Source of the DNA: Xanthocytophaga agilis | GTDB lineage: Bacteria; Bacteroidota; Bacteroidia; Cytophagales; 172606-1 | Direction of reading: 5' to 3' | Assembly: GCF_030068605.1 (NCBI RefSeq) | Contig: NZ_JASJOU010000006.1 | Span: 248,001 to 312,000 of the forward strand | DNA: 64,000 nucleotides | Part shown: positions 1-64,000 of the stretch, piece after piece | How the letters are laid out: the number at the start of each line of letters is the position of its first letter | Numbering within the stretch: position 1 is the first letter of the stretch | The notes under the pieces: generated by a model | What the model was told of the DNA's origin: nothing | The model's database searches: none | Seen by the model: the letters and a program-made list of their open reading frames with translations, nothing else | Translations under genes and position numbers: made by a program

Positions 1-343
1 CTACTATATACGCACTAACTGTTGTCCAGAGGGATAACCTGCCAAATTTTCGTGACGTATGTTCATCAGGTTTTGGCTTTTTACGATGTACATACAACTT
101 AACAGAGTCCTTTCCTGCTCCTGCTGTCACTATTGTTAATGAACCTTGTTTTTGTGGTGCTGAATAAGATTGGTCAAAAGAAGGATCTGGCACACGCAGA
201 GGTATTTGTGCCCCTTGTGCATTCACAGGAGCCAGTGTATCCGGAAAGGCAACTTCTGTTTGTGCTTTGGTTTGTTCTGGAAAAGATACTATAATAAACA
301 ATACATAACTTAGATGGCATAGCCTATACCCAAGAGGATACAT
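1..343 (-). CDS. Partial secreted/membrane protein, probable DUF4190-type paralog of the next gene (3' end outside window)
   Basis: An open frame starts at an ATG at 343 and runs off the left edge (114 codons seen). The N-terminus has basic residues, a hydrophobic run (LSYVLFIIVSF) and a probable signal peptide cut near TKAQ. A Pro/Ala/Gln-rich linker follows. The last visible residues, RKFGRLSLWTTVSAYIV, resemble the start of the hydrophobic domain in the downstream neighbour (NPMARASLWSGIGAFALV). I therefore infer a tandem paralog with the two-helix DUF4190-like module, but most of that module lies outside the window. Only 42 bases separate it from the stop of the upstream gene at 386, so the two may be cotranscribed. 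Function unknown. Confidence 0.6.
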   Translation of the reverse strand, partial: MYPLGYRLCHLSYVLFIIVSFPEQTKAQTEVAFPDTLAPVNAQGAQIPLRVPDPSFDQSYSAPQKQGSLTIVTAGAGKDSVKLYVHRKKPKPDEHTSRKFGRLSLWTTVSAYIV

Positions 344-385
344 TAGTAGAAGCCATATATTGTTTATTGTTTGTATCATTCAAAG

Positions 386-1015
386 TTACTGATTCCAGGC
401 AGCAAACAGTAATAACAGAACCAGAAGAATTAATGTTATAAGTACAAGGAATGAACCTCCCAGTGAAATCCCTGCAATTGCCAGACCTCGTCCTCTAAAT
501 AGATCTGGAGACCTGCGAATTTGATTAAGACCTACGATACCACTAATGATAGCAAAAATAGCACAGAATAAAGCTAGTAAACCAAATATACCGCTTCCGA
601 GTGGAAGTAGTACTAAGGCAAATGCTCCAATACCTGACCATAGAGAAGCACGTGCCATAGGATTTATTGTTTGCATGGTTGCAGATCGGCGCCGTGTATA
701 AAGTTTTGTACTATCATCCAGAGATTTATAAAGTTGTCTGGCTAGTTTCATCTGTTTTAGAAAGCCCGGTTTGCGAGTATTATAGGTACTATAGTTGATC
801 TTATTTTCTGACAAACTAGTGGGAGGAAGATAAACATCATTCGAAACCTGTGCCGCATTTACTATGCGACCACTATCTAGGGAGACTAGTGCATCTGGTA
901 AGACAGGTGAGATATTTTTTTGGGAATTATAGTTTGTTTCTTTAAAGGATAGGCGTATAGGATGGCAGGCTAAAAGACATAGGCAGCCTATTAGCATGAG
1001 TAAGGTTGTTTTCAT
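386..1015 (-). CDS. DUF4190-like domain lipoprotein
   Basis: About 209 residues from the ATG at 1015. That start is preferred over an upstream in-frame Met at 1090 because it puts a classic lipoprotein signal first: MKTTLLMLIGCLCLLAC, with Cys as the lipidation site. A polar middle region with a basic patch (YTRRR) follows. The C-terminal 90 residues hold two to three hydrophobic segments separated by the GLNQIRRSPDLFRGRGLAIAG loop, which is typical of the DUF4190 family. Family role is unknown. Being both a lipoprotein and a C-terminal multi-helix protein is odd; it may sit in the inner membrane. The next gene on the same strand looks like a paralog. Confidence 0.65.
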   Translation of the reverse strand: MKTTLLMLIGCLCLLACHPIRLSFKETNYNSQKNISPVLPDALVSLDSGRIVNAAQVSNDVYLPPTSLSENKINYSTYNTRKPGFLKQMKLARQLYKSLDDSTKLYTRRRSATMQTINPMARASLWSGIGAFALVLLPLGSGIFGLLALFCAIFAIISGIVGLNQIRRSPDLFRGRGLAIAGISLGGSFLVLITLILLVLLLLFAAWNQ

Positions 1016-1351
1016 AGATGTTTTAAGTGTATCTGGAAATGAATTGGTAATAACCAAACCTTTATGTTCGCTATTCTCAGTAGTGAACACTTATCTGTTT
1101 ATTATTTCAGGGAAAGAAGTTTTGTGTGGAATTCTATATATACTAAGATGACAAATATTGTGCAAACATACTACTTGGCTCATACAATATTTTTGAACTG
1201 CATAAACTCCTGTCTGAATTGAGTTTTGCAGATAGGTTTTATCTTAAGTTATTCACAAGGACAATTATATTGAAGTATGTGCAACTCAGCCAATTATTAC
1301 TATTCTGATATTTCTCAAGCACAATCAGGATATATGTATTCTTCAACTGTG

Positions 1352-1393
1352 ATCAGTATTTTGATCGTTATTCGTAATGATCAAAATACTGAT
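1352..1393. repeat. Long hairpin with TTCG tetraloop (part of repeat R1)
   Basis: Two 19-base arms (1352-1370 and 1375-1393) pair with one G-T wobble around a TTCG loop. The arm begins ATCAGTATTTTGATC. A related 14-bp dyad, ATCAGAATACTGAT with its complement, lies in the second repeat locus at 14680-14721. Confidence 0.7.
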
Positions 1394-1466
1394 ATTCTGA
1401 AAAGTTGATCAGAGTTTAAATATTTCAGAAAAGTGACTGGTATTTTAGTCAAAACAAAAAGCAATC

Positions 1467-1507
1467 AAAACTCCAGTCAAAATTAAAAGTGAACAGAGTG
1501 CCGGTCA
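1467..1507 (+). repeat. Dispersed intergenic repeat R1 core
   Basis: The 41-base core contains ACTCCAGTCAAAA, then AAGTGAACAGAGT, then GGTCA. The same order of blocks with the same overall length occurs on the minus strand at 14593-14633, about 13 kb away. Confidence 0.65.
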
Positions 1508-1642
1508 TTTTCTATTTTGATCAATACTTTATGTGTCTATCCTTTAGTAGGAGCTTAACCGGAACTCAAACATTTTTTACATCTGATCAGTATTTGGATA
1601 ATTTTCACGATCAACCTTCTACTTCCTGTCAGATCCGCATTC

Positions 1643-2563
1643 TTAACGTTTTGCCAACGTTTTGAAATCCTTCATATAGCGTATATACTGAATAATTTCT
1701 GAAATGTCTGTATCCGAAATATTGGTAAGTGTTGGCATTTTACAATCATTACGATAAGATGATGGGTTTTTGATAAAGGCTTTCAGATGTTCTGGCTGCC
1801 AGTATTCCGTAACATTTTTGGGATAATTTAACTCTGGTCCCATCTTCCCTCCTATTCCATTAATCGAATGGCAGGTAAAACAATTGGTATGAAACAGATT
1901 ATATCCTTTAACCATTCGTTCATCTTTGGGGAATAATACTGTTAGTTCGGATGATACTGGAACCAACCGGATGCGCACAAGATTATAAGGCCATTTGTAA
2001 CTATTATCTTTGGGATCTGCTTCTGTATACACAATATAAAAAGGGGCAATTTTTGTTTCATGTCCATTTTTTTTAATAGGTATCCACTCCACTCCTTTTG
2101 GCGCTTCAGTATCCTGTGTCGCCAGATAGACTTTTGTTTGTATCAATTGTTGTAAAGGCATAGACGGGCTATAGCCATCTTCACACTCAAAGATCACTTG
2201 TGTTTGTGAGGCATCAAGATGTCTAACAGAGGAAAACGTATTCAGTATCGTTTGTAAGGGTATTGCCTTAAATGTTTTGGATTTCAGAAAAACAGGGTCA
2301 TAAGGGATAGTTACTGTTTCTGTAGACTGCAATTGTCCCCTTTCTTTAAGGGCAACCAGATCTATCTGCAATGTATCTGGAGAAGTACTTTGTGTTAGTG
2401 AACTGGAGGTATCTTTTGAGACAGCTTCTTTCTCGTCAGTATGTGTTTGTGAAGAGCAAGCCAGTAAACAACTCAATAATATAAAGACAAACAACTGCCA
2501 GAATGCATAGGAGGAAAAGATGGAATTTACAGGTCGATGACTTAATTTGACAATCTTATTCAT
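1643..2563 (-). CDS. Lipoprotein cytochrome c
   Basis: 306 residues. The N-terminal hydrophobic segment ends in LLSCLLACSS, a lipobox, so the mature protein is probably membrane-anchored and faces the periplasm. Residues 60-210 form a domain (with PYNLVRIRLVP near its end) that resembles the N-terminal molybdopterin-oxidoreductase-like or cupredoxin-like domains sometimes placed before cytochromes; I cannot assign it firmly. The C-terminal 80 residues are a class I cytochrome c: heme motif CFTCH at about 228, the MGPEL segment, and a likely Met ligand in CKMPTL near 276. It is probably an electron carrier or a sensor of a periplasmic substrate. It is transcribed away from leuD and shares the 270-base gap with it. 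Confidence 0.8.
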   Translation of the reverse strand: MNKIVKLSHRPVNSIFSSYAFWQLFVFILLSCLLACSSQTHTDEKEAVSKDTSSSLTQSTSPDTLQIDLVALKERGQLQSTETVTIPYDPVFLKSKTFKAIPLQTILNTFSSVRHLDASQTQVIFECEDGYSPSMPLQQLIQTKVYLATQDTEAPKGVEWIPIKKNGHETKIAPFYIVYTEADPKDNSYKWPYNLVRIRLVPVSSELTVLFPKDERMVKGYNLFHTNCFTCHSINGIGGKMGPELNYPKNVTEYWQPEHLKAFIKNPSSYRNDCKMPTLTNISDTDISEIIQYIRYMKDFKTLAKR

Positions 2564-2835
2564 AAGACAAATGATCAGGGACAGTTCTGTTGAAAAACAG
2601 AATTATTATTGATGTTTCTTTAGGAATACCCGGATAAGTACTTGCAAGTTACAAGGAAGTATTGTTTCCCAAATGATATATACTAAAATCCGTCAGGTTA
2701 TTTATAGTATTTTTTTTCTCTTTCGCATACCTTTGTCCCTTTAGGTCGTTGTTATCAGATAGATAATACAGTTGTTCTAAAATATATTGGTTATTTTGAA
2801 TAAAATTCTTTGTACGATCAACAATACATTTGATT

Positions 2836-3429
2836 ATGAGTAAGGAAAAATTCACGCTATTGCAATCCTCTGCAGTTCCATTGCCTATTGAAAATATAGA
2901 CACTGACCAGATTATCCCAGCCCGTTTCTTGAAAGCTACTACCCGTGATGGCTTTGGAAAAAATCTATTCCGTGACTGGCGTTTCAATAATGATGATGAG
3001 AATCAACCAAAACCTGACTTTGTACTTAACAATCCTACCTATTCGGGCAAAATTCTGGTAGGTGCAAAGAATTTTGGAATGGGTAGTAGTCGTGAGCATG
3101 CAGCATGGGCTATATATGACTATGGTTTTCGTGTAGTGGTATCAAGCTTCTTTGCTGATATCTTTAAGAACAATGCATTGAACACTTTCCTGCTGCCGGT
3201 TCAGGTTTCAGATGAGTTCTTAAAAGAAATCTTTGCTGAAATTGAAAAAGATCCAGCTACACAACTGACTGTTGATCTGGAAAAACAAACCATATCTCTT
3301 GCAAACGGGCATTCCTCGTCTTTTGATATTAATCCCTATAAGAAATCTTGTCTTCTGAATGGATATGACGATATTGATTATCTGCTTAGTCTGAAAGAAG
3401 AAATAAAAGCCTATGACTTAGCCCATTAA
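2836..3429 (+). CDS. leuD: 3-isopropylmalate dehydratase small subunit
   Basis: 197 residues from the ATG at 2836 ([12 protein letters not shown]); an earlier TTG in frame is less likely. With LeuC it isomerises 2- to 3-isopropylmalate in leucine synthesis. The swivelling-domain landmarks are present: [13 protein letters not shown] near the start and [12 protein letters not shown] about residue 80, the substrate-recognition loop. Length is normal for bacterial LeuD. leuB follows after 109 bases and leuA after that. leuC is not next to it: the upstream neighbour is a divergent cytochrome gene, so the large subunit must be encoded elsewhere. Confidence 0.95.
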
Positions 3430-3538
3430 GCTATAGATAGTTATTTGTATCATTTTTAAATACGAACTCAAACAACTTATTATCTAACACCTTTGTACAT
3501 GCATTACTGTAGGGAGGCATGTATGAAATTGTAATCCA

Positions 3539-4615
3539 ATGAAAAAAACATACAAAATCACCATTCTTCCAGGTGATGGTATAGGACAGGAAGTAACCCG
3601 CGAAGGGAAAAAAGTATTGGAAAAAATTGCTGCCAAGTTTGGGCATACCTTCGAATTTGACGAAGCTACCATTGGTCATGCTGCTATTGAAGCAACCGGA
3701 AATCCATTGCCGGATGAAAGCCTTGCCAAAATGAAGGCATCAGATGCAATTTTGTTTGGTGCTGTTGGCCATCCAAAATATGACAATGACCCTACTGCAA
3801 AGGTACGTCCTGAACAAGGGTTGTTACGTATGCGTAAAGAACTAGGTTTGTATGCCAATCTGCGTCCAATCAAGTTGTTTGATGAACTGCTTGAAGCATC
3901 GAGTATTAAACCTGAGGTCTTACGCGGTTCAGATATATTGTTTTTTCGTGAATTGACAGGAGATGTGTATTTTGGTGAGAGAGGTCGTAAAGACAATGGA
4001 GATACTGCCTATGACACCATGATTTATAGCCGGTATGAAGTTGAGCGTATTGCTCATAAAGCATTTAAGGCTGCCATGACCCGTAAGAAAAAAGTGATGT
4101 CTGTAGACAAATCCAATGTGCTGGAAAGTAGCCGTTTATGGAAAGAAGTAGTGAATGAAGTAGCAAAGCAATATCCGGAAGTGACACTGGAACATCAGTT
4201 TATCGACGCTGCGGCTATGCTTCTGATCAAAAATCCAAAGGCATTTGATGTTGTATTGACAGGAAACTTGTTTGGAGATATACTTACAGATGAAGCATCG
4301 CAGATTGCAGGTTCTATGGGTATGCTGGCTTCTGCCTCTGTAGGTGATACCGTAGGACTATACGAACCTATTCACGGTTCTGCTCATGATATTACAGGTA
4401 AGGGTGTAGCCAATCCACTGGCATCTATTTTATCTGCTGCTTTATTGCTGGATATATCTTTTGGAATGAAAGAAGAAGCAGATACTGTTATCAAAGCTGT
4501 TGAGCAAACCCTGAAAGCTGGTTTCCGCACTCGTGACATTGCAGACGCAAATACGCCTGCTGCAAATATTCTGAATACAGAAACTATGGGAGCCAAAGTC
4601 CTGGAATTTATTTAG
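3539..4615 (+). CDS. leuB: 3-isopropylmalate dehydrogenase
   Basis: 358 residues. It oxidises and decarboxylates 3-isopropylmalate to 2-ketoisocaproate using NAD. The isocitrate/isopropylmalate dehydrogenase fold is clear: LPGDGIGQEV at the N-terminus, LGLYANLRPIK, the catalytic DKSNVLESSRLW segment, the metal-site stretch TGNLFGDILTDEASQ, and the NAD-binding GSAHDITGKGVANP. Length fits the family. It sits between leuD and leuA on the same strand. A hairpin follows the stop, so leuA may be only partly cotranscribed. Confidence 0.96.
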   Translation: MKKTYKITILPGDGIGQEVTREGKKVLEKIAAKFGHTFEFDEATIGHAAIEATGNPLPDESLAKMKASDAILFGAVGHPKYDNDPTAKVRPEQGLLRMRKELGLYANLRPIKLFDELLEASSIKPEVLRGSDILFFRELTGDVYFGERGRKDNGDTAYDTMIYSRYEVERIAHKAFKAAMTRKKKVMSVDKSNVLESSRLWKEVVNEVAKQYPEVTLEHQFIDAAAMLLIKNPKAFDVVLTGNLFGDILTDEASQIAGSMGMLASASVGDTVGLYEPIHGSAHDITGKGVANPLASILSAALLLDISFGMKEEADTVIKAVEQTLKAGFRTRDIADANTPAANILNTETMGAKVLEFI

Positions 4616-4636
4616 TTAGATCTTCGTTATACTTTT

Positions 4637-4683
4637 GTTTTTCCTGTTCATGCAAATTCTTATTGTTTTCATGAACAGGAAAA
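4637..4683. terminator. Hairpin after leuB
   Basis: TTTCCTGTTCATG pairs with CATGAACAGGAAA across a 17-base loop. No T-run follows on the plus strand, so it may be a weak terminator or an mRNA 3' stabiliser between leuB and leuA. Confidence 0.45.
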
Positions 4684-4899
4684 TAGCTTGCCTACAACCT
4701 GAAATGCTCTGCATGCATCCTATTTTTTGCTATTTATAAGTGTTTGATTAGTAGATAGTTAAAAATTTAAGATGCATATTTGTAGTTTTTTTCTTTTCCA
4801 TTTTGGACAAAAACCACTATCTTGGAATTCATTTGCAGAAAAAATTTCTTTTCTAATCATTAAAACATCTCTGGTTTATTAACCTCAACCCCGTGTACC

Positions 4900-6081
4900 A
4901 TGGCTGAAAAAGTTCACATCTTCGACACTACTTTACGTGACGGCGAACAAGTCCCCGGCTGTCAATTAACCACCCCGGAAAAAATTGAAGTAGCCAAAGA
5001 ACTAGAACTACTAGGCGTAGACATTATTGAAGCAGGCTTTCCGATTTCAAGCCCTGGTGACTTTAATTCAGTGATTGAAATATCAAAGGCTGTTTCTGAA
5101 CCTGTGATTTGTGGTCTGGCTCGTGCCGTAGATAAAGATATTGATGCTGCAGCAGATGCCCTTCGGTTTGCGAAGCGTAGTCGTATTCACACAGGTATTG
5201 GTGCTTCTGACATGCACATCAAATATAAATTTAACTCTACCCGTGAAGAGATTCTGGAGCGTGCTGTATGGGCTGTGAAATATGCTAAAAGTAAGAAAGT
5301 AGATGAGGTAGAGTTTTATGCAGAAGATGCAGGTCGTGCGGATCTTGAGTTTCTTGCCAGACTTGTAGAAGCTGTGATCGCTGCCGGTGCTAATGTGGTT
5401 AATATTCCTGATACAACAGGATATTGTTTGCCTCAGCATTATGGTGAGAAAATAAAGTATTTGTTTGATCACGTTCCTAATATTGATAAAGCGATTATCT
5501 CTGCACATTGCCACAATGACCTGGGATTAGCTACTGCCAATAGCATTACTGGTATCATGAATGGTGTACGTCAGATCGAATGTACTATCAATGGAGTTGG
5601 TGAAAGAGCTGGAAATACTTCATTGGAAGAAGTTGTGATGGTAATGAAAACTCATAAAGATCTGGGTTTTGAGACGAATATCAACTCTAAGGGATTATAT
5701 GGTATCAGTCGTCTGGTATCTGATTTAATGCGTATGCCTGTGCAGGCTAACAAAGCTATTGTTGGTAAAAATGCCTTTGCACATTCTTCTGGTATCCACC
5801 AGGATGGTTTCCTAAAACATGCTGAAACCTATGAAATCATCAATCCGGAAGATGTAGGTGTGCCTGCTTCTTCTATCGTATTGACAGCTCGTAGTGGTCG
5901 CCATGCATTACGTTATCGTCTTGAATTGCTGGGTTATCTGTTTGATAGAGAAGAGCTAAATAGCATGTATGAGAAATTTATTGCATTAGCTGACCGGAAA
6001 AAACTGGTAACAGATGATGATTTGCAGGAACTGGTAACAACTGAGTATCCTGTCAAAGCAGAAGCTGCTAAAAAACACTAA
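4900..6081 (+). CDS. leuA: 2-isopropylmalate synthase, short form
   Basis: 393 residues. It condenses 2-ketoisovalerate with acetyl-CoA, the first committed step to leucine. DRE-TIM metallolyase motifs are clear: [12 protein letters not shown] at residue 9, [12 protein letters not shown] near 202, and [15 protein letters not shown]. Canonical LeuA is about 510 residues with a C-terminal LeuA_dimer domain that binds leucine; this protein ends soon after the linker region, so that regulatory domain is missing. Homocitrate synthase is the main alternative, but the leuD-leuB context favours LeuA. The 284-base gap before it leaves room for its own promoter. Confidence 0.9.
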
Positions 6082-6083
6082 TA

Positions 6084-6139
6084 GTATTACAATAAAAAAC
6101 GGCCTGATTATTAAATCAGGCCGTTTTTTATTGTAATAC
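6084..6139. terminator. Bidirectional terminator, 26-bp perfect stem
   Basis: Arms 6084-6109 and 6114-6139 are perfect complements around a 4-base loop, with GC-rich centre GGCCTGATT and A/T tracts on both sides. It separates leuA from the convergent permease gene. Confidence 0.92.
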
Positions 6140-6152
6140 CTGTGTTATTATT

Positions 6153-8531
6153 TTATTCACTTCGTAGAGACTTAACCGGATTGGCCAAAGCAGCTTTGAT
6201 AGCCTGAAAACTTACTGTTATCAAGGCTATTACCAGTGCTAATACCCCCGAAACTACAAACACCCACCAGTGTATCTCAATTCGATAGGCGAAGTCCTGC
6301 AACCATTGATTCATAATATACCAGGCTAGCGGTGAGGCAATAACAAATGCCAGTACCACTAACTGTACAAAGTCTTTGGAAAGCATAGCTACTATGTGTG
6401 TTACAGATGCACCCAACACTTTTCGGATACCAATCTCTTTGATTTTGGTTTCAGCTGTGTAAGTTGCCAGTCCAAATAGACCCAAACAGGAAATAAAGAT
6501 GGCGATACCCGCAAAAATATTGAAGAGTGTACTGATGCGTTGTTCGGTTTTGTATAATCTGTCAAACTCTTCATCCATGAACGTGTACTTAAACTCAAAG
6601 TTCGGATTGTATTGTTTCCAGATTTTCTCTACAGCAGCAATAGTCTTTGATGCATCCTGAGATGTGGTTTTGACGCAACCTATTTGCCACCAATTGGGAT
6701 TATAAAAAAATATGATAGGCTCAATTTTCTGATGCATAGACGCAAAGTGGAAATCTTTTACTATGCCTGCTATAATTCCTTTGCGGTCATGAAAGGAAAA
6801 TCGTTTTCCTATAGGATCTTTGATGCCCATTCGTTTAATAGCTGTTTCATTCAGGATGTAACGTCCAGAGTCAGCAGAAGTATTAAAGAATCCTTCTCCA
6901 GCTACCAGCTTAAGACCAAGTAGGTCAAATAAATCTTTGTCGCCAGATATCTGGTTGATGATAAATTCTCGTTTGGGTTCTTTGCCTTCCCAATCTGTAT
7001 CACCAGAAGAGCTTCCTAGAGACACAATATTCTGGCTGGCAAATCCTACTTTTTTTATTTCAGGTTCCTTATTTAGCTGAGCCTTAATCGCATCCAGATG
7101 TTTATACATTTCACCACGCAAGCTAAATTGTAAGATATTGTCCTTATTGTATCCAAGCTCCTTATTTTGAATATAGGAAAGTTGCCGACCTACAATGATA
7201 GTTCCGATAATCATGGTAATAGAAAGAGTAAACTGTATGGTTACCAGTATCTTGCGAAATGCGGCATTGTTGCCCCCTACTGAAAATTTACCTTTCATGA
7301 TCTGAAGAGGCTGGAATGAAGACAACAGGATTGATGGATAGATTCCGGCAACGAATAATGTAGCAGCAAAGGTAACTCCCAGTATAAGCAGGATTGTAGG
7401 ATTTAGCAGATTAAAGGTCATTTGCTTATCAGCAATCTGATTATAAACTGGCATTAGCAAAAAGATGAACACTAACGCCAGAAACAAAGCGATAACAAAA
7501 ATCATAGCCGATTCGCCCAGAAACTGGCGGAATAGTTGAATCGTATTGGCACCAATCACTTTACGCACAGCTACTTCTTTGGCACGTTTGGTCGCACGAG
7601 CTGTAGACAGATTGATATAATTGATACAGGCGATAAGTAAAATGACAATGGCTACAATCGTAAAAATCCGTACAGACTGGATACCTGCTTCTGTTCCATC
7701 TGCATTATACAAATGAAATTTTGAAAGTGGCAGAAATGAATAATGCATATTAGAGGTAAATGCATTGGGTTGATTTTTCTGATGAATCTTTGTCAGCTTC
7801 TGAGCTACCTTATCAGGCGAAGCGCCAGACTTCAGAAAAAACCAGGTTACATAATTATAGTTTCCCCAATCTCCCTCCATGCCATTTGGCTCATATTTGC
7901 GGTCGTAGCGTTCATCAATTACTGTAAACGGCATAAACCATTCACCACGAAAACTTTGTGAGGCAGTGGCAGGTATATTACCAATAATACCACTTACCAC
8001 ATAATTGTCTTTGTCATTTACCTGAATGATTTTTCCCATCGGATCATCTGCGCCAAAATACTTTTCAGCTATTTTTTCAGTAATGACAATGGATCGGTTA
8101 TTAGGAAAAGGACTTTTTGCATTACCTTTGATAAGTGGAAAATCAAAAACACTGAAAAATCCAGGGTCCACGTAGATGCCATTGTGTTCAGTAGATATCT
8201 TCTCCTGAAAACGAAAGAGAGTAGTATTCCAGATGCGTGTAGTACGTATAGCATCGCTTATCTCAGGAATTTCCCGTTTACCAAATGAAGCTATAGGTGC
8301 AGGTGAATTTCCCCAGGTTTGTGTTTTGCCATCTATTTTGAAGTTAGCCGCTATCATATATATGTCTGGCGTATTCTTGTGGAACGAGTCAATACTTAAC
8401 TCATCCTGTACCCAGAGCAGCATCATAAGGCCTGCGGTTAGTCCTACTGCCAGCCCGAAAATGGTGAGAAATGAGTAAACAACATTTTTACTCAGATTCC
8501 GGAAAGTGGTTATGATATAGTTATGCAGCAT
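6153..8531 (-). CDS. FtsX/MacB-type ABC transporter permease
   Basis: 792 residues. Layout: N-terminal helix (FLTIFGLAVGLTAGLMMLL), a large periplasmic MacB core (about 40-280), three helices of a first FtsX domain (about 285-410, with the ATKRAKEVAVRKVIGA coupling motif), a second periplasmic region, and a second FtsX domain (about 675-785, with TKIKEIGIRKVLGAS). This full-length duplicated form is common in Bacteroidota and works with a separate MacB-like ATPase, probably as a mechanotransmitter or export pump rather than a simple channel. No ATPase adjoins it. It lies 93 bases downstream of a similar permease, with a terminator between. Confidence 0.9.
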   Translation of the reverse strand: MLHNYIITTFRNLSKNVVYSFLTIFGLAVGLTAGLMMLLWVQDELSIDSFHKNTPDIYMIAANFKIDGKTQTWGNSPAPIASFGKREIPEISDAIRTTRIWNTTLFRFQEKISTEHNGIYVDPGFFSVFDFPLIKGNAKSPFPNNRSIVITEKIAEKYFGADDPMGKIIQVNDKDNYVVSGIIGNIPATASQSFRGEWFMPFTVIDERYDRKYEPNGMEGDWGNYNYVTWFFLKSGASPDKVAQKLTKIHQKNQPNAFTSNMHYSFLPLSKFHLYNADGTEAGIQSVRIFTIVAIVILLIACINYINLSTARATKRAKEVAVRKVIGANTIQLFRQFLGESAMIFVIALFLALVFIFLLMPVYNQIADKQMTFNLLNPTILLILGVTFAATLFVAGIYPSILLSSFQPLQIMKGKFSVGGNNAAFRKILVTIQFTLSITMIIGTIIVGRQLSYIQNKELGYNKDNILQFSLRGEMYKHLDAIKAQLNKEPEIKKVGFASQNIVSLGSSSGDTDWEGKEPKREFIINQISGDKDLFDLLGLKLVAGEGFFNTSADSGRYILNETAIKRMGIKDPIGKRFSFHDRKGIIAGIVKDFHFASMHQKIEPIIFFYNPNWWQIGCVKTTSQDASKTIAAVEKIWKQYNPNFEFKYTFMDEEFDRLYKTEQRISTLFNIFAGIAIFISCLGLFGLATYTAETKIKEIGIRKVLGASVTHIVAMLSKDFVQLVVLAFVIASPLAWYIMNQWLQDFAYRIEIHWWVFVVSGVLALVIALITVSFQAIKAALANPVKSLRSE

Positions 8532-8572
8532 AGATAGAGCAGTTAGTGTAATGGTCAGATTTTAAAATAAAG

Positions 8573-8610
8573 AACTCCTAACTTAGATGCACTATCTGAG
8601 TTAGGAGTTG
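8573..8610 (-). terminator. Terminator between the two permease genes
   Basis: AACTCCTAACTTA pairs with TGAGTTAGGAGTT (one wobble). Read on the minus strand it is followed by TTCTTTATTTT, so it should end transcription of the 8625-11018 gene. Confidence 0.75.
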
Positions 8611-8624
8611 CTTCATAAAAATAA

Positions 8625-11018
8625 TTATTCGCTTCTCAATGATCGGGTTGGATTCATCAGAGCAACTTTTACAGATCGATAGCTTACTGTTAGTGTGGCT
8701 ATTAGGACTGTGAAGCCAATCGCTATCCCAAAGATGTCAGGTCCAATGGCTACCTTGTACTTAAAGTCCTGAAGCCAACTGTTCATTACCCACCATGCCA
8801 AGGGTGCTGCAATGACAAATGCTATGGCAATGAGTCTGACAAATTCTTTTCCAAATAGCCACAATACATGGCCTGTCGTAGCACCCAATACCTTGCGAAT
8901 ACCGATTTCCTTGGTTTTTTGTGCTGCCATAAAAGATACCAAGCCATACAGACCCAGACAGCCAATAAAGATAGCAATACCTGCAAAGGCCTGAATAAGC
9001 TGGAGCATGATGTCATCCAATGCATAAAATTCAGCAATCTTTTCATCCAGGAAGGAATGGCTGTATACATACTCAGGATAGGTCTCATTCCATACCTTTT
9101 CCATAGATGCCAGCGTTGATTTTATATTAGCAGGATGTATCTTAACAGCACAGTTATTATACATGTCGGAAACAGACATTATACAAATTGGACTAATATC
9201 TGTACGGAAAGAATAGTTGTAGAAATCATTTACTACGCCCACAATAATGCCTTTCTGATGATCTCCATTCACGCTTATGGGCTTTCCTATTACATCCTGA
9301 GGAGCTTTAAGACTCAGCTTTTTCACAAAGGTCTCATTTACGAGAAATTCTCGTGCCGTATCAGATGGAAAGAGGTTTCGGCCTGCAACCAGTTTTAAAC
9401 CAAATGTAGCTACATACTGGTAATCGGCGTCTTTCCGGTTAATCGCAAACTTCTCCTCTTCTGGTCTGTTATCATAGCGTATATCTGTATTGTTATTAGA
9501 GGTTGCTGCCGGAGCCTGGAAACAAAAGGATACATTATTTACTCCTGAAATTTCGGAAAGACGAGTGCGTAAGGTGTTCATCTTTACCTTGTCTGAAACA
9601 GGTACAGGCAACATTACAACAGACTCTTTTGTGAATCCCAGATCTGATTCTTTGGAATAACGCATTTGGTTGGCAATAACAATAGTGCCAATAATGAGAG
9701 CCTGTGAGATAGCAAACTGGGCTACTACCAATATTCTTCTCAAAGAAAATCCTCCCACGTGTTTTTGGGAGATTTTTCCCTTTAAAGCTAATATAGGTTG
9801 AAAGCCAGCGAGTACCAGGCCCGGATACGATCCTGACAGAAAGATAACCACACCTAGCAAAATAAACAGAAAGCCAGATAGATAGATATCCTGAAAGACA
9901 TTGATAGACAGTTGACTCTCAAACAATCCGTTTACATAAGGTAGTGCAAGGTTAGCCAGCAAATAGGCTATAAGAATAGCTACAAAAGAAATAAGCGCAG
10001 TTTCTGAGATGAATTGCCAGAATAGCTGCGCTGGCTGGCTTCCCAATACCTTGCGTACCCCTACTTCCTTCGAGCGGTTTAAGGCTTGAGCAGTTGCCAG
10101 ATTCACGAAGTTAACACACGCAGTAATGATCAAAAATATCCCTATCCAGGTTAGTGCCCAAAGGTTCTTTTTTTCGACATACCCATCCATATTGGGATTA
10201 AAGTGAATGTCGGCTATCGGTTGTAACCTGAACTGGAATTCGGCTGCATCTCTTCCTTTATAATATTTTTTAGACATGCCAGGCAGAGCCTTTTCTACTG
10301 TTGCTTCTGTGACTCCTGGTTTTAAAAGGACAAAACATTGCAGATCGCTATACACACCACCCCAGCTATCATCAGCAGCAAGGAATTTGCTTTGGTCTTT
10401 CAGATTTGAATAGGAAAGAAAGATTTCGTGACGACGGTCGGTGTTGGGAGGTAGATCCTGTAGAATTCCGGTAATCTTAAAATCCAACTTATTGTCAAAG
10501 CGAATTACTTTACCAATAGCATTCTCACCCGGGAAATATTTGTCTGCCAGTTTATGTGTAATAACAGCTGAGTTAGGTTGAGTTAATGCATTTTTTTTAT
10601 CTCCTTCTAAAAAAGGAAAATCGAGTATATCAAAATATTGAGGTTCGGTGAATGCAACTCCTGCCTCTTCTTCAAATTTCTTATTTGTTTTTGAGGAAGG
10701 AATGGAGATTAGAGCATCATGAAAAGCTGTTACCCGTGCTACTTGTTCTGCAAAAGTAAAATCTTCCCGAAAAGCCTTTCCTGCCGGAGCGGGTACTCCC
10801 TGTGAGTATCCCATTTCTTCACCATGAAACTCTGTGACCATGCGATAGATTCGATCTGCCTTGGTGTGGAAGGTATCAAAGCTCAAATGATACTTGATCA
10901 TCGCAAAAATCAGAATGCTGCAGGTAATGCCCAATGCCAGACCAAGGATATTAATCATTGCATAAGTTCTGTGGCGCTGCAGGTTTCGCAAAGCAATTTT
11001 GAAGTAGTTGCGTAGCAT
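8625..11018 (-). CDS. FtsX/MacB-type ABC transporter permease, probably sigma-54 controlled
   Basis: 797 residues with the same duplicated MacB-core/FtsX plan as its neighbour: IRNLQRH-type start (MLRNYFKIALRNLQRHRTY), first coupling motif QALNRSKEVGVRKVLGS near 320, second QKTKEIGIRKVLGATTG near 705, ending LMNPTRSLRSE. It is a paralog, not a duplicate; the sequences differ widely in the periplasmic parts. Upstream on the minus strand there is a well-spaced -24/-12 element (11061-11078) and a pair of 16-bp dyads (11142-11178) matching those before the HlyD gene at 16561, so both may be switched on by one activator. The partner ATPase could be the one at 17893. Confidence 0.9.
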   Translation of the reverse strand: MLRNYFKIALRNLQRHRTYAMINILGLALGITCSILIFAMIKYHLSFDTFHTKADRIYRMVTEFHGEEMGYSQGVPAPAGKAFREDFTFAEQVARVTAFHDALISIPSSKTNKKFEEEAGVAFTEPQYFDILDFPFLEGDKKNALTQPNSAVITHKLADKYFPGENAIGKVIRFDNKLDFKITGILQDLPPNTDRRHEIFLSYSNLKDQSKFLAADDSWGGVYSDLQCFVLLKPGVTEATVEKALPGMSKKYYKGRDAAEFQFRLQPIADIHFNPNMDGYVEKKNLWALTWIGIFLIITACVNFVNLATAQALNRSKEVGVRKVLGSQPAQLFWQFISETALISFVAILIAYLLANLALPYVNGLFESQLSINVFQDIYLSGFLFILLGVVIFLSGSYPGLVLAGFQPILALKGKISQKHVGGFSLRRILVVAQFAISQALIIGTIVIANQMRYSKESDLGFTKESVVMLPVPVSDKVKMNTLRTRLSEISGVNNVSFCFQAPAATSNNNTDIRYDNRPEEEKFAINRKDADYQYVATFGLKLVAGRNLFPSDTAREFLVNETFVKKLSLKAPQDVIGKPISVNGDHQKGIIVGVVNDFYNYSFRTDISPICIMSVSDMYNNCAVKIHPANIKSTLASMEKVWNETYPEYVYSHSFLDEKIAEFYALDDIMLQLIQAFAGIAIFIGCLGLYGLVSFMAAQKTKEIGIRKVLGATTGHVLWLFGKEFVRLIAIAFVIAAPLAWWVMNSWLQDFKYKVAIGPDIFGIAIGFTVLIATLTVSYRSVKVALMNPTRSLRSE

Positions 11019-11060
11019 AGTCTTGAATGTGCTAGTGTTTGTTTATCTCGTGAAGATCTG

Positions 11061-11078
11061 TTGCAAACAGCTTACCAA
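11061..11078 (-). promoter_or_regulatory. Sigma-54 (-24/-12) promoter candidate
   Basis: On the minus strand the sequence is TTGGTAAGCTGTTTGCAA. GG and GC are 10 bases apart, as required for sigma-54. The start would be about 30-35 bases before the permease ATG at 11018. Confidence 0.65.
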
Positions 11079-11133
11079 ATTTTGATGAAGGTTCATATTG
11101 AAGTATTTAAGGCTTGCTCTTCGGGTATAAAAG

Positions 11134-11165
11134 ACAAAGGGTGTTCATTTTCGAACACCCTTTGT
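11134..11165 (-). terminator. asnB terminator hairpin containing an operator dyad
   Basis: ACAAAGGGTGTTC pairs with GAACACCCTTTGT; the minus-strand side is followed by CTTTTAT. The inner 16 bases (11142-11157) are also a dyad that matches the operator consensus TGTYCG-N4-CGRACA. Confidence 0.85.
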
Positions 11166-11178
11166 TCAGTTACGTACA
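11142..11178. promoter_or_regulatory. Tandem 16-bp dyads, putative sigma-54 activator sites
   Basis: TGTTCATTTTCGAACA at 11142-11157 and TGTTCAGTTACGTACA at 11163-11178. Centres are 21 bp apart. They lie about 65-105 bp upstream of the -24/-12 element before the 11018 permease. The arrangement copies that at 16391-16426. Confidence 0.6.
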
Positions 11179-11232
11179 TCCGCTAAATGTATAATAACTC
11201 TATCTGTTTTACTTATCTACTTCTTTTTGATC

Positions 11233-13149
11233 TTACTTTACTACTGAAACCCCAATATTTTTCTTCCACCAGTATTGAAATACAATCAATCCCCAGATAC
11301 GGGCATGCACATCTTCCGGATTGGAGGAAAAAAGTTTCTCTTTCAATTTACGAACCTCTGTCACTGAGAAGATGCCTTGTTCTGCAATAAAGTCGTCATT
11401 CAGCAGATCGTTTGTGATCAAGCTTTTCAGCTCATTACGCATCCATTTTAGCAAAGGCACTTCGAATCCATGTTTAGGACGTTTGTATAGTTCGGGTGGT
11501 AATTCATTCCGGAAGGCATCCTGTACGATTTTCTTCTTCATGCTACTATCAATTTTGTAGCTGGTAGGCAATGAAAAGGCAAATTCTACCACTGTATAAT
11601 CCAGAAACGGATTACGTACTTCCAGACTGTTTGCCATACTCATCATATCTACCTTAGTCAACATATCGTTGGTTAGCACCAGGTCTACATCTGTAAGCAG
11701 GAAGTTGTTAAAGTCTTTGTCTGTGAGCAGGTGTTGCAAGGAAGCTTTTCTGCGATTCTGCAACTCCTGTTCTGCCTTTTCAGACTCAGGTAGGTTAAGT
11801 AATGCACTCGCCTGGGCTTCACTTGTAAATGTAGCCATACGCCAGTACCGATCACCAGCAGACATTTCGGTAATCTCTGCAAACTTTTGCAGCTGGCGTA
11901 CTTTATTACCCAGTGCAGCGCTACGGGACTTAGGCAACACATCCCATAGACCTTTCAACCCGGCAATGACACTATTCTGCCATCCTCCCTCTCTCACACG
12001 AAACTCTGCTGCATGCTTGTTGTAACCAGCAAATATCTCATCCGCTCCATCTCCGCTTAATGCTACAGTTACTTTCTTACGTGTACGTTTACTTAGAATG
12101 TATACTGCCAATGCGGAAGAATCGGCAAAAGGCTCATCCGTGTAATCCAGCATGTCATATAGACCATCCAGCAAATCATCATTACTGAGTGAAAACACAG
12201 TATGATTGGTGTTAAACTTCTTAGCTACCAGATTAGCATATTTAGTTTCATCAAAAAATGGTTCATCCCGATAGCCAATAGAAAAGGTATTGAGGTGTTG
12301 TGTATGTCTTGAAGCCAATGCTACAATCACAGATGAATCTATTCCACCAGAAAGAAATGCACCCAACGGTACATCAGCAACCATACGACGTTGTACAGAA
12401 GCATCCAACAAGGAAGCAAGATCCTTTTGTGCTTGTTCGTAGCTGCCTGTATACGTTTTCTTGGATTTAACCTGCTCGGGAAGATTATACCATTGTTTTA
12501 CGGAAACTTCTCTGCCTTTGATCTTTATAAAATGTCCGGGCATAAGCTTCTTTACATCCTTAAAGATTGTATTAGGAGCTGGAATATAGTTAAGCTGAAG
12601 ATATTGTTGCAATGAAGCATAATCCACTTCTTTTGGAAACCCAAACACAAACAAAGCCTTCATTTCAGATGCAAACAACAAACGATCTTCATCTACAGTA
12701 TAAACCAGAGGCTTCACCCCAAAGCGGTCTCTGGCAATGAACAGACTTTCATCCTGTTTGTCATAAATCGCAAACACGAAAAATCCATTCAGGCGATTCA
12801 GACAACGTTCGCCCTCACGCTTATATAGTTGCAGTAATACTTCTGTATCTGAAGTAGATTGAAATGACACTCCATGTTGCTCAAGCTCTTTCCGTAGTTC
12901 CAGAAAGTTGAAGATTTCTCCATTGAAAACGATAGTATACCGTTCTTCGTCATCTGTCATGGGCTGATTGCCTCCACTGCTGGTATCAATAATAGATAAC
13001 CGCCGATGCCCGAGTCCTACATAATTATGTGTAAATGTATTGCCTCTGTCAGGACCTCGCAGGCTTAATGCCTCGGTAGCATTCCAGAGATTAATATGAA
13101 AAAACCGACCTATTTCATTAAATGCATAAACACCTGTAATGCCACACAT
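11233..13149 (-). CDS. asnB: Asparagine synthase (glutamine-hydrolysing)
   Basis: 638 residues. Cytoplasmic enzyme making asparagine from aspartate, ATP and glutamine. The N-terminal Ntn glutaminase domain begins MCGITGVYAF, so Cys2 is the nucleophile, with RGPD (residue 31) and the FNGEIFN loop. The synthetase domain carries the PP-loop SGGIDSS at 267-273 and the SGDGADEIFAGY motif. Length matches the family of single long AsnB proteins; such enzymes also occur in peptidoglycan or polysaccharide amidation, but nothing nearby suggests that. It stands alone, with a strong terminator downstream and a divergent hypothetical gene upstream. Confidence 0.95.
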   Translation of the reverse strand: MCGITGVYAFNEIGRFFHINLWNATEALSLRGPDRGNTFTHNYVGLGHRRLSIIDTSSGGNQPMTDDEERYTIVFNGEIFNFLELRKELEQHGVSFQSTSDTEVLLQLYKREGERCLNRLNGFFVFAIYDKQDESLFIARDRFGVKPLVYTVDEDRLLFASEMKALFVFGFPKEVDYASLQQYLQLNYIPAPNTIFKDVKKLMPGHFIKIKGREVSVKQWYNLPEQVKSKKTYTGSYEQAQKDLASLLDASVQRRMVADVPLGAFLSGGIDSSVIVALASRHTQHLNTFSIGYRDEPFFDETKYANLVAKKFNTNHTVFSLSNDDLLDGLYDMLDYTDEPFADSSALAVYILSKRTRKKVTVALSGDGADEIFAGYNKHAAEFRVREGGWQNSVIAGLKGLWDVLPKSRSAALGNKVRQLQKFAEITEMSAGDRYWRMATFTSEAQASALLNLPESEKAEQELQNRRKASLQHLLTDKDFNNFLLTDVDLVLTNDMLTKVDMMSMANSLEVRNPFLDYTVVEFAFSLPTSYKIDSSMKKKIVQDAFRNELPPELYKRPKHGFEVPLLKWMRNELKSLITNDLLNDDFIAEQGIFSVTEVRKLKEKLFSSNPEDVHARIWGLIVFQYWWKKNIGVSVVK

Positions 13150-13341
13150 ACAATTTCAGATTTGTGATTGTGATAGAGTAACCATGCAAGATACGTAGAA
13201 TGTATGAATTGTGATGCGTAATTTTAGCCTGTATCTTTCTTCGAGTCTGTTATCAGACAATTTTTATATTTACAGGAAACATCTTTCATACATAGCTGCA
13301 TAAGCGCAGTATAGAAACATCTATCTATTTGAGCATTTCTG

Positions 13342-14421
13342 ATGGAAACAGAAAAAATATTCGAAATAAAGTTCTCTGGAGAAGAAACAATTGTATCTGC
13401 TACTTTATCCAATTTTGACGAATGTGTCATGTTGTTAAGTTCTGGTGATGTGATCAGATATAATCTTTTAGAACAGACCGGACAGCATCTATTTTCTGTA
13501 GGAAGCCAAATCGAACGTTCAGATGGCGGGTTTGATATACAAGCTCCTTCTACTATTTACACATTAGATTCTATTGTGGTAGTTGTGAATGACTACAAAT
13601 GTCAGGGCTTTATTCATTATCCAGGACACTATAATTCACTCCATTTATGGAGAGAAGATTATCATGCAGATATTTCCCGCTTCCCTATTGCCTTATACAA
13701 AGATCTGTCAGGCACACCTCATATTATTTATTCAGTGGCATGGAACCACATTCAAATTATGAATCTCTCTACACTTCAAATATTGACAGCTGCCAAATCT
13801 TTAATTGAGGAAGGTGCAGAAGAGAGACATATTGCATTCTATAGTAATCATACAGAAGGGAATAAATCACCTTGGCCAAGACCTTATGATTACTTCTTTG
13901 GCAAATTATATATGTCTCCTAGCCAACGTAAGTTTTTAAGTGCAGGTTGGGCATGGGGTTCATACGATTGTTACAACGTCTATGATATTCAAGAATTTAT
14001 CACAAATAATCGCATATCGCATCAGGCAATAAGTGGATGGGAGCATGATAATCGTACTGTGTGTTGGATCAATGATAACACAGTGATTGTAACTTATAAT
14101 CCGGATAGAGAAGGAGATGAAAACACCACACCCGAAACTCCAAGTGAAATCCATTTTTATAACATAGCTGAGAAAAAGTCTATACTGGAAAGAAGGATTG
14201 CTGTTAAAGGCATAAATATCACTAACTATACGCTTTATTATGACACAGCTTTAGATGTGCTCATCGCACTTTCTTTCAAAGAGGGTGTAGCTATTTTATC
14301 ACGAGATGGAATAATCTTGTATAGAGATCAATACTTTAAGGCAGATGAATATTATCCAGCTTTTCGACTTTTCCTTAAAAAAGGCGATAGATCAATTAGC
14401 TTGTATGGAATAAAATCATGA
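13342..14421 (+). CDS. Unrecognised beta-rich protein, possible beta-propeller
   Basis: 359 residues, no signal peptide and no membrane segment, so probably cytoplasmic. I do not recognise a family. The sequence alternates short hydrophobic strands with polar turns and has recurring Trp/Tyr-rich stretches such as GWAWGSYDCYNVYD and SVAWNHIQIMNL, in the style of WD40-like propellers. It starts with ATG at 13342 and has no operon partner: asnB diverges upstream and a long non-coding, repeat-bearing gap follows. Orphans of this type are sometimes immunity proteins of polymorphic toxins, but I see no toxin here and do not assign that role. Confidence 0.6.
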   Translation: METEKIFEIKFSGEETIVSATLSNFDECVMLLSSGDVIRYNLLEQTGQHLFSVGSQIERSDGGFDIQAPSTIYTLDSIVVVVNDYKCQGFIHYPGHYNSLHLWREDYHADISRFPIALYKDLSGTPHIIYSVAWNHIQIMNLSTLQILTAAKSLIEEGAEERHIAFYSNHTEGNKSPWPRPYDYFFGKLYMSPSQRKFLSAGWAWGSYDCYNVYDIQEFITNNRISHQAISGWEHDNRTVCWINDNTVIVTYNPDREGDENTTPETPSEIHFYNIAEKKSILERRIAVKGINITNYTLYYDTALDVLIALSFKEGVAILSRDGIILYRDQYFKADEYYPAFRLFLKKGDRSISLYGIKS

Positions 14422-14592
14422 ATGCTCTGGTATGACCTAAGCGATTCGAATTCAGTTCATCTGCTGAAAACAAAAACACATATACTACTTAGCTGACGAA
14501 AATGCTTTTGATTATTATTCGAATCGTTTTTGAGTTTGACCGGAATACCGATCATATCTAAAAAATATTCGAATAATGGTCAATTTTTATTT

Positions 14593-14633
14593 TGACCTAA
14601 ACTCTGTTCACTTTATGTTTTTGACCGGAGTTT
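14593..14633 (-). repeat. Dispersed intergenic repeat R2 core
   Basis: On the minus strand it reads ACTCCGGTCAAAA, AAGTGAACAGAGT, GGTCA, the same blocks as at 1467-1507. Within R2 an 11-bp inverted repeat (GACCTAAACTC, 14594-14604 with 14628-14638) and a 14-bp one (14680-14693 with 14708-14721) add more dyads. Confidence 0.65.
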
Positions 14634-14851
14634 AGGTCATGTCTGTTAATCACTGGAACTCCAGTCAAATTTTCAAACTATCAGAATACTGATAATTGCT
14701 GGACACAATCAGTATTCTGATTGTCTACAAACAAAAACATGAGTCATCCCGAATTTTGAGTAAAGAATGCTATTGAGAAAGGATAATACATGTCACAAAG
14801 AGAGTTGTGATGCCTTCAATCGTGTGTGGTAGTGAAGGTGCGTTGGCATTC

Positions 14852-14902
14852 TTTTCTCCGCGAGGTTGGCCTTTGGCCTGCGGGCGGAAGGATCGGAGAA
14901 AA
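14852..14902. repeat. GC-rich hairpin block
   Basis: TTTTCTCCG (14852-14860) pairs with CGGAGAAAA (14894-14902), enclosing GGCCTTTGGCC and other G/C runs. Its base composition stands out from all neighbouring intergenic DNA. It looks like a dispersed palindromic repeat rather than a gene. Confidence 0.45.
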
Positions 14903-15048
14903 GGGCCCTTTTTTGCGGCTAGCACACATCCTGGCCCAACAAATTCTCATTTATTGTCCTTTTTTGGGCAAGCAAAAATTGAAGAAGCCACAAGAAGAGT
15001 AATGTAAGTGACAATAGACAAATGACGAGAGATTAATTCTCAAAAATT

Positions 15049-15086
15049 AACCCAAGCCCATATTTTCAAAAACATAGGCTTGGGTT
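15049..15086 (-). terminator. Terminator of the oxidoreductase gene
   Basis: AACCCAAGCC pairs with GGCTTGGGTT. On the minus strand a T-run (AATTTTTG) follows; on the plus strand TTTTAC follows. Confidence 0.75.
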
Positions 15087-15135
15087 TTACTCTCATCTAA
15101 AATCCAAGATGATTCATGTTTCCTATTTTCATACA

Positions 15136-16182
15136 TTACAGATTTATAGTCCGTTTTTCCTGATGGCTCTGATAAGCAGCTTCAATAATCTGAATTGTCT
15201 GAAGAGCTTCTTCTGGCTTCACAGCTAGTGGAGCATTATGAACAATGGCATCATACACATTTTCATAGAAATGCCGGTAATTACCTGCCAGAGTTTCTAT
15301 TTTGCTTTTATAATGCAGTCCATTGTAAGTAGTATTTAGTGTACCCCATTCACTTTCCGGCTCTGCTCCCCAATTAGGTTCCAGTGGAAGGCGCCCTGCT
15401 TTCAGTGCATCTTCCTGCGGATCAATACCCCATTTTAAAAATGAGCCGTCTGTGCCATGCAATATATAACGAGGTCCCTGTTCACGCACCAGATAACTGG
15501 ATTTCAGAATAACCCGAATATCTGAATAATGGAGTATCAGATGATAGCTATCGTCAATACTACCTCCAGGGCGTTGAGCCCGGAGTTCGGCGGTTATAGC
15601 CTGAGGCATCCCAAACAAGACAAGTGCCTGATCAATCATATGTGACCCCAGATTGTATAAAATACCTGATCCCGGACCGGTTTCTTCCTTCCAGGTATTG
15701 GCTTCTACATAATTTCGATACCGGTCATAATGGGCCTCAAACTCCACCAGTTTACCCAGCAGATTTTGTTTTACGACTTGTTGCACCGTCAGAAAATCAC
15801 CATCCCACCGACGATTCTGAAACACAGTAAGTACCCTGTTTTGCTGTTTTGCCAGCTCTATTAGCTTTCGGGCTTCTTCTTTGGTAACAGTAAAAGGTTT
15901 TTCGACTACCACATGCTTATTCGCCTGAAGGGCTTGCTTACACATTTCAAAGTGGTGTGCATTGGGTGTATTCACTACAACCAGTTCTATGTTTTGGTCA
16001 AATAAGATTTCATCCCAGGTTTTTACTCTTACAGTTTCCGGGAAATCGGTTTTCGACTTCTCTGAAGTACGTTCTACAATCTTTTTGAGCCAGAAGCCAC
16101 CAAGTGATTTGAGTAAAGGACCATGAAAAACCTTACCAGACATTCCGTAGGCGGCCATACCTACCTGTATAATTTTATTCAT
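15136..16182 (-). CDS. Gfo/Idh/MocA family NAD(P)-dependent oxidoreductase
   Basis: About 348 residues from the ATG at 16182 (MNKIIQVGMAAYGMSG), which begins directly at the Rossmann strand; an in-frame ATG at 16197 would add five residues. The N-terminal NAD(P)-binding domain ends with the family motif VVEKPFT near residue 95. The C-terminal alpha/beta domain carries the GPGSGILYNLGSHMIDQ segment, where the His is the usual catalytic-site residue. Substrates in this family are sugars, inositols or related polyols; the specific one cannot be read from sequence. It is a lone gene, divergent from the HlyD locus. Confidence 0.88.
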   Translation of the reverse strand: MNKIIQVGMAAYGMSGKVFHGPLLKSLGGFWLKKIVERTSEKSKTDFPETVRVKTWDEILFDQNIELVVVNTPNAHHFEMCKQALQANKHVVVEKPFTVTKEEARKLIELAKQQNRVLTVFQNRRWDGDFLTVQQVVKQNLLGKLVEFEAHYDRYRNYVEANTWKEETGPGSGILYNLGSHMIDQALVLFGMPQAITAELRAQRPGGSIDDSYHLILHYSDIRVILKSSYLVREQGPRYILHGTDGSFLKWGIDPQEDALKAGRLPLEPNWGAEPESEWGTLNTTYNGLHYKSKIETLAGNYRHFYENVYDAIVHNAPLAVKPEEALQTIQIIEAAYQSHQEKRTINL

Positions 16183-16390
16183 AACAATATCTGTCATTTA
16201 TATACCTGCGTTCTGAGTGTATTTTTTCTGTTTGCAATAAGACATTGCAAGCTAAGTGATAATGAAAGTTTTCCAAATAAACCCCTTCACTTTCTTCTTT
16301 ATAATCAAGTATGTAGAACCTTAAATATATAGGTCTATCTCACCAAAAAGATCCGTTTAACCAGTTTGTTCAAACAATCTGTTACACCAC

Positions 16391-16426
16391 TGTCCGCTTT
16401 CGGACATGCTTGTTCGCAGTCGAACA
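16391..16426. promoter_or_regulatory. Tandem perfect 16-bp dyads, putative activator (UAS) sites
   Basis: TGTCCGCTTTCGGACA (16391-16406) and TGTTCGCAGTCGAACA (16411-16426). Each has perfect 6-bp half-sites around a 4-base spacer, and their centres are 20 bp apart, two helical turns. They sit 55-90 bp upstream of the -24/-12-like element, the usual place for NtrC-type activators. Confidence 0.75.
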
Positions 16427-16478
16427 AATATAGAGCCTCTAGAGTGGCTAATTTCGCACAAAAACGGTCTTTTTATTT

Positions 16479-16496
16479 TTGGCACAGCAATTGGCA
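16479..16496 (+). promoter_or_regulatory. Sigma-54-like promoter for the HlyD-ABC operon
   Basis: TTGGCACAGCAATTGGCA. The -24 half (TTGGCAC) is ideal. The -12 half reads TTGGC instead of TTGC, so either one base is mismatched or the spacing is one longer than standard. Confidence 0.5.
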
Positions 16497-16560
16497 TTAG
16501 TCTTACCAACAGAATAACTTAGAATCATACTTACTAATTACCATAAATTTCTATTACGTC

Positions 16561-17814
16561 ATGGATCGCAAGATTGAAAAAAAGAAGTGGACGCCAAAAA
16601 AAATTGCTTACATCGGGGCTGCATCCTTATTTGGAGTCTTTGCTATATATAGCCTTCTATTCGCTAACAATAAATCGAAACTGAATGTAGAATCAGATAA
16701 AATCACAGTTTCTACTGTTTCGAAATCTGCTTTTACAGAGACTATCCCGGTGACTGGAGTAGTACAACCTCTTAAGACAATTCGTCTGGACGCTATTGAA
16801 GGTGGTTATGTAAACCGCAAGTATATGGATGGTGGTAATATGGTAAAAAGAGGTGATACCATTCTGCAATTACAAAACCACCGTCTGATGATGGACTTTG
16901 TAAACCATGAAACAGAGATGTATCGTTTGATCAACGAGTTACAGAATACACGATTAACACTGAAACAAAAACGTTTTGAACTGCGTCGGACATTATCAGA
17001 GTTGGATTTCAAAATTGGTCAGGCAAAGGATCTGTATGAAAGAAATAAGAAACTGGTAAAAGACAAATTAATTTCTGAGCAGGATTTCTTTAAATTTAAA
17101 AATGATTACGATCAACTGGTAAGACAACGCGAAATTGAAATAGAATCACAGGAATTCCAGGAACAAAACGCTGTAACTCAGATCAAACAACTGGAAGGAA
17201 CACTGGCTCGCACCAACCGTAACCAGAAAATGATGCAGGATAACCTAAGCAACCTGTATGTAAAAGCACCTGTAGCTGGCCAGCTTTCTACCATAGATGT
17301 AGAAGTAGGTACTAACATCAATGCAGGTCAGAACATTGGTCAGATTGACGACTTGAATGGCTTCAAGATGCGTGCACAGATAGATGAACACTATATTTCA
17401 CGAATATATCTCGGCTTGAGAGGAGAATTTGACTTTAACGGAAAAACCCACGAACTTACTATCAGCAAAATATTTCCTGAAGTAAAAAATGGACGTTTTG
17501 AAGTGGATATGATCTTTACCAAAGGAGCACCGGAAGGAATCAAGCGTGGTCAGTCGTCTCCAGTTCGCCTGGAATTGGGTAAAGCAGAATCAGCCATCTT
17601 ATTGCCAACAGGAGGATTCTTCAGTACTACAGGTGGTAACTGGGTATATGTACTAGATGAAAGTGGCAAACGTGCTACCAAACGTAATATTACCCTAGGC
17701 CGTAAGAGTCCGGAATACTATGAAGTACTGGAAGGTTTGAATGTAGGAGAGAAAGTAATCACATCTTCCTATGAAAACTTCGGAGACAACGAAGTGCTGG
17801 TACTGGATAAATAA
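16561..17814 (+). CDS. HlyD/RND-type membrane fusion protein (efflux adaptor)
   Basis: 417 residues. A basic N-terminus and one helix (about 15-35) anchor it in the inner membrane; the rest is periplasmic. Order: lipoyl half (TGVVQPLKTIRLDAIEGGYV, about 65-105), a long coiled-coil hairpin (about 110-235), second lipoyl half (LYVKAPVAGQLSTIDVEVGT), then beta-barrel and membrane-proximal domains. It should bridge an ABC pump to an outer-membrane channel; a TolC partner is not in this operon. The ATPase gene starts 78 bases on. Tandem operators and a sigma-54-like promoter precede it, as is common for stress-induced MacAB-like loci. Confidence 0.9.
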   Translation: MDRKIEKKKWTPKKIAYIGAASLFGVFAIYSLLFANNKSKLNVESDKITVSTVSKSAFTETIPVTGVVQPLKTIRLDAIEGGYVNRKYMDGGNMVKRGDTILQLQNHRLMMDFVNHETEMYRLINELQNTRLTLKQKRFELRRTLSELDFKIGQAKDLYERNKKLVKDKLISEQDFFKFKNDYDQLVRQREIEIESQEFQEQNAVTQIKQLEGTLARTNRNQKMMQDNLSNLYVKAPVAGQLSTIDVEVGTNINAGQNIGQIDDLNGFKMRAQIDEHYISRIYLGLRGEFDFNGKTHELTISKIFPEVKNGRFEVDMIFTKGAPEGIKRGQSSPVRLELGKAESAILLPTGGFFSTTGGNWVYVLDESGKRATKRNITLGRKSPEYYEVLEGLNVGEKVITSSYENFGDNEVLVLDK

Positions 17815-17822
17815 AATCAGAA

Positions 17823-17849
17823 ACCTGTGCTTTGTTTCAGAGCACAGGT
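17823..17849. other. Intra-operon hairpin
   Basis: ACCTGTGCT pairs with AGCACAGGT (9 bp). It is followed by an A-rich stretch, not a T-run, so it may protect or cleave the mRNA between the HlyD and ATPase genes rather than terminate it. Confidence 0.5.
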
Positions 17850-17892
17850 AAAACATAAAATCATTCACTCATTTCTATATTTCTGCACTCAC

Positions 17893-18570
17893 ATGATCTC
17901 TACCCGAAACCTGAAGAAAGTATTTACGACTGACGAAGTCGAAACCACTGCGCTCAACGGAGTTAGCATGGAAATTAACGATGGCGAGTTTGTTGCCATG
18001 ATGGGACCATCTGGTTGTGGCAAATCAACCCTGCTAAATATCCTCGGCTTGCTCGACAACCCTAGTGAAGGCGAATACCATTTCTTCGGACATGAAGTAG
18101 CCAAAGTATCCGAACGCGAACGTGCCAGATTACGGAAGGGTTCACTAGGTTTTGTATTCCAAAGCTTTAACCTGATTGACGAACTTACTGTATACGAAAA
18201 TGTGGAGCTACCACTGTTGTATCTGAAAGTTCCTGCCAGTGAGCGTGTGAAGAAAGTGGAAGAAGCACTAGAGCGTATGAATATGATGCACCGTCGCAAT
18301 CACTTCCCACAACAGCTTTCCGGTGGTCAGCAACAACGTACTGCGATTGCCCGTGCCGTAGTAGCGAATCCAAAACTGATACTGGCCGATGAGCCTACTG
18401 GTAACCTTGACTCTGTGAATGGTGAAGAGGTAATGAAATTATTACGCAGTCTGAATGAGGCTGGAACCACTATTATCATGGTGACTCACTCACCCTATGA
18501 TGCAGGTTTTGCACACCGAACCATTAACCTGTTTGATGGTAAAGTAGTAACTGAAAACTTCCACGTATAA
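17893..18570 (+). CDS. ABC transporter ATP-binding protein, MacB/LolD type
   Basis: 225 residues from the ATG at 17893 (MISTRNLKKVFTTDEVETTAL); upstream in-frame codons overlap the hairpin and lack homology. Walker A GPSGCGKST near residue 41, Q-loop FQSFNLIDELTV, signature LSGGQQQR, Walker B LILADEPTGNLD and the H-loop MVTHSP are all intact. Size and sequence match ATPases that drive FtsX-type permeases. It is cotranscribed with the HlyD adaptor. It may power the permease at 19093 and possibly the unlinked permeases at 6153-11018. Confidence 0.94.
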   Translation: MISTRNLKKVFTTDEVETTALNGVSMEINDGEFVAMMGPSGCGKSTLLNILGLLDNPSEGEYHFFGHEVAKVSERERARLRKGSLGFVFQSFNLIDELTVYENVELPLLYLKVPASERVKKVEEALERMNMMHRRNHFPQQLSGGQQQRTAIARAVVANPKLILADEPTGNLDSVNGEEVMKLLRSLNEAGTTIIMVTHSPYDAGFAHRTINLFDGKVVTENFHV

Positions 18571-18605
18571 TATATTTTTCGTTTATAGTCAGTCATTAGA
18601 TGCGT

Positions 18606-18631
18606 AAGGATTCCCATACCAGGGAATCCTT
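18606..18631. terminator. Hairpin after the ATPase gene
   Basis: AAGGATTCCC pairs perfectly with GGGAATCCTT around a 6-base loop. The following T content is low, so termination may be partial, letting the next two genes be read. Confidence 0.5.
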
Positions 18632-18671
18632 GTTGCGCAACATCCCTTTCTTGTCCTGAAAGGCTTTTGCA

Positions 18672-18995
18672 ATGGCTACTGTAAACTGCGAGGTCGGTAG
18701 TTTCACTATAAATGCACATCCAATTATGGCACACATCGCAGTCCCAATTCCTTCGCTTCCAGGCAAGCAGGATATTGAAATCGAAGTCACTATCAATGGT
18801 CAAAAACAGCAACTACAGTATCGGGTAGAACTTTTCTATTGGGAAGACTGTCACATACCAGTCATTGATCGAGCCGATTGCATTAAACAAATGCTTGCCA
18901 AATACGACCAGGATTGGACTCTGTACTACATTGGTACCCCGACAGATGAGTTTGTTCCTATTACTTTCCGCAAGAAAGGAGTCGCAGTATTGTAG
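18672..18995 (+). CDS. Small hypothetical protein
   Basis: 107 residues, soluble, no signal peptide. It has predicted beta strands (IEIEVTINGQKQQLQYRVELFYWE) and two Cys residues (ECHI-like DCHIPV and RADCIK). I do not recognise a family. It is placed between the ATPase and the FtsX permease on the same strand and is closed by its own terminator (19031-19066), so the permease may be transcribed separately. The start ATG at 18672 is the only good candidate. Its function is unknown. Confidence 0.6.
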   Translation: MATVNCEVGSFTINAHPIMAHIAVPIPSLPGKQDIEIEVTINGQKQQLQYRVELFYWEDCHIPVIDRADCIKQMLAKYDQDWTLYYIGTPTDEFVPITFRKKGVAVL

Positions 18996-19030
18996 ACGTT
19001 TACACAGCAGCTAATTTTCCAAACACATCA

Positions 19031-19066
19031 CTTCCACTTCGTTATTGGAGTGGAAGATTCTTTTTT
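19031..19066 (+). terminator. Terminator after the 107-residue protein
   Basis: CTTCCACT pairs with AGTGGAAG across a 10-base loop and is followed by TTCTTTTTT. Confidence 0.8.
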
Positions 19067-19092
19067 ACCCATATTAAACCCATCTTATTGGA

Positions 19093-21483
19093 ATGATACG
19101 AAACTATGTAACTATTGCATTCAGAAATTTATGGAAGAATAAAGCATTTTTTCTGATTACAGTGTTTGGTCTGTCTATAGGCCTTACATGTTGTCTGATA
19201 ATCAGCTTGTATGTACAGCATGAATTGAGCTATGATAAATTCCACCAGAATCGTGATCGGATTGTACGTGTAGTGATGGAGTATAAAATGGGCACAACTG
19301 TAACAAAAGTAGGTGTGACAGGAACCAAAGTAGCTCCGGCCTTTAAAAGAACCTTCCCAGAAGTCGAATCTGGTGTCCGGTTGATGAAATATGCCTCTGT
19401 ATTGAAATATGAAGACAAGCTTTTTGAAGAACAACAGTTTCTTTTTGCTGACTCTACTTTTTTTGATGTATTTTCCTTTCCTCTGCTACAGGGTAATCCC
19501 AAAACAGCACTGGCGGGACCTGATAAGATTGTACTCACTGAAGCCTCTGCTAAAAAATACTTTGGCAATACCGACCCTATTGGTAAGATATTATCATCTG
19601 GAAAGAAAGATTATATGGTTACTGGTATAGTTGGAAATGTTCCATCCAACTCACAGATACAGTTTGAATTCGTAGCTTCCTTTGCCTCCTTATCCGCTGC
19701 TACAAAACCGGAAACCTGGTTTAATGCCAACTACACAACCTATCTTTTACTAAAAGACGCACATGCAATCCAGACACTTCAGTCAAAGATTACGCCATAC
19801 ATGAAAACTCAGGCAGCAGAAACAGGTGCGACAGATGGAAATTATCTTACCTATGAACTGGAGCCTCTTACCAGGGTACACTTACATTCCGAAGTTGGTG
19901 GTCTGGAGCCTAATAATAGCATTACTTATATCTATATCTTTGGTGCTATCGTATGCTTGATTCTGGGTATTGCCTGCGTTAATTATGTAAACCTTACTAC
20001 TGCCCGCTCACTGGAACGTGCGCGAGAAGTAGGTATGCGCAAAGTACTGGGAGCAGTACGTCATCAGCTTTTCTGGCAGTTTATTGGTGAGTCTGGTATT
20101 ATTACCAGTGTCTCTATTCTTTTAAGTGTAGGGTTAACGGCTCTTTTGCTTCCCTACTTTGCTGTATTATCAGGACAATCAATTTCGCTGAATGTACTGG
20201 CTCAGCCTACCACTTTGGTTGGATTGGCTCTGGCTGGAGTCGTGATTAGCTTTCTAGCAGGTAGCTATCCAGCACTACTGCTTTCCAAATTTCAACCCAT
20301 CAAGGTTTTGAAAGGTGATTATAAAACATCTGGCTCCGGATTGTGGCTCAGAAAGTCGCTTATTGTCTTTCAGTTTGCGATTTCTATATTTCTGATCATT
20401 GCGACCTTTACAATTCAGGGCCAGCTTAGTTTTATTCAAAACCGAAAGCTGGGTTATAACAAAGACCATATACTTGTGTTGCCTTCAGATGGGAAGATCC
20501 AGAAGAGTATCTCAACTATTAAAACAGAATTTAAACGCAATCCTAATATTCAATCTGTTACACTTGCCTATGAAACACCCACTTTTATTGAAGGTGGCTA
20601 TAGTATGAGAAGACCCGAAGTGCCAGAGTCACAAAGCATGTATGTAACCGCTATTCCAGTAGATGAGGATTTTGTGAAAACGCTAGGATTGCAAATTATT
20701 GCCGGAAGCAATTTTTCAGAAACAGACATGAATGATGTATCAGGAGAGGATTATGAAAAATACCGTTATCACTACATTGTCAATGAATCCGCAGTAAAAG
20801 CATTGGGTTGGAAGGTAGAAGAGGCAGTAGGAAAACGTATGGTTTTGAATAAAGAAGGAGAAATAAAGGCGGTGGTGAAAGATTTTCATTTTGCTTCCAT
20901 GCACCAGAAAATTGAACCTCTGGTAATCTTTCCACAAAAAGAAAGCTATGGGGTTATGATGGTAAAACTATCCGGACAACAACTACCGGAAACAATAGAG
21001 TTTCTCAAAGAAAAATGGCAATCACTGGCACCTCACTATCCTTTTGAATACCACTTCCTGGATGATGAATTTAACCAGATGTATAGTTCTGAGCAACGAA
21101 CTGGCAAGATCTTTACCTTGTTTGCCTCTCTGGCTATTGTGCTGGCTTGTCTTGGTTTATTTGGACTGGCAGCCTACACAGCTATGCAGCGTACCAAGGA
21201 AATAGGTATTCGTAAAGTACTTGGAGCTTCTATCGCAGATGTAGTTATGTTGCTTTCCAAAGATTTTGTTAAACTTGTTTTTATTGCTTTCCTGATTGCT
21301 ACCCCTATAGTATGGTATGCTATGGATAAATGGCTGCAGGATTTCACTTATCGGATAAATCTCTCCTGGTGGATATTTGCAACTGCAGGTATACTGACAA
21401 TGATTATAGCATTACTGACAGTGAGTTTCCAAGCTATTAAGACTGCTATTATCAATCCGATTAAATCGCTACGTAGCGAATAA
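19093..21483 (+). CDS. FtsX/MacB-type ABC transporter permease
   Basis: 796 residues, third member of this paralog set in the window. First helix FFLITVFGLSIGLTCCLIISL, a MacB periplasmic core, first FtsX domain with ARSLERAREVGMRKVLGAV near 315, second periplasmic part with the VVKDFHFASMHQKIEPLVIF segment, also seen in the 6153-8531 paralog, and a second FtsX domain with QRTKEIGIRKVLGAS near 705. It ends INPIKSLRSE, the shared C-terminal signature. Placed after an HlyD adaptor and ATPase, it should be the inner-membrane part of that tripartite pump. I find no sigma-54 element directly in front of it. Confidence 0.92.
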   Translation: MIRNYVTIAFRNLWKNKAFFLITVFGLSIGLTCCLIISLYVQHELSYDKFHQNRDRIVRVVMEYKMGTTVTKVGVTGTKVAPAFKRTFPEVESGVRLMKYASVLKYEDKLFEEQQFLFADSTFFDVFSFPLLQGNPKTALAGPDKIVLTEASAKKYFGNTDPIGKILSSGKKDYMVTGIVGNVPSNSQIQFEFVASFASLSAATKPETWFNANYTTYLLLKDAHAIQTLQSKITPYMKTQAAETGATDGNYLTYELEPLTRVHLHSEVGGLEPNNSITYIYIFGAIVCLILGIACVNYVNLTTARSLERAREVGMRKVLGAVRHQLFWQFIGESGIITSVSILLSVGLTALLLPYFAVLSGQSISLNVLAQPTTLVGLALAGVVISFLAGSYPALLLSKFQPIKVLKGDYKTSGSGLWLRKSLIVFQFAISIFLIIATFTIQGQLSFIQNRKLGYNKDHILVLPSDGKIQKSISTIKTEFKRNPNIQSVTLAYETPTFIEGGYSMRRPEVPESQSMYVTAIPVDEDFVKTLGLQIIAGSNFSETDMNDVSGEDYEKYRYHYIVNESAVKALGWKVEEAVGKRMVLNKEGEIKAVVKDFHFASMHQKIEPLVIFPQKESYGVMMVKLSGQQLPETIEFLKEKWQSLAPHYPFEYHFLDDEFNQMYSSEQRTGKIFTLFASLAIVLACLGLFGLAAYTAMQRTKEIGIRKVLGASIADVVMLLSKDFVKLVFIAFLIATPIVWYAMDKWLQDFTYRINLSWWIFATAGILTMIIALLTVSFQAIKTAIINPIKSLRSE

Positions 21484-21500
21484 AGTTAGAATACTCTTAA

Positions 21501-21533
21501 CCAAAAGCGGCTGAAACTTTCAGCCGCTTTTGG
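21501..21533. terminator. Bidirectional terminator
   Basis: CCAAAAGCGGCTGAAA pairs with TTTCAGCCGCTTTTGG. T-runs exist on both sides. It separates the permease from the convergent dusB. Confidence 0.9.
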
Positions 21534-21541
21534 TTTTTGTA

Positions 21542-22531
21542 TCAAATCATAACTGTATTGAAATGGTTTGCTACTTCGTCCAGAATACTAAGAATATCTG
21601 CATAATCAGGTGATTCTACCAAACGCATCCGGTACGGTTTAAAGTGATCCAATCCTTTGAAATAATTGGTATAATGGCGGCGCATTTCAAAGATTCCAAG
21701 TTTGTCACCTTTCCAGCGAATAGAAAAATCCAGGTGTTTTTTGCATACGTCTACCCGTTCCTGGATAGTAGGTGGAGTCAAATACTCCCCTGTATGGAGA
21801 TAGTGTTTAATTTCCCGAAAGATCCATGGATAACCAATCGACGCACGACCAATCATAATACCATCCACACCATAACGGTTTTTATATTCCAGTGCCTTCT
21901 CAGGTGTATCAATATCTCCATTGCCAAATATAGGAATCCGTATACGTGGGTTTTCTTTTACCTTACCTATCAATGTCCAGTCAGCCTCTCCCTTATACAT
22001 CTGTACACGTGTACGTCCATGAATGGTAAGTGCTTCAATACCTATATCCTGTAACCGCTCTGCTACCTCCAGAATGTTCTTTGTATTATCATCCCATCCC
22101 AGGCGCGTTTTTACAGTGACTGGCAGATGAGTCGACTTCACAACAGCCTCTGTCATCTTGATCATCTTGGGAATATCTTGCAGCAAGGCAGCCCCAGCTC
22201 CTCTGCATGCTACATTTTTTACTGGGCAGCCATAATTAATATCGATCAGATCCGGTTGTGCTGCTGTAGATATTTCAGCGCATTTGCCCATCGTTTCCAC
22301 ATCACTTCCAAACAGCTGTATGCCAATAGGACGTTCGTATTCAAATATATCCAGCTTCTGCCGACTTTTGGCTGCATCCCGAATTAACCCTTCGGAAGAT
22401 ATAAACTCCGTATACATCAGGTCTGCTCCGTTTTCCTTACATACTGCACGAAAAGGAGGATCACTGACATCCTCCATAGGAGCCAGGAGCAACGGAAATT
22501 CTCCTAATTCTATCTCCCGAATCTTAGCCAT
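21542..22531 (-). CDS. dusB: tRNA-dihydrouridine synthase
   Basis: About 329 residues from the ATG at 22531 (MAKIREIELGEFPLLLAPMEDVSD). FMN enzyme that reduces specific uridines in the tRNA D-loop. TIM-barrel motifs: LAPMEDVSDPPFR, the DINYGCPVKNVACRGAGAALL segment containing the catalytic Cys, TVKTRLGWDD, and the FMN-phosphate loop GNGDI...GIMIGRASIGYPW. The C-terminal helical tRNA-binding domain is present. It diverges from the CPBP protease gene and has its own good -7 box at 22583-22590. Confidence 0.94.
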   Translation of the reverse strand: MAKIREIELGEFPLLLAPMEDVSDPPFRAVCKENGADLMYTEFISSEGLIRDAAKSRQKLDIFEYERPIGIQLFGSDVETMGKCAEISTAAQPDLIDINYGCPVKNVACRGAGAALLQDIPKMIKMTEAVVKSTHLPVTVKTRLGWDDNTKNILEVAERLQDIGIEALTIHGRTRVQMYKGEADWTLIGKVKENPRIRIPIFGNGDIDTPEKALEYKNRYGVDGIMIGRASIGYPWIFREIKHYLHTGEYLTPPTIQERVDVCKKHLDFSIRWKGDKLGIFEMRRHYTNYFKGLDHFKPYRMRLVESPDYADILSILDEVANHFNTVMI

Positions 22532-22582
22532 AGTCAAAAGCTTGTTTACTCTTATTATAAATAGTTACTATTAATAAATCTG

Positions 22583-22614
22583 CAAAGATACTCAATTTTT
22601 GAGCAATCCGTCAA
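22583..22614 (-). promoter_or_regulatory. Bacteroidota-type promoter of dusB
   Basis: On the minus strand a TTG (-33) is followed after 21 bases by TATCTTTG, an exact match to the TAnnTTTG -7 box of Bacteroidota sigma-A. Confidence 0.65.
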
Positions 22615-22662
22615 CAACCGGAACAGTTTACCATTATTAAACAGCAACTGTCCAGTCAGATT

Positions 22663-22693
22663 CTGGTCTCTCAATAATTTACGTGTATCTTTG
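22663..22693 (+). promoter_or_regulatory. Bacteroidota-type promoter of the CPBP protease gene
   Basis: TATCTTTG at 22686-22693 matches TAnnTTTG; CTG (one mismatch to TTG) lies 20 bases upstream. The start point would leave a leader of about 35 bases. Confidence 0.6.
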
Positions 22694-22734
22694 CAAAAGA
22701 AAACCTCTCTAACCATTTATTGGTTCATTTTATT

Positions 22735-23709
22735 ATGCAACAACCATTTCCGCCTCGTCCACTGGTTAATCCAGCTATTGGTTTTATATTATTAATTGGT
22801 TTTTTCCTCCTGGGGCAATTTTTTGGGAGCCTGTTGGGAATACTATTTACTCTTCCGTATTTCAGTGGAAATCCAATGGCTGCATTCCAACAGATTCCAC
22901 AGATCCTCACTAATGATTTCTCACACCCACATGCCTGGGAAATAGTGATGATTGTGCAGGCATTCTCTTCATTTGGTGGATTTATTCTTGCAGCCTGGAT
23001 CTATTTGTTTTTTATTGAAGGTAAAACTCTTCGATCAATTAATACAAATGGGAAGATAGATTTTATTCCTTTATTGCTTATTGTCTTTCTGGGATTGGCT
23101 TTCATCATTCTCAACGAATGGATTTATCAATGGAATCGCAACTGGGATTTACCTGATTGGCTGTCTGGTTTTGAAGATTGGTCTCGTAGTCAGCAGGAAA
23201 AATTAGGGGAATTGACTCAATTTCTGACCAATTTTGAATCGCTCCCTAAACTAATTATTGCTCTTGTTGTAATTGCTGTTTTGCCTGCTATTGGCGAAGA
23301 GCTTATGTTCAGGGCTGCGATGCAATCCATATTTCTGCGCTGGTTCAGGAATCCTCATGCAGCAGTATGGGTTACAGGTGCTATTTTCAGTTTTATCCAT
23401 TTTCAGTTGGATGGGTTCATTCCCCGCTTATTGCTTGGGGTTGTATTTGGTTATTTGTATGTCTGGTCTGGTAATATATGGTATGCTATCTGGGCACACT
23501 TTATCAATAATGGGGTGACTGTGCTTGGCGTTTTCTTTAATAAATCCGAAAAAGCAAAAATAGATCTGGAACACACCGAATGGATCACCTGGAGCCAGGC
23601 CCTGATAGCAGCGGTAATATGTAGTGTGATTTTGTGGTATCTGAAACGGTTATTTGATCAGTATTCTCAACCTAATCAATCACTTTCTGAACAATATACT
23701 TATCGGTAA
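22735..23709 (+). CDS. CPBP family intramembrane metalloprotease
   Basis: About 324 residues from the ATG at 22735. A short Pro-rich start is followed by six or more membrane helices. The Abi/CAAX-like protease motifs are complete: EELMFRAAMQ (EExxxR) near 190, FSFIHFQ (FxxxH) near 225, and HFINNG (HxxxN) near 265. Members cleave within the membrane and act in prenyl-protein processing or bacteriocin self-immunity; no bacteriocin gene is close, so the substrate is unknown. The divergent partner is dusB and the downstream neighbour ald is convergent. Confidence 0.9.
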   Translation: MQQPFPPRPLVNPAIGFILLIGFFLLGQFFGSLLGILFTLPYFSGNPMAAFQQIPQILTNDFSHPHAWEIVMIVQAFSSFGGFILAAWIYLFFIEGKTLRSINTNGKIDFIPLLLIVFLGLAFIILNEWIYQWNRNWDLPDWLSGFEDWSRSQQEKLGELTQFLTNFESLPKLIIALVVIAVLPAIGEELMFRAAMQSIFLRWFRNPHAAVWVTGAIFSFIHFQLDGFIPRLLLGVVFGYLYVWSGNIWYAIWAHFINNGVTVLGVFFNKSEKAKIDLEHTEWITWSQALIAAVICSVILWYLKRLFDQYSQPNQSLSEQYTYR

Positions 23710-23723
23710 GATAAAAAATCAAC

Positions 23724-23766
23724 CTGAATCTGCTTATTACAGACGAGCAGCCATAAGCAGATTCAG
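23724..23766 (-). terminator. Terminator overlapping the end of ald
   Basis: CTGAATCTGCTTAT (23724-23737) pairs with ATAAGCAGATTCAG (23753-23766). The first arm on the mRNA lies inside the last codons of ald, and the stop codon is in the hairpin. TTGATTTTTT follows on the minus strand. Confidence 0.75.
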
Positions 23767-24966
23767 ATCCTTATGTGGCATATTAAACTTTCTAGCAATA
23801 TGCTGATTGGTAACACTTCCCTTATAGGTATAGACACCTTTCATAAACCACTTGTTGCGGAAAATCATTTCATCAATCCCTCCCAAAGTACCCATTTCCA
23901 GCAAATAAGGTGTAAATATATGACTCAAGGCCATTGTAGCAGTGTGAGCAACCCGTGATGCAATATTAGGTACACAATAATGAATTACACCATACTTCCG
24001 GAAGATTGGATTGCGATGAGTTGTAATTTCTGAGGTTTCAAAACATCCGCCCTGGTCGATACTTACATCCACAATCACAGAGTCAGGTTTCATGGTCGAT
24101 ACCATTTCATTGGTCACTACAATTGGACTGCGCCCTTCTTCCATACGCATGGCACCAACCACTACATCAGCCCGGTTAAGGGCCTCTGCCAGTAAATCCG
24201 TTTCCAGCGTAGAGGTATGAATCTGATGCCCTACAGCATATTTAAGACGTCGGAGACGGTAGATATGTCTATCAAATACTTTAATCTCTGCACCCATACC
24301 CATAGCAGTTCGGGCAGCATATTCAGCAACTGTGCCAGATCCAAGTACAACCACTTTGGTAGGCGGAACACCAGTAATACCACCAAGAATAATTCCACGT
24401 CCGTTATTGGCACTATTAAGGTATTCAGCAGCAATAAGCATAACTGTATTGCCTGCAATCTCACTCATAGCACGAATTACTGGCATACCTCCCACCTTGT
24501 CCTGAAGCAACTCAAATGCCAGTGCTGTAATCTTCCGTTTGTTTAAGGCTTCAATATATGTATGGGTAAGCTTGGCAGATTGCAGTGCTGAGATCAATGT
24601 TTTACCAGGCTTCAAGTATCCTATTTCTTCATCAGTAGGAGGTTCCACTTTTAAGACGATATCTGCCTCAAAAGCTTCTTTTGCAGAATAAACAATAGTG
24701 GCACCTGCATCACTGTAGGCTTGATCACTAAACTTAGCAGCTTGGCCAGCCGTAGTTTCTACACAAATACGATGTCCATTGCGTGTAAGGATAGACGTGG
24801 CTTCTGGAGTAAGTACCAGGCGGCTCTCATCCAGATCCCGTTCTTTAGGTAAACCTATAAACAACTGCTTTTGCGTAGTTTTCACTGCCAGCAATGATTC
24901 TTGCGGATATAATGCCGTTTGTGAGGCAAGTTCTTCTATCCCGGAAGAGGAAATTTGGCTACCCAT
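23737..24966 (-). CDS. ald: Alanine dehydrogenase
   Basis: 409 residues. It interconverts alanine with pyruvate and ammonia using NAD. The AlaDh/PNT N-terminal domain is seen from IGLPKERDLDESRLVLTPEA, with the substrate-site residues around KVEPPTDEEI. The NAD domain has VVVLGSGTVAEYAARTA. The C-terminus retains IASRVAHTATMALSH. Compared with the common 370-residue enzyme it carries an extra 35 residues at the N-terminus, as seen in Bacteroidota. Its ATG overlaps the stop of tsaE by eight bases, so translation is probably coupled. Confidence 0.93.
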   Translation of the reverse strand: MGSQISSSGIEELASQTALYPQESLLAVKTTQKQLFIGLPKERDLDESRLVLTPEATSILTRNGHRICVETTAGQAAKFSDQAYSDAGATIVYSAKEAFEADIVLKVEPPTDEEIGYLKPGKTLISALQSAKLTHTYIEALNKRKITALAFELLQDKVGGMPVIRAMSEIAGNTVMLIAAEYLNSANNGRGIILGGITGVPPTKVVVLGSGTVAEYAARTAMGMGAEIKVFDRHIYRLRRLKYAVGHQIHTSTLETDLLAEALNRADVVVGAMRMEEGRSPIVVTNEMVSTMKPDSVIVDVSIDQGGCFETSEITTHRNPIFRKYGVIHYCVPNIASRVAHTATMALSHIFTPYLLEMGTLGGIDEMIFRNKWFMKGVYTYKGSVTNQHIARKFNMPHKDLNLLMAARL

Positions 24967-25414
24967 GTTTGGATAATTCTAAGATTCGGCCGTTTTGCGC
25001 ATCTAAATTAATACTAATTTTCAGATATTTTGCAGGTAAAAGATGTGGAATTTTTGCCGACCACTCTACAAAACAATAACTATTTGAGTCAAAGTACTCT
25101 TCTATACCCATATCCATTGCTTCTGTTTCATCTTTAATGCGATAAAAATCAAAGTGATAACAGGACTCACCTTTCGCGGTAAGATATTCGTTGACCAAGG
25201 CAAAAGTAGGGCTTTGAACAGTATCTTCTACACCTAATTTTTCACAGACAGCTTTTACAAGAGTAGTTTTACCTGCACCCATTTCTCCTTCTAGCAACCA
25301 CACTTTGTATTCATCTGCCAGCTTTATCAGAAAACCGGCAATGAAGGGTAATTCTTTCAGGGAACTATATTTAAGTGTAAACAAGGGCTTCTGAGTTAAA
25401 AAATCGAAAGTCAA
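24959..25414 (-). CDS. tsaE: tRNA threonylcarbamoyladenosine biosynthesis ATPase TsaE
   Basis: 151 residues. Works with TsaB and TsaD in making t6A37 of ANN-reading tRNAs. The P-loop GEMGAGKTTLVKAVCE is near residue 43, followed by TVQSPTFALVNEY, YHFDFYRIKD and FVEWSAKIPHLLP, all standard for the family. No ATG exists upstream of the P-loop; the likely start is TTG at 25414, which gives the normal length. It overlaps ald by eight bases (ATGGGTAG) and both are in one transcript. Confidence 0.92.
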   Translation of the reverse strand: MTFDFLTQKPLFTLKYSSLKELPFIAGFLIKLADEYKVWLLEGEMGAGKTTLVKAVCEKLGVEDTVQSPTFALVNEYLTAKGESCYHFDFYRIKDETEAMDMGIEEYFDSNSYCFVEWSAKIPHLLPAKYLKISINLDAQNGRILELSKHG

Positions 25415-25559
25415 AAATAATATCCCTCTTCCTGCCTGGCAAGTCTTTCTTTCTTCTTTCTGCTTTTAATTGTAACAGATATACAAATAAAACTAATAAA
25501 TAATTGGAAATTTAATATCTATATGATATCATTACAATATCACTATAGTTTAAACTACT

Positions 25560-26438
25560 ATGACACGCGAAAAACTTTATTTACCTCTTTCTGGATACCT
25601 TATGGTATTCGTTGAATTAATCACTCTTATTGCTGGCATTTTGCTGATTATAGCAGACTTTTCTACACCTCCAATTTCTTTGGCAAGTCTGATGGGTGCA
25701 TTCTGTCTATTAGCATTTGTATTTATTCTGCCAGGCTTTTTTATAAACAATCCCAACGAAGCAAAGGTATTATTACTGTTTGGCGAATACAAAGGCACAG
25801 CACGAAGAGAAGGTTTTTGCTGGATTAATCCTTTTTTTACTAAAAGGCATATTTCGCTGCGAGCTCGTAACCAGAATGGAAATGTATTGAAAGTAAATGA
25901 TAAACTGGGTAACCCGATCGAGATAGGTGCAGTGTTGGTCTGGCAGGTACAGGATACAGCGAAAGCAACTCTGGAAGTAGAAAACTACCAACAATATGTA
26001 GTTATTCAAAGTGAAGCAGCTGTCCGTCATCTGGCAAATACATTTCCTTATGATGATATTGATGAACATACAGATGGCATTACGTTAAGAGCTAGTGCTG
26101 ACCAGGTAAATAATCTGCTGGAAAAAGAATTGAATGAACGTCTTGACAGAGCAGGTATTAAAGTGCTGGAAGCCCGGATCAGCCACCTTGCCTATGCACA
26201 GGAAATAGCAGGAGCTATGTTGCAACGTCAACAAGCTACGGCTGTAGTAGCAGCTCGCCGTCAGATTGTGGAAGGTGCTGTTGGTATGGTAGAAATGGCT
26301 TTATCCAAACTTTCTGAAAAAGAGATCGTTGTATTGGATGAAGAACGTAAGGCGGCCATGGTAAGTAATTTACTGGTAGTTCTTTGTGGAGAAAAAGGCA
26401 CACAACCAGTATTGAACGCAGGAACTTTATATCATTAA
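25560..26438 (+). CDS. SPFH domain membrane protein
   Basis: 292 residues. Two N-terminal helices (about 12-33 and 43-63) precede an SPFH (band 7) domain, about 65-225, starting [23 protein letters not shown]. The C-terminal part has the [27 protein letters not shown] helix seen in flotillin/stomatin-like oligomers. It should form a membrane-associated ring. A 65-residue Arc-like DNA-binding protein follows after 49 bases; this gene pair recurs in bacterial genomes, but its joint role is not established as far as I know. Confidence 0.88.
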
Positions 26439-26487
26439 AACAAATTCATTGGGTGCCTGATGGTCCTGATTAACCCTACCAATTACG

Positions 26488-26685
26488 ATGGCAGACAAAA
26501 CGGACAAAAAAGCATTTGCCTTACGTATCCGGGCTGATGTAATGAATGCACTGGAGCACTGGGCTGAAGATGAATTTCGAAGCCTAAATGGACAGATTGA
26601 ATACCTTCTGGTGAAAGCGCTACGGGAAAATGGGCGATTGGAGGATAAAAAAAATTCTGATACTCAATCAAGTGATGGTGAATAG
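26488..26685 (+). CDS. Arc-like ribbon-helix-helix DNA-binding protein
   Basis: 65 residues. The FALRIRADVMNALEHWAEDEFRSLNGQIEYLLVKAL stretch fits an Arc/MetJ ribbon-helix-helix fold: a short beta strand (KAFALRI), helix A (ADVMNALEHWAEDE) and helix B (LNGQIEYLLVKAL). The tail is acidic and probably disordered. It follows the SPFH gene and shares its terminator. It could regulate the pair, or bind something other than DNA; I see no clear operator repeat before the SPFH gene. Confidence 0.85.
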   Translation: MADKTDKKAFALRIRADVMNALEHWAEDEFRSLNGQIEYLLVKALRENGRLEDKKNSDTQSSDGE

Positions 26686-26698
26686 ACTCATTACCAAT

Positions 26699-26740
26699 AA
26701 AAGACAAAGCGCCTGTTTCTTAACAGGCGCTTTGTCTTTT
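26699..26740. terminator. Bidirectional terminator, 19-bp stem
   Basis: AAAAGACAAAGCGCCTGTT pairs with AACAGGCGCTTTGTCTTTT. It lies between the RHH gene and the convergent RND pump gene. Confidence 0.92.
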
Positions 26741-26781
26741 CCAGCTATTATCAGGATTTGTGTTGAAATTGAAAGACTGTT

Positions 26782-29700
26782 TTATTCTCCGGCTACCAGT
26801 TGATTTTTCAACTCAACTTTTGGAGGTAATAGCTTATACATTATCGGTGTCACAATTCTTGATAATAAAGTTGAACTGATCAAACCTCCGATCAGTACAA
26901 GAGCCAATGGTGAATAGAGAGGATTCCCTTCCACTGCCAGAGGAATCAATCCCCCTATTGCTGTCAGCGAAGTTAACACAATCGGAACGAACCGGATTTC
27001 ACCTGCATGTTCAATCGCTTCCTGTAACTCTATCCCCTCTTCCCGCAGTTGATTGGTAAAATCCACCAGCAGAATCGAGTTCTTCACTTCTATTCCTACT
27101 AGGGCAATTAATCCAATAACTGCCACAAATGACATCGGATAGCCAGTAAGTAAAAGCATGACGATGGCTCCTACAATGCCCAGTGGAATAACCGATAAGA
27201 CGATAATAGAGCTTTTGAAAGTGCCAAATTCCAGAATCAATACACCCAGAAAACCAAAAGCTGTAATCAGTATGATCGTCCCTAAACCTCCAAAGGATTT
27301 CTCTCTGCTCTCCAGTTCTCCAGCTGCTTTGTATGAAAATCCTTCCGGAAACTTCATCGCATCCAGCTTTTGCAACACCTGTTGGTATACATTATCTGTC
27401 AGATAGCCACTCTTAAGGAAGGCAGTCACAGATACATACCGATCTTTGTCATAGTGTCGGATCAGATTGGTAGAAGTTTCTAACTGAATGTCTGCAATCT
27501 GCTTGAGAGGCACAGATGTTCCGATGGCAGAGTTAACATACAGATTTTTAAATACTTCCAGATCTGCATATTTTCCTTTAGATACAGTAGTTACAATATT
27601 ATAGTCATCACCATCCTCATCTTTAAATACACCAATATTTAGTCCGGCTACAGCTAATCGTATGGTACGGTTGATGTCCACAATCGGAATACCCAATAAG
27701 CCGGCCTTTTCTTTATTGATACGTATTTTCAGACTGGTTTTGCGATTAGCCAGAGGGTTGTTTACATAAATTGTTCCTTCCGTTTGTTTCAGGATAGATT
27801 CTACTTTGGCTGCTACTGTTCGCATGGTATCCAGATCTTCACCAAATACACGTATGGCAATAGGTGCCTCCTGATTAGGACCTTGTTCAAAGTCCTTTAC
27901 CTCAATTTTGGCATTGGGGTATTTCTGAAATTTTATCCGCAACTGGTCTATTAAAGCCACCTTTTGAGCTACGGGCATTTCTTCTGTTTGTACAAAGATC
28001 TGCGCAAAGTTTGGCGACTCTCCTTTCTGAATGACATTGTAATAGATGCGAGGATTTCCTTTTCCAACATTGGAAGTGAAGTAGGCAACTTCTGGTGTCT
28101 TATGCAGATTAGCTTCTACATATCTTGTCACTCTGTCCGTTTCGTAAATGTTAGATCCTTCCGGTGTTTCGATGTTGATCAGAAACATAGGCTTTTCTGA
28201 TTTCGGAAACAAACTGAAACCTACTGTCGGTAACAACATCAGTGTCCCTCCAAAGATAAGCCCGGCTACAACCAAAGTAATGATAGGGTGAGCCAATGCC
28301 CTGTGTAACAATTTACTATATGTACCACTGATACCTTTCTTCAGGATACGGAGAAAAAAGTTTCCTTCCGGGTTGTGGTGGTGTGCCAGAATACGACTGG
28401 ATAAGAAAGGAACAATTGTAAGCGAAACCAGTAGTGAGGCAATGATAGTATATGTTACTGCCATTGGAAGGCTTCTGATAAAATCACCTGATGCCTCAGG
28501 TAAAAAGTTCAATGGCATAAACGCGAGTACCAATGTTGTAGTACAACCAATTACTGCAAACGTAATTTGTTTGGTCGCTTTAATCGCTGCTTCTTTTTTA
28601 CCATATCCTTCCCGAAGATAACGCTCAATATTTTCAACAACCACAATAGAGTCGTCTACCAGAATACCCAATGCAACAATCAACCCAACAATACTGAGCT
28701 GATTAATCGTAAATCCGGTATAGTCTAACGCTGCAAGCCCCATAGCTATGGATAATGGGATAGAGATCATAACCACTGTAGAGGCACGCCAACCTAATGG
28801 AAGTAATGTGATCAATACCAATACAATCGCAATCAGGAAGTCCTTAGCGAATCTTGTAAGACGGTGCTTGACACTAACCGACTGATCAAAATTTTTCACC
28901 AGCTTAATATCTACAGGTAATTCTTTTTTAAACGACTCCAGTACTGGGTTAATCTTATCTCCTACACTGAAAATATTCTCGTTAGACTTTTGACTGGCAG
29001 TAACCAACACACAACGTTTTCCATTGATACGGGTAAGGTGTTTCTCTTCATCATAATTAAACTCAATGTTGGCAACATCTTTCAGGTAGATAATTTTAGT
29101 ACCAGAGGTATACACAATGGTATTCCGCATTTCATCCAGATTGGAGTAGTCTCCACTTGTTTTAACATTGAATTTCCGAGTATTGAGATTTACACTTCCG
29201 GCAGGAATATTCAGATTTTCACTTTGTAGTGCCTGTACTACTCTATTCAGAGGAATACCTTCCTGAGCCATCTTCTCAATGTTTAGTGAGATACGTACAG
29301 TTTGTTCCGGATAGCCCCAGTCATCTACGTTTTTCAGACTTTTAACTTTCTCCAGGCGTTCTTTAAGCTTGTCAGCATAGTCTCCCAGCGTTTTGTAGGA
29401 GGCAGACTCTGACACTAGAGCTGTTTGTAGGATACTTACATCTGTAGGTGAGAATTTCAGGATATTCATTGAGAAAATATCCTGCGGTAAAATGGTTTTA
29501 AGTGCATTTACTTCCCGAACAATCTCCTGGTATTTTTCATCCGGATCGGATTCGTATTTGTATTCAATAGTAACTACGGCAAGACCGTCATCAATGCTGG
29601 AGTAGATATTGTTCACATTTTCTAGTTCGTTTAATCGCTTCTCAACCGGATCTACCACCAGTTCTTCCATGTCGGCAGGGTCTGTGCCAGGATAGACAAT

Positions 29701-29844
29701 GACCAGACTAAACGAGGGTGCCTGGAATTCGGGATCTTCTCCTCTGGGCATATTGAAAAGGGAGTTAAGCCCAAGTCCTACAACGGCTATAAACAGGACA
29801 AGCATAAACTGCCAGTTTTTGACAGAAAATTCAGCTATGTGCAT
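26782..29844 (-). CDS. RND efflux transporter, inner-membrane pump
   Basis: 1020 residues, slightly shorter than AcrB. Proton-driven inner-membrane subunit of a tripartite pump. It has the duplicated RND plan: helix 1 at the N-terminus, porter domain (YPGTDPADMEELVVDPVEKRL), helices 2-6 with GILVDDSIVVVENIERYLREG containing the two conserved Asp residues of the proton relay, then the second half with GIEVKNSILLVDF. The sequence is nearer the HAE1/CusA-like general group than true AcrB, so substrate class is not certain. The gene is last in the tetR-tolC-MFP-RND operon, 58 bases after the adaptor. Confidence 0.95.
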   Translation of the reverse strand: MHIAEFSVKNWQFMLVLFIAVVGLGLNSLFNMPRGEDPEFQAPSFSLVIVYPGTDPADMEELVVDPVEKRLNELENVNNIYSSIDDGLAVVTIEYKYESDPDEKYQEIVREVNALKTILPQDIFSMNILKFSPTDVSILQTALVSESASYKTLGDYADKLKERLEKVKSLKNVDDWGYPEQTVRISLNIEKMAQEGIPLNRVVQALQSENLNIPAGSVNLNTRKFNVKTSGDYSNLDEMRNTIVYTSGTKIIYLKDVANIEFNYDEEKHLTRINGKRCVLVTASQKSNENIFSVGDKINPVLESFKKELPVDIKLVKNFDQSVSVKHRLTRFAKDFLIAIVLVLITLLPLGWRASTVVMISIPLSIAMGLAALDYTGFTINQLSIVGLIVALGILVDDSIVVVENIERYLREGYGKKEAAIKATKQITFAVIGCTTTLVLAFMPLNFLPEASGDFIRSLPMAVTYTIIASLLVSLTIVPFLSSRILAHHHNPEGNFFLRILKKGISGTYSKLLHRALAHPIITLVVAGLIFGGTLMLLPTVGFSLFPKSEKPMFLINIETPEGSNIYETDRVTRYVEANLHKTPEVAYFTSNVGKGNPRIYYNVIQKGESPNFAQIFVQTEEMPVAQKVALIDQLRIKFQKYPNAKIEVKDFEQGPNQEAPIAIRVFGEDLDTMRTVAAKVESILKQTEGTIYVNNPLANRKTSLKIRINKEKAGLLGIPIVDINRTIRLAVAGLNIGVFKDEDGDDYNIVTTVSKGKYADLEVFKNLYVNSAIGTSVPLKQIADIQLETSTNLIRHYDKDRYVSVTAFLKSGYLTDNVYQQVLQKLDAMKFPEGFSYKAAGELESREKSFGGLGTIILITAFGFLGVLILEFGTFKSSIIVLSVIPLGIVGAIVMLLLTGYPMSFVAVIGLIALVGIEVKNSILLVDFTNQLREEGIELQEAIEHAGEIRFVPIVLTSLTAIGGLIPLAVEGNPLYSPLALVLIGGLISSTLLSRIVTPIMYKLLPPKVELKNQLVAGE

Positions 29845-29902
29845 CTTCAGGTAAAATTAAAAATAAGGGAATGGCTATATAGTCAGCGTATGTAGCAAAA
29901 CA

Positions 29903-30988
29903 CTATTTGCTTGTGCCGGAATCGTTCATAACAGCTACATCCGCTCCTTCAGTAAGGAAGGAGGCGCCTGCAGTTACTACCTCTTTTATTCCTTCGAGTC
30001 CACTGGCAATCATAGCTCTTTGGTTATCAAAAAATGCAACCCGAACAGGTAGTTTCTTTACAGTGTGTTTGTCTGAACTGACTACATATACAAAGGCTTG
30101 CTGACCATTACCCTCTACTAAGGCTTCAATCGGAATAATGGAATAGGTATGACTTTCATTCGGGACGATTTCTGCACGAGCAAATAAGCCAGGTGCAAAA
30201 CGCTTATTACCTGGTTTTACCTGTACTTCTATCTCATACAGTTTATTCTGTGGATCTGCTGCCTGAGCTAATTCTGTTACAATTCCTTCAAATGAATCAT
30301 TGGGGTAGGCATCCAGTGCTACTTTGGCTTTGTCTCCAATTGAAAGCTTTGCCCAGTCTTTATCTGAGACACCTACACGTACGACCCAGTTTTGTTGTCC
30401 GGTGGCAGCTACATATAATACTTGTGCACCAGGACTAGCCAGTTCCCCTTCATTCATCAGTTTTTTCAGGACAGTACCACTTGTTGTAGCACGAAGTTGA
30501 GAGTAATTCTGGTTAAACTGTGCAATCGTGAGGTTTTGGCGTGCCACTTCCTGTGCTGTAGTTACATTCTGAAGCTGTTCCAGGGTCGCTGCTGTGTCTG
30601 CATAGAGTCCTTTCACGCGTTGCAGATCACGTTCCGCTTTCTCGTATGACTGGCGGGCTTGTAGTACCTGGGCATTGATTTCAGTCAGGTTTAAAGTTGC
30701 CAGTAGTTGTCCCTGACTTACTTTTTGTCCCTCCTTTACATAGATTTTATCAATAATTCCACCTGTCTTAAACGATAAGCGAGCTTCTACGTCAGATGAG
30801 ATCAATCCTGATGTAAACACAGATTCGGTACGGGTTTCTTCTTTGACAGGAGCCGTTTGTATCGCAACGGACGTATCGTCTTTCTGTGCAGCTGTAGTGG
30901 ATTTGGCTTTCTGGCAAGCTACAAAACTCATGGGTGCTAGTCCGAGTGCCAGTAGTACTAAGTATGAAGGTAGGCGAAGGTTTTTCAT
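29903..30988 (-). CDS. RND efflux adaptor (membrane fusion lipoprotein)
   Basis: 361 residues. Signal peptide with lipobox SFVAC near residue 25, so the protein is likely lipid-anchored in the periplasmic face of the inner membrane. Lipoyl halves at ARLSFKTGGIIDKIYVKEGQ and LRATTSGTVLKKLMNEGE flank a short coiled-coil hairpin (about 100-160). The C-terminal part has the beta-barrel and membrane-proximal domains. It connects the RND pump to the TolC-like channel encoded just upstream. Confidence 0.93.
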   Translation of the reverse strand: MKNLRLPSYLVLLALGLAPMSFVACQKAKSTTAAQKDDTSVAIQTAPVKEETRTESVFTSGLISSDVEARLSFKTGGIIDKIYVKEGQKVSQGQLLATLNLTEINAQVLQARQSYEKAERDLQRVKGLYADTAATLEQLQNVTTAQEVARQNLTIAQFNQNYSQLRATTSGTVLKKLMNEGELASPGAQVLYVAATGQQNWVVRVGVSDKDWAKLSIGDKAKVALDAYPNDSFEGIVTELAQAADPQNKLYEIEVQVKPGNKRFAPGLFARAEIVPNESHTYSIIPIEALVEGNGQQAFVYVVSSDKHTVKKLPVRVAFFDNQRAMIASGLEGIKEVVTAGASFLTEGADVAVMNDSGTSK

Positions 30989-31048
30989 AGTAGTTTCTAT
31001 ACTAACTGAGTAAGAGAAGATGGTCTAAATTCTTGTAAAGTGTGTCTA

Positions 31049-32413
31049 TTACTGTAGTGCAATGACTTTATTTAGCTGAGCTTGTTTGGCTTGTAAGTCA
31101 TATCGCGCAATAGAGACAGATAGTCGGGCAGTTGTGACATCGTTCTCTGCCCGTAAAAATTCAACCAGTAGAGCCTGGTTGTTGCGATAACGGCTGTCTA
31201 TAATCCGGAAAGATTGTAATGCTTTATTTAACCCTTCTTCGGCTGCTGTCAAACTTTTTCGGGATGCCTGCAAATCGTAATAGGCCTGAGTAACCTGTAA
31301 GCGTATCTGCTGTTGTAGTTCTGTGAATTTACTGGAAAGCAGGTTGGCCTGGATACGGGATTGCTGTTCTTTGGACCGTTTTTCTCCTCCTTTGAATATA
31401 TTCCACTGAAGACCAAATTGTGCAATCGCGTACTGTTGCGAAGAATCAAATGTATAGCCAAATCCCTGATATCCTACACTACCTCCTACAAATACATTGG
31501 GTAGCAGCCGGTTATTGCGATTAAGCCGTATGTTGTTTTCGTTTGCTTTGATACTATGGTTAATCTGCTGGATCTCCTGACGGTTGGAAAGAGCTGTTTG
31601 TTCGAGATCTGTTAAAGATGTTTGAGCAGCAGAAGTATATGCAGCAGAATCGACCAGAATAGAACTAGTCAAATCCCGATTCAGCAAAAAGTTGAAGTAA
31701 GACCGGGCCGTCTGTTCATTTTTCTCTGCAAAAGCTAACTGTTGCTCTATTTTTGAGATCTCATATTCAGAAGAGAATACCACATCTTTGGTAGCTGTAT
31801 TATTAGCAACTAGCTTCTGATTTAGTTTTAATAACTCCTGTAATATCGTTTTTGACTGAGTCAGTACTTTACTGGCTTCCAGAGTCTGAAGATATTGATA
31901 ATAGGCTTCTACAATAGTGTATCGCAATTCATTTTCGTATACATTACGTCTGGCAAGTTGAGCCGAAACAAGATCCTTCTGAATTTTGTAGCTAAAGTAT
32001 ATATCAGAGTTAAAAATAGATTGCTGAAAGGCAATCGTTGTTTCTTGGAAATTATTGGGAGCAAGTTGTATATCCACATTCTGAACCGAAGGAAACTTAT
32101 CTGTACCTGTCATCTGATTTAAGGTAGCATACACAGGGTTAAGCAGATCACCTACCGGAAATTGCAGACGCCGACCTCCATAAGCAAGTGTATAGGTGGC
32201 ATTGAGATATACTCGCGGCATATACAATGCACGTACCTGTGTTAGTGTCTCCATACTTTTTTCAAGTTCGAGATTTTCCTGCCTCAGAGTCAGATTGCTT
32301 TTTATCCCTTCTTTTACATAGTCTTCTAAGACAGCCGATTGGGCATATAACATAGAGGGAAACAACAGGACAGTAAACATCCGGAAACAACGCGTTGTAA
32401 TCCTGGTGATCAT
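31049..32413 (-). CDS. TolC-family outer-membrane efflux channel
   Basis: 454 residues. Signal peptide MITRITTRCFRMFTVLLFPSMLYAQ, then two OEP repeats (about 35-230 and 255-445) rich in long amphipathic helices (VLTQSKTILQELLKLNQKLVANN and LNKALQSFRIIDSRYRNNQALLVEFLRAENDVTTARLS region). It forms a trimeric outer-membrane duct. First structural gene after tetR. A TetR operator half-match sits 13-28 bases in front of its ATG. Confidence 0.92.
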   Translation of the reverse strand: MITRITTRCFRMFTVLLFPSMLYAQSAVLEDYVKEGIKSNLTLRQENLELEKSMETLTQVRALYMPRVYLNATYTLAYGGRRLQFPVGDLLNPVYATLNQMTGTDKFPSVQNVDIQLAPNNFQETTIAFQQSIFNSDIYFSYKIQKDLVSAQLARRNVYENELRYTIVEAYYQYLQTLEASKVLTQSKTILQELLKLNQKLVANNTATKDVVFSSEYEISKIEQQLAFAEKNEQTARSYFNFLLNRDLTSSILVDSAAYTSAAQTSLTDLEQTALSNRQEIQQINHSIKANENNIRLNRNNRLLPNVFVGGSVGYQGFGYTFDSSQQYAIAQFGLQWNIFKGGEKRSKEQQSRIQANLLSSKFTELQQQIRLQVTQAYYDLQASRKSLTAAEEGLNKALQSFRIIDSRYRNNQALLVEFLRAENDVTTARLSVSIARYDLQAKQAQLNKVIALQ

Positions 32414-32420
32414 GTTTTAA

Positions 32421-32441
32421 AAAGTTAACACTGTTTAGTGA
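32421..32441 (-). promoter_or_regulatory. Second TetR operator copy, before tolC
   Basis: On the minus strand TCACTAAACAGTGTTAACT, matching 15 of 21 positions of the palindrome at 33093-33113, including the central AACAGTGTT. Confidence 0.6.
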
Positions 32442-32455
32442 TGGGTTAAAAAAAT

Positions 32456-33061
32456 TTACGCTTTCATTAAGTTTAGAATATTGTCAATAGACTGACGAAA
32501 TAATTCTGGAAGAGTTTCTTCCGGATACATTTTAAATCGTTGCCTTATAGCTAGTGAAACCAGGCCATGTACAAAAGAGAATACAGAGACTGTAGTAACT
32601 TCCAGATCAGCTTTTTTGATCAAGCCTTTCTCCATACACTCTGCAATGGTTTGACGCAACATTTCGTAATTAGCAAAGCCACAATCCCAGTTGTCATCAT
32701 GCAGGGCTTCCATAGGGGCAGTCATGATAAACATCAGGTCATAGTATTCCGGATTGTGAAAAGCGAAGTCCAGGTATATCTCTCCCATTTTATAAAGTCG
32801 CTCTAATGGATTTTCTATCCGCATTAATGGCGTCATCTTTTCAGATAATAGCTCAAATCCTTTTTCATGGACATCATAAAAAAGCTGATTCTTATCTTTG
32901 TAATATAGATAGATCGTTGCCGGACTGTACTCAATTTTTTCAGCAATATTGCGCAGCGAGGTTTTTTCAAATCCGTGCTCCAGAAACATCTGAGTGGCTG
33001 TTTCCAATATCAGACTTTTCATTTCCTGCTTTTCCCGTTCTTTTCTCTCAGAGATTCCCAT
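32456..33061 (-). CDS. TetR/AcrR family repressor of the RND operon
   Basis: 201 residues. N-terminal helix-turn-helix: ILETATQMFLEHGFEKTSLRNIAEKIEYSPATIYLYYKDKNQLF (about 18-62) is typical TetR. The C-terminal ligand domain (about 70-195) resembles the TetR_C group with the NPEYYDLMFIM segment. It is the first gene of the efflux operon, 42 bases from tolC. A 21-bp palindrome lies 32 bases before its start and a second copy before tolC, so it most likely represses itself and the pump until an effector binds. Confidence 0.93.
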   Translation of the reverse strand: MGISERKEREKQEMKSLILETATQMFLEHGFEKTSLRNIAEKIEYSPATIYLYYKDKNQLFYDVHEKGFELLSEKMTPLMRIENPLERLYKMGEIYLDFAFHNPEYYDLMFIMTAPMEALHDDNWDCGFANYEMLRQTIAECMEKGLIKKADLEVTTVSVFSFVHGLVSLAIRQRFKMYPEETLPELFRQSIDNILNLMKA

Positions 33062-33092
33062 AGGTTATCGTATTGGTGTAATCGATGCAAAT

Positions 33093-33113
33093 TTACTGAA
33101 CAGTGTTTAGTAA
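33093..33113. promoter_or_regulatory. TetR-type operator palindrome
   Basis: Half-sites TTACTGAACA and TGTTTAGTAA flank a central G; only one pair is mismatched. Position, length and symmetry fit autoregulation by the adjacent TetR protein. Confidence 0.8.
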
Positions 33114-33413
33114 GCAAGGGTTGTTTACTGTTTTTATAAAATAAACATACATATGGCTGATAAACAGAATAAAAGATCCTCCATCTCTTCCCTTTAAGGT
33201 TCAGTTTTGATGATTCAAAATAGCAAACGGGTGGGATGATATAAAAGATGTCCGGTGTTGAAGTGACAAATAGTCCTGTTGAAGAGTAAAAAAAGTGGAG
33301 TGAGGGAAATTTTCAGGTTTGCCGTTTTTAACTCATTTTTCTCTAAAGTCTGGTTAGTTGGTAAGTTTTACTACCCCTCATCAAAATAAAAAGGTTCTCC
33401 ATTCGTCATTTGT

Positions 33414-33421
33414 TATATTTG
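33414..33421 (+). promoter_or_regulatory. -7 box before the ABC exporter
   Basis: TATATTTG followed by CACC matches the Bacteroidota TAnnTTTG box. I do not see a clear -33 TTG at the right distance. Confidence 0.4.
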
Positions 33422-33488
33422 CACCTTTCAACCACTTGCATTTTTACACTAATAGTAGAAATGAGTATGAGTCTATACTTCCTGATTA

Positions 33489-35333
33489 ATGAAAACTTAT
33501 TTACGTCTGATTAGTTATGCACGGCCATTTAGCCGTTTTGTAACCCCCTTTTTTATTTTCTCCCTGCTGAGCATCATATTTGGTATTTTTCAATTTGGGC
33601 TTCTTATTCCTTTGCTGGATATTTTGTTTGGGCAGATTGAACCTGAAAAAGCTCAGCAGCTGGTAAATAAACCAACCTTTGCTTTGGAGTTTGGCTACTT
33701 GAAAGATCTCTTCTATTATTACTTTTATAAATACAGTGCATCTGGTAACAGAATGTCGGTTCTATATTTTGTTACCGGAGTGATTGTTGGTGCAGTAGTA
33801 CTGACCAATTTATTCCGGTATATGGCCCAGCGAGTAGTACAGGATGCCCGTACGTATTCAGTAAAACGTCTTCGGGAGGCTATCTTTGCAAAAGTAACAC
33901 GATTGCATGTCGGATATTTTAATAATGAACGCAAGGGAGATTTGCTAGCCCGTCTGACTACGGATGTACAGGAAGTGGAAGGGTCAGTGGTTAACACTCT
34001 AGACGCCATCTTTAAAGAACCTTTTCTGTTGGTTGGGTATTTTATTCTCTTGTTTGCCATTTCCTGGGAGCTAACCATATTTACACTGATAGTTATTCCT
34101 ATATCAGGGGTAATAATTGCCTGGGTGACTAAGTCGCTAAAGCAGCAAGCTAAAGAAGGACAGGAATCAGCAGGACGGTTAATGTCTATCATTGAAGAAA
34201 CCTTATCAGGGGTTCGTATTATTAGTTCGTTCAATGCGCAGTCATATGTTTTGAAAAAGTTTGAGCAAGAGAATAACCATTACCGTGAGACAACCCGCCG
34301 GATGGGGAATAAACGGGAGTTAGCTCCTGCATTTTCAGAGGCTTCCGGGGTAATGGTGGTAGCAGGTATCCTGGTATATGGCGGGAGTCTGATTCTGAAC
34401 AATGACGGAACTGCCACATTGAAGGCAAGTGAGTTTATTACTTACATTGCAACCTTCTCTCAGGTACTAAGACCTGCCAAAGCCATTGTATCTTCTCTAT
34501 CAGGCATTCAGCGTGCACAGGCTGCTGGAGAGCGTATATTATCAGTGATAGACGCTCCAGAAGTAGTACAGAGTGCCCCAGATGCTCTGGAATTAACTAG
34601 CTTTTCAAAGGGTATTGAGTTTAAAAATGTGACTTTCTCCTATGAGGAAAAACAGGTTTTAAAAGATATTAACTTCTATATTCCTAAAGGCAAAACAATT
34701 GCATTGGTGGGTGGATCTGGTGGTGGTAAATCAACTATAGCAGATTTGATTCCACGGTTTTATGATGTAGAAGGAGGAAGTATTCTATTAGATGGTAAAG
34801 ATGTTCGAAGTTATACATTAGAGTCTTTACGCAATGAGATGGGGATTGTAACCCAGCAATCCATCTTATTTAATGACACCATATTTAATAACATTGCGTT
34901 TGGGCAACCAGATGCGAAAGAGGAGGATGTCATTCGTGCAGCTAAAATTGCCAATGCACACGATTTCATTATTGCAAAGGAAGATGGCTATCAGACAGTC
35001 ATTGGTGATCGGGGAAGTAAGTTATCAGGTGGTCAGCAACAGCGGTTGAGTATTGCACGTGCCGTATTTAAAAATCCTTCTATCCTTATTCTTGATGAGG
35101 CAACTTCTGCCTTGGATACAGAATCAGAAAAGCTAGTACAGGAAGCATTAAGCAATCTTATGAAGGGTCGTACTGCACTAGTGATTGCGCATCGATTGAG
35201 TACCATTCAAGAGGCTGACGAGATTCTGGTGATTCAGAATGGCCAGATTGTAGAAAGAGGGCATCATCAGGAACTACTGGAAAAAGAAGCTGGAGTGTAT
35301 CGCCGACTTACCATGTTGCAGCAAGCTGTATAA
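33489..35333 (+). CDS. ABC exporter, MsbA-like fused permease-ATPase
   Basis: 614 residues. Six-helix transmembrane domain (about 18-335) then a nucleotide-binding domain with Walker A GGSGGGKST near 413, signature LSGGQQQR, Walker B ILILDEATSALD and H-loop IAHRLST. Functions as a homodimer moving lipids, drugs or peptides outwards; MsbA-like lipid A flipping is a fair guess since the sequence is in the general lipid/drug exporter group. Monocistronic: a -7 box precedes and a strong terminator follows. Confidence 0.92.
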   Translation: MKTYLRLISYARPFSRFVTPFFIFSLLSIIFGIFQFGLLIPLLDILFGQIEPEKAQQLVNKPTFALEFGYLKDLFYYYFYKYSASGNRMSVLYFVTGVIVGAVVLTNLFRYMAQRVVQDARTYSVKRLREAIFAKVTRLHVGYFNNERKGDLLARLTTDVQEVEGSVVNTLDAIFKEPFLLVGYFILLFAISWELTIFTLIVIPISGVIIAWVTKSLKQQAKEGQESAGRLMSIIEETLSGVRIISSFNAQSYVLKKFEQENNHYRETTRRMGNKRELAPAFSEASGVMVVAGILVYGGSLILNNDGTATLKASEFITYIATFSQVLRPAKAIVSSLSGIQRAQAAGERILSVIDAPEVVQSAPDALELTSFSKGIEFKNVTFSYEEKQVLKDINFYIPKGKTIALVGGSGGGKSTIADLIPRFYDVEGGSILLDGKDVRSYTLESLRNEMGIVTQQSILFNDTIFNNIAFGQPDAKEEDVIRAAKIANAHDFIIAKEDGYQTVIGDRGSKLSGGQQQRLSIARAVFKNPSILILDEATSALDTESEKLVQEALSNLMKGRTALVIAHRLSTIQEADEILVIQNGQIVERGHHQELLEKEAGVYRRLTMLQQAV

Positions 35334-35405
35334 ATACGGATTCCTTTTTAGTTAAAAATATTTAAATAGTTGCTTTTGCAACCCTATTTTACTTTTTTAC
35401 ATTCT

Positions 35406-35451
35406 ATATACCAGAAAGCACACACGAGATCGCTTTCTGGTATATTTTTTT
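35406..35451 (+). terminator. Terminator of the ABC exporter
   Basis: ATATACCAGAAAGC pairs perfectly with GCTTTCTGGTATAT and is followed by a T-run. Confidence 0.9.
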
Positions 35452-35544
35452 CATAGCCTATGTGACGGGCATACGACAAACTTCATACTAGAGCGGCCGT
35501 TTTATCCGTTTTAGCACAAACACTTATCCTATTCAAATACTTTT

Positions 35545-38160
35545 ATGAGACTGTGGACGTTTACACTTCTTATTGCTATTTACTTTTTCTACAGTCAGAC
35601 AAGTATTGCCGGAGGGATACGTGGTACTATCAAGAATACCAAAGGGGAAGTTATGCCTTATACCTCTATTCTGGTAAAGAATACAAGTATTGGGACAATG
35701 GCGAATGAAGATGGAAAATACGAAGTTACCCTGAAACCAGGAACTTACGAACTTCAGTTTCAATACCTCGGCTATCAGGTTTTGAATAAGTCAATTGAGG
35801 TGGGTGATGAGTATGTGACTGTGGATGTTACTATGCAGGAAGCCGTAGTACAGCTCAATGAAGTAAAGGTGGGTTCTTCAGATGAAGATGCTGCCTATAC
35901 TATCATGCGGAAAACTATTAGCATGGCACGTTTTCATATGCTGGAAGTAGATAGTTGGTCTGCCAGAACCTATGTAAAAGGTACGTTCCGTGTTATTGAT
36001 GTTCCGTTTCTGCTGAAAGGGGCGCTTAAGAAAAACAACATTCAGGTAGGAACCACCTATGTGCTGGAATCTATTAATGAAATTAGCTTTCAGCAGCCTG
36101 ACAAAGTAAAAGAAAAGGCTGTTTCTATCCGTTCTAATCTCCCTCCTGGCACACAACCTGCTATCAACTTTGCTCAGCTAAATATCTATCAACCTGCTTT
36201 CTTCGGAATTATTCTGCCACTTTCGCCTAAGGCTTTTAACTATTACCGCTTTACGTATGAAGGTGGTTTTGAAGAAAACGGAAAATGGGTGAATCGAATT
36301 AAGGTAACTCCTAAGATCAAAGGACAAAATGTAATAGAGGGTTCTATTTATATTGTAGATCAGTTATGGAGTATTCATAGTTATCGATTTAAGTTTACAG
36401 ATGAAAATGGTATAAACTATAATCTGCAACAGATCTACAACCTGACACAGGATGTCTGGATGCCTATACAATCAGAGATTACTGTAAAAGCCAATCTATT
36501 TGGAGCGGAGGGAGAAGCTCGCTATGTGACCTCTGTACGAAACTATCAGCTTAAAATCAATCCGAAATACCATCAGCAGCCGGTAGTAGTGGACGAGAAG
36601 ATTGATAAAGAAAAGGCTGCAGAAGTACGAAAACAGAAGATCAATACAGAAACAGCTCTGAAACAGAAAGAATTGACCCGAAAGCAATTGCGTCAGTTAA
36701 GCAGAGAAATGGAAAGGGAAGATCGAAAAGAACGCAAAGAACGTGGAGAAGATGTGACTGTAATGCGGGATTATTCTTTTGATGTAGATACACTTGCCAG
36801 AAAAAGACCATCCTCATTCTGGGAAGATGAGAGACAAGTCCCATTAACAGATACAGAGATCAAGGGATATAAACAGGCTGACAGTCTTTACAAAGCCAAT
36901 GAAGATAAGATAAAGAAAGATTCCATTAAAAGTCTGCCTCGTTTTCGGCTTACTCATTTGATTTTTGGACATACCTATAACTATGGAAAACAACCAGAAA
37001 ACGAATGGTATCCGCGTACTTTTTCTTTTGACTCTCCTTTATTGAACCTGAATAATCCGGATTATTTTATCTGGAACAATGTGGGTTTTTTCAATACAGT
37101 AGAAGGAACAGTTTTAAGAACACGGATGAGATATACAGAACGAGTGAATAAAGATTCACGATGGAGTCTGGAAGGTAATCTCAGGTATTCTTTCGAAAGA
37201 AGCCATTTAAATGGGGGATTGCAGTTTTCGAGAGGAAACCAACAACAGTCATTTTCTATATCAGCTGGACATAATATATTTCAGTTCAATGCTAATAATC
37301 CCATTCCGGAAGGAGTCAATACTGTGAATACCTTGTTGTGGGAGCGGAACTATATGAAAATATATGAAAAAACATTTGCCAGTGTACAGTGGAACAAACG
37401 CTTTACTGAAAAAGTCTCCTTTTCTACGTCAATTGCATTCGAACATCGTGATCGATTAGTAAACAGAACTGAATACAGCTGGTTTGATTTTAAAAAACGT
37501 GAGTTGACCAGCAATGATCCAAGTAATATTGAATTGCAGGATCAGACGGCTTTCCCTGATCATAATGCCTGGATATGGGCTAGTTCTTTAACTATCCGGC
37601 CATTTGCAAAGGCTGGTATTTATAATGGTCGTCGTTATTTGATTAACAATAACTCTCCTGTGTTTACAATCAACAACCGATCAGGGTTTGGCGATGTACA
37701 TTTTAACCAGCTGGAGCTTAGTGTGAATGATGAATTTCGCTTTTTAAGAGGTGGATTCCGTTATCTGATACGTGGCGGACTGTTCTACGGACCACAAAAG
37801 CCCAATTACTTAATGGATTTCAAACACTTTAATGGTAACCAAACACGGTTCCAGCCTGAAGGATTTGACTTCTTCCGTCTTTTGGACTACTATAACTATT
37901 CTACCACACATAATTATTTACAGGCACATGCCAGTCAGCAGATTAATCGTTTGCTGTTTACGCAGTTTACTTCTCTGCGATTGTATGGCATCCGTGAAAA
38001 TCTTTTTGTGAATGCCTTACTGACTACTAAAACCAATGTGTATGAGATCGGATATGGATTCAGAGGTTTGTTAAAAATCCTGGGAGCTGAAGTCGTAACT
38101 ACTTTTCAAAATGGAAAATATGTGCAGACGGGCTTCCGTTTGAGGTTAGGCTTTAACTAA
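35545..38160 (+). CDS. DUF5686 outer-membrane protein with carboxypeptidase-like regulatory domain
   Basis: 871 residues. Signal peptide (MRLWTFTLLIAIYFFYSQTSIA), then a CarboxypepD_reg-like beta-sandwich (about 24-110: GTIKNTKGEVMPYTSILVKN, ending in VQLNEVKVG). The rest is the DUF5686 region, with a charged, Lys/Glu-rich linker (about 350-410) and a long C-terminal part rich in alternating aromatic strands that ends GFRLRLGFN, typical of an outer-membrane beta-barrel. TonB-dependent-receptor-like in layout but without a clear plug. Function unknown; DUF5686 proteins are widespread in Bacteroidota. Confidence 0.88.
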   Translation: MRLWTFTLLIAIYFFYSQTSIAGGIRGTIKNTKGEVMPYTSILVKNTSIGTMANEDGKYEVTLKPGTYELQFQYLGYQVLNKSIEVGDEYVTVDVTMQEAVVQLNEVKVGSSDEDAAYTIMRKTISMARFHMLEVDSWSARTYVKGTFRVIDVPFLLKGALKKNNIQVGTTYVLESINEISFQQPDKVKEKAVSIRSNLPPGTQPAINFAQLNIYQPAFFGIILPLSPKAFNYYRFTYEGGFEENGKWVNRIKVTPKIKGQNVIEGSIYIVDQLWSIHSYRFKFTDENGINYNLQQIYNLTQDVWMPIQSEITVKANLFGAEGEARYVTSVRNYQLKINPKYHQQPVVVDEKIDKEKAAEVRKQKINTETALKQKELTRKQLRQLSREMEREDRKERKERGEDVTVMRDYSFDVDTLARKRPSSFWEDERQVPLTDTEIKGYKQADSLYKANEDKIKKDSIKSLPRFRLTHLIFGHTYNYGKQPENEWYPRTFSFDSPLLNLNNPDYFIWNNVGFFNTVEGTVLRTRMRYTERVNKDSRWSLEGNLRYSFERSHLNGGLQFSRGNQQQSFSISAGHNIFQFNANNPIPEGVNTVNTLLWERNYMKIYEKTFASVQWNKRFTEKVSFSTSIAFEHRDRLVNRTEYSWFDFKKRELTSNDPSNIELQDQTAFPDHNAWIWASSLTIRPFAKAGIYNGRRYLINNNSPVFTINNRSGFGDVHFNQLELSVNDEFRFLRGGFRYLIRGGLFYGPQKPNYLMDFKHFNGNQTRFQPEGFDFFRLLDYYNYSTTHNYLQAHASQQINRLLFTQFTSLRLYGIRENLFVNALLTTKTNVYEIGYGFRGLLKILGAEVVTTFQNGKYVQTGFRLRLGFN

Positions 38161-38470
38161 TAAGTAATTTAATTAACTTTAAACCACTTATTTCTATCTT
38201 CAGGATAAGTGGTTCCTCTGCAGAGTTGTTTCATCATATCTGGGCTATCCCGTTGTCACTGACAACTATAATACATTATCTACTAAATCCTTCCTTTAGT
38301 CATGGCTTTCCGTACCGGAGGCTGATCTCTAATTTCTTTGTGTGTTAATTAAGATAAATGCTTCATTTTTAATTTTTTAAAGTGGAGATAGGTGGCCTCA
38401 ACCTACAAAATACTAGCTTTACATAAGTTGTTATCTGGTTGTTTTATTCATCTGTAACCTAAACACTAGC
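38161..38470. other. Intergenic region before the GH172 gene
   Basis: 310 bases, no gene. A hairpin at 38182-38214 (AACCACTTAT with ATAAGTGGTT) probably ends the DUF5686 transcript, although no T-run follows. A short palindrome, GTTGTCACTGACAAC at 38252-38266, could be a regulator site. Confidence 0.5.
38182..38214 (+). terminator. Hairpin after the DUF5686 gene
   Basis: 10-bp stem, 13-base loop, no T-run on the plus strand. Confidence 0.45.
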
Positions 38471-39610
38471 ATGAAAAGCATTTCGTATCTTCTAGGGCTT
38501 GCCTGTTTTCTTTGTGTGTCCTCTTTTACTTATGGACAGAAATTTAATGGACTTGATACACATATGGGAAACTTGTACCGTACATCTGATGCCAAGACCC
38601 GATCTATCAGCCCAGAGAATTTTACAGGAGAAAAAGGTAAGGGAGGAATGGCTACAGAAGGTACAGGAAAGCATGCGTCGCAAGATCTGGGACAAGGCTG
38701 GAAGGTAAGTCCCAGTGTGGAGATAAAAAGCAAGACTACCTTTACACTAGCAGAAATAACAGGGCAAGGAGCTATACAACATATCTGGATGACGCCAACA
38801 GGCAAGTGGCGCTATTCTATCTTACGTATCTACTGGGATGATGAAAAAGAGCCTTCTGTAGAGGTTCCTGTCGGAGATTTCTTCTGCATGGGATGGCAGC
38901 AGTATGCACCCATTACGTCACTGGCTGTAGCGGTAAATCCGGGAAGTGCGTTTAACTGCTACTGGACTATGCCTTTTCGTAAAAAATGTCGGATTACGAT
39001 GGAGAACATTGCCAATGAATCCATGATGTTATATTATCAGATTGATTATACCCTTACAGATATTCCGGATGATGCAGCATACTTTCATGCACAGTTTCGT
39101 AGGGTGAATCCCCTACCCTACAAGCAGGTATATACTCTGTTGGATGGTGTAAAAGGCAAAGGGCAATATGTGGGGACATACATAGCCTGGGGTGTAAATA
39201 GCAATGGCTGGTGGGGCGAAGGAGAAATGAAGTTTTATATGGATGGGGATAAAGATTTTCCTACTGTCAATGGAACCGGACTGGAAGATTATTTCTGTGG
39301 TTCCTATAACTTTGATAATAAAGGAAAATACCAGGAGTTCTCATCTCCTTATACAGGCCTGCATCAGGTAATCCGACCTGATGGATTGTATCAATCTCAG
39401 CAACGGTTTGGTATGTACCGCTGGCATATTACAGATCCGATTCGGTTTGATAAAGATCTTAGGGTAACTGTACAAGCACTGGGATGGAGAGATGGCGGGC
39501 GTTATCTACCATTAAAGGATGATATCTCATCGACTGTGTTCTGGTATCAGACGGAGCCGCATGCCACTTTTCCGAAACTACCTACCAAGGATGAACTGGA
39601 AGTGAATTAG
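38471..39610 (+). CDS. DUF2961 / glycoside hydrolase family 172-like secreted protein
   Basis: 379 residues with signal peptide MKSISYLLGLACFLCVSSFTYGQ. DUF2961 features: an early IWMTPTGKWRYSILRIYWDDEKEPSVEVPVGDFF region, the NCYWTMPFRKKCRI strand, and GTGLEDYFCGSYNF, where the Glu belongs to the acidic active site described for this family. Known members (GH172) act on D-arabinofuranose linkages or difructose anhydride and form jelly-roll oligomers. Here it is a stand-alone gene without SusCD partners, so the natural glycan is unknown. Confidence 0.85.
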   Translation: MKSISYLLGLACFLCVSSFTYGQKFNGLDTHMGNLYRTSDAKTRSISPENFTGEKGKGGMATEGTGKHASQDLGQGWKVSPSVEIKSKTTFTLAEITGQGAIQHIWMTPTGKWRYSILRIYWDDEKEPSVEVPVGDFFCMGWQQYAPITSLAVAVNPGSAFNCYWTMPFRKKCRITMENIANESMMLYYQIDYTLTDIPDDAAYFHAQFRRVNPLPYKQVYTLLDGVKGKGQYVGTYIAWGVNSNGWWGEGEMKFYMDGDKDFPTVNGTGLEDYFCGSYNFDNKGKYQEFSSPYTGLHQVIRPDGLYQSQQRFGMYRWHITDPIRFDKDLRVTVQALGWRDGGRYLPLKDDISSTVFWYQTEPHATFPKLPTKDELEVN

Positions 39611-39617
39611 TACTCAC

Positions 39618-39643
39618 ATGTTCTAAATTAAAACTTAGAACAT
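39618..39643. other. Short hairpin after the GH172 gene
   Basis: ATGTTCTAA pairs with TTAGAACAT; lies just ahead of the main terminator. Confidence 0.4.
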
Positions 39644-39660
39644 CTACTGGTTATACAAAG

Positions 39661-39692
39661 AAAATGCCTGAAACTACATCTTCAGGCATTTT
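39661..39692. terminator. Bidirectional terminator
   Basis: AAAATGCCTGAA pairs with TTCAGGCATTTTT, with T-rich sequence on both strands. Between the GH172 gene and the convergent sulfite reductase. Confidence 0.88.
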
Positions 39693-39716
39693 TCTATTTT
39701 GAAGATATTATACACT

Positions 39717-41846
39717 CTATGCTTCCTGCATGATCATACGCTGACGGGCAGCTACAACCTGCTCATGGAAACGAATGGCATCCTGCATATAGCTTGTGGC
39801 AAATGCTTCAGATGGTTCATTTTCGTTGATTTGCAGAATATACGTTTTAAAATCAGTAGGTAGTGTAATGGTACCTGTCTGGACAGCATGTGTATCAAAA
39901 TCTTTCATAATGCCATGCTGTGAGTTACAGTTTACATTCTGAGTTAACAGAAATGCTTTGGCAGAGCTAACCATAGCGGCATAACTATGGTAGATGCTGT
40001 CGGCGTAAGCTTGTAATTCGAAGGCTTCCTTAGCCCAGGCTAATTTCTCCTCAGACTCATAGAATAAGGTTGATACCAGGTCAATTACCACTCCTGCACA
40101 CTCTCCTACACCAATTGCTGTTTCAAAGTTTTCTGTTTTGCCCCAGTCTACATAATCCAGTGGAGACAGGTTATCCAAATTCGCCAGTGGTTTCAGCAGT
40201 TTATAGAAGTAGTCTTTGCCCTGACGACGGTAGTAGTTGTTGAAATATTCACCATCCGCTGCATTGGCTTCGTAGTCATTGATTAACCAGCGCAATACAT
40301 CCGGACCACGACGACTTGGAACTTTGATCACTTTGTCACCGATACTTCCTATTCCATTTCCTTCTATACCACCACCCAGCATCACCTGAAGAGCTGGCAA
40401 TACCGCCGCACCTTTCTTTACAGAACTTCCATGGAAGCCTATCTGACAGGCACTATGCTGCGCACAACCATTCATACATCCACTAATTTTGATTTTGATA
40501 TCCTGGTTGTGAATCAGATCCGGATACTCTTCGTTCATTACACGTTCCAGTTCTGCACTGATACCTGTACTGCTGGAGATTGCCAGGTTACAGGTATCCG
40601 TTCCCGGACATGCAGTCACATCAGCTGTGCTATCAAATCCTGGTTCTGCCAAGCCAATTTCGTCCAGAGCTGCAAATACATATGGCAGGTATTCCGGACG
40701 TACATATTTCAGGAGTAAACCTTGGTTAACAGTTACCCGAACATCATCTGCTGCATATGTCTCTACAATAGGAGCCAGCTTGCGAACTATCACAGTAGGA
40801 ATATCCCCCAGATGTACTTTAATCTGTACACCATAAAATCCCTTTTGCTTTTGCTCGAATACGTTGGTTGCATACCAGTCTTTGTATTTTTTCGTGGCAG
40901 TAACCTGTACAATGTCCAGTGATTTAGCACTTTCCGGAATATTGTTTTCAGGCGCAGGCTCTGGTTGTCCTACTGTAGTAGTGTCAACCTGGAAAGTTTT
41001 GTTTTTCAGTGCCTTTTGTTCTTGAGCTACCAGTTCCATGAAGGTTTCAAATCCCAGTTCTTCAATCAAAAACTTAAGGCGGGCTTTGTGACGGCGGTTC
41101 CGCTCTCCATATCGGTCAAAGATACGTACTACCCCTTCTGTAAAAGGAATAAATTTATCTTCTTCCAAAAACTCATAGGCCACAAATGCCAGATAAGGCT
41201 GTGCGCCTAATCCTCCGCCAAGCATTACCTTAAAACCGCGAACTTCTTTGCCATTTTCGATCTTTACTTTTGGAATCAGACCGATATCGTGCATGAAAGT
41301 AAAGCCTGTATCTTTATCGCTGCTTGAAAATGCTATTTTGAATTTACGACCTAGTTCCTGACTAATAGAATTCCGAAGGAAATACCGGAACATCGCGTCT
41401 GCATAAGGTGATACATCAAATGGCTCTTCCGGATCAATACCTGCATTGGCTGAAGCCGTTACATTACGAACCGTATTACCACAAGCTTCACGGATTGTGA
41501 TATCATCGTGTGCTAGCTTTGCCCATAATTCAGGTGTTTTGTCCAGACTTACAAAGTGAATCTGTACATCCTGACGGGTAGTCAGGTGCATATTTCCGGT
41601 TGCATATTCATCAGATACATCAGCAATCCGTAACATCTGTTTGACAGTCATTTTACCAAATGGCAATTTGATACGGATCATCTGTACACCGGGCTGACGC
41701 TGGCCGTATATACCACGTACCAATCGTAGACTACGAAACTTCTCATCGTGGATTTTTCCTTCACGAAAAAGCGCGATCTTTTTTTCCAGATCAATGATCT
41801 CTTTTTCAACCAGCGGGTTCTCCAGTTCGGTTCGGAAACTTTGCAT
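39717..41846 (-). CDS. Assimilatory sulfite (or nitrite) reductase with HEPN tail
   Basis: 709 residues. Siroheme/4Fe-4S enzyme reducing sulfite to sulfide. Two ferredoxin-like and two siroheme domains are visible; the cluster ligands are C413 and C419 (ACPGTDTCNL) and C457 and C461 (SGCMNGCAQHS). The last 140 residues (about 565-709) are helical, with YHSYAAMVSSAKAFLL, and resemble the HEPN-like extension found on Bacteroidota sulfite reductases. Sulfite and nitrite reductases share these motifs, but the upstream leader peptide with three Cys codons argues for sulfite and cysteine synthesis. No cysH, cysD or cysN genes adjoin it. Confidence 0.92.
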   Translation of the reverse strand: MQSFRTELENPLVEKEIIDLEKKIALFREGKIHDEKFRSLRLVRGIYGQRQPGVQMIRIKLPFGKMTVKQMLRIADVSDEYATGNMHLTTRQDVQIHFVSLDKTPELWAKLAHDDITIREACGNTVRNVTASANAGIDPEEPFDVSPYADAMFRYFLRNSISQELGRKFKIAFSSSDKDTGFTFMHDIGLIPKVKIENGKEVRGFKVMLGGGLGAQPYLAFVAYEFLEEDKFIPFTEGVVRIFDRYGERNRRHKARLKFLIEELGFETFMELVAQEQKALKNKTFQVDTTTVGQPEPAPENNIPESAKSLDIVQVTATKKYKDWYATNVFEQKQKGFYGVQIKVHLGDIPTVIVRKLAPIVETYAADDVRVTVNQGLLLKYVRPEYLPYVFAALDEIGLAEPGFDSTADVTACPGTDTCNLAISSSTGISAELERVMNEEYPDLIHNQDIKIKISGCMNGCAQHSACQIGFHGSSVKKGAAVLPALQVMLGGGIEGNGIGSIGDKVIKVPSRRGPDVLRWLINDYEANAADGEYFNNYYRRQGKDYFYKLLKPLANLDNLSPLDYVDWGKTENFETAIGVGECAGVVIDLVSTLFYESEEKLAWAKEAFELQAYADSIYHSYAAMVSSAKAFLLTQNVNCNSQHGIMKDFDTHAVQTGTITLPTDFKTYILQINENEPSEAFATSYMQDAIRFHEQVVAARQRMIMQEA

Positions 41847-41930
41847 GATATTATAAAAATTGGGATGTTATTAATTGCATTTACTTAAACTGTCACTTCT
41901 GTTCGAAGACTTTTGTTTGTTGATAGCACT

Positions 41931-41966
41931 AGTAAAAAATAAGCCCTTTACAATGGCAAAGGGCTT
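41931..41966 (-). terminator. Attenuator terminator in the sulfite reductase leader
   Basis: On the minus strand AAGCCCTTT pairs with AAAGGGCTT and is followed by ATTTTTTA. It sits about 85 bases ahead of the gene it precedes, in the sense direction, so it must regulate it by premature termination. Confidence 0.85.
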
Positions 41967-42000
41967 GTGTTAGAATATAAAATATTGGATAGCAAGCCCT
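41960..42000 (-). promoter_or_regulatory. Antiterminator pairing of the sulfite reductase leader
   Basis: On the minus strand AGGGCTTG (42000-41993) is the exact complement of CAAGCCCT (41967-41960), which is the 5' arm of the terminator. The two pairings exclude each other. AGGGCTTG also sits in a small hairpin (41989-42005, ATAGCA with TGCTAT). Confidence 0.75.
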
Positions 42001-42001
42001 G

Positions 42002-42058
42002 CTATGACAATTCAGGACAACAACAAGACTTATATATATATTTTGCTACTATGTTCAT
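42002..42058 (-). CDS. Cysteine-rich leader peptide (attenuation)
   Basis: 18 codons from ATG at 42058 to TAG at 42002: MNIVAKYIYKSCCCPELS. Three consecutive TGT codons stand eight codons from the end, counting the stop. The stop codon overlaps the hairpin that contains the antiterminator strand. When Cys-tRNA is scarce a ribosome stalled on the Cys codons would leave the antiterminator free; when Cys is plentiful a ribosome at the stop would cover it and allow termination. The AT-rich, SD-less start region is normal for this phylum. Not an independent protein gene. Confidence 0.8.
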   Translation of the reverse strand: MNIVAKYIYKSCCCPELS

Positions 42059-42267
42059 GTTTCTATTTAGTCTATAAACTTAATGAGGTTTTATGTGCAA
42101 ACAAAATATCTATCCATTTTTTTTAAGAAAATGGGATAGAGAAAGTATAAGTTATGAGAAAAATTTAATTTAAGCAATAAAAAACAAAAAACTCTTTAGA
42201 ATTCTCCATAGGTATACTATACAATGCTTTTGTCTGAAATAGCGAAGATGGAAAGATTTCAAAACAT
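42059..42267. other. Upstream part of the sulfite reductase control region
   Basis: AT-rich, no gene. It should hold the promoter; TTTG followed after 21 bases by TATAGACT on the minus strand is a weak candidate. An imperfect hairpin (CTATCC...GGGATAG) lies at 42110-42139. Confidence 0.45.
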
Positions 42268-42302
42268 AAGATCCTATGCTCTATTAAAAAGCATAGGATC
42301 TT
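42268..42302 (-). terminator. Terminator of the M48 peptidase gene
   Basis: AAGATCCTATGCT pairs perfectly with AGCATAGGATCTT (13 bp). T-rich sequence follows on the minus strand. Confidence 0.8.
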
Positions 42303-42362
42303 ATACTGATAGCTACATCTAATATCCAGAATTTGAAAAATAATCTCTTCACAGAAAATCAG

Positions 42363-44480
42363 TTAAGCTGAAACCTCAGATTGGTTGAGAATATCTTTCT
42401 GTACAGTCATCAGATGCTTGAATGATTGGTCAAACATTTCACTGCCTTTGCCCAGTATATCATAGGATTGATGTATAAACTGATTGTACACCTCTCCTGT
42501 AAAGTCAGTAAGTACATTCGTCAGAGGCTCTTGAAGCAGTTGTGTGCGCAACGTAAACTGGTTGGGATTGGGTGCAGGCTGAACCAGTTTTTCTGAATCC
42601 AGCAGTATTTGTTCCAGATTGCCGTGCAGTGAAATCGTTTCTTGTTTGAGTTGATTGAAGTTATCTTCTACCCAGTGTTGTTGCAATGATGCCCAGTACT
42701 GTACCATTTGTAATCGGGAGCGAAAATCCATCAGTTTCCGAAAGAAAGTCTGCAGCTCCAGATGATTCTTCATGGCCTGTTTGTATACATCGGCTTGTTC
42801 CTGAGATTGCTCTAATGCTTTGAGATAATAAAATCGGAATACAGTTTCATCCTGACGCTGCATCCATTGTTGCTGCTCTTGTACCTCCTGCTCTAATTGA
42901 GTAAATAAATGGTTACTGTCAGAAACGTGGTATTTCTTTCCATCAAAATCAAAGGTGCGGGCTTGTGTATGACCATCACGTAGATTGGCTAGTATATCCA
43001 GGTCGTTTCGGTTATTGTTGTATGAAGTTATCTTCTCTTTTATTTCGTCAGTAAAGAGTTTGTTGATAGTGGAAGGTACAGACAATGTTGTGTTTTGTAA
43101 TGATGTCTCTACATCAAATAATTCCAGATAGCGATTGTCATAATAATCATTATACATTGGATCGGGCTGTTCCTTCTGTATATAGTCCACAATCATTTGC
43201 TGAGCTTCATCTGCCTGCTTTTCTTCGCCCTTTTCTGCTTCAGAAATTTCTGTGCTATACAGCAATTTGGTTAGTCTTTGTTGAATGGCTTCTACGTTGC
43301 CAAACAGAACCCAGGGAGATTGTTGGTCAATGACCGTATCTACAGGTGCTCTGAAGATATTGGCTTCCCGTTCTGATAAGCTTGGGTGTGAAGCCCATTG
43401 GTCTTTGATATACACACGTGATGCCTGGGTATGTTTTTTCAGCATTTCGTCAGTGATAACCGGAAGATTGTCAACCTGTTGTAGTTGAAATGCATTTGCC
43501 AGATAAGCAATCATACCTTTGTGATTCACAAAGGCATTGTTAGTATGAATTTTCTCCTCTGCCAGACGGTTTAGTTGATGTATGGTGGATTGATAAGCCG
43601 AACTACCAAATTCTATTCTACGTAATGCACTACTGATGGCTTTCGAACCTGCCAGGCTAACAGCTATTGAATCTGCATGGTATTCCATTTCCCGCGACAG
43701 GCTCATATAGGCCAGATTTATTTGTTCAAATGCCTTGCGTAAAATCCAGCGAACGCCCTGAACCAGACGGAACGTAATAACTGCGAACCAACTGAATACA
43801 CCTCCAACCTCTGCCCACTTGACAAGCGTAGCATCCCAGTTATCATATTCATAGATCAAATCATACAGAATGTGATTGACAGTGTATGTATAGCTACCCA
43901 GCTTCATACTACGTTGTGAAAAATGACCAAACTCGTGAGCTAATACAGCCTTGAACTCACTTATATTTAGTGAATTTACCAGTCCTAAACCTATTTCAAG
44001 ATTTTTTGACACAGGAAAAAACAGGCTTAAAAAGCTGGAGTTGTAAAACACACAAGCGTTAACGTCCGGACTCAAAAACACACTTTTGGGTTTAGGTGCT
44101 TTCACATCGGTAGCCACCTGATAAATAAAGGCGAATAACTCAGGATAGTCTTTTTCAAAAATTTCTACCCGTTGAGGATTTTCGTTGTGTCGGGTTTTAA
44201 AGATGAACTTAATCAGAAACCAGCAGAACATAACGGTTAAGGCTACTATACCCCCACCAGCCCCTATGGTTAGTAAATTAACGCGTAGGGAAATGATAAA
44301 AAGGCCTACTATAACTCCATAATAGAGCATAAAGACAGAGGCTACAAGTAGAAGAATGTATAGTAAGATAAAGAGCACAATACCTACCATTACTTTGCCA
44401 ATATTGGCAGCATAGGCTTTGGATGGTTGTGTCAATGAAGGGGGAACATTCTGAGGAGAGGGTGGGTAAAACAGAGACAT
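42363..44480 (-). CDS. M48 family membrane metalloprotease
   Basis: 705 residues. Two or three N-terminal helices (about 28-115) place it in the membrane. The zinc motif VLAHEFGHFSQRS (HExxH) is near residue 185, and the third ligand Glu is in SREMEYHADSIAVSLAG near 265. The C-terminal 350 residues are mostly helical and hydrophilic with long Gln/Glu-rich stretches (LEQEVQEQQQWMQRQDE), unlike the short HtpX/Ste24 enzymes. It probably degrades membrane or periplasmic proteins. The gene stands alone between a terminator and the foldback repeat. Confidence 0.88.
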   Translation of the reverse strand: MSLFYPPSPQNVPPSLTQPSKAYAANIGKVMVGIVLFILLYILLLVASVFMLYYGVIVGLFIISLRVNLLTIGAGGGIVALTVMFCWFLIKFIFKTRHNENPQRVEIFEKDYPELFAFIYQVATDVKAPKPKSVFLSPDVNACVFYNSSFLSLFFPVSKNLEIGLGLVNSLNISEFKAVLAHEFGHFSQRSMKLGSYTYTVNHILYDLIYEYDNWDATLVKWAEVGGVFSWFAVITFRLVQGVRWILRKAFEQINLAYMSLSREMEYHADSIAVSLAGSKAISSALRRIEFGSSAYQSTIHQLNRLAEEKIHTNNAFVNHKGMIAYLANAFQLQQVDNLPVITDEMLKKHTQASRVYIKDQWASHPSLSEREANIFRAPVDTVIDQQSPWVLFGNVEAIQQRLTKLLYSTEISEAEKGEEKQADEAQQMIVDYIQKEQPDPMYNDYYDNRYLELFDVETSLQNTTLSVPSTINKLFTDEIKEKITSYNNNRNDLDILANLRDGHTQARTFDFDGKKYHVSDSNHLFTQLEQEVQEQQQWMQRQDETVFRFYYLKALEQSQEQADVYKQAMKNHLELQTFFRKLMDFRSRLQMVQYWASLQQHWVEDNFNQLKQETISLHGNLEQILLDSEKLVQPAPNPNQFTLRTQLLQEPLTNVLTDFTGEVYNQFIHQSYDILGKGSEMFDQSFKHLMTVQKDILNQSEVSA

Positions 44481-44932
44481 GTATTTTAGTAGTAAAATTG
44501 ATAACTCGCTTTTAATACCAAAATAGCAACAGATGTAAATATATGTAGAAAAAAAAAAGAGTGTGTAAGAATGTGCTTTTTTGTTAAGTTACTGTGAGTT
44601 ATGAATTACGAAGAAACGGATATAGGATTGCATATCTCATGGCTACTCTGTACGAGGTCAGAAGGGTAAGAAGCGGGTCGGTTGCGGGTCAGATGTAAGC
44701 CATTGGTAATCAGCTAGGGTAAGAAAGGGTAAGAATATTTTCTATACTACGTGTGTTATATATATAATATAAAAAGAAAATACTAAATATAGCATATACT
44801 AACCCTTTCTGTTCCTATTCTTCTGCTACCGTTTAGCCCTAAAATACCTACCCTTCTTACCCGCATTGATTATCAATCACTTAGATCTTGCCCGCAACTT
44901 ACCCGCATCCGACCCTTCTGACCCCTTAGCGT
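44481..44932. other. Intergenic region holding the foldback repeat
   Basis: 452 bases, no gene. 44481-44650 is AT-rich and should contain the M48 promoter. 44656-44923 is the long inverted repeat. Confidence 0.6.
44656..44923. repeat. Foldback element with about 85-bp imperfect inverted arms
   Basis: The left arm (44656-44741) and the right arm (44841-44923) match when one is reverse-complemented: shared blocks include GGTCAGAAGGGT, GCGGGT, TTGCGGG, AGAT-TAAG, ATTG-TAATCA and GGGTAAGAA. Roughly three quarters of positions agree. The 100-base centre is AT-rich. GGGTAAGAA-like units also repeat in tandem inside each arm. No ORF of any size is encoded. It resembles a MITE-like or other foldback element. 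Confidence 0.75.
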
Positions 44933-45976
44933 CTATTTGCTTGAAACAGTAACTGTATAAGTAACTACATAATCTCCATTAAAAAGTATGTGTACTACAT
45001 ACGTTCCTTTGTGGGTAAAGACATAATCTATTGTAGTAAGTCCTTCAGCGTCTGTGTATAGTTTCGGATAGACAGAAATTGTTCGGCTGCCCTGTACAAG
45101 CTGTAGCTCTACTTTTTTTATTTCCAGACCGCTTCCTTTATTAAAACGAAAAGAGAACTTTTCTCCTTTTGTGGCTGTAGCAGTAAACGTTTCCGGGTAA
45201 ACAGGTGAAGCATTATATGAAAATAGTTTTTTATAAATGAGAGGACCATTTAGGAATTGGTGTAACGTCGGTTTTTCTTTCAGCAAAGTCCAGGCGGTAT
45301 CCAACGGATAATGATTGCGAACAAACAATGCCGGAGGAGCCAGGAAATAGGCTTCATCAAATTGAGAGATAAATTGTTTTTGTTCCGAATCAATCACCCC
45401 ACTAGACCAGGTGGCGTCACAGAGATACCATTGGTTGGCAAGATACACGGCATTCCAGGAATGATTGGGTATGCCTGTACCACCAATGTTTGCATCAACG
45501 GTTCGTCCATAACCATCTATTATTTTGCAGGTAATACCTGCCTGAAAACAGAGTTCTTTAACCAGATACGCATAGCCGGAGCAAATGGTCTTATGATCAT
45601 GCAGTAGTCGTCGGAAGAAATAAGGATTGGATTGTTTATTCCACTGCTCAAGTTCTTCCGGTTTATCATTTAGTTTTTCCCGTTTCGCTTTATTTTTTAC
45701 ATAGAAGCTATAGTCGCTTTCAATGTTGTCACATACCCATCTGAAAATAGCTCTGAACTTATCTACATCCGTATCCAGAGGTTTGGTGAGTTTATCTGCC
45801 AGTTCTTTTAAGTTGATAAGCGAATGATTGGGATACAGAGCAGCCATACTATCTGCCTTGGCAAAATCATTCGCTTTATCATCTGTAATCTGGGCCTTCA
45901 GATTGAAAGAAAAACAGAAGCAACAGGATAGTATAAGAAGGGTACTCTTTACAGGAAGCCAGGAAAAAACAATCAT
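44933..45976 (-). CDS. Secreted transglutaminase-like protein
   Basis: 347 residues with an N-terminal signal peptide (STLLILSCCFCFSFNLKAQ). The transglutaminase-core triad is visible: Cys in KTICSGYAYLVKEL, His in PNHSWNAVYL, Asp in YLCDATWSSG. The C-terminal 90 residues look like a beta-sandwich (TYVVHILFNGDYVVTYTVTV). It may cross-link or cleave peptides in the periplasm or at the surface. Its ATG overlaps the stop of the preceding gene (TGATG), so the two are translationally coupled. Confidence 0.87.
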   Translation of the reverse strand: MIVFSWLPVKSTLLILSCCFCFSFNLKAQITDDKANDFAKADSMAALYPNHSLINLKELADKLTKPLDTDVDKFRAIFRWVCDNIESDYSFYVKNKAKREKLNDKPEELEQWNKQSNPYFFRRLLHDHKTICSGYAYLVKELCFQAGITCKIIDGYGRTVDANIGGTGIPNHSWNAVYLANQWYLCDATWSSGVIDSEQKQFISQFDEAYFLAPPALFVRNHYPLDTAWTLLKEKPTLHQFLNGPLIYKKLFSYNASPVYPETFTATATKGEKFSFRFNKGSGLEIKKVELQLVQGSRTISVYPKLYTDAEGLTTIDYVFTHKGTYVVHILFNGDYVVTYTVTVSSK

Positions 45977-46698
45977 CAGAATATAGACTTTACCTTTTGC
46001 CAGAAGTTACTCAGACCAGAAGGTTTAGCTTGATAATGATTATCTACAGCTACTGCACCCATTAACGGAACAATATCAAGAGATAAAGTCATTTCAAATG
46101 TAGTTGGTATATTTTTAGTGATAACATATTCCCGCATTTCATATCCAATAAAGCTAAAAATCAAAACATCTCCTTCTTTTAAGTCTTTTGGAAACTGAAA
46201 CCTTCCTGTTGCATCTGTTGATGTACCAATGGAGGAACCCTTCAGAACGATACTTACTCCAGGAAGAGGTTCATTATTATCTCCTTTTACTATACCTCCT
46301 ATCGTATGACCAGGATTATCTGAGATGTCTTTTTCTGTATGTTCTTGTGGTAACTGAACAGATGTAAATGTTTTTTCTGCCAGGTTTTGAGAATAACTGT
46401 GCTTACCTGCAAAAAGCAATAGTAAACCCAAAGCTCCAGCCTGAACCAGGCTTCGGCGGGGACGTGTAACAGACCGATTTTTTACGACATAGGTTTTCAA
46501 CTGATCCGGGCGGAAGCGGCCACAGGTGTAAGCAGGTTTGTTTTTGAAAAAATCCAGTACCTCCTGATCACTCATTTGGGTAAAATCAATTACGTTTTTA
46601 CTACAGGAACTACAGAAGCCACCCTGAGAGGTAGGTGTAAAATGTTCCCATTTTTCAGTACATGGATTGGCGACAGATAAGGAGATCATATTTTTCAT
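45976..46698 (-). CDS. Membrane protein with cytoplasmic Cys-rich N-terminus and carboxypeptidase-like regulatory domain
   Basis: About 240 residues from the ATG at 46698 (MKNMISLSVANPCTEKW), favoured because homologues of this type start so. Earlier in-frame Mets at 46719 and 46737 lack support. Residues 10-65 contain four Cys (NPCTEKW, GGFCSSCSKN, YTCGRF), perhaps a zinc site. One helix (ALGLLLLFAGKH) follows, then a CarboxypepD_reg-like domain outside the membrane (IGGIVKGDNNEPLPGVSIVLKG). It is coupled to the transglutaminase gene. The layout suggests a sensor or anchor; the role is unknown. Confidence 0.78.
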   Translation of the reverse strand: MKNMISLSVANPCTEKWEHFTPTSQGGFCSSCSKNVIDFTQMSDQEVLDFFKNKPAYTCGRFRPDQLKTYVVKNRSVTRPRRSLVQAGALGLLLLFAGKHSYSQNLAEKTFTSVQLPQEHTEKDISDNPGHTIGGIVKGDNNEPLPGVSIVLKGSSIGTSTDATGRFQFPKDLKEGDVLIFSFIGYEMREYVITKNIPTTFEMTLSLDIVPLMGAVAVDNHYQAKPSGLSNFWQKVKSIF

Positions 46699-46863
46699 AA
46701 AAAGACCAGGTTTTTTCATAGAAGATGCCTGATCCACACAAATTCCATAAAATATATTGTAGAAATTCTATGATTTTATGGATCTCTAAAGTATGATTAT
46801 ACTAAAAGTCTGAGAATGAATCATAACTTTCAATAGATGATATTCTTTCAAAATAAGGTCTCA

Positions 46864-46916
46864 TAAAAAACTCGTCCTCCTGTAGTATGCCATACATAGT
46901 TACAGGAAGACGAGTT
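46864..46916 (-). terminator. Terminator of the oligopeptidase gene
   Basis: AACTCGTCCTCCTGTA pairs with TACAGGAAGACGAGTT (one mismatch), with a six-T run following on the minus strand. Confidence 0.9.
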
Positions 46917-46958
46917 AAGGTAATTCAAAAAGGCAGATCGTACAAGATCCAGTCTGTT

Positions 46959-49367
46959 TTAGTTAACGGCTGCTTTCTTTACATACGTATCCAGCCATTT
47001 ATCCATTTCCCACAACATATGAAGAATAGATTCTTTGCCACGATACCCATGACTCTCATAGGGAAGCACTACATAACGGGCAGTGCCTCCATGGCCTTTG
47101 ATGGCGTTGTAATACCGTTCACTCTGAATCGGAAAAGTTCCTGGATTATTATCCGCTTCTCCATGAATCAGCAGTATAGGGGTCTTGATTTTATCGGCAG
47201 AACTGAATGGTGACATATTAAAATATACATCTGGTGCCTGCCAGTAGGTTCTTTCTTCTGCCTGAAATCCAAATGGTGTCAGTGTACGGTTGTAAGCTCC
47301 GCTTCGTGCAATTCCTGCTTTAAAGAGATTGCTGTGTGATAGTAGATTGGCAGTCATAAAGGCACCATAAGAGTGTCCCATTACTCCTACACGTTTGGCA
47401 TCTACCACACCTAACCGGACTCCTTCGTCAATGGCTCCTTTGGCTCCGGCAACGAGTTGTTCAATATAGGTGTCATTGGGTTCTTTAGTCCCTTCTCCTA
47501 CAATAGGAATAGACGCATTTTCCATGATAGCATACCCTTGAGTGGCCCAGAATACAGGTGAGCCCCAGTAGATATAGGTAAACTGATAAGGTGATCCGGT
47601 TACTTGTCCGGCTGCATCTTTGCTTTTAAATTCTGTAGGGTAAGCTTCCATCAGTGTAGGCAGCGGACCATCTTCTTTCTTATAACCTGCTGGCAGATAT
47701 AGAGTAGCGGATAGTTCCACACCATCGGCACGTTTGTATTTGAGCAACTGTTTCTGTACATCTTTCATCTGCGGATAAGGGTGTGCGAACTGAGTAACAG
47801 CTATAGGGGCTATACGGGCTTTCAGGTTGCGTATAAAGTAGTTGGGGTTTTCTGTCAGTGATTCGCGACGAGTCAATAATACCTGTTTTTTGAGATCCAG
47901 AATAGCTACAGGTACTTCATAATAGGGCGCTGCAGAACGCCACAGGCGAGTACTTTTCTTCGTGCTCAAACTAAGTAAATCGACAAACGGGCGATCTCCT
48001 TCCGGTGACGCACCTTGTCCAGTCATGATTAAGTTATTATCTACAATTTCCAGTACATAGCGGCCATACTGGTTTTTAGTTAATTCAGGCGAACCGGGAT
48101 TATTGTAGGTATCTTCATACGAACGGTCAAAAAGAACAGTCGTTGCTTTGGTTTTAGGATTCAGGATTGTGGTTATCTCTTTACGGGTAGACCACCAGCT
48201 TTCACTTACTAAGGCCAGATTATCATTTCCCCAGCGAATGCCATCAAAGCGAAGTTTGGTTGAGGCTAGTTCGTCCGCATTGCCTGTAAACGGAGCAGAT
48301 AGTGTAAATACTTTATCTCTGACAGGAACGTCGTTTTTAGGGTCGCCATTGTCCTGTGCTTCAATCCAGTATAGCGTTGCCGGAGCATCACTGCGCCAGT
48401 TGTGTTCACGTTGTCCTGTACGGGTAGCACTGAAACCAATAGGGATATTGTCGGCCAGTGGTACATCGGCCAGTTGTTTTACCAGATTGGCCTTGCTATC
48501 CAGTAGCTCTATTTTGTGAGGAAATAACCGTACTGTTACCAGATAAGAATACGGTTTGTGATAGGTCTGAAATAGAATATATTTTCCATCTGGAGAAGGC
48601 TGATAATTCTGAATAAGAGCAGGTTTACCCAGCTTTTCGACAGCAGCCGTTTTAACATTAATTCTGGTAAGTTGTGCGGTAGCATAATAATCAAATAAGG
48701 CTTCGTCATAAGGGCTTTTCAGCAGATCCTGATAGGTACGGGAAGGGGCTTTTTTGCCGAGGTTCTCCTGTACAATGGGACCGCTAGGCACTTTGGGGGC
48801 TTCGGGTAGTGCGCCTCTGGTATCAGGCACAGACAGAACCAGAAGATGTGTATTATCTGATAACCATATAAATGGAGTAGTTAATACACTGTTGATTCGT
48901 GTAGTTGTTACTTTGTGGGCGGCGGCAGTAGCTACATCCAGTACATACAACTGAATATTTTCTCCTTCTGTTACACAAAACGCAATCTGGGAGTCATCCG
49001 GTGACCAGCTTACATTAGAGATAAGCGGATTCTGAGGCAGTCCTGTTACTGGCATATCCTTTCCTGTACGAATGTTTTTCAACGAAAGACCTGTCAGATA
49101 ACTCATCCGGCTTGGTCCATTGTTACGGGGATTGATCCGCAGGCCTGCAATACGAAGCTCCGGTTCTGCCAGCTCTGCTATTCCCGGATAACTGGCTGTC
49201 TGCATGATCAGCATCCAGTTTCCCTTGGTGTCAATACTGACACGTGGAGTAGTAGGTGCATTGATCAGATCCGCAATAGCTTTAGGTGGGGTTTGGTAGG
49301 TAAGGTTATCCTGAGCAACAAGCTGAAGCCCTATCCACCATACCAGGAGAGATAGATATTTTTTCAT
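46959..49367 (-). CDS. Secreted prolyl oligopeptidase family serine peptidase (S9)
   Basis: 802 residues with signal peptide MKKYLSLLVWWIGLQLVAQ. N-terminal part (about 40-520) is a beta-propeller with repeated strand pairs (ISNVSWSPDDSQIAF). C-terminal alpha/beta hydrolase: Ser in VGVMGHSYGAFM, Asp in HGEADNNPG, His in YESHGYRGK near 773. Closest in style to glutamyl endopeptidase/acylaminoacyl-peptidase-like members. Periplasmic peptide degradation is the likely role. It has a strong terminator and no operon partner. Confidence 0.9.
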   Translation of the reverse strand: MKKYLSLLVWWIGLQLVAQDNLTYQTPPKAIADLINAPTTPRVSIDTKGNWMLIMQTASYPGIAELAEPELRIAGLRINPRNNGPSRMSYLTGLSLKNIRTGKDMPVTGLPQNPLISNVSWSPDDSQIAFCVTEGENIQLYVLDVATAAAHKVTTTRINSVLTTPFIWLSDNTHLLVLSVPDTRGALPEAPKVPSGPIVQENLGKKAPSRTYQDLLKSPYDEALFDYYATAQLTRINVKTAAVEKLGKPALIQNYQPSPDGKYILFQTYHKPYSYLVTVRLFPHKIELLDSKANLVKQLADVPLADNIPIGFSATRTGQREHNWRSDAPATLYWIEAQDNGDPKNDVPVRDKVFTLSAPFTGNADELASTKLRFDGIRWGNDNLALVSESWWSTRKEITTILNPKTKATTVLFDRSYEDTYNNPGSPELTKNQYGRYVLEIVDNNLIMTGQGASPEGDRPFVDLLSLSTKKSTRLWRSAAPYYEVPVAILDLKKQVLLTRRESLTENPNYFIRNLKARIAPIAVTQFAHPYPQMKDVQKQLLKYKRADGVELSATLYLPAGYKKEDGPLPTLMEAYPTEFKSKDAAGQVTGSPYQFTYIYWGSPVFWATQGYAIMENASIPIVGEGTKEPNDTYIEQLVAGAKGAIDEGVRLGVVDAKRVGVMGHSYGAFMTANLLSHSNLFKAGIARSGAYNRTLTPFGFQAEERTYWQAPDVYFNMSPFSSADKIKTPILLIHGEADNNPGTFPIQSERYYNAIKGHGGTARYVVLPYESHGYRGKESILHMLWEMDKWLDTYVKKAAVN

Positions 49368-49552
49368 ACTTTATAGGGTTAGGTTTTTAGTGTAGGAATA
49401 TACTGGTTTATGAAATACTAAGTAAGCAAAAGATAGCGATTTAATAAGGAGGGTTGCATATTTTATATCTGGTTATAGAGAAAATCTTTTGTGTCTTTTT
49501 ACATTTTCGTTGATATCTCTTGCAATCTAAAAGACCCGAATGTCCTACCTCC

Positions 49553-49665
49553 TGTCCTTCTGAAAGAATCTTTTGGCAAGGTAAGCGGCCTTTACTTTTG
49601 GAGTAATTTTTTCTCTCAGAACCCGCAGTTGGCTCTAATTGTCACAAGATTCTTTCAGAAGGACA
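49553..49665. repeat. MITE-like element with perfect 20-bp inverted ends
   Basis: TGTCCTTCTGAAAGAATCTT (49553-49572) and its exact complement at 49646-49665 enclose 73 bases. A second inverted pair, TTTTGGCAAG (49571-49580) with CTTGCCAAAA (49693-49702), extends the structure. No ORF of note lies inside. Confidence 0.7.
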
Positions 49666-49830
49666 AAAATAAATAAGAAAAGAAAAAAGAAACTTGCCAA
49701 AATTTCTGTTGTGCATAGTTTAATTCAAGTAGCTTTCTAGGCATAACTATATGCATGAATTATTTTTACAAGGAAGTCCATCCTTTTTGAGTGAAAGAAT
49801 ATTTTGCCTAGAGTTCTTTGCAAAAATGCG

Positions 49831-49950
49831 GATGAGTTGAATACACCGCAAAAAAGTTTTTGCATAGAATTAACCGCAAGTTTTGTTTTTGATCGGAATT
49901 CACCACAAAAAACTTCGTGAGCATAATTCAGTTCAAACACAAAAAAGTAT
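49831..49950. repeat. Four degenerate 30-base tandem units
   Basis: Units start at 49831, 49861, 49891 and 49921. A shared pattern is GAATT-N-ACCRCAAAAA with a GCATA or GATCG start. Two looser matches occur upstream near 49712 and 49741. Identity between units is low, so the period is more convincing than the sequence. Confidence 0.4.
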
Positions 49951-50002
49951 AGAACCATGCACAAAATAAACTGATAACAGGATAATCTTGATTAAATAGT
50001 TG

Positions 50003-51286
50003 TCAGAATGGCTCCTGATCAGGGATCAAGCCATTATTGAGCTGAAACAATGTGCGGTTAGGAGTTTGTAGTTCTGTGAAGGAAATTAACAGATCTTTCG
50101 TTTTGGGTTTTGGCTTGCCTGCCTGTTTGGTCTCTACACGTTGGATGACTACTTCATACCTACGGTTAAAATAAAGCAAAGACATGCTGGCATGCAGTGT
50201 AGGAGTAACCATTCCTTTTGAGACCGATTTGTCATCTGCTTCAAATACGTAGAGGTTAGAACGGATATTGAGTGCCACAAACTTGCCTGTAAGCTGAATC
50301 GTACGATCTGACAGGTATTCCAGCCGGTTCAGATTTTCCAGAATCTGACCAGCATCCTGGTAGCCTATCCCCTGCTGCCATTGTAACTGCGTATAATGGT
50401 TAGCCCACTTTAACTGAAGCTGCAGACGGTTTGTTTTGATCAGCTTCAGCAAATTCTGGTAGCTGGTTACTACGCGTCCATCTATCTGGTCTGCAAAGAC
50501 TTTCAGTTTTTCAAAATCAAAACTAGCCTGGATAAACTCATACCAGTATCGGCTAAACTTATCCGGTTCACTTTCCTGCCCAAACATAGGCAACTGCTGA
50601 TTGCGGGGACGTAGCAGTATAGTAAAGGAACCTGGGAGTGTGTGTAACAACTCGTAATGAGAAGCTGTCGTAATAAGTTTCTTATGATCTTCCCGTACAA
50701 AACGTTCGGTCAGATGTCGGGTATCTGTTTGCTTTTTATAATAACTCAATCCCAGCCCATCCGCTATCTCATACAGATGATTTAATGCAGGTGCCAGCAG
50801 TGATAAATCAATAGTACCATAGCCTACCTTAGGTGATTCACTAAAATGTATTTGCAGCAAGCCCGAATCGTATTGAGCAGATAAGTTCAGTAAATCAACA
50901 GGCTGAGCATGGGGATTACCTTTGTACAAAGAATCCTTAGGAGGCAATTGGCGGGCTGGTATATCTGCCGGAAACAAAATCTGTACGTTGCGGTATTGCA
51001 GTTCAGACCCATTATCTGTCTCTAATGAGTACAGAAAACCATCCGGCGGAGCCAGAAAGATGTTTTGCAGAGAGAGTTTACGATCGGTGTATTTAACCAG
51101 TTGTTCGAGACGTACCCGACAAACTAACCAACGATTTTGCAGCAGATCTCCCTCTATCCAATAAAACAGATAATGTTCTCCCCCTTCACTCACAAAGTGA
51201 GATAGCAGTGGCTGACCCTTATAAATCAGGTCAGCGATTTTGCGTAATGAAGGAAAGGCGAAGCGTTTGGGGGTCTGCATGAACAA
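50003..51286 (-). CDS. Hypothetical protein, DUF6575-like N-terminus
   Basis: 427 residues, soluble, no signal peptide. The first 110 residues (LRKIADLIYKGQPLLSHFVSEGGEHYLFYWIE) resemble the DUF6575 domain, which has been noted in various bacterial proteins without a known role; this assignment is by eye. The rest is a mix of strands and helices with YKGNPHAQPVDL and several aromatic clusters. It lies 67 bases after aroC on the same strand, so they may share a transcript. A start at Met3 (MQTPKRFAF) is equally possible. Confidence 0.6.
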   Translation of the reverse strand: MFMQTPKRFAFPSLRKIADLIYKGQPLLSHFVSEGGEHYLFYWIEGDLLQNRWLVCRVRLEQLVKYTDRKLSLQNIFLAPPDGFLYSLETDNGSELQYRNVQILFPADIPARQLPPKDSLYKGNPHAQPVDLLNLSAQYDSGLLQIHFSESPKVGYGTIDLSLLAPALNHLYEIADGLGLSYYKKQTDTRHLTERFVREDHKKLITTASHYELLHTLPGSFTILLRPRNQQLPMFGQESEPDKFSRYWYEFIQASFDFEKLKVFADQIDGRVVTSYQNLLKLIKTNRLQLQLKWANHYTQLQWQQGIGYQDAGQILENLNRLEYLSDRTIQLTGKFVALNIRSNLYVFEADDKSVSKGMVTPTLHASMSLLYFNRRYEVVIQRVETKQAGKPKPKTKDLLISFTELQTPNRTLFQLNNGLIPDQEPF

Positions 51287-51353
51287 CCGTTAGTTCACAG
51301 ATGGCGTATTTGTGACAGAAAATAATTTCTATAACTATAGTAATAGCCAGAGT

Positions 51354-52430
51354 TTATACCCTGGCTGATCTGTTTCGAAGATAAAAGTCGGCAAGTACCA
51401 GTGCTGCCATAGATTCAACAATAGGTACCGCTCGTGGTACTACACACGGATCATGGCGGCCTTTGCCTGTGACAGTTACCACATTGCCATGCAAATCAAT
51501 ACTTTCCTGATCCTGCATAATAGTAGCAACAGGTTTAAATGCTACATTGAAGTAAATATCTTCTCCATTACTAATTCCACCTTGTATACCTCCTGAGTAA
51601 TTGGTGCGTGTATGCACATTCCCCTGTTCATCTGTATAAAAGGCATCATTATGCTGTGAGCCATACCAGGATGCTCCTTCAAATCCACTACCATATTCAA
51701 ATCCTTTCACTGCATTAATTCCCAACATAGCTTTGCCTAGCTCTGCATGTAGTTTATCAAAAACTGGTTCTCCCCAACCTACAGGCGTTCCTTTGATCAC
51801 ACACGTTACAATACCTCCAATAGAATCTCCATTCTTACGAGTCGCATCAATCAGATCAAACATCTTCTGAGCAGTTTCCGGATCAGGGCAACGAACTGCA
51901 TTTTCTTCTGCCAGTGCGATATTCAATTCAGAGTAATGTTTTTCCAGAGCCAGCTTACCTACTTTGCTTACATATGCCTCAATCTTAACTCCCAGCTGTG
52001 CTAAAAGCAGTTTGGCGACAGCACCAGCCGCTACACGGGCTGCTGTTTCACGGGCTGAACTGCGTCCGCCGCCTCTGTAATCGCGTGTGCCATATTTAGC
52101 TTGATAGGTATAGTCAGCATGGCTGGGACGAAACTGCTCGGCAATGTGTGAGTAATCATGGCTCCGCTGATCTTCGTTCATGATCACCATGGCAATAGGT
52201 GTTCCTTGCGTTTTTCCTTCAAATACACCTGACAATATCTGAAATTCGTCTTTTTCGCGGCGTTGTGTAGTAATACGACTCTGACCAGGTTTGCGTCGGT
52301 TTAGTTCCTGCTGAATGAAATCAGTATCGATGGTTAATCCGGCTGGGCAGCCGTCAATAATCACTCCAATTCCTGCTCCATGTGATTCACCAAATGTTGT
52401 AATTCGGAAAGCTTTACCGTAAGAATTCAT
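51354..52430 (-). CDS. aroC: Chorismate synthase
   Basis: 358 residues. Converts EPSP to chorismate with reduced FMN. Signatures: [18 protein letters not shown] at residue 15, the [13 protein letters not shown] arginine cluster, [19 protein letters not shown], and [23 protein letters not shown] near the end. Length is normal. The likely partner downstream is a hypothetical gene; no other shikimate gene is in the window. Confidence 0.97.
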
Positions 52431-52545
52431 TTATCGTTAATTAGTCGTTAATCCGGAAGGGAAGAATCCAATTACAAAAATGGGTATTAAATCTGAGAAT
52501 CGTATCTTTTTGCATCAAAAACCTGCTAAATCTAGGGAAAACAAA

Positions 52546-52571
52546 CAAAAAAGCCTCCCATAAGGAAGGCT
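52546..52571 (-). terminator. Terminator of the 209-residue secreted protein
   Basis: On the minus strand AGCCTTCC-TTAT-GGGAGGCT followed by TTTTTTG. It lies upstream of aroC, insulating it. Confidence 0.85.
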
Positions 52572-52604
52572 GTCTTGCATTTCTGTACCTGATACAGAAA
52601 TTTT

Positions 52605-53234
52605 CTATCGGTTTCCTCCCAGATTAAAGCTTATACTAGCTCTAAGTACAATAGGAATACTGAATAACTTGGTATAAGGGGTGGCTGTTTCGATATAATT
52701 CAGGTTATACAAGATAGTAAAACTTTGCGAACCGGAATCCCCTTCATTTACAAAGGCTGCACCAATCAATGGGTTGCCAATCGTCTGATGAGAAAAAGAA
52801 CCATCCGGATTGACATAGTAATATTGTAATCCATTCATCACAACCATTTTTACTGCATTCATCACTTCGTATTCAGCATGCGCAAAGAATGTACGATAAA
52901 TACGATGTTGCCCCCAGACGCGTGCTCCCCAAATACTGGCTGTAGTTCGGCCACTACCCGTACCATTATTAAAAGAATTGAACATATAGAGTGGCCCGGC
53001 TGCTACACTACTATTTTCGCTTGGATGATAGCCAAAAGTAGGTGATATATAGGCACCAAATGAACCACTACCCAGTGAAGGTGTTAAATTGATGGCCACA
53101 AAGGTTTTTTTCCAGAAATCTTCTGGTTTGGTGCGTTTCTTTAAAATTGGCCTACCGCTGGCACTGTCCTGCACCTGTGCATGTACACAATATAACGTAC
53201 TTAGAAATAAGACAACAAGGGTTAGTTTCCTCAT
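52605..53234 (-). CDS. Secreted hypothetical protein, likely small outer-membrane barrel
   Basis: 209 residues. Signal peptide MRKLTLVVLFLSTLYCVHAQ, a short charged linker, then alternating-strand sequence with many Gly, Tyr and Phe (GSFGAYISPTFGYHP, SIWGARVWGQHRIYRTFFAHAEYEVM) ending RASISFNLGGNR. That pattern and the aromatic, polar ending suggest an 8-stranded barrel of the OmpW/OmpX size class. No family recognised. Single-gene unit with a good terminator. Confidence 0.75.
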   Translation of the reverse strand: MRKLTLVVLFLSTLYCVHAQVQDSASGRPILKKRTKPEDFWKKTFVAINLTPSLGSGSFGAYISPTFGYHPSENSSVAAGPLYMFNSFNNGTGSGRTTASIWGARVWGQHRIYRTFFAHAEYEVMNAVKMVVMNGLQYYYVNPDGSFSHQTIGNPLIGAAFVNEGDSGSQSFTILYNLNYIETATPYTKLFSIPIVLRASISFNLGGNR

Positions 53235-53400
53235 GATTTTTTAGATAAAAAATAAAGTGGCTCTACGGTTTTAATTTGAGAGTAATGTTAATATCATAAC
53301 AAAAATCAGAAGAGGGAGTTTGTATGTAGACAACGAAGGTCCGAATATTTACCATACAAAGGTCAGTAATTATTTTGAAAGGTTATATATCCTGTTGCTT

Positions 53401-53862
53401 ATGTATTTTGAGATTATTACCGAGGTCAAAGCCAATTTTGAAACTGTTGCTGGAAACTTTGATCAGCGTTTATTGACAAAGGTTTCGCCCAGTTTCCCCC
53501 CTGCCCGATTGTTACGTTATGATGGCAACATGCCAGGTAATGAAGTACATGTGGAACTAAACTTTCTGCTCTTCAGGCAAGTCTGGAAAAGTAAGATTAT
53601 TTCTTTTCAGAAAAATGAGGAGCGCATGGTGTTTGTGGATGAAGGAACAGAATTGCCTTTCTTTCTCTCCTACTGGCATCATGAACACAGAGTGGAGCGA
53701 AAAGGCCAGTCAAGTCTCATCCGGGATAAAGTTACCTTTCGAACGCCAATAGTTATCACAGATTATCTTATGTTTCCGGCAATGTATCTGCAATTCTGGT
53801 CACGTAAAGCCAAATATCGTCGTTACTTCCGTAATCTGGTATTTTCAGAAGGTGGGAAATAG
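53401..53862 (+). CDS. SRPBCC/START-like ligand-binding protein
   Basis: About 153 residues from ATG 53401 (MYFEIITEVKANFETV). An in-frame Met at 53320 would add a non-conserved stretch. The sequence PPARLLRYDGNMPGNEVHVELNFLLFRQVWKSKI and GTELPFFLSYWHHEHRVERKG matches the small Bacteroidota group of SRPBCC (polyketide-cyclase-like) proteins. Ligand unknown. The phytanoyl-CoA dioxygenase-like gene begins 68 bases downstream in the same direction. Confidence 0.82.
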   Translation: MYFEIITEVKANFETVAGNFDQRLLTKVSPSFPPARLLRYDGNMPGNEVHVELNFLLFRQVWKSKIISFQKNEERMVFVDEGTELPFFLSYWHHEHRVERKGQSSLIRDKVTFRTPIVITDYLMFPAMYLQFWSRKAKYRRYFRNLVFSEGGK

Positions 53863-53930
53863 CCAATCTGGCTATGCTATTTTTGGATAAGGGCAGGTTT
53901 TCCTATCTTGCAGGCTATATCCTTTACATT

Positions 53931-54692
53931 ATGCATGCATTTTTGGCCCAGGTATCAACGTATAAAGAAAAATTAACTAACGACGGTTTTTTGGTGATAG
54001 AAGATATCTATCAGCCTCAGGAAGTTGAACAATTAATCAACTATCTGGAAACGAGTACAGGTGAAGGGCCAAATTTCCGGAAAACGGATGATTTGTTTGC
54101 CATCCGTAACTTCCTGCATGAAGTGCCTCATGTTAATTCGCTACTGTGGACAGATACCCTGCGCCAGGTAATTGAGCAATTGTTTGGGCCAGATTATTTC
54201 TGTATAAAATCTATCTTCTTTGACAAGCCTCCTCTATCCAACTGGATGGTTGCCTGGCATCAGGACCTGATGATATCTGTAGATAAGCGTAAAGAAATAG
54301 CTGGTTTTAGTCCCTGGATCAACAAACACGAAGCATTCAATGTACAGCCTCCTGTGCAGATGCTGGAAAATATCTATACTATTCGGCTACATCTGGATGA
54401 TTGTGATGAAACCAATGGAGCACTAAAGGTAATTGCAGGTTCACACACAACTGGTGTACTTTCTTCAGAACAGTTACTACATCAGACAAAGAAACAAAAA
54501 GAAGATGTATGTTGTGTAAAAAAAGGTGGGATTATGATTATGAAACCACTTTTGTTACATTCATCCTCTAAAAGTACTTCCTCCCGCAACAGGCGGGTTA
54601 TCCATCTGGAGTTTGCTAACCAGCAACTGCCTGACGATCTGAACTGGAAAGAATATATTAATCAGCAAAACAACTACTCTACTGTACTATAG
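53931..54692 (+). CDS. Phytanoyl-CoA dioxygenase family protein
   Basis: About 253 residues from ATG 53931 (MHAFLAQVSTYKEKLTNDGFLVIEDIYQPQEVEQLI). Fe(II)/2-oxoglutarate oxygenase fold: the HxD pair is in AWHQDLMISV near residue 113, the distal His lies in PLLLHSSSKS and the 2OG-binding Arg in SRNRRVIHLEF. The double-stranded beta-helix region TIRLHLDDCDETNGALKVIAGSH is typical. The hydroxylated substrate is not predictable from context. The upstream SRPBCC gene may be cotranscribed. Confidence 0.88.
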   Translation: MHAFLAQVSTYKEKLTNDGFLVIEDIYQPQEVEQLINYLETSTGEGPNFRKTDDLFAIRNFLHEVPHVNSLLWTDTLRQVIEQLFGPDYFCIKSIFFDKPPLSNWMVAWHQDLMISVDKRKEIAGFSPWINKHEAFNVQPPVQMLENIYTIRLHLDDCDETNGALKVIAGSHTTGVLSSEQLLHQTKKQKEDVCCVKKGGIMIMKPLLLHSSSKSTSSRNRRVIHLEFANQQLPDDLNWKEYINQQNNYSTVL

Positions 54693-54746
54693 GAATGGGC
54701 TACGTATGACCCTTTCATTGACACACTAAAACAACCTAACTAACTC

Positions 54747-55997
54747 ATGAAACTAAATATTACGTGGCGGATCGTTATTGGTATGGTGCTGGGCATCGTA
54801 ACGGGTTATTTTATTCACGAAAACTATATTTTTTCACCTGAGGCAGGAGCCAACTTTGCCTTATTAAGCAAAGTATTTCTCCGGCTGATCAAAATGATTA
54901 TTGGACCGTTAGTCTTCTCTATGCTGGTAGTAGGAATCGCTAAACTAGGAGATTTCACACAGGTAGGGCGAATTGGTGCAAAAACACTGGGCTATTTTTA
55001 TCTGGCTACGATCCTGTCACTAATTGTAGGTCTGCTGGTGGTAAATGTGATGAAGCCCGGTGAAGTGATGGATCTGAAATTACCCGAACAAGGAACAGAT
55101 ACAGGTATTGAAGCAAAAAAGCTGACCTTACAGGGATTTCTGGAGCATGTATTCCCCCAAAGTTTTGCTGAAGCACTGGCTACCAATGAAATTCTTCAGA
55201 TTGTTGTTTTCTCTATCTTTTTTGGAATTGCAGTAGGAGCTATCGGAGAGAAAGGCAAAATTCTGATCAAGGCACTGGATGCTGTGTCACATGTGATGTT
55301 TAAGATTGTAGGATATGTAATGCAGTTTGCTCCTTTTGGTGTGTTTGGAGCTATTACGGCTGTTGTAGCCCGTGAGGGATTAGGTATTTTTGTGGGATAT
55401 GCGTATTTGATTTTTAGTTTCTTCCTTGGTTTATTCTTTTTCATTTTTATAGTACTTTGGGTTATCTGTGTCATTGCCAAAGTTCCATTCCTTCCATTGA
55501 TGAGAGTGATCCGGGAAGCACTACTACTCTCGTTTAGTACTGCCAGTTCAGAAGCTTCCATGCCTCAAACTATTGAGGCATTGGAGAAATTTGGCTGTCC
55601 TCCTCGTATCATCAGCTTTGTGTTGCCATTAGGTTATTCATTTAACCTGGACGGCTCTATGTTATATATGACCTTTGCCACAGCATTTATCGCCCAGGCA
55701 TATCACATGCCATTAACGTTGACACAGCAGATTACCATGATGCTAACTCTGTTAGTTACTTCCAAAGGTATTGCCGGTGTACCCAGAGCATCGCTGGTAA
55801 TTATAGCAGGAACTATGTCGTTATTCAATCTGCCTGGCGAAGGATTAGCCTTATTACTAGGTATCGATCAGATACTGGATATGGGTCGTTCAGCTACTTC
55901 TGTAGCAGGTAATGCCGTGGCAACGTGTGTGGTAAGTCGATGGGAAGGAGAAGCAGATTTTAGTAATAAGCTGAGTCTGGATAAGGAGAAGGTGTAA
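54747..55997 (+). CDS. Dicarboxylate/amino acid:cation symporter (DAACS)
   Basis: 416 residues, eight-helix GltPh-like carrier. Motifs: the HP1 serine-rich tip SFSTASSEASMPQT, TM7 with GYSFNLDGSMLYM (NMDGT-like Na+ motif), HP2 TSKGIAGVPRASLVII, and TM8 with DMGRSATSVAGNAVATCVV (the Asp/Arg/Asn substrate site). Likely imports glutamate, aspartate or C4-dicarboxylates with Na+ or H+. A strong shared terminator follows. Confidence 0.94.
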   Translation: MKLNITWRIVIGMVLGIVTGYFIHENYIFSPEAGANFALLSKVFLRLIKMIIGPLVFSMLVVGIAKLGDFTQVGRIGAKTLGYFYLATILSLIVGLLVVNVMKPGEVMDLKLPEQGTDTGIEAKKLTLQGFLEHVFPQSFAEALATNEILQIVVFSIFFGIAVGAIGEKGKILIKALDAVSHVMFKIVGYVMQFAPFGVFGAITAVVAREGLGIFVGYAYLIFSFFLGLFFFIFIVLWVICVIAKVPFLPLMRVIREALLLSFSTASSEASMPQTIEALEKFGCPPRIISFVLPLGYSFNLDGSMLYMTFATAFIAQAYHMPLTLTQQITMMLTLLVTSKGIAGVPRASLVIIAGTMSLFNLPGEGLALLLGIDQILDMGRSATSVAGNAVATCVVSRWEGEADFSNKLSLDKEKV

Positions 55998-56014
55998 TTA
56001 GCTACTAAATTTTT

Positions 56015-56067
56015 ATAAGACATTGTGCTTGAAATACCCGTTTCAACCACAATGTCTTATTTTTTTG
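56015..56067. terminator. Bidirectional terminator after the symporter
   Basis: ATAAGACATTGTG pairs with CACAATGTCTTAT; TTGAAA and TTTCAA pair inside as well; a seven-T run follows on the plus strand. Confidence 0.9.
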
Positions 56068-56092
56068 AAAGGGATATGTAAGCTGAAAATTC

Positions 56093-56494
56093 TTACCTAC
56101 TTACAACACTCACATTTCCTTTTGTAAGAGCATCTATATCCCCTACAGCCACTACCCGAATCTTCTGATTCTGAAAACAATTGGTAGATAGATCATCTGC
56201 AATCTTTTGCAGAATGGATTTTTTCTTTTGAGGATCAAACGAGGTATTTAGTTCAATCAGGACTGAATACTCAGATACTTCTTCTGGATGCTTATGTATT
56301 TTGAAGTTTGTTTTTAATTCGGGATATGCTTTTGGAAGGTATTCAAGCATTTGAGAAGCTATAGGTTGTGTTCCTTCTTCTTCGTAATAACATATAGTAT
56401 ATTGGTTGCGATTTATACAGGTATCAGACAAGTCACCACAACTTGCCAATAAGAGAATACAGGATAGGAAATACCAAAGTAAAACGTTTCGCAT
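56093..56494 (-). CDS. Small hypothetical lipoprotein
   Basis: About 133 residues from ATG 56494 (MRNVLLWYFLSCILLLASC). The lipobox LASC places the mature Cys near residue 19. The remaining 115 residues show an alternating pattern (ENYSVLIELNTS-like strand, helix KKKSILQKIADDLS, then strand KIRVVAVGDI), suggesting a small alpha/beta fold. No family recognised. It diverges from the phosphatase-like gene. Confidence 0.65.
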   Translation of the reverse strand: MRNVLLWYFLSCILLLASCGDLSDTCINRNQYTICYYEEEGTQPIASQMLEYLPKAYPELKTNFKIHKHPEEVSEYSVLIELNTSFDPQKKKSILQKIADDLSTNCFQNQKIRVVAVGDIDALTKGNVSVVSR

Positions 56495-56532
56495 ATACAC
56501 AAGTAACTAATTTTTCATATCTATCCCAACCC

Positions 56533-56880
56533 ATGAATATCCTCTTTCTTTGCACTGCCAATAAAAATCGTTCGCGAACGGCTGAGGATTATTTTCGGGA
56601 GCATTACCCACAACATCAGTTTCGTTCTGCCGGACTCAGCCAGCGTTTGTGTGAAAAAGAAGGAACTACACTGGTAACAGAACAAATGCTGGAATGGGCT
56701 GATAGAATATTTGTTATGGAAGAATATCATCAGGATCGTATTCAACAATATACCGGAACACTGTACCTACATAAGATTAACGTGCTTGGGATAGAAGATA
56801 TTTACACTTACATGCAGGCTGAGCTAGTCACTCTTATTATAAACAAAGTGCAACAAGTAGAAGGGACATTGCTTAGATGA
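56533..56880 (+). CDS. Low-molecular-weight phosphatase-like protein
   Basis: About 115 residues from ATG 56533 (MNILFLCTANKNRSRTAEDYF). The N-terminal CTANKNRSR fits the CX5R(S/T) phosphate loop, and WADRIFVMEEYH resembles the arsenate-reductase/LMW-PTP core. It is shorter than typical LMW-PTPs (about 150) and lacks a clear DP motif near the C-terminus, so it may be an atypical or inactive member. Known relatives are labelled protein-tyrosine-phosphatase-like in Bacteroidota genomes. Confidence 0.75.
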   Translation: MNILFLCTANKNRSRTAEDYFREHYPQHQFRSAGLSQRLCEKEGTTLVTEQMLEWADRIFVMEEYHQDRIQQYTGTLYLHKINVLGIEDIYTYMQAELVTLIINKVQQVEGTLLR

Positions 56881-57014
56881 AGTTGAATTGCAAATAGTAA
56901 TCATTAACCAAATCTTAATCACAAAATCCTTGTCTTTTTGCATTTATCTGTTTTCTTTGCTTATAGCGCTGTAGTATAAGCCTGTCAATGTATAACATAT
57001 CCACACGTACCATT

Positions 57015-57287
57015 ATGAAAATCGACGAAATTGTAAACGAAATAGCTTCTAAAGTTGGTATTTCTCACGCACAGGCACAATCTGCCTTTTTAGCATCTGT
57101 AGAATATATCAAAGGGAAACTACCTGATTCTGTAGGTTCTCAGGTGACAGGCTTGCTGGAAGGCAAAGAATTTGATGCAAGTGCTATTATAAAAGAACAA
57201 GCTCAGGAGAAATTTGAAGAGCTGAAGCATGATGCTACAGAAGCTTTTGAAAACCTGAAAGAAAAAGGAAAAAACTTCTTTAGTTAA
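57015..57287 (+). CDS. Small helical hypothetical protein
   Basis: About 90 residues from ATG 57015 (MKIDEIVNEIASKVGISHAQAQSAF). Mostly amphipathic helix. The start resembles DUF2267/YtxH-like or stress-associated small proteins; the C-terminus is a charged helix (EKFEELKHDATEAFENLKEKG) of the type found in LEA-like or membrane-surface proteins. No clear family. Its own terminator follows. Confidence 0.65.
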   Translation: MKIDEIVNEIASKVGISHAQAQSAFLASVEYIKGKLPDSVGSQVTGLLEGKEFDASAIIKEQAQEKFEELKHDATEAFENLKEKGKNFFS

Positions 57288-57296
57288 TTGTAAAAG

Positions 57297-57334
57297 GTAT
57301 CAGAGACAGGAAAATACATTTCTGTCTCTGATAC
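57297..57334. terminator. Terminator hairpin, 13-bp stem
   Basis: GTATCAGAGACAG pairs with CTGTCTCTGATAC. Lies between the convergent small-protein gene and the kinase; T-runs are weak. Confidence 0.7.
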
Positions 57335-57342
57335 ATATAAGA

Positions 57343-58335
57343 TCAGTTTTTGATCTGAATACTATTCTCGATTGCCTCTTCCAGTAATTTTTGCTTGTCA
57401 ACAGGCACTACTCCTGCATATTCACATACAAGTCCCCCTCCCAGGTTAGATAACTCCGCTATTACCAAAGGAGGTAATTTCAGTGCCAGGCATAAAGCTG
57501 CAATACTCACTACAGTATCGCCTGCTCCTGAAACATCCGAAATCTGTCGTATATGGGCTGGAATATGATGCTTCTCTCCATCCAGATCAATAAATACCCC
57601 TCTCTCTGAAAGAGTAAGTAATACTCCTTCGAGTTGAAGATGTTGTTTTAACTGATCCAAAGCTCCTTCCAGTTCATTGCGATGTGCTACATTGAAGTCT
57701 ATCTTCAATCCTTCCCGTAATTCTTTCAGATTGGGTTTAAAAAGAGTCGCATGTTTATAGTGCAGGAAGTTACGTTTCTTGGGATCTACAATGATAGGAA
57801 TTTCCAGTTTACGAGCTGCTTCTGTAATTTCCTGAATCAAGACTTCATCCAGAACACCTTTATCATAGTCCTCAAAAATAACCACATCGGAATCAGGTAG
57901 CAGATCGAGTATTTTTTTGGTTAGGTCTGCTTTTTCCGGAGCCAGAAGAAGATTCTCCATCTCAGAATCAATGCGTAGCATCTGCTGAGAACCAGAGATA
58001 ATACGGTGTTTAATAGTCGTAATACGACTGGCGCTTGCTACAATGCCTTCACGTGTCAAATTGCTTTCGTCAAGCAGTTGTAAGAAGTCCTGCCCATCCG
58101 GATCAGCTCCAATTACTGCACAAAGGATGGGTTCTGCTCCCAGTGACTTTACGTTTAAGGCTACATTGGCAGCGCCTCCCAGACGTTTTTCACGTTTCTT
58201 GACACTTACAATAGGTACAGGTGCTTCTGGCGAAATGCGGTCTACCTTACCCCACAGATACGAATCAACCATTACATCACCAATAATCAATACACGTAAA
58301 TTATTAAACGCCTCAAATATCTCAGAAAGATTCAT
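57343..58335 (-). CDS. D-glycero-beta-D-manno-heptose-7-phosphate kinase (RfaE1 type)
   Basis: 330 residues, PfkB/ribokinase fold. Phosphorylates heptose-7-phosphate at C1 for ADP-heptose used in LPS. N-terminal motif GDVMVDSYLWGKVDRISPEAPVPIV, GGAANVALNV, and the C-terminal anion-hole/catalytic motif DVSGAGDTVVS near residue 265 are intact. It lacks the fused cytidylyltransferase domain of E. coli HldE, as is normal in Bacteroidota with split RfaE. General PfkB sugar kinases are the alternative, but the SPEAPVPIV signature favours RfaE1. Confidence 0.88.
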   Translation of the reverse strand: MNLSEIFEAFNNLRVLIIGDVMVDSYLWGKVDRISPEAPVPIVSVKKREKRLGGAANVALNVKSLGAEPILCAVIGADPDGQDFLQLLDESNLTREGIVASASRITTIKHRIISGSQQMLRIDSEMENLLLAPEKADLTKKILDLLPDSDVVIFEDYDKGVLDEVLIQEITEAARKLEIPIIVDPKKRNFLHYKHATLFKPNLKELREGLKIDFNVAHRNELEGALDQLKQHLQLEGVLLTLSERGVFIDLDGEKHHIPAHIRQISDVSGAGDTVVSIAALCLALKLPPLVIAELSNLGGGLVCEYAGVVPVDKQKLLEEAIENSIQIKN

Positions 58336-58513
58336 GTTTCAATCAGCAATAAAAAAGATCAGGTAAAAGAATTGGCAAAAAAACAAAAACCCTAACAGAC
58401 TTCCGAATGCTTTTATGTATTTGCTTTGAATGCAGAGGTAGTAATGGAAGCTTGTTAAAGGGAATATTGTGTAAAACGTTTGATCTTAAAAAATATGCTT
58501 ATGACAGGACTTT

Positions 58514-58738
58514 TTATTTGCTTATAATAGTAGCAAGATACAGATCTTCAACCTTTTTGCGTGCCCAGGGTGTTTTGCGCAAAAAAGTGAGGCTAGACTT
58601 AATACTTGGGTCATACATGAAACACCGGATCTCAATACGGTCGCCAAGTCCATCCCATCCATAGTAATCAACCAGATAGTTCAGAATCATTTCAAGGGTT
58701 TTGCCATGTAGAGGGTTATTGGGTTGTTCCTGACTCAT
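58514..58738 (-). CDS. VF530 family small DNA-binding protein
   Basis: 74 residues. The sequence from [28 protein letters not shown] through [26 protein letters not shown] is diagnostic of the VF530 (DUF2132) family, whose members have a small helical fold described as DNA-binding. Role unknown. The gene is flanked by the aminotransferase terminator and the heptose kinase. Confidence 0.9.
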
Positions 58739-58752
58739 AGGAAAAGAAAGTA

Positions 58753-58779
58753 AAAAACCCTTGTATGAAACAAGGGTTT
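58753..58779 (-). terminator. Terminator of the aminotransferase gene
   Basis: AAACCCTTG pairs with CAAGGGTTT; read on the minus strand a T-run follows. Confidence 0.85.
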
Positions 58780-58809
58780 GTATTTATAAAGTTGACTATA
58801 CTTAGAATA

Positions 58810-60024
58810 TTATTTCAGATTGCCAAGTGCTGTCTTGATACGGCTGATCGCTTCAGTCAGATTTTCATCTGAAGCTGCTGTTGACAGTCGAATACAGTTA
58901 GGAGCACCAAATGCTGCACCAGATACAGTAGCTACATGGCCTACATTTAGTAGGTACATTGCCAGATCATCCGCATTTTTGATCACATTAGTGCCATCTG
59001 ATTTACCAAAGTAAGAACTCATATCAGGGAATGCGTAGAAAGCACCCTGAGGAACAGAGATCTTCAAACCTGGAATTTCGCGTAGCCCGGCAATTACCAG
59101 ATCTCTACGACGGCGATAAGCCTCTGCCATTTTACGAGTATCATCCAGAGGTCCTGTCAGTGCAGCAACAGCTGCTTTCTGAGTAATAGAGCAAGTTCCG
59201 GAAGTTACCTGACCCTGGATTTTGTCACAGGCATCTGCAATCCATTTAGCTGCAGCAATATATCCCAGACGCCATCCTGTCATAGCATACCCTTTTGAGC
59301 AACCGTTTACAGTAATAACGCGGTCTTTGATAGATGGGATAGAACCAATGCTGAAGTTTTTGCCTTCAAATACAATATATTCATAAATCTCGTCAGCCAT
59401 GACGAAAATATTTTCATGACGTTCTACTACCTGTCCGATCTTGCGAAGTTCTTCTTCTGTAAATACAGATCCTGTTGGATTACAAGGCGAAGAGAACATA
59501 ACAAGTTTGGTACGAGGAGTAATAGCTGCTTCAAACTCTTCAGCAGTAACTTTAAAATCGTTTTCCAGAGAACCAGTTACCAATACAGGTACACCTTCTG
59601 CCAACACCACCATCTCACTATAACTTACCCAGTAAGGAGAGAAAATAATTACTTCATCACCTGGATTTAGCAACGCCAGCAATACATTGGTTAATGACTG
59701 TTTTGCTCCAGTAGATACTACAATGTTTTCAGGTTTCCAATCCAGGTTGTTGTCTCTACGTAGTTTTTCTGCAATAGCAGAACGCAGATCAGCAATACCA
59801 GATACAGGAGTATATTGTGTGAAATTATCATCAATAGCTTTCTTGGCAGCGTCCTTTATATGTTGAGGGGTAGGAAAGTCGGGCTCGCCAATGCTTAGGC
59901 TAATTACCTTAACACCTTGAGCAGCTAATTCACGGGCTTTTTTCGTCATTGCCAGTGTGGCAGATTCTGCCATGGCATTTACGCGGTCTGAAAGAACGGA
60001 TACTGGGTCCAGTACTGCTGACAT
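58810..60024 (-). CDS. Class I/II pyridoxal-phosphate aminotransferase (aspartate type)
   Basis: 404 residues. Fold type I aminotransferase with LSIGEPDFPTPQHIKDAA at residue 43, the PLP-phosphate segment STGAKQSL, SPCNPTGSVF, and the Schiff-base Lys in NGCSKGYAMTGWRLGYI near 238. The sequence is closest to the AspC/subgroup-I-gamma enzymes of Bacteroidota and probably uses aspartate and 2-oxoglutarate. The N-terminal 15 residues (MSAVLDPVSVLSDRVNAM) are an extension. Monocistronic. Confidence 0.92.
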   Translation of the reverse strand: MSAVLDPVSVLSDRVNAMAESATLAMTKKARELAAQGVKVISLSIGEPDFPTPQHIKDAAKKAIDDNFTQYTPVSGIADLRSAIAEKLRRDNNLDWKPENIVVSTGAKQSLTNVLLALLNPGDEVIIFSPYWVSYSEMVVLAEGVPVLVTGSLENDFKVTAEEFEAAITPRTKLVMFSSPCNPTGSVFTEEELRKIGQVVERHENIFVMADEIYEYIVFEGKNFSIGSIPSIKDRVITVNGCSKGYAMTGWRLGYIAAAKWIADACDKIQGQVTSGTCSITQKAAVAALTGPLDDTRKMAEAYRRRRDLVIAGLREIPGLKISVPQGAFYAFPDMSSYFGKSDGTNVIKNADDLAMYLLNVGHVATVSGAAFGAPNCIRLSTAASDENLTEAISRIKTALGNLK

Positions 60025-60259
60025 GATTTGGTTTGAGGTTAAATTACTAAAATATAATTTGGAGGATTAATGGCTAAATAAGATATTATTTTAACCGGGT
60101 AAAAATACGCATTTTTACACACAGTTACTAATTATTTTGTCCCTTTCGCGTATAGGACACTTATACGACAATTACTTATTTTCCTGAGAGAGTTTAGAAA
60201 AGAATATATACTTTTACCCCGTTGTTTATTTTAACGCAAAACAAATCCCTAAAAATCGT

Positions 60260-61108
60260 ATGAGAAAACTAGTATTCAGCACACTTATTTGCTGTTGGAT
60301 CGCTTTTACTTCTATCCAGGCTCAGATTGCTACGCCGCAACCAAGTCCAGGTGCTTCTGTTTCACAGAGAGTAGGCCTCGTAGACGTAAAAGTAGATTAT
60401 TCCCGTCCAAGTCTGAGAGGTCGTAAATTGTTTGGTGAAGTTCGTGAATATGGAAAAATATGGCGTACAGGCGCTAACCAGGCAACTAAGATTACCTTTA
60501 GTGATGATGTGATGTTGAATGGAAGTAAAGTACCTGCAGGTGAGTATGCTTTGTTATCTATTCCAAATGCTAAGGAATGGACTATCATTTTGAGTAAAGA
60601 TCTGAAAACAACAGAACAAAGCTACAAGCAGGAAAACGATGTAGTGCGTTTTACTGCAAAACCTGTATCACTTCCTGCCAAAGTTGAAACATTTACTATT
60701 GATTTTTCGGATCTGACTACTAATGGTGGTAATCTGAATATCTGTTGGGAGAATGTTAAAACCTCAATAAAGATTGAGACAGATGTAGACAAAAAAGTTA
60801 TGGCTCAAATCAAAGAGAAGGTAATTGATAATCCTACTCCTGCTGCTGGTGATCTATTTGCTGCCGCTGTATATTATCTGGATAACAACCGTGATTTACC
60901 ACAGGCTCTTACCTGGATGAACAAAGCCACTGAGACTAACCCTCAGTTCTGGCAATTATACCAGAAAGCGAAATTGCAGGCTAAGCTAAAAGATTACAAA
61001 GGTGCAACTGAGAGTGCCAAGAAATCTATAGAGTTAGCTAAAGCTGCCAGCAATACCGACTATGTGAAAATGAATGAGAAGCTATTAGCTGAAATGCCTA
61101 AAAAATAA
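60260..61108 (+). CDS. Secreted DUF2911 protein
   Basis: 282 residues with signal peptide MRKLVFSTLICCWIAFTSIQAQ. DUF2911 domain (about 25-180): VDYSRPSLRGRKLFG and EYGKIWRTGANQATKITFSDDV are family hallmarks. The C-terminal 90 residues look like two or three TPR helices (ALTWMNKATETNPQFWQLYQKAKLQAKLKD, GATESAKKSIELAKAA). Role unknown; probably periplasmic. A strong terminator follows. Confidence 0.9.
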   Translation: MRKLVFSTLICCWIAFTSIQAQIATPQPSPGASVSQRVGLVDVKVDYSRPSLRGRKLFGEVREYGKIWRTGANQATKITFSDDVMLNGSKVPAGEYALLSIPNAKEWTIILSKDLKTTEQSYKQENDVVRFTAKPVSLPAKVETFTIDFSDLTTNGGNLNICWENVKTSIKIETDVDKKVMAQIKEKVIDNPTPAAGDLFAAAVYYLDNNRDLPQALTWMNKATETNPQFWQLYQKAKLQAKLKDYKGATESAKKSIELAKAASNTDYVKMNEKLLAEMPKK

Positions 61109-61130
61109 GTTCATAGAATGTAGGAATGAT

Positions 61131-61169
61131 AAACGCCTGTAGAAATAACATCTGCAGGCGTTTGTTTTT
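61131..61169 (+). terminator. Terminator of the DUF2911 gene
   Basis: AAACGCCTG pairs with CAGGCGTTT, followed by GTTTTTG. Confidence 0.85.
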
Positions 61170-61364
61170 GTAAATGATCAATCCTCTGTACATCATCTTA
61201 TTGTGTTTAGAGGTTAGTAAAGAAAGGAGATATTTATTGAAAGAGATTATAATTTGGATTAATTTTTGTGACAAGAAGTAAAAGTTTTCCTTAAAATGTT
61301 CTAATTTTCGCAACAATCTGTCAATTTACATTTTGTTTAAACCCTCTTTTTTATAGTAATTGTT

Positions 61365-62156
61365 ATGCAAAAAAACACACTTACGTTCATTGCCATAAGT
61401 TTGCTTTTGGGATCAGCAGCTATTGCACAAGCTCCTTCACAGGAAAAGGCGCAAATGAAGCCGGAAATGACCGAATCCTGGGAACCCGAAGTGAAAGTAA
61501 CTACTCCTGGTGCCAATAGCAGTGCTCCTTCTGATGCTATTGTTTTGTTTGATGGAAAAAATCTGGATCAGTGGGCTTCTACCAATGATCCGCAAACTCC
61601 TGCACAATGGACAGTTGCCAATGGAGTGTTTACTGTTAAGAAAGGAACTGGTAACATACAGACCAAAGAATCGTTTTTAGATTATCAACTACATATCGAA
61701 TGGCGTATCCCTGAGAAAATTACTGGTACAGGACAGGGAAGAGGAAACAGCGGATTATTCCTGGCATCTATCGGAAAAGGCGATGCAGGCTATGAGTTAC
61801 AGATTGTAGATTCTTATAACAATCGTACCTATGCCAACGGACAAGCCGGAAGTATTTACAAGCAGACTCGTCCTTTAATAAATGCTATGCGTAAACCGGG
61901 CGAGTGGAACGTGTATGACGTCATATTTACAGCTCCGCGTTTTAAAGAAGATGGTTCTTTATTTTCACCTGCCCGGGTAACCGTATTGCACAATGGTGTT
62001 TTAATTCAAAACAATACCGAGCTGCGAGGCCCTACCCAATACATTGGCCTGGCAGAATATAAAACAGCACATGGCAAATCTCCAATTAAACTGCAAGACC
62101 ATGGAGATCCTAGTGAGCCTATCAGCTTCAGAAACATCTGGATTCGTCCTTTATAA
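61365..62156 (+). CDS. DUF1080 (3-keto-disaccharide hydrolase type) secreted protein
   Basis: 263 residues with signal peptide ending IAQA near residue 22. The DUF1080 lectin-like jelly roll is shown by IVLFDGKNLDQWAS, GTGNIQTKESFLDYQLHIEWRIP, GNSGLFLASIGKGDAGYELQIVDSYNNRTYANGQAGSIY and the ending SEPISFRNIWIRPL. Members were recently tied to 3-keto-glycoside hydrolysis; others are of unknown function. Single gene with its own terminator. Confidence 0.9.
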   Translation: MQKNTLTFIAISLLLGSAAIAQAPSQEKAQMKPEMTESWEPEVKVTTPGANSSAPSDAIVLFDGKNLDQWASTNDPQTPAQWTVANGVFTVKKGTGNIQTKESFLDYQLHIEWRIPEKITGTGQGRGNSGLFLASIGKGDAGYELQIVDSYNNRTYANGQAGSIYKQTRPLINAMRKPGEWNVYDVIFTAPRFKEDGSLFSPARVTVLHNGVLIQNNTELRGPTQYIGLAEYKTAHGKSPIKLQDHGDPSEPISFRNIWIRPL

Positions 62157-62185
62157 GAAATAAAATTTAACCAGAGAAAATGCTA

Positions 62186-62217
62186 TAGCCAGAGCCAAAA
62201 CTCTGGCTATTTTCTTT
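62186..62217 (+). terminator. Terminator of the DUF1080 gene
   Basis: TAGCCAGAG pairs with CTCTGGCTA, followed by TTTTCTTTT. Confidence 0.85.
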
Positions 62218-62329
62218 TATTTATTACATTTGGCAGTAATTTTTTCTTTATAAACTATAACTTTTCATCTTTGTTCTTTCGTATAAGTAGTAATAAACTA
62301 AGCATGGCCAAATCTGAAAAGTACGCATC

Positions 62330-62950
62330 ATGAAAAATCTGAAAAAATCAATCATTCTGTCTTTATGCATTCTTCAAGGTATTCTATTCTCAGCACAAGC
62401 TCAGAATAGTCTTAATAGTCAGTATCAGCAACTTAAAGAAGGGTCTAATAACTATCAGGATTTCAAGGTTATTAAACAAACATCGTTGGATGCATTCTGG
62501 AGCAAGGTGCAGGATTCTGTAAATGTAACCAAGAAAAAGTTGAAGGCTTCAACAGACGAAATTCAGGCACTAAAGACGCAGGTAGCGCAACTGGAACAAC
62601 AGGTAAAGGCTAAAGAAGATCAGATGCAAAAAAATGATGAGGCTAGTCAACAAGTACCTGTATTGGGAATAAATGTAGATAAGAACGGATATGTAATGTT
62701 TAGCTATATAGTGTATGTTGCTCTTCTTGCTGTACTAGCATTCTTTTTCTTTCAGTATAAAAATAGTAATCAGATAACTGTAAGTATACGAAAAGACTTT
62801 GAAGAAGCTCGTGACCAGGTAGATGAATACAAGAAAAAACTTCTGGAAATACAGACTGCTCTAGGTCGGGAACTTCAGACTGAACGGAATCGCGTGGATG
62901 AAATGAAACAGGAGATTTCTAAATTACGTAACCAGACAGCTGCGAAATAA
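62330..62950 (+). CDS. Coiled-coil membrane protein
   Basis: 206 residues. Signal peptide (MKNLKKSIILSLCILQGILFSAQAQ), a periplasmic coiled coil (about 60-105, KLKASTDEIQALKTQVAQLEQQVKAKEDQ), one membrane helix (VMFSYIVYVALLAVLAFFFF, about 123-142), then a cytoplasmic coiled coil (EEARDQVDEYKKKLLEIQ to the end). Proteins with this exact layout are often mislabelled tRNA (guanine-N1)-methyltransferase in Bacteroidota; nothing here supports a methyltransferase. A linker or sensor across the membrane is more likely. Confidence 0.8.
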   Translation: MKNLKKSIILSLCILQGILFSAQAQNSLNSQYQQLKEGSNNYQDFKVIKQTSLDAFWSKVQDSVNVTKKKLKASTDEIQALKTQVAQLEQQVKAKEDQMQKNDEASQQVPVLGINVDKNGYVMFSYIVYVALLAVLAFFFFQYKNSNQITVSIRKDFEEARDQVDEYKKKLLEIQTALGRELQTERNRVDEMKQEISKLRNQTAAK

Positions 62951-62978
62951 AAGCTTTTATTACATGCTCCAAGCAGTA

Positions 62979-63038
62979 ATTCATCTCTAAAAAGAAAGCC
63001 CTCAACAAATGTTGAGGGCTTTCTTTTTAGAGATGAAT
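62979..63038. terminator. Bidirectional terminator with 29-bp perfect stem
   Basis: Arms 62979-63007 and 63010-63038 are perfectly complementary, leaving a two-base centre. The core AAAGCCCTCAACA is flanked by AAAAAG and its complement, giving T-runs in both directions. It separates the coiled-coil gene from the convergent purF. Confidence 0.93.
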
Positions 63039-63046
63039 TTATGTGA

Positions 63047-64000
63047 TTAATATGCTCTGACAGAAACTCCAGACATATAGTTCATAAAAGCTTTATTTAC
63101 AACTTTGTTACCTCCCAGAGTTGGGTAGTTACCTGTAAAGTACCAATCACCTGTATGATTAGGACAAGCCTTGTGAAGGTTTTCAACAGTTTGGAAAACA
63201 ACTTCTACTTTGGCATACAGATTATGTGGACGAATAATCTCTGCAATTTTATCTGAGATCTCTTGATCACTGAAGTTGTCATAAACCGATTTTACAAAGT
63301 TCTCTTCATGTGCCCGATCATTCCAGAAAGCACTCTTACATTCTTCTAGTACGTTATACAATTTTTCTGATTGACCTCTTTCTTCTAATAACGCAAGTGC
63401 TGCCCGGAATGCCACAAACTCTTTCATTCGTGACATATCAATACCATAACAGTCAGGATAACGTATCTGAGGCGCAGAAGAAACCACAACGATCTTTTTA
63501 GGTCCTAAACGGTCCAGAATGCGTAAGATACTTTTCTCAAGAGTAGTTCCACGTACAATAGAATCATCTACCAGTACCAACGTATCATATCCACGGCGGA
63601 TAACATCATAGGTTGTATCGTATCCAGCTGACACCATATCATCCCGATGATCATCATCGGTGATAAACGTCCGAAGCTTGGCATCCTTAATAACCATCTT
63701 TTCCACCCTAGGCCGTATAGAAAGCAATTTATCTAGCTCTTCCGGTGATGCTTTTTCTGCCACAGCTTTCTTGCGTTGTTCACTCAACCACGTTTCCATA
63801 CCTTCCATCATACCTAGAAATGCAGTCTCAGCTGTATTAGGTACATACGAGAATACCGTATTTTCCAGATCATAGTCAATCGCTTTCAAGACCTGAGGAA
63901 TCAGTAAGCGACCTAATTCTTTACGTTCATTATAGATGGCAGGGTCTGAGCCTCGGGAGAAATAAATACGTTCGAAGCTACATGAACGTTTTTCAAGTGT
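63047..64000 (-). CDS. purF: Amidophosphoribosyltransferase, C-terminal part (5' end outside window)
   Basis: 318 codons visible; the frame stays open to the right edge, so the N-terminal glutaminase half is missing. First step of purine synthesis. The visible part starts in the phosphoribosyltransferase domain: CSFERIYFSRGSDPAIYNERKELGR, the PRPP-binding motif TLVLVDDSIVRGTTLEKSI, and SAPQIRYPDCYGIDMS. The C-terminal 100 residues extend past the usual E. coli end, as seen in Bacteroidota PurF of about 620 residues. Terminated by the 29-bp hairpin. Confidence 0.94.
   Translation of the reverse strand, partial: TLEKRSCSFERIYFSRGSDPAIYNERKELGRLLIPQVLKAIDYDLENTVFSYVPNTAETAFLGMMEGMETWLSEQRKKAVAEKASPEELDKLLSIRPRVEKMVIKDAKLRTFITDDDHRDDMVSAGYDTTYDVIRRGYDTLVLVDDSIVRGTTLEKSILRILDRLGPKKIVVVSSAPQIRYPDCYGIDMSRMKEFVAFRAALALLEERGQSEKLYNVLEECKSAFWNDRAHEENFVKSVYDNFSDQEISDKIAEIIRPHNLYAKVEVVFQTVENLHKACPNHTGDWYFTGNYPTLGGNKVVNKAFMNYMSGVSVRAY

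Follow-up and report, generated by a model that had tools for sequence, protein, structure and literature searches.

A candidate cysteine-codon transcription attenuator before a siroheme reductase gene of Xanthocytophaga agilis and related leaders in the Bacteroidia

Attenuators of the trp and his type combine a leader open reading frame (ORF) that carries codons for the product with a protector helix between segments 1 and 2, an antiterminator between segments 2 and 3, and a terminator between segments 3 and 4, with the stop codon of the leader at segment 2. For cysteine, Canestrari is said to have described, in 2020, "polycysteine leaderless sORFs" of mycobacteria. Upstream of cysS in Rhodobacterales, the element uORFC-8-2 has two tandem Cys codons in a stem and an intrinsic terminator, and the section devoted to it proposes attenuation by Cys-tRNA (PMC8632094). 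Runs of Cys codons in short ORFs have also been described for the cys operons of Mycobacterium and P. acnes and for cbs of B. longum; Cys leader peptides before sulfur genes of Actinobacteria are already in print, as the initial annotation of the present locus had noted; for the Mycobacterium cys regions, the relevant passage reports no conserved terminator hairpins and suggests Rho (PMC1262725). Two leader-ORF attenuators in series, responding to ATP and proline, precede mgtCBR of Salmonella, a "singular example" of such a pair of different signals to its authors (PMC3641672). Within the Bacteroidota, signs of leader-peptide attenuation precede amino-acid operons of F. psychrophilum, in a passage where Cys is not named (PMC9723704), and excerpts on B. 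thetaiotaomicron mention short ORFs reminiscent of leader peptides (PMC7366714). A term search of the main text of PMC4833913 returned no mention of cysteine or sulfite, and among the matches listed in the open-access literature we found no Cys attenuator from the Bacteroidota.

Here, we describe a locus of Xanthocytophaga agilis in a stretch of 64,000 nucleotides (contig NZ_JASJOU010000006.1, positions 248,001 to 312,000), which we refer to as the window and by whose positions coordinates are given. Compared by description with uORFC-8-2, its leader has three Cys codons, at positions 12 to 14, together with a terminator.

The leader region and its predicted switch

The gene that the leader would regulate occupies 39717 to 41846 on the minus strand and encodes a siroheme reductase of 709 amino acids from the nitrite/sulfite reductase family, with Pfam matches to NIR_SIR (3.6e-42), NIR_SIR_ferr (3.5e-35), and a C-terminal HEPN domain (2.6e-06). 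NCBIfam models for NirA and for sulfite/nitrite reductases also matched the protein, all below their curated cut-offs. The initial annotation had called it a sulfite reductase; Pfam upholds the nitrite/sulfite family, and the curated cut-offs for either enzyme were not attained. Because none was reached, we infer the "sulfite" label: the protein would be an assimilatory sulfite reductase, probably a supplier of sulfide for cysteine synthesis, and the choice of sulfite over nitrite draws in part on the Cys leader itself. A convergent gene of the DUF2961 family adjoins the reductase gene at 38471 to 39610 (Pfam), and an M48 peptidase gene (Pfam) lies upstream on the minus strand, ending at 42363.

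All elements of the leader lie on the minus strand. The ORF (42058 to 42002) translates to the 18 codons of MNIVAKYIYKSCCCPELS, closes with a TAG stop (42004 to 42002), and contains three consecutive TGT codons for Cys (codons 12 to 14; 42025 to 42017), which also form part of segment 1. Segment 2, AGGGCTTG (42000 to 41993), is the putative 5' strand of an antiterminator and sits within a weak hairpin (42005 to 41989); a ribosome at the stop codon would cover it. It is the exact complement of segment 3, CAAGCCCT (41967 to 41960), which is common to antiterminator and terminator. The intrinsic terminator (41966 to 41931; -15.1 kcal/mol), made of segments 3 and 4 plus a T-run, is sense to the gene and reads AAGCCCTTTGCCATTGTAAAGGGCTT followed by ATTTTTT. 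Its stem spans 41966 to 41941, and about 85 nt separate the T-run from the reductase ATG at 41846. The ORF with its Cys triplet, the strong sense-strand terminator with its T-run and distance from the ATG, and the segment at the leader stop that exactly complements the 5' arm of the terminator had all been claimed in the initial annotation, and each was recovered by direct reading and translation. The small hairpin that it had drawn at the stop (ATAGCA/GGGCT/TGCTAT) exists, but it is weak (-4.3 kcal/mol) and a minor element. A stronger protector, unmentioned there, is the pairing of the Cys-codon segment with the segment that holds AGGGCUU, a duplex of -14.4 kcal/mol that none of 100 shuffles equaled.

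These features are rarely produced by chance. When the 600 nt upstream of the gene were dinucleotide shuffled 2,000 times, a short ORF starting with ATG and containing three consecutive Cys arose in 5 shuffles, and one with three Cys of six in 34. For the segment after the Cys codons, pairing with the terminator arm yields -15.3 kcal/mol, and 0 of 100 shuffles reached the energy of this antiterminator. In Xanthocytophaga flavus the ORF has the same length and frame, and the Cys triplet and every RNA segment are retained, including the protector helix (again with 0 of 100 shuffles as good); the 5' half of the ORF contains most of the changes relative to the window leader. A simple scan of 41500 to 42800 identified a single terminator-like site, the leader terminator (shuffle mean 0.7). 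A more permissive scan added two hairpins, both before the leader ORF on the minus strand: a strong one with a T-run (42303 to 42267; -22.2 kcal/mol) and a weak one (42140 to 42109; -8.4 kcal/mol). The former probably terminates transcription of the M48 peptidase gene upstream and would bound the transcription unit.

The window element is very probably a ribosome-mediated transcription attenuator that senses charged tRNA-Cys. Its transcription start, the translation of its ORF, ribosome stalling, termination in vivo, and the response to Cys are predictions from sequence. Transcription would begin upstream of the leader ORF, with a ribosome following RNA polymerase. With Cys-tRNA plentiful, the ribosome would pass the three Cys codons, reach the stop, and cover segment 2 (AGGGCUUG); segments 3 and 4 would then form the terminator, and transcription would end near 41933. 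With no ribosome, the Cys-codon segment would pair with segment 2, and termination would be expected too. With Cys-tRNA scarce, the ribosome would stall on the Cys codons, the free segment 2 would pair with segment 3 (CAAGCCCU), the terminator would be blocked, and the reductase gene would be transcribed.

We folded half-made transcripts in which the ribosome was taken to cover about 12 nt on the 5' side of the P-site codon and 15 nt on its 3' side. For the window, the calculated probability that segment 3 is paired upstream was 0.79 to 0.80 with the ribosome stalled at Cys and 0.40 with the ribosome at the stop; for X. flavus, the corresponding values were 0.78 to 0.80 versus 0.09. At equilibrium, the complete leader keeps the terminator folded in each state that we computed, even with the ribosome stalled at Cys. 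The switch must therefore be kinetic, as is usual for attenuators, and it would work only if pairing of segments 2 and 3 precedes synthesis of segment 4, the order predicted when partial transcripts are folded. Thus, the exclusive antiterminator of the initial annotation, free under stalling and blocked at the stop, holds by computation for partial transcripts but not for the full leader at equilibrium.

Recurrence of the leader and of its pairing in relatives

To place the locus, we compiled 148 distinct upstream regions of the reductase gene from Bacteroidia, a non-random sample of 29 families plus one unplaced locus. Regions were taken from the best-scoring loci, up to 30 a search, and from 80 stretches chosen among the listed hits to cover many genera and families, a choice made without sight of their upstream sequence; one homologue search gave 209 hit genomes of 390 and another 93 of 395. 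Loci were left out for too little upstream DNA (L063), for a missing N-terminus (L087 and L090), or as copies of kept loci (L007, L008, L009, L011, L018, L066, L078, and L085). Gene starts were set from hit coordinates in 41 regions, and four regions were shorter than 600 nt. Terminators of relatives were called by a stem enumerator, and helix conservation was judged by partner-swap and shuffle tests.

Cys stood out among the amino acids. Short ORFs within 450 nt with at least four of six residues identical were found for Cys in 30 of the 148 regions, where shuffles gave 0.05 and the reverse strand 0. When all 20 amino acids were tested in this way, the next in number was Leu (13 versus 8.55) and the next by ratio was Met (4 versus 0.15). 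Within 600 nt, a leader with three consecutive Cys was present in 38 of 148 regions (shuffles, 0.6; reverse strand, 0), and a short ORF with at least three Cys in six codons was present in 55 of 148 (shuffles, 3.65; reverse strand, 4). Two consecutive Cys alone are weak evidence, being common by chance (63 regions; shuffles, 13.9; reverse strand, 21). Of 55 runs of at least three TGY, 53 lay in the Cys frame of an ORF from ATG to stop, and the other frames gave 5 and 5. Leaders with at least three Cys of six use both TGT (240) and TGC (140), and the Cys run is therefore not a simple repeat. A motif-free search for 8-mers recovered Cys-codon words, operator-like words, and terminator-arm words. 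A lack of conservation of the Cys run in relatives, which the initial annotation had named as grounds for refutation, was not observed: the run recurs in many families of the Bacteroidia. Among relatives it may be longer, shorter, or interrupted, and the unbroken triplet is not universal.

Leaders were coupled to terminators. A terminator lay within 130 nt of 60 of the 79 leaders with at least three Cys of six, compared with 9.3% of random positions in leaderless loci, and these 60 leader-terminator units represent 42 loci in 16 families. Leaders with only two consecutive Cys, which comprise eight units with a terminator in families f61, f62, and f66, were dropped, with an antiterminator signal in 0 of 8; their inclusion would bring the tally to 50 loci in 18 families.

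The pairing that would form the antiterminator is also found in the relatives. Across the 60 units, pairing between the segment after the Cys codons and the terminator arm of the same unit averages -15.3 kcal/mol, versus -8.6 kcal/mol for shuffles, with 45 units in the best 5% of shuffles and 15 outside it. Given partners from other families, the same segments reach a mean of only -10.8 kcal/mol. Own partners beat swapped ones in 15 of 16 families (Wilcoxon P = 0.00009); family f34 pairs worse with its own partners than with swapped ones, and f61 does equally well with both. Judged unit by unit, the own partner ranks with the best 5% of swapped ones in 18 of 60 cases (20 of 68 when the units with two consecutive Cys are included), a small share because segment 2 is often a variant of GGAAAGGC, which makes partners partly interchangeable. 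By both shuffling and partner swapping, complementarity between antiterminator and terminator arm is thus retained despite sequence divergence, and the loss of the exclusive helices that the initial annotation would have taken as refutation was not observed. The protector helix was rejected as a general feature, with 11 of 68 units at the 5% level.

Partial transcripts of all 68 units were folded in the same way. The mean probability that the terminator arm is engaged upstream was 0.75 with the ribosome at the first Cys codon, 0.72 at the last, and 0.47 at the stop; 32 units showed a calculated shift of more than 0.3 in the expected direction, and 0 showed one in reverse. The start of segment 2 is no more than 9 nt from the stop codon in 35 of the 68 units and lies at a greater distance in the rest; a ribosome that sits on segment 2 is therefore a model suited to the window but not to all of its relatives. 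All segments, their mutual complementarity, and the recurrence of the design in relatives can be read off directly, and these parts, pairings, and recurrences support the original interpretation of the element as a Cys-codon attenuator.

The same observations bear on two other accounts of the window. The terminator could be constitutive, or controlled by a protein or a metabolite in the manner of a riboswitch, with the Cys ORF incidental. Taken alone, the terminator is strong (-15.1 kcal/mol), and SAM riboswitches precede the same gene in one related genus, but a scan of 36000 to 48000 in the window returned only Rfam matches far below gathering scores and no match to the S-box (SAM) riboswitch RF00162. 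Together with Cys-frame ORFs that occur far above chance, coupled to terminators and to antiterminator complementarity, this makes an incidental ORF very unlikely. As for the peptides themselves, most have little in common, in length or in sequence, beyond the Cys run. A core of CxCWxWCC or near to it (e.g., RCACWFWCC) is common to families f14, f4, and f19 (L030, L031, L037, L038, L046, L086, and L089), whose peptides are here more alike than a plain Cys run would require. Such recurrence of Cys-rich short peptides, in part similar to one another, is what would be expected of a functional micropeptide, for example one that binds metal, whose own short mRNA is ended by the terminator. That account is extremely improbable: most of the peptides diverge outside the Cys run, and the RNA that follows the run is complementary to the terminator arm. 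Attenuation through Cys codons thus remains our reading of the window.

Promoters and distribution

An operator-like word, ATAGACTA (42075 to 42068 on the minus strand), precedes the leader ATG by 17 nt, near where the promoter is presumed to be. Since the 64-kb window holds one copy and about 2.5 are expected by chance, support for the word comes from its enrichment in relatives, where an ATAGAnTA-type word is found in 47 of 148 upstream regions (shuffles, 16.4). At leaderless loci it falls within 70 nt of the gene ATG in 24 of 39 instances. At leader loci, it falls within 70 nt before the first leader in 6 of 12 instances and within 70 nt of the gene in 1. These positions point to a transcription start upstream of the leader, and from them we infer a promoter upstream of the leader ORF. 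Our guess is that the word binds a regulator of the Rrf2 type. The word TAnnTTTG, which we take to be the -7 promoter element of Bacteroidota, occurs within 70 nt before 31 of 63 leaders (loci with at least three Cys of six or a terminator), versus 2.8 in shuffles. In 17 of these 31 cases it is 4 to 11 nt from the leader ATG, so near that some leaders may be almost leaderless; within 70 nt before the window ORF there is no TAnnTTTG word. In L103 and L114, Pfam identifies a gene for an Rrf2-family regulator immediately upstream of the reductase gene, and by eye L106 and L112 have one too. The gene next to the reductase in L103 and L114 encodes a tetrapyrrole methylase, as siroheme synthesis would need.

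Leaders were unevenly distributed among relatives. In the window's own family (Rhodocytophagaceae, according to the X. flavus record), the leader is present at four of eight distinct loci and absent from the other four; a homologue with 79% identity (L004/L078), from an incomplete genome placed in the window's genus, is without it. All 17 loci of family f12 and all 6 of f14 have a leader, and it is absent from all 25 loci of f10, all 9 of f74, and all 6 of f33. On a tree of 66 proteins, the presence of any scored Cys leader needs 10 changes, compared with a shuffled mean of about 21. The distribution is clustered but patchy: either the leader is old and has been lost, or it has been gained repeatedly. 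Such patchiness would show how readily attenuators are lost or rebuilt.

Among 58 loci of sulfur genes in the window's family (cysH, cysD, cysK-like, cysS, and weaker hits), only two had a Cys leader, namely, the cysS loci of the two Xanthocytophaga; the cysH, cysD, and cysK-like loci examined there had no such leader. A looser scan of 12 of these loci in full gave two more short ORFs with Cys (L163 and L167), neither of them on the sense strand before the gene. The short ORF just before cysS reads MLLNKYLDRCCCM in the window's genome and MILNKYHDRCCCM in the sister species, each followed by a stop codon (loci L214 and L213). It is possibly a second Cys leader, with no obvious terminator; because there are only two close sequences, support for it is weak.

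Composite leaders and comparison with known systems

Two leader-terminator units in series were found at 18 loci (L012, L013, L015, L080 to L084, L097, L099, L108, L119, L121, L124, L125, L131, L136, and L158), where each leader has at least three Cys of six and its own terminator; the window itself has a single unit. A second kind of composite carries the SAM riboswitch RF00162 before a poly-Cys ORF. It was detected in 10 of 53 distinct related loci scanned, comprising all nine loci examined from genus g77 as well as L088 (L016, L017, L019, L021, L022, L023, L025, L029, L032, and L088). RF00162 was absent from the 43 other scanned loci, some of which span only about 800 nt and one of which (L214) is a cysS locus. 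The poly-Cys ORF behind the riboswitch has up to ten Cys in a row, and by simple coordinates the aptamer ends 6 to 9 nt before its ATG (L016, L019, L022, L029, and L088).

In eight of the nine g77 loci, no terminator was called within 130 nt of either leader, and folding of the g77 alignment yielded no convincing consensus or clear terminator substitute, so other modes may operate in the group. Such loci would suit a Cys ORF that acts on translation or via Rho instead of through an intrinsic terminator. For the window, which has a full intrinsic terminator and an exactly complementary antiterminator, we judge that mode very unlikely indeed, and we keep to attenuation at the intrinsic terminator.

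It is possible, at slightly less than an even chance in our estimate, that the window belongs to an undescribed family of Cys attenuators of sulfite reductase genes that extends across the Bacteroidia and includes the tandem and the SAM-plus-Cys composites. If so, the response would be multiplied where two Cys attenuators follow each other on the same mRNA, and in the SAM composites translation of the leader may be gated by SAM, such that one mRNA would read both methionine/SAM and Cys status. More broadly, the attenuator suggests a mechanism, open to testing, by which many Bacteroidia may control sulfite reduction, and the tandem and SAM-plus-Cys relatives are naturally occurring cases for studying why several sensors are combined in one leader. 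A Cys leader also hints at which siroheme reductases of the family serve sulfite, a point left undecided by the sequence models that we applied.

The kind of mechanism is known, both from trp and his and in Cys versions from Rhodobacterales and Actinobacteria. The window has the same layout as attenuators of the trp and his type and differs from them by its use of Cys, its siroheme reductase gene, and its Bacteroidota host. By the features given in the section that describes it, uORFC-8-2 belongs to Alphaproteobacteria, stands exclusively before cysS, and has its Cys codons usually at 14 and 15, whereas the gene in the window is of the NIR_SIR type (PMC8632094). The Cys leaders of Mycobacterium, in the passage that treats them, are without conserved terminators, whereas the window has an intrinsic terminator and an antiterminator (PMC1262725). 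The two ORFs of mgtCBR, according to the account of that leader, sense different signals, whereas the 18 tandem relatives carry Cys runs in both ORFs (PMC3641672). Measured against these systems, it is the relatives with tandem or SAM-Cys leaders that stand out as unusual, more than the window itself.
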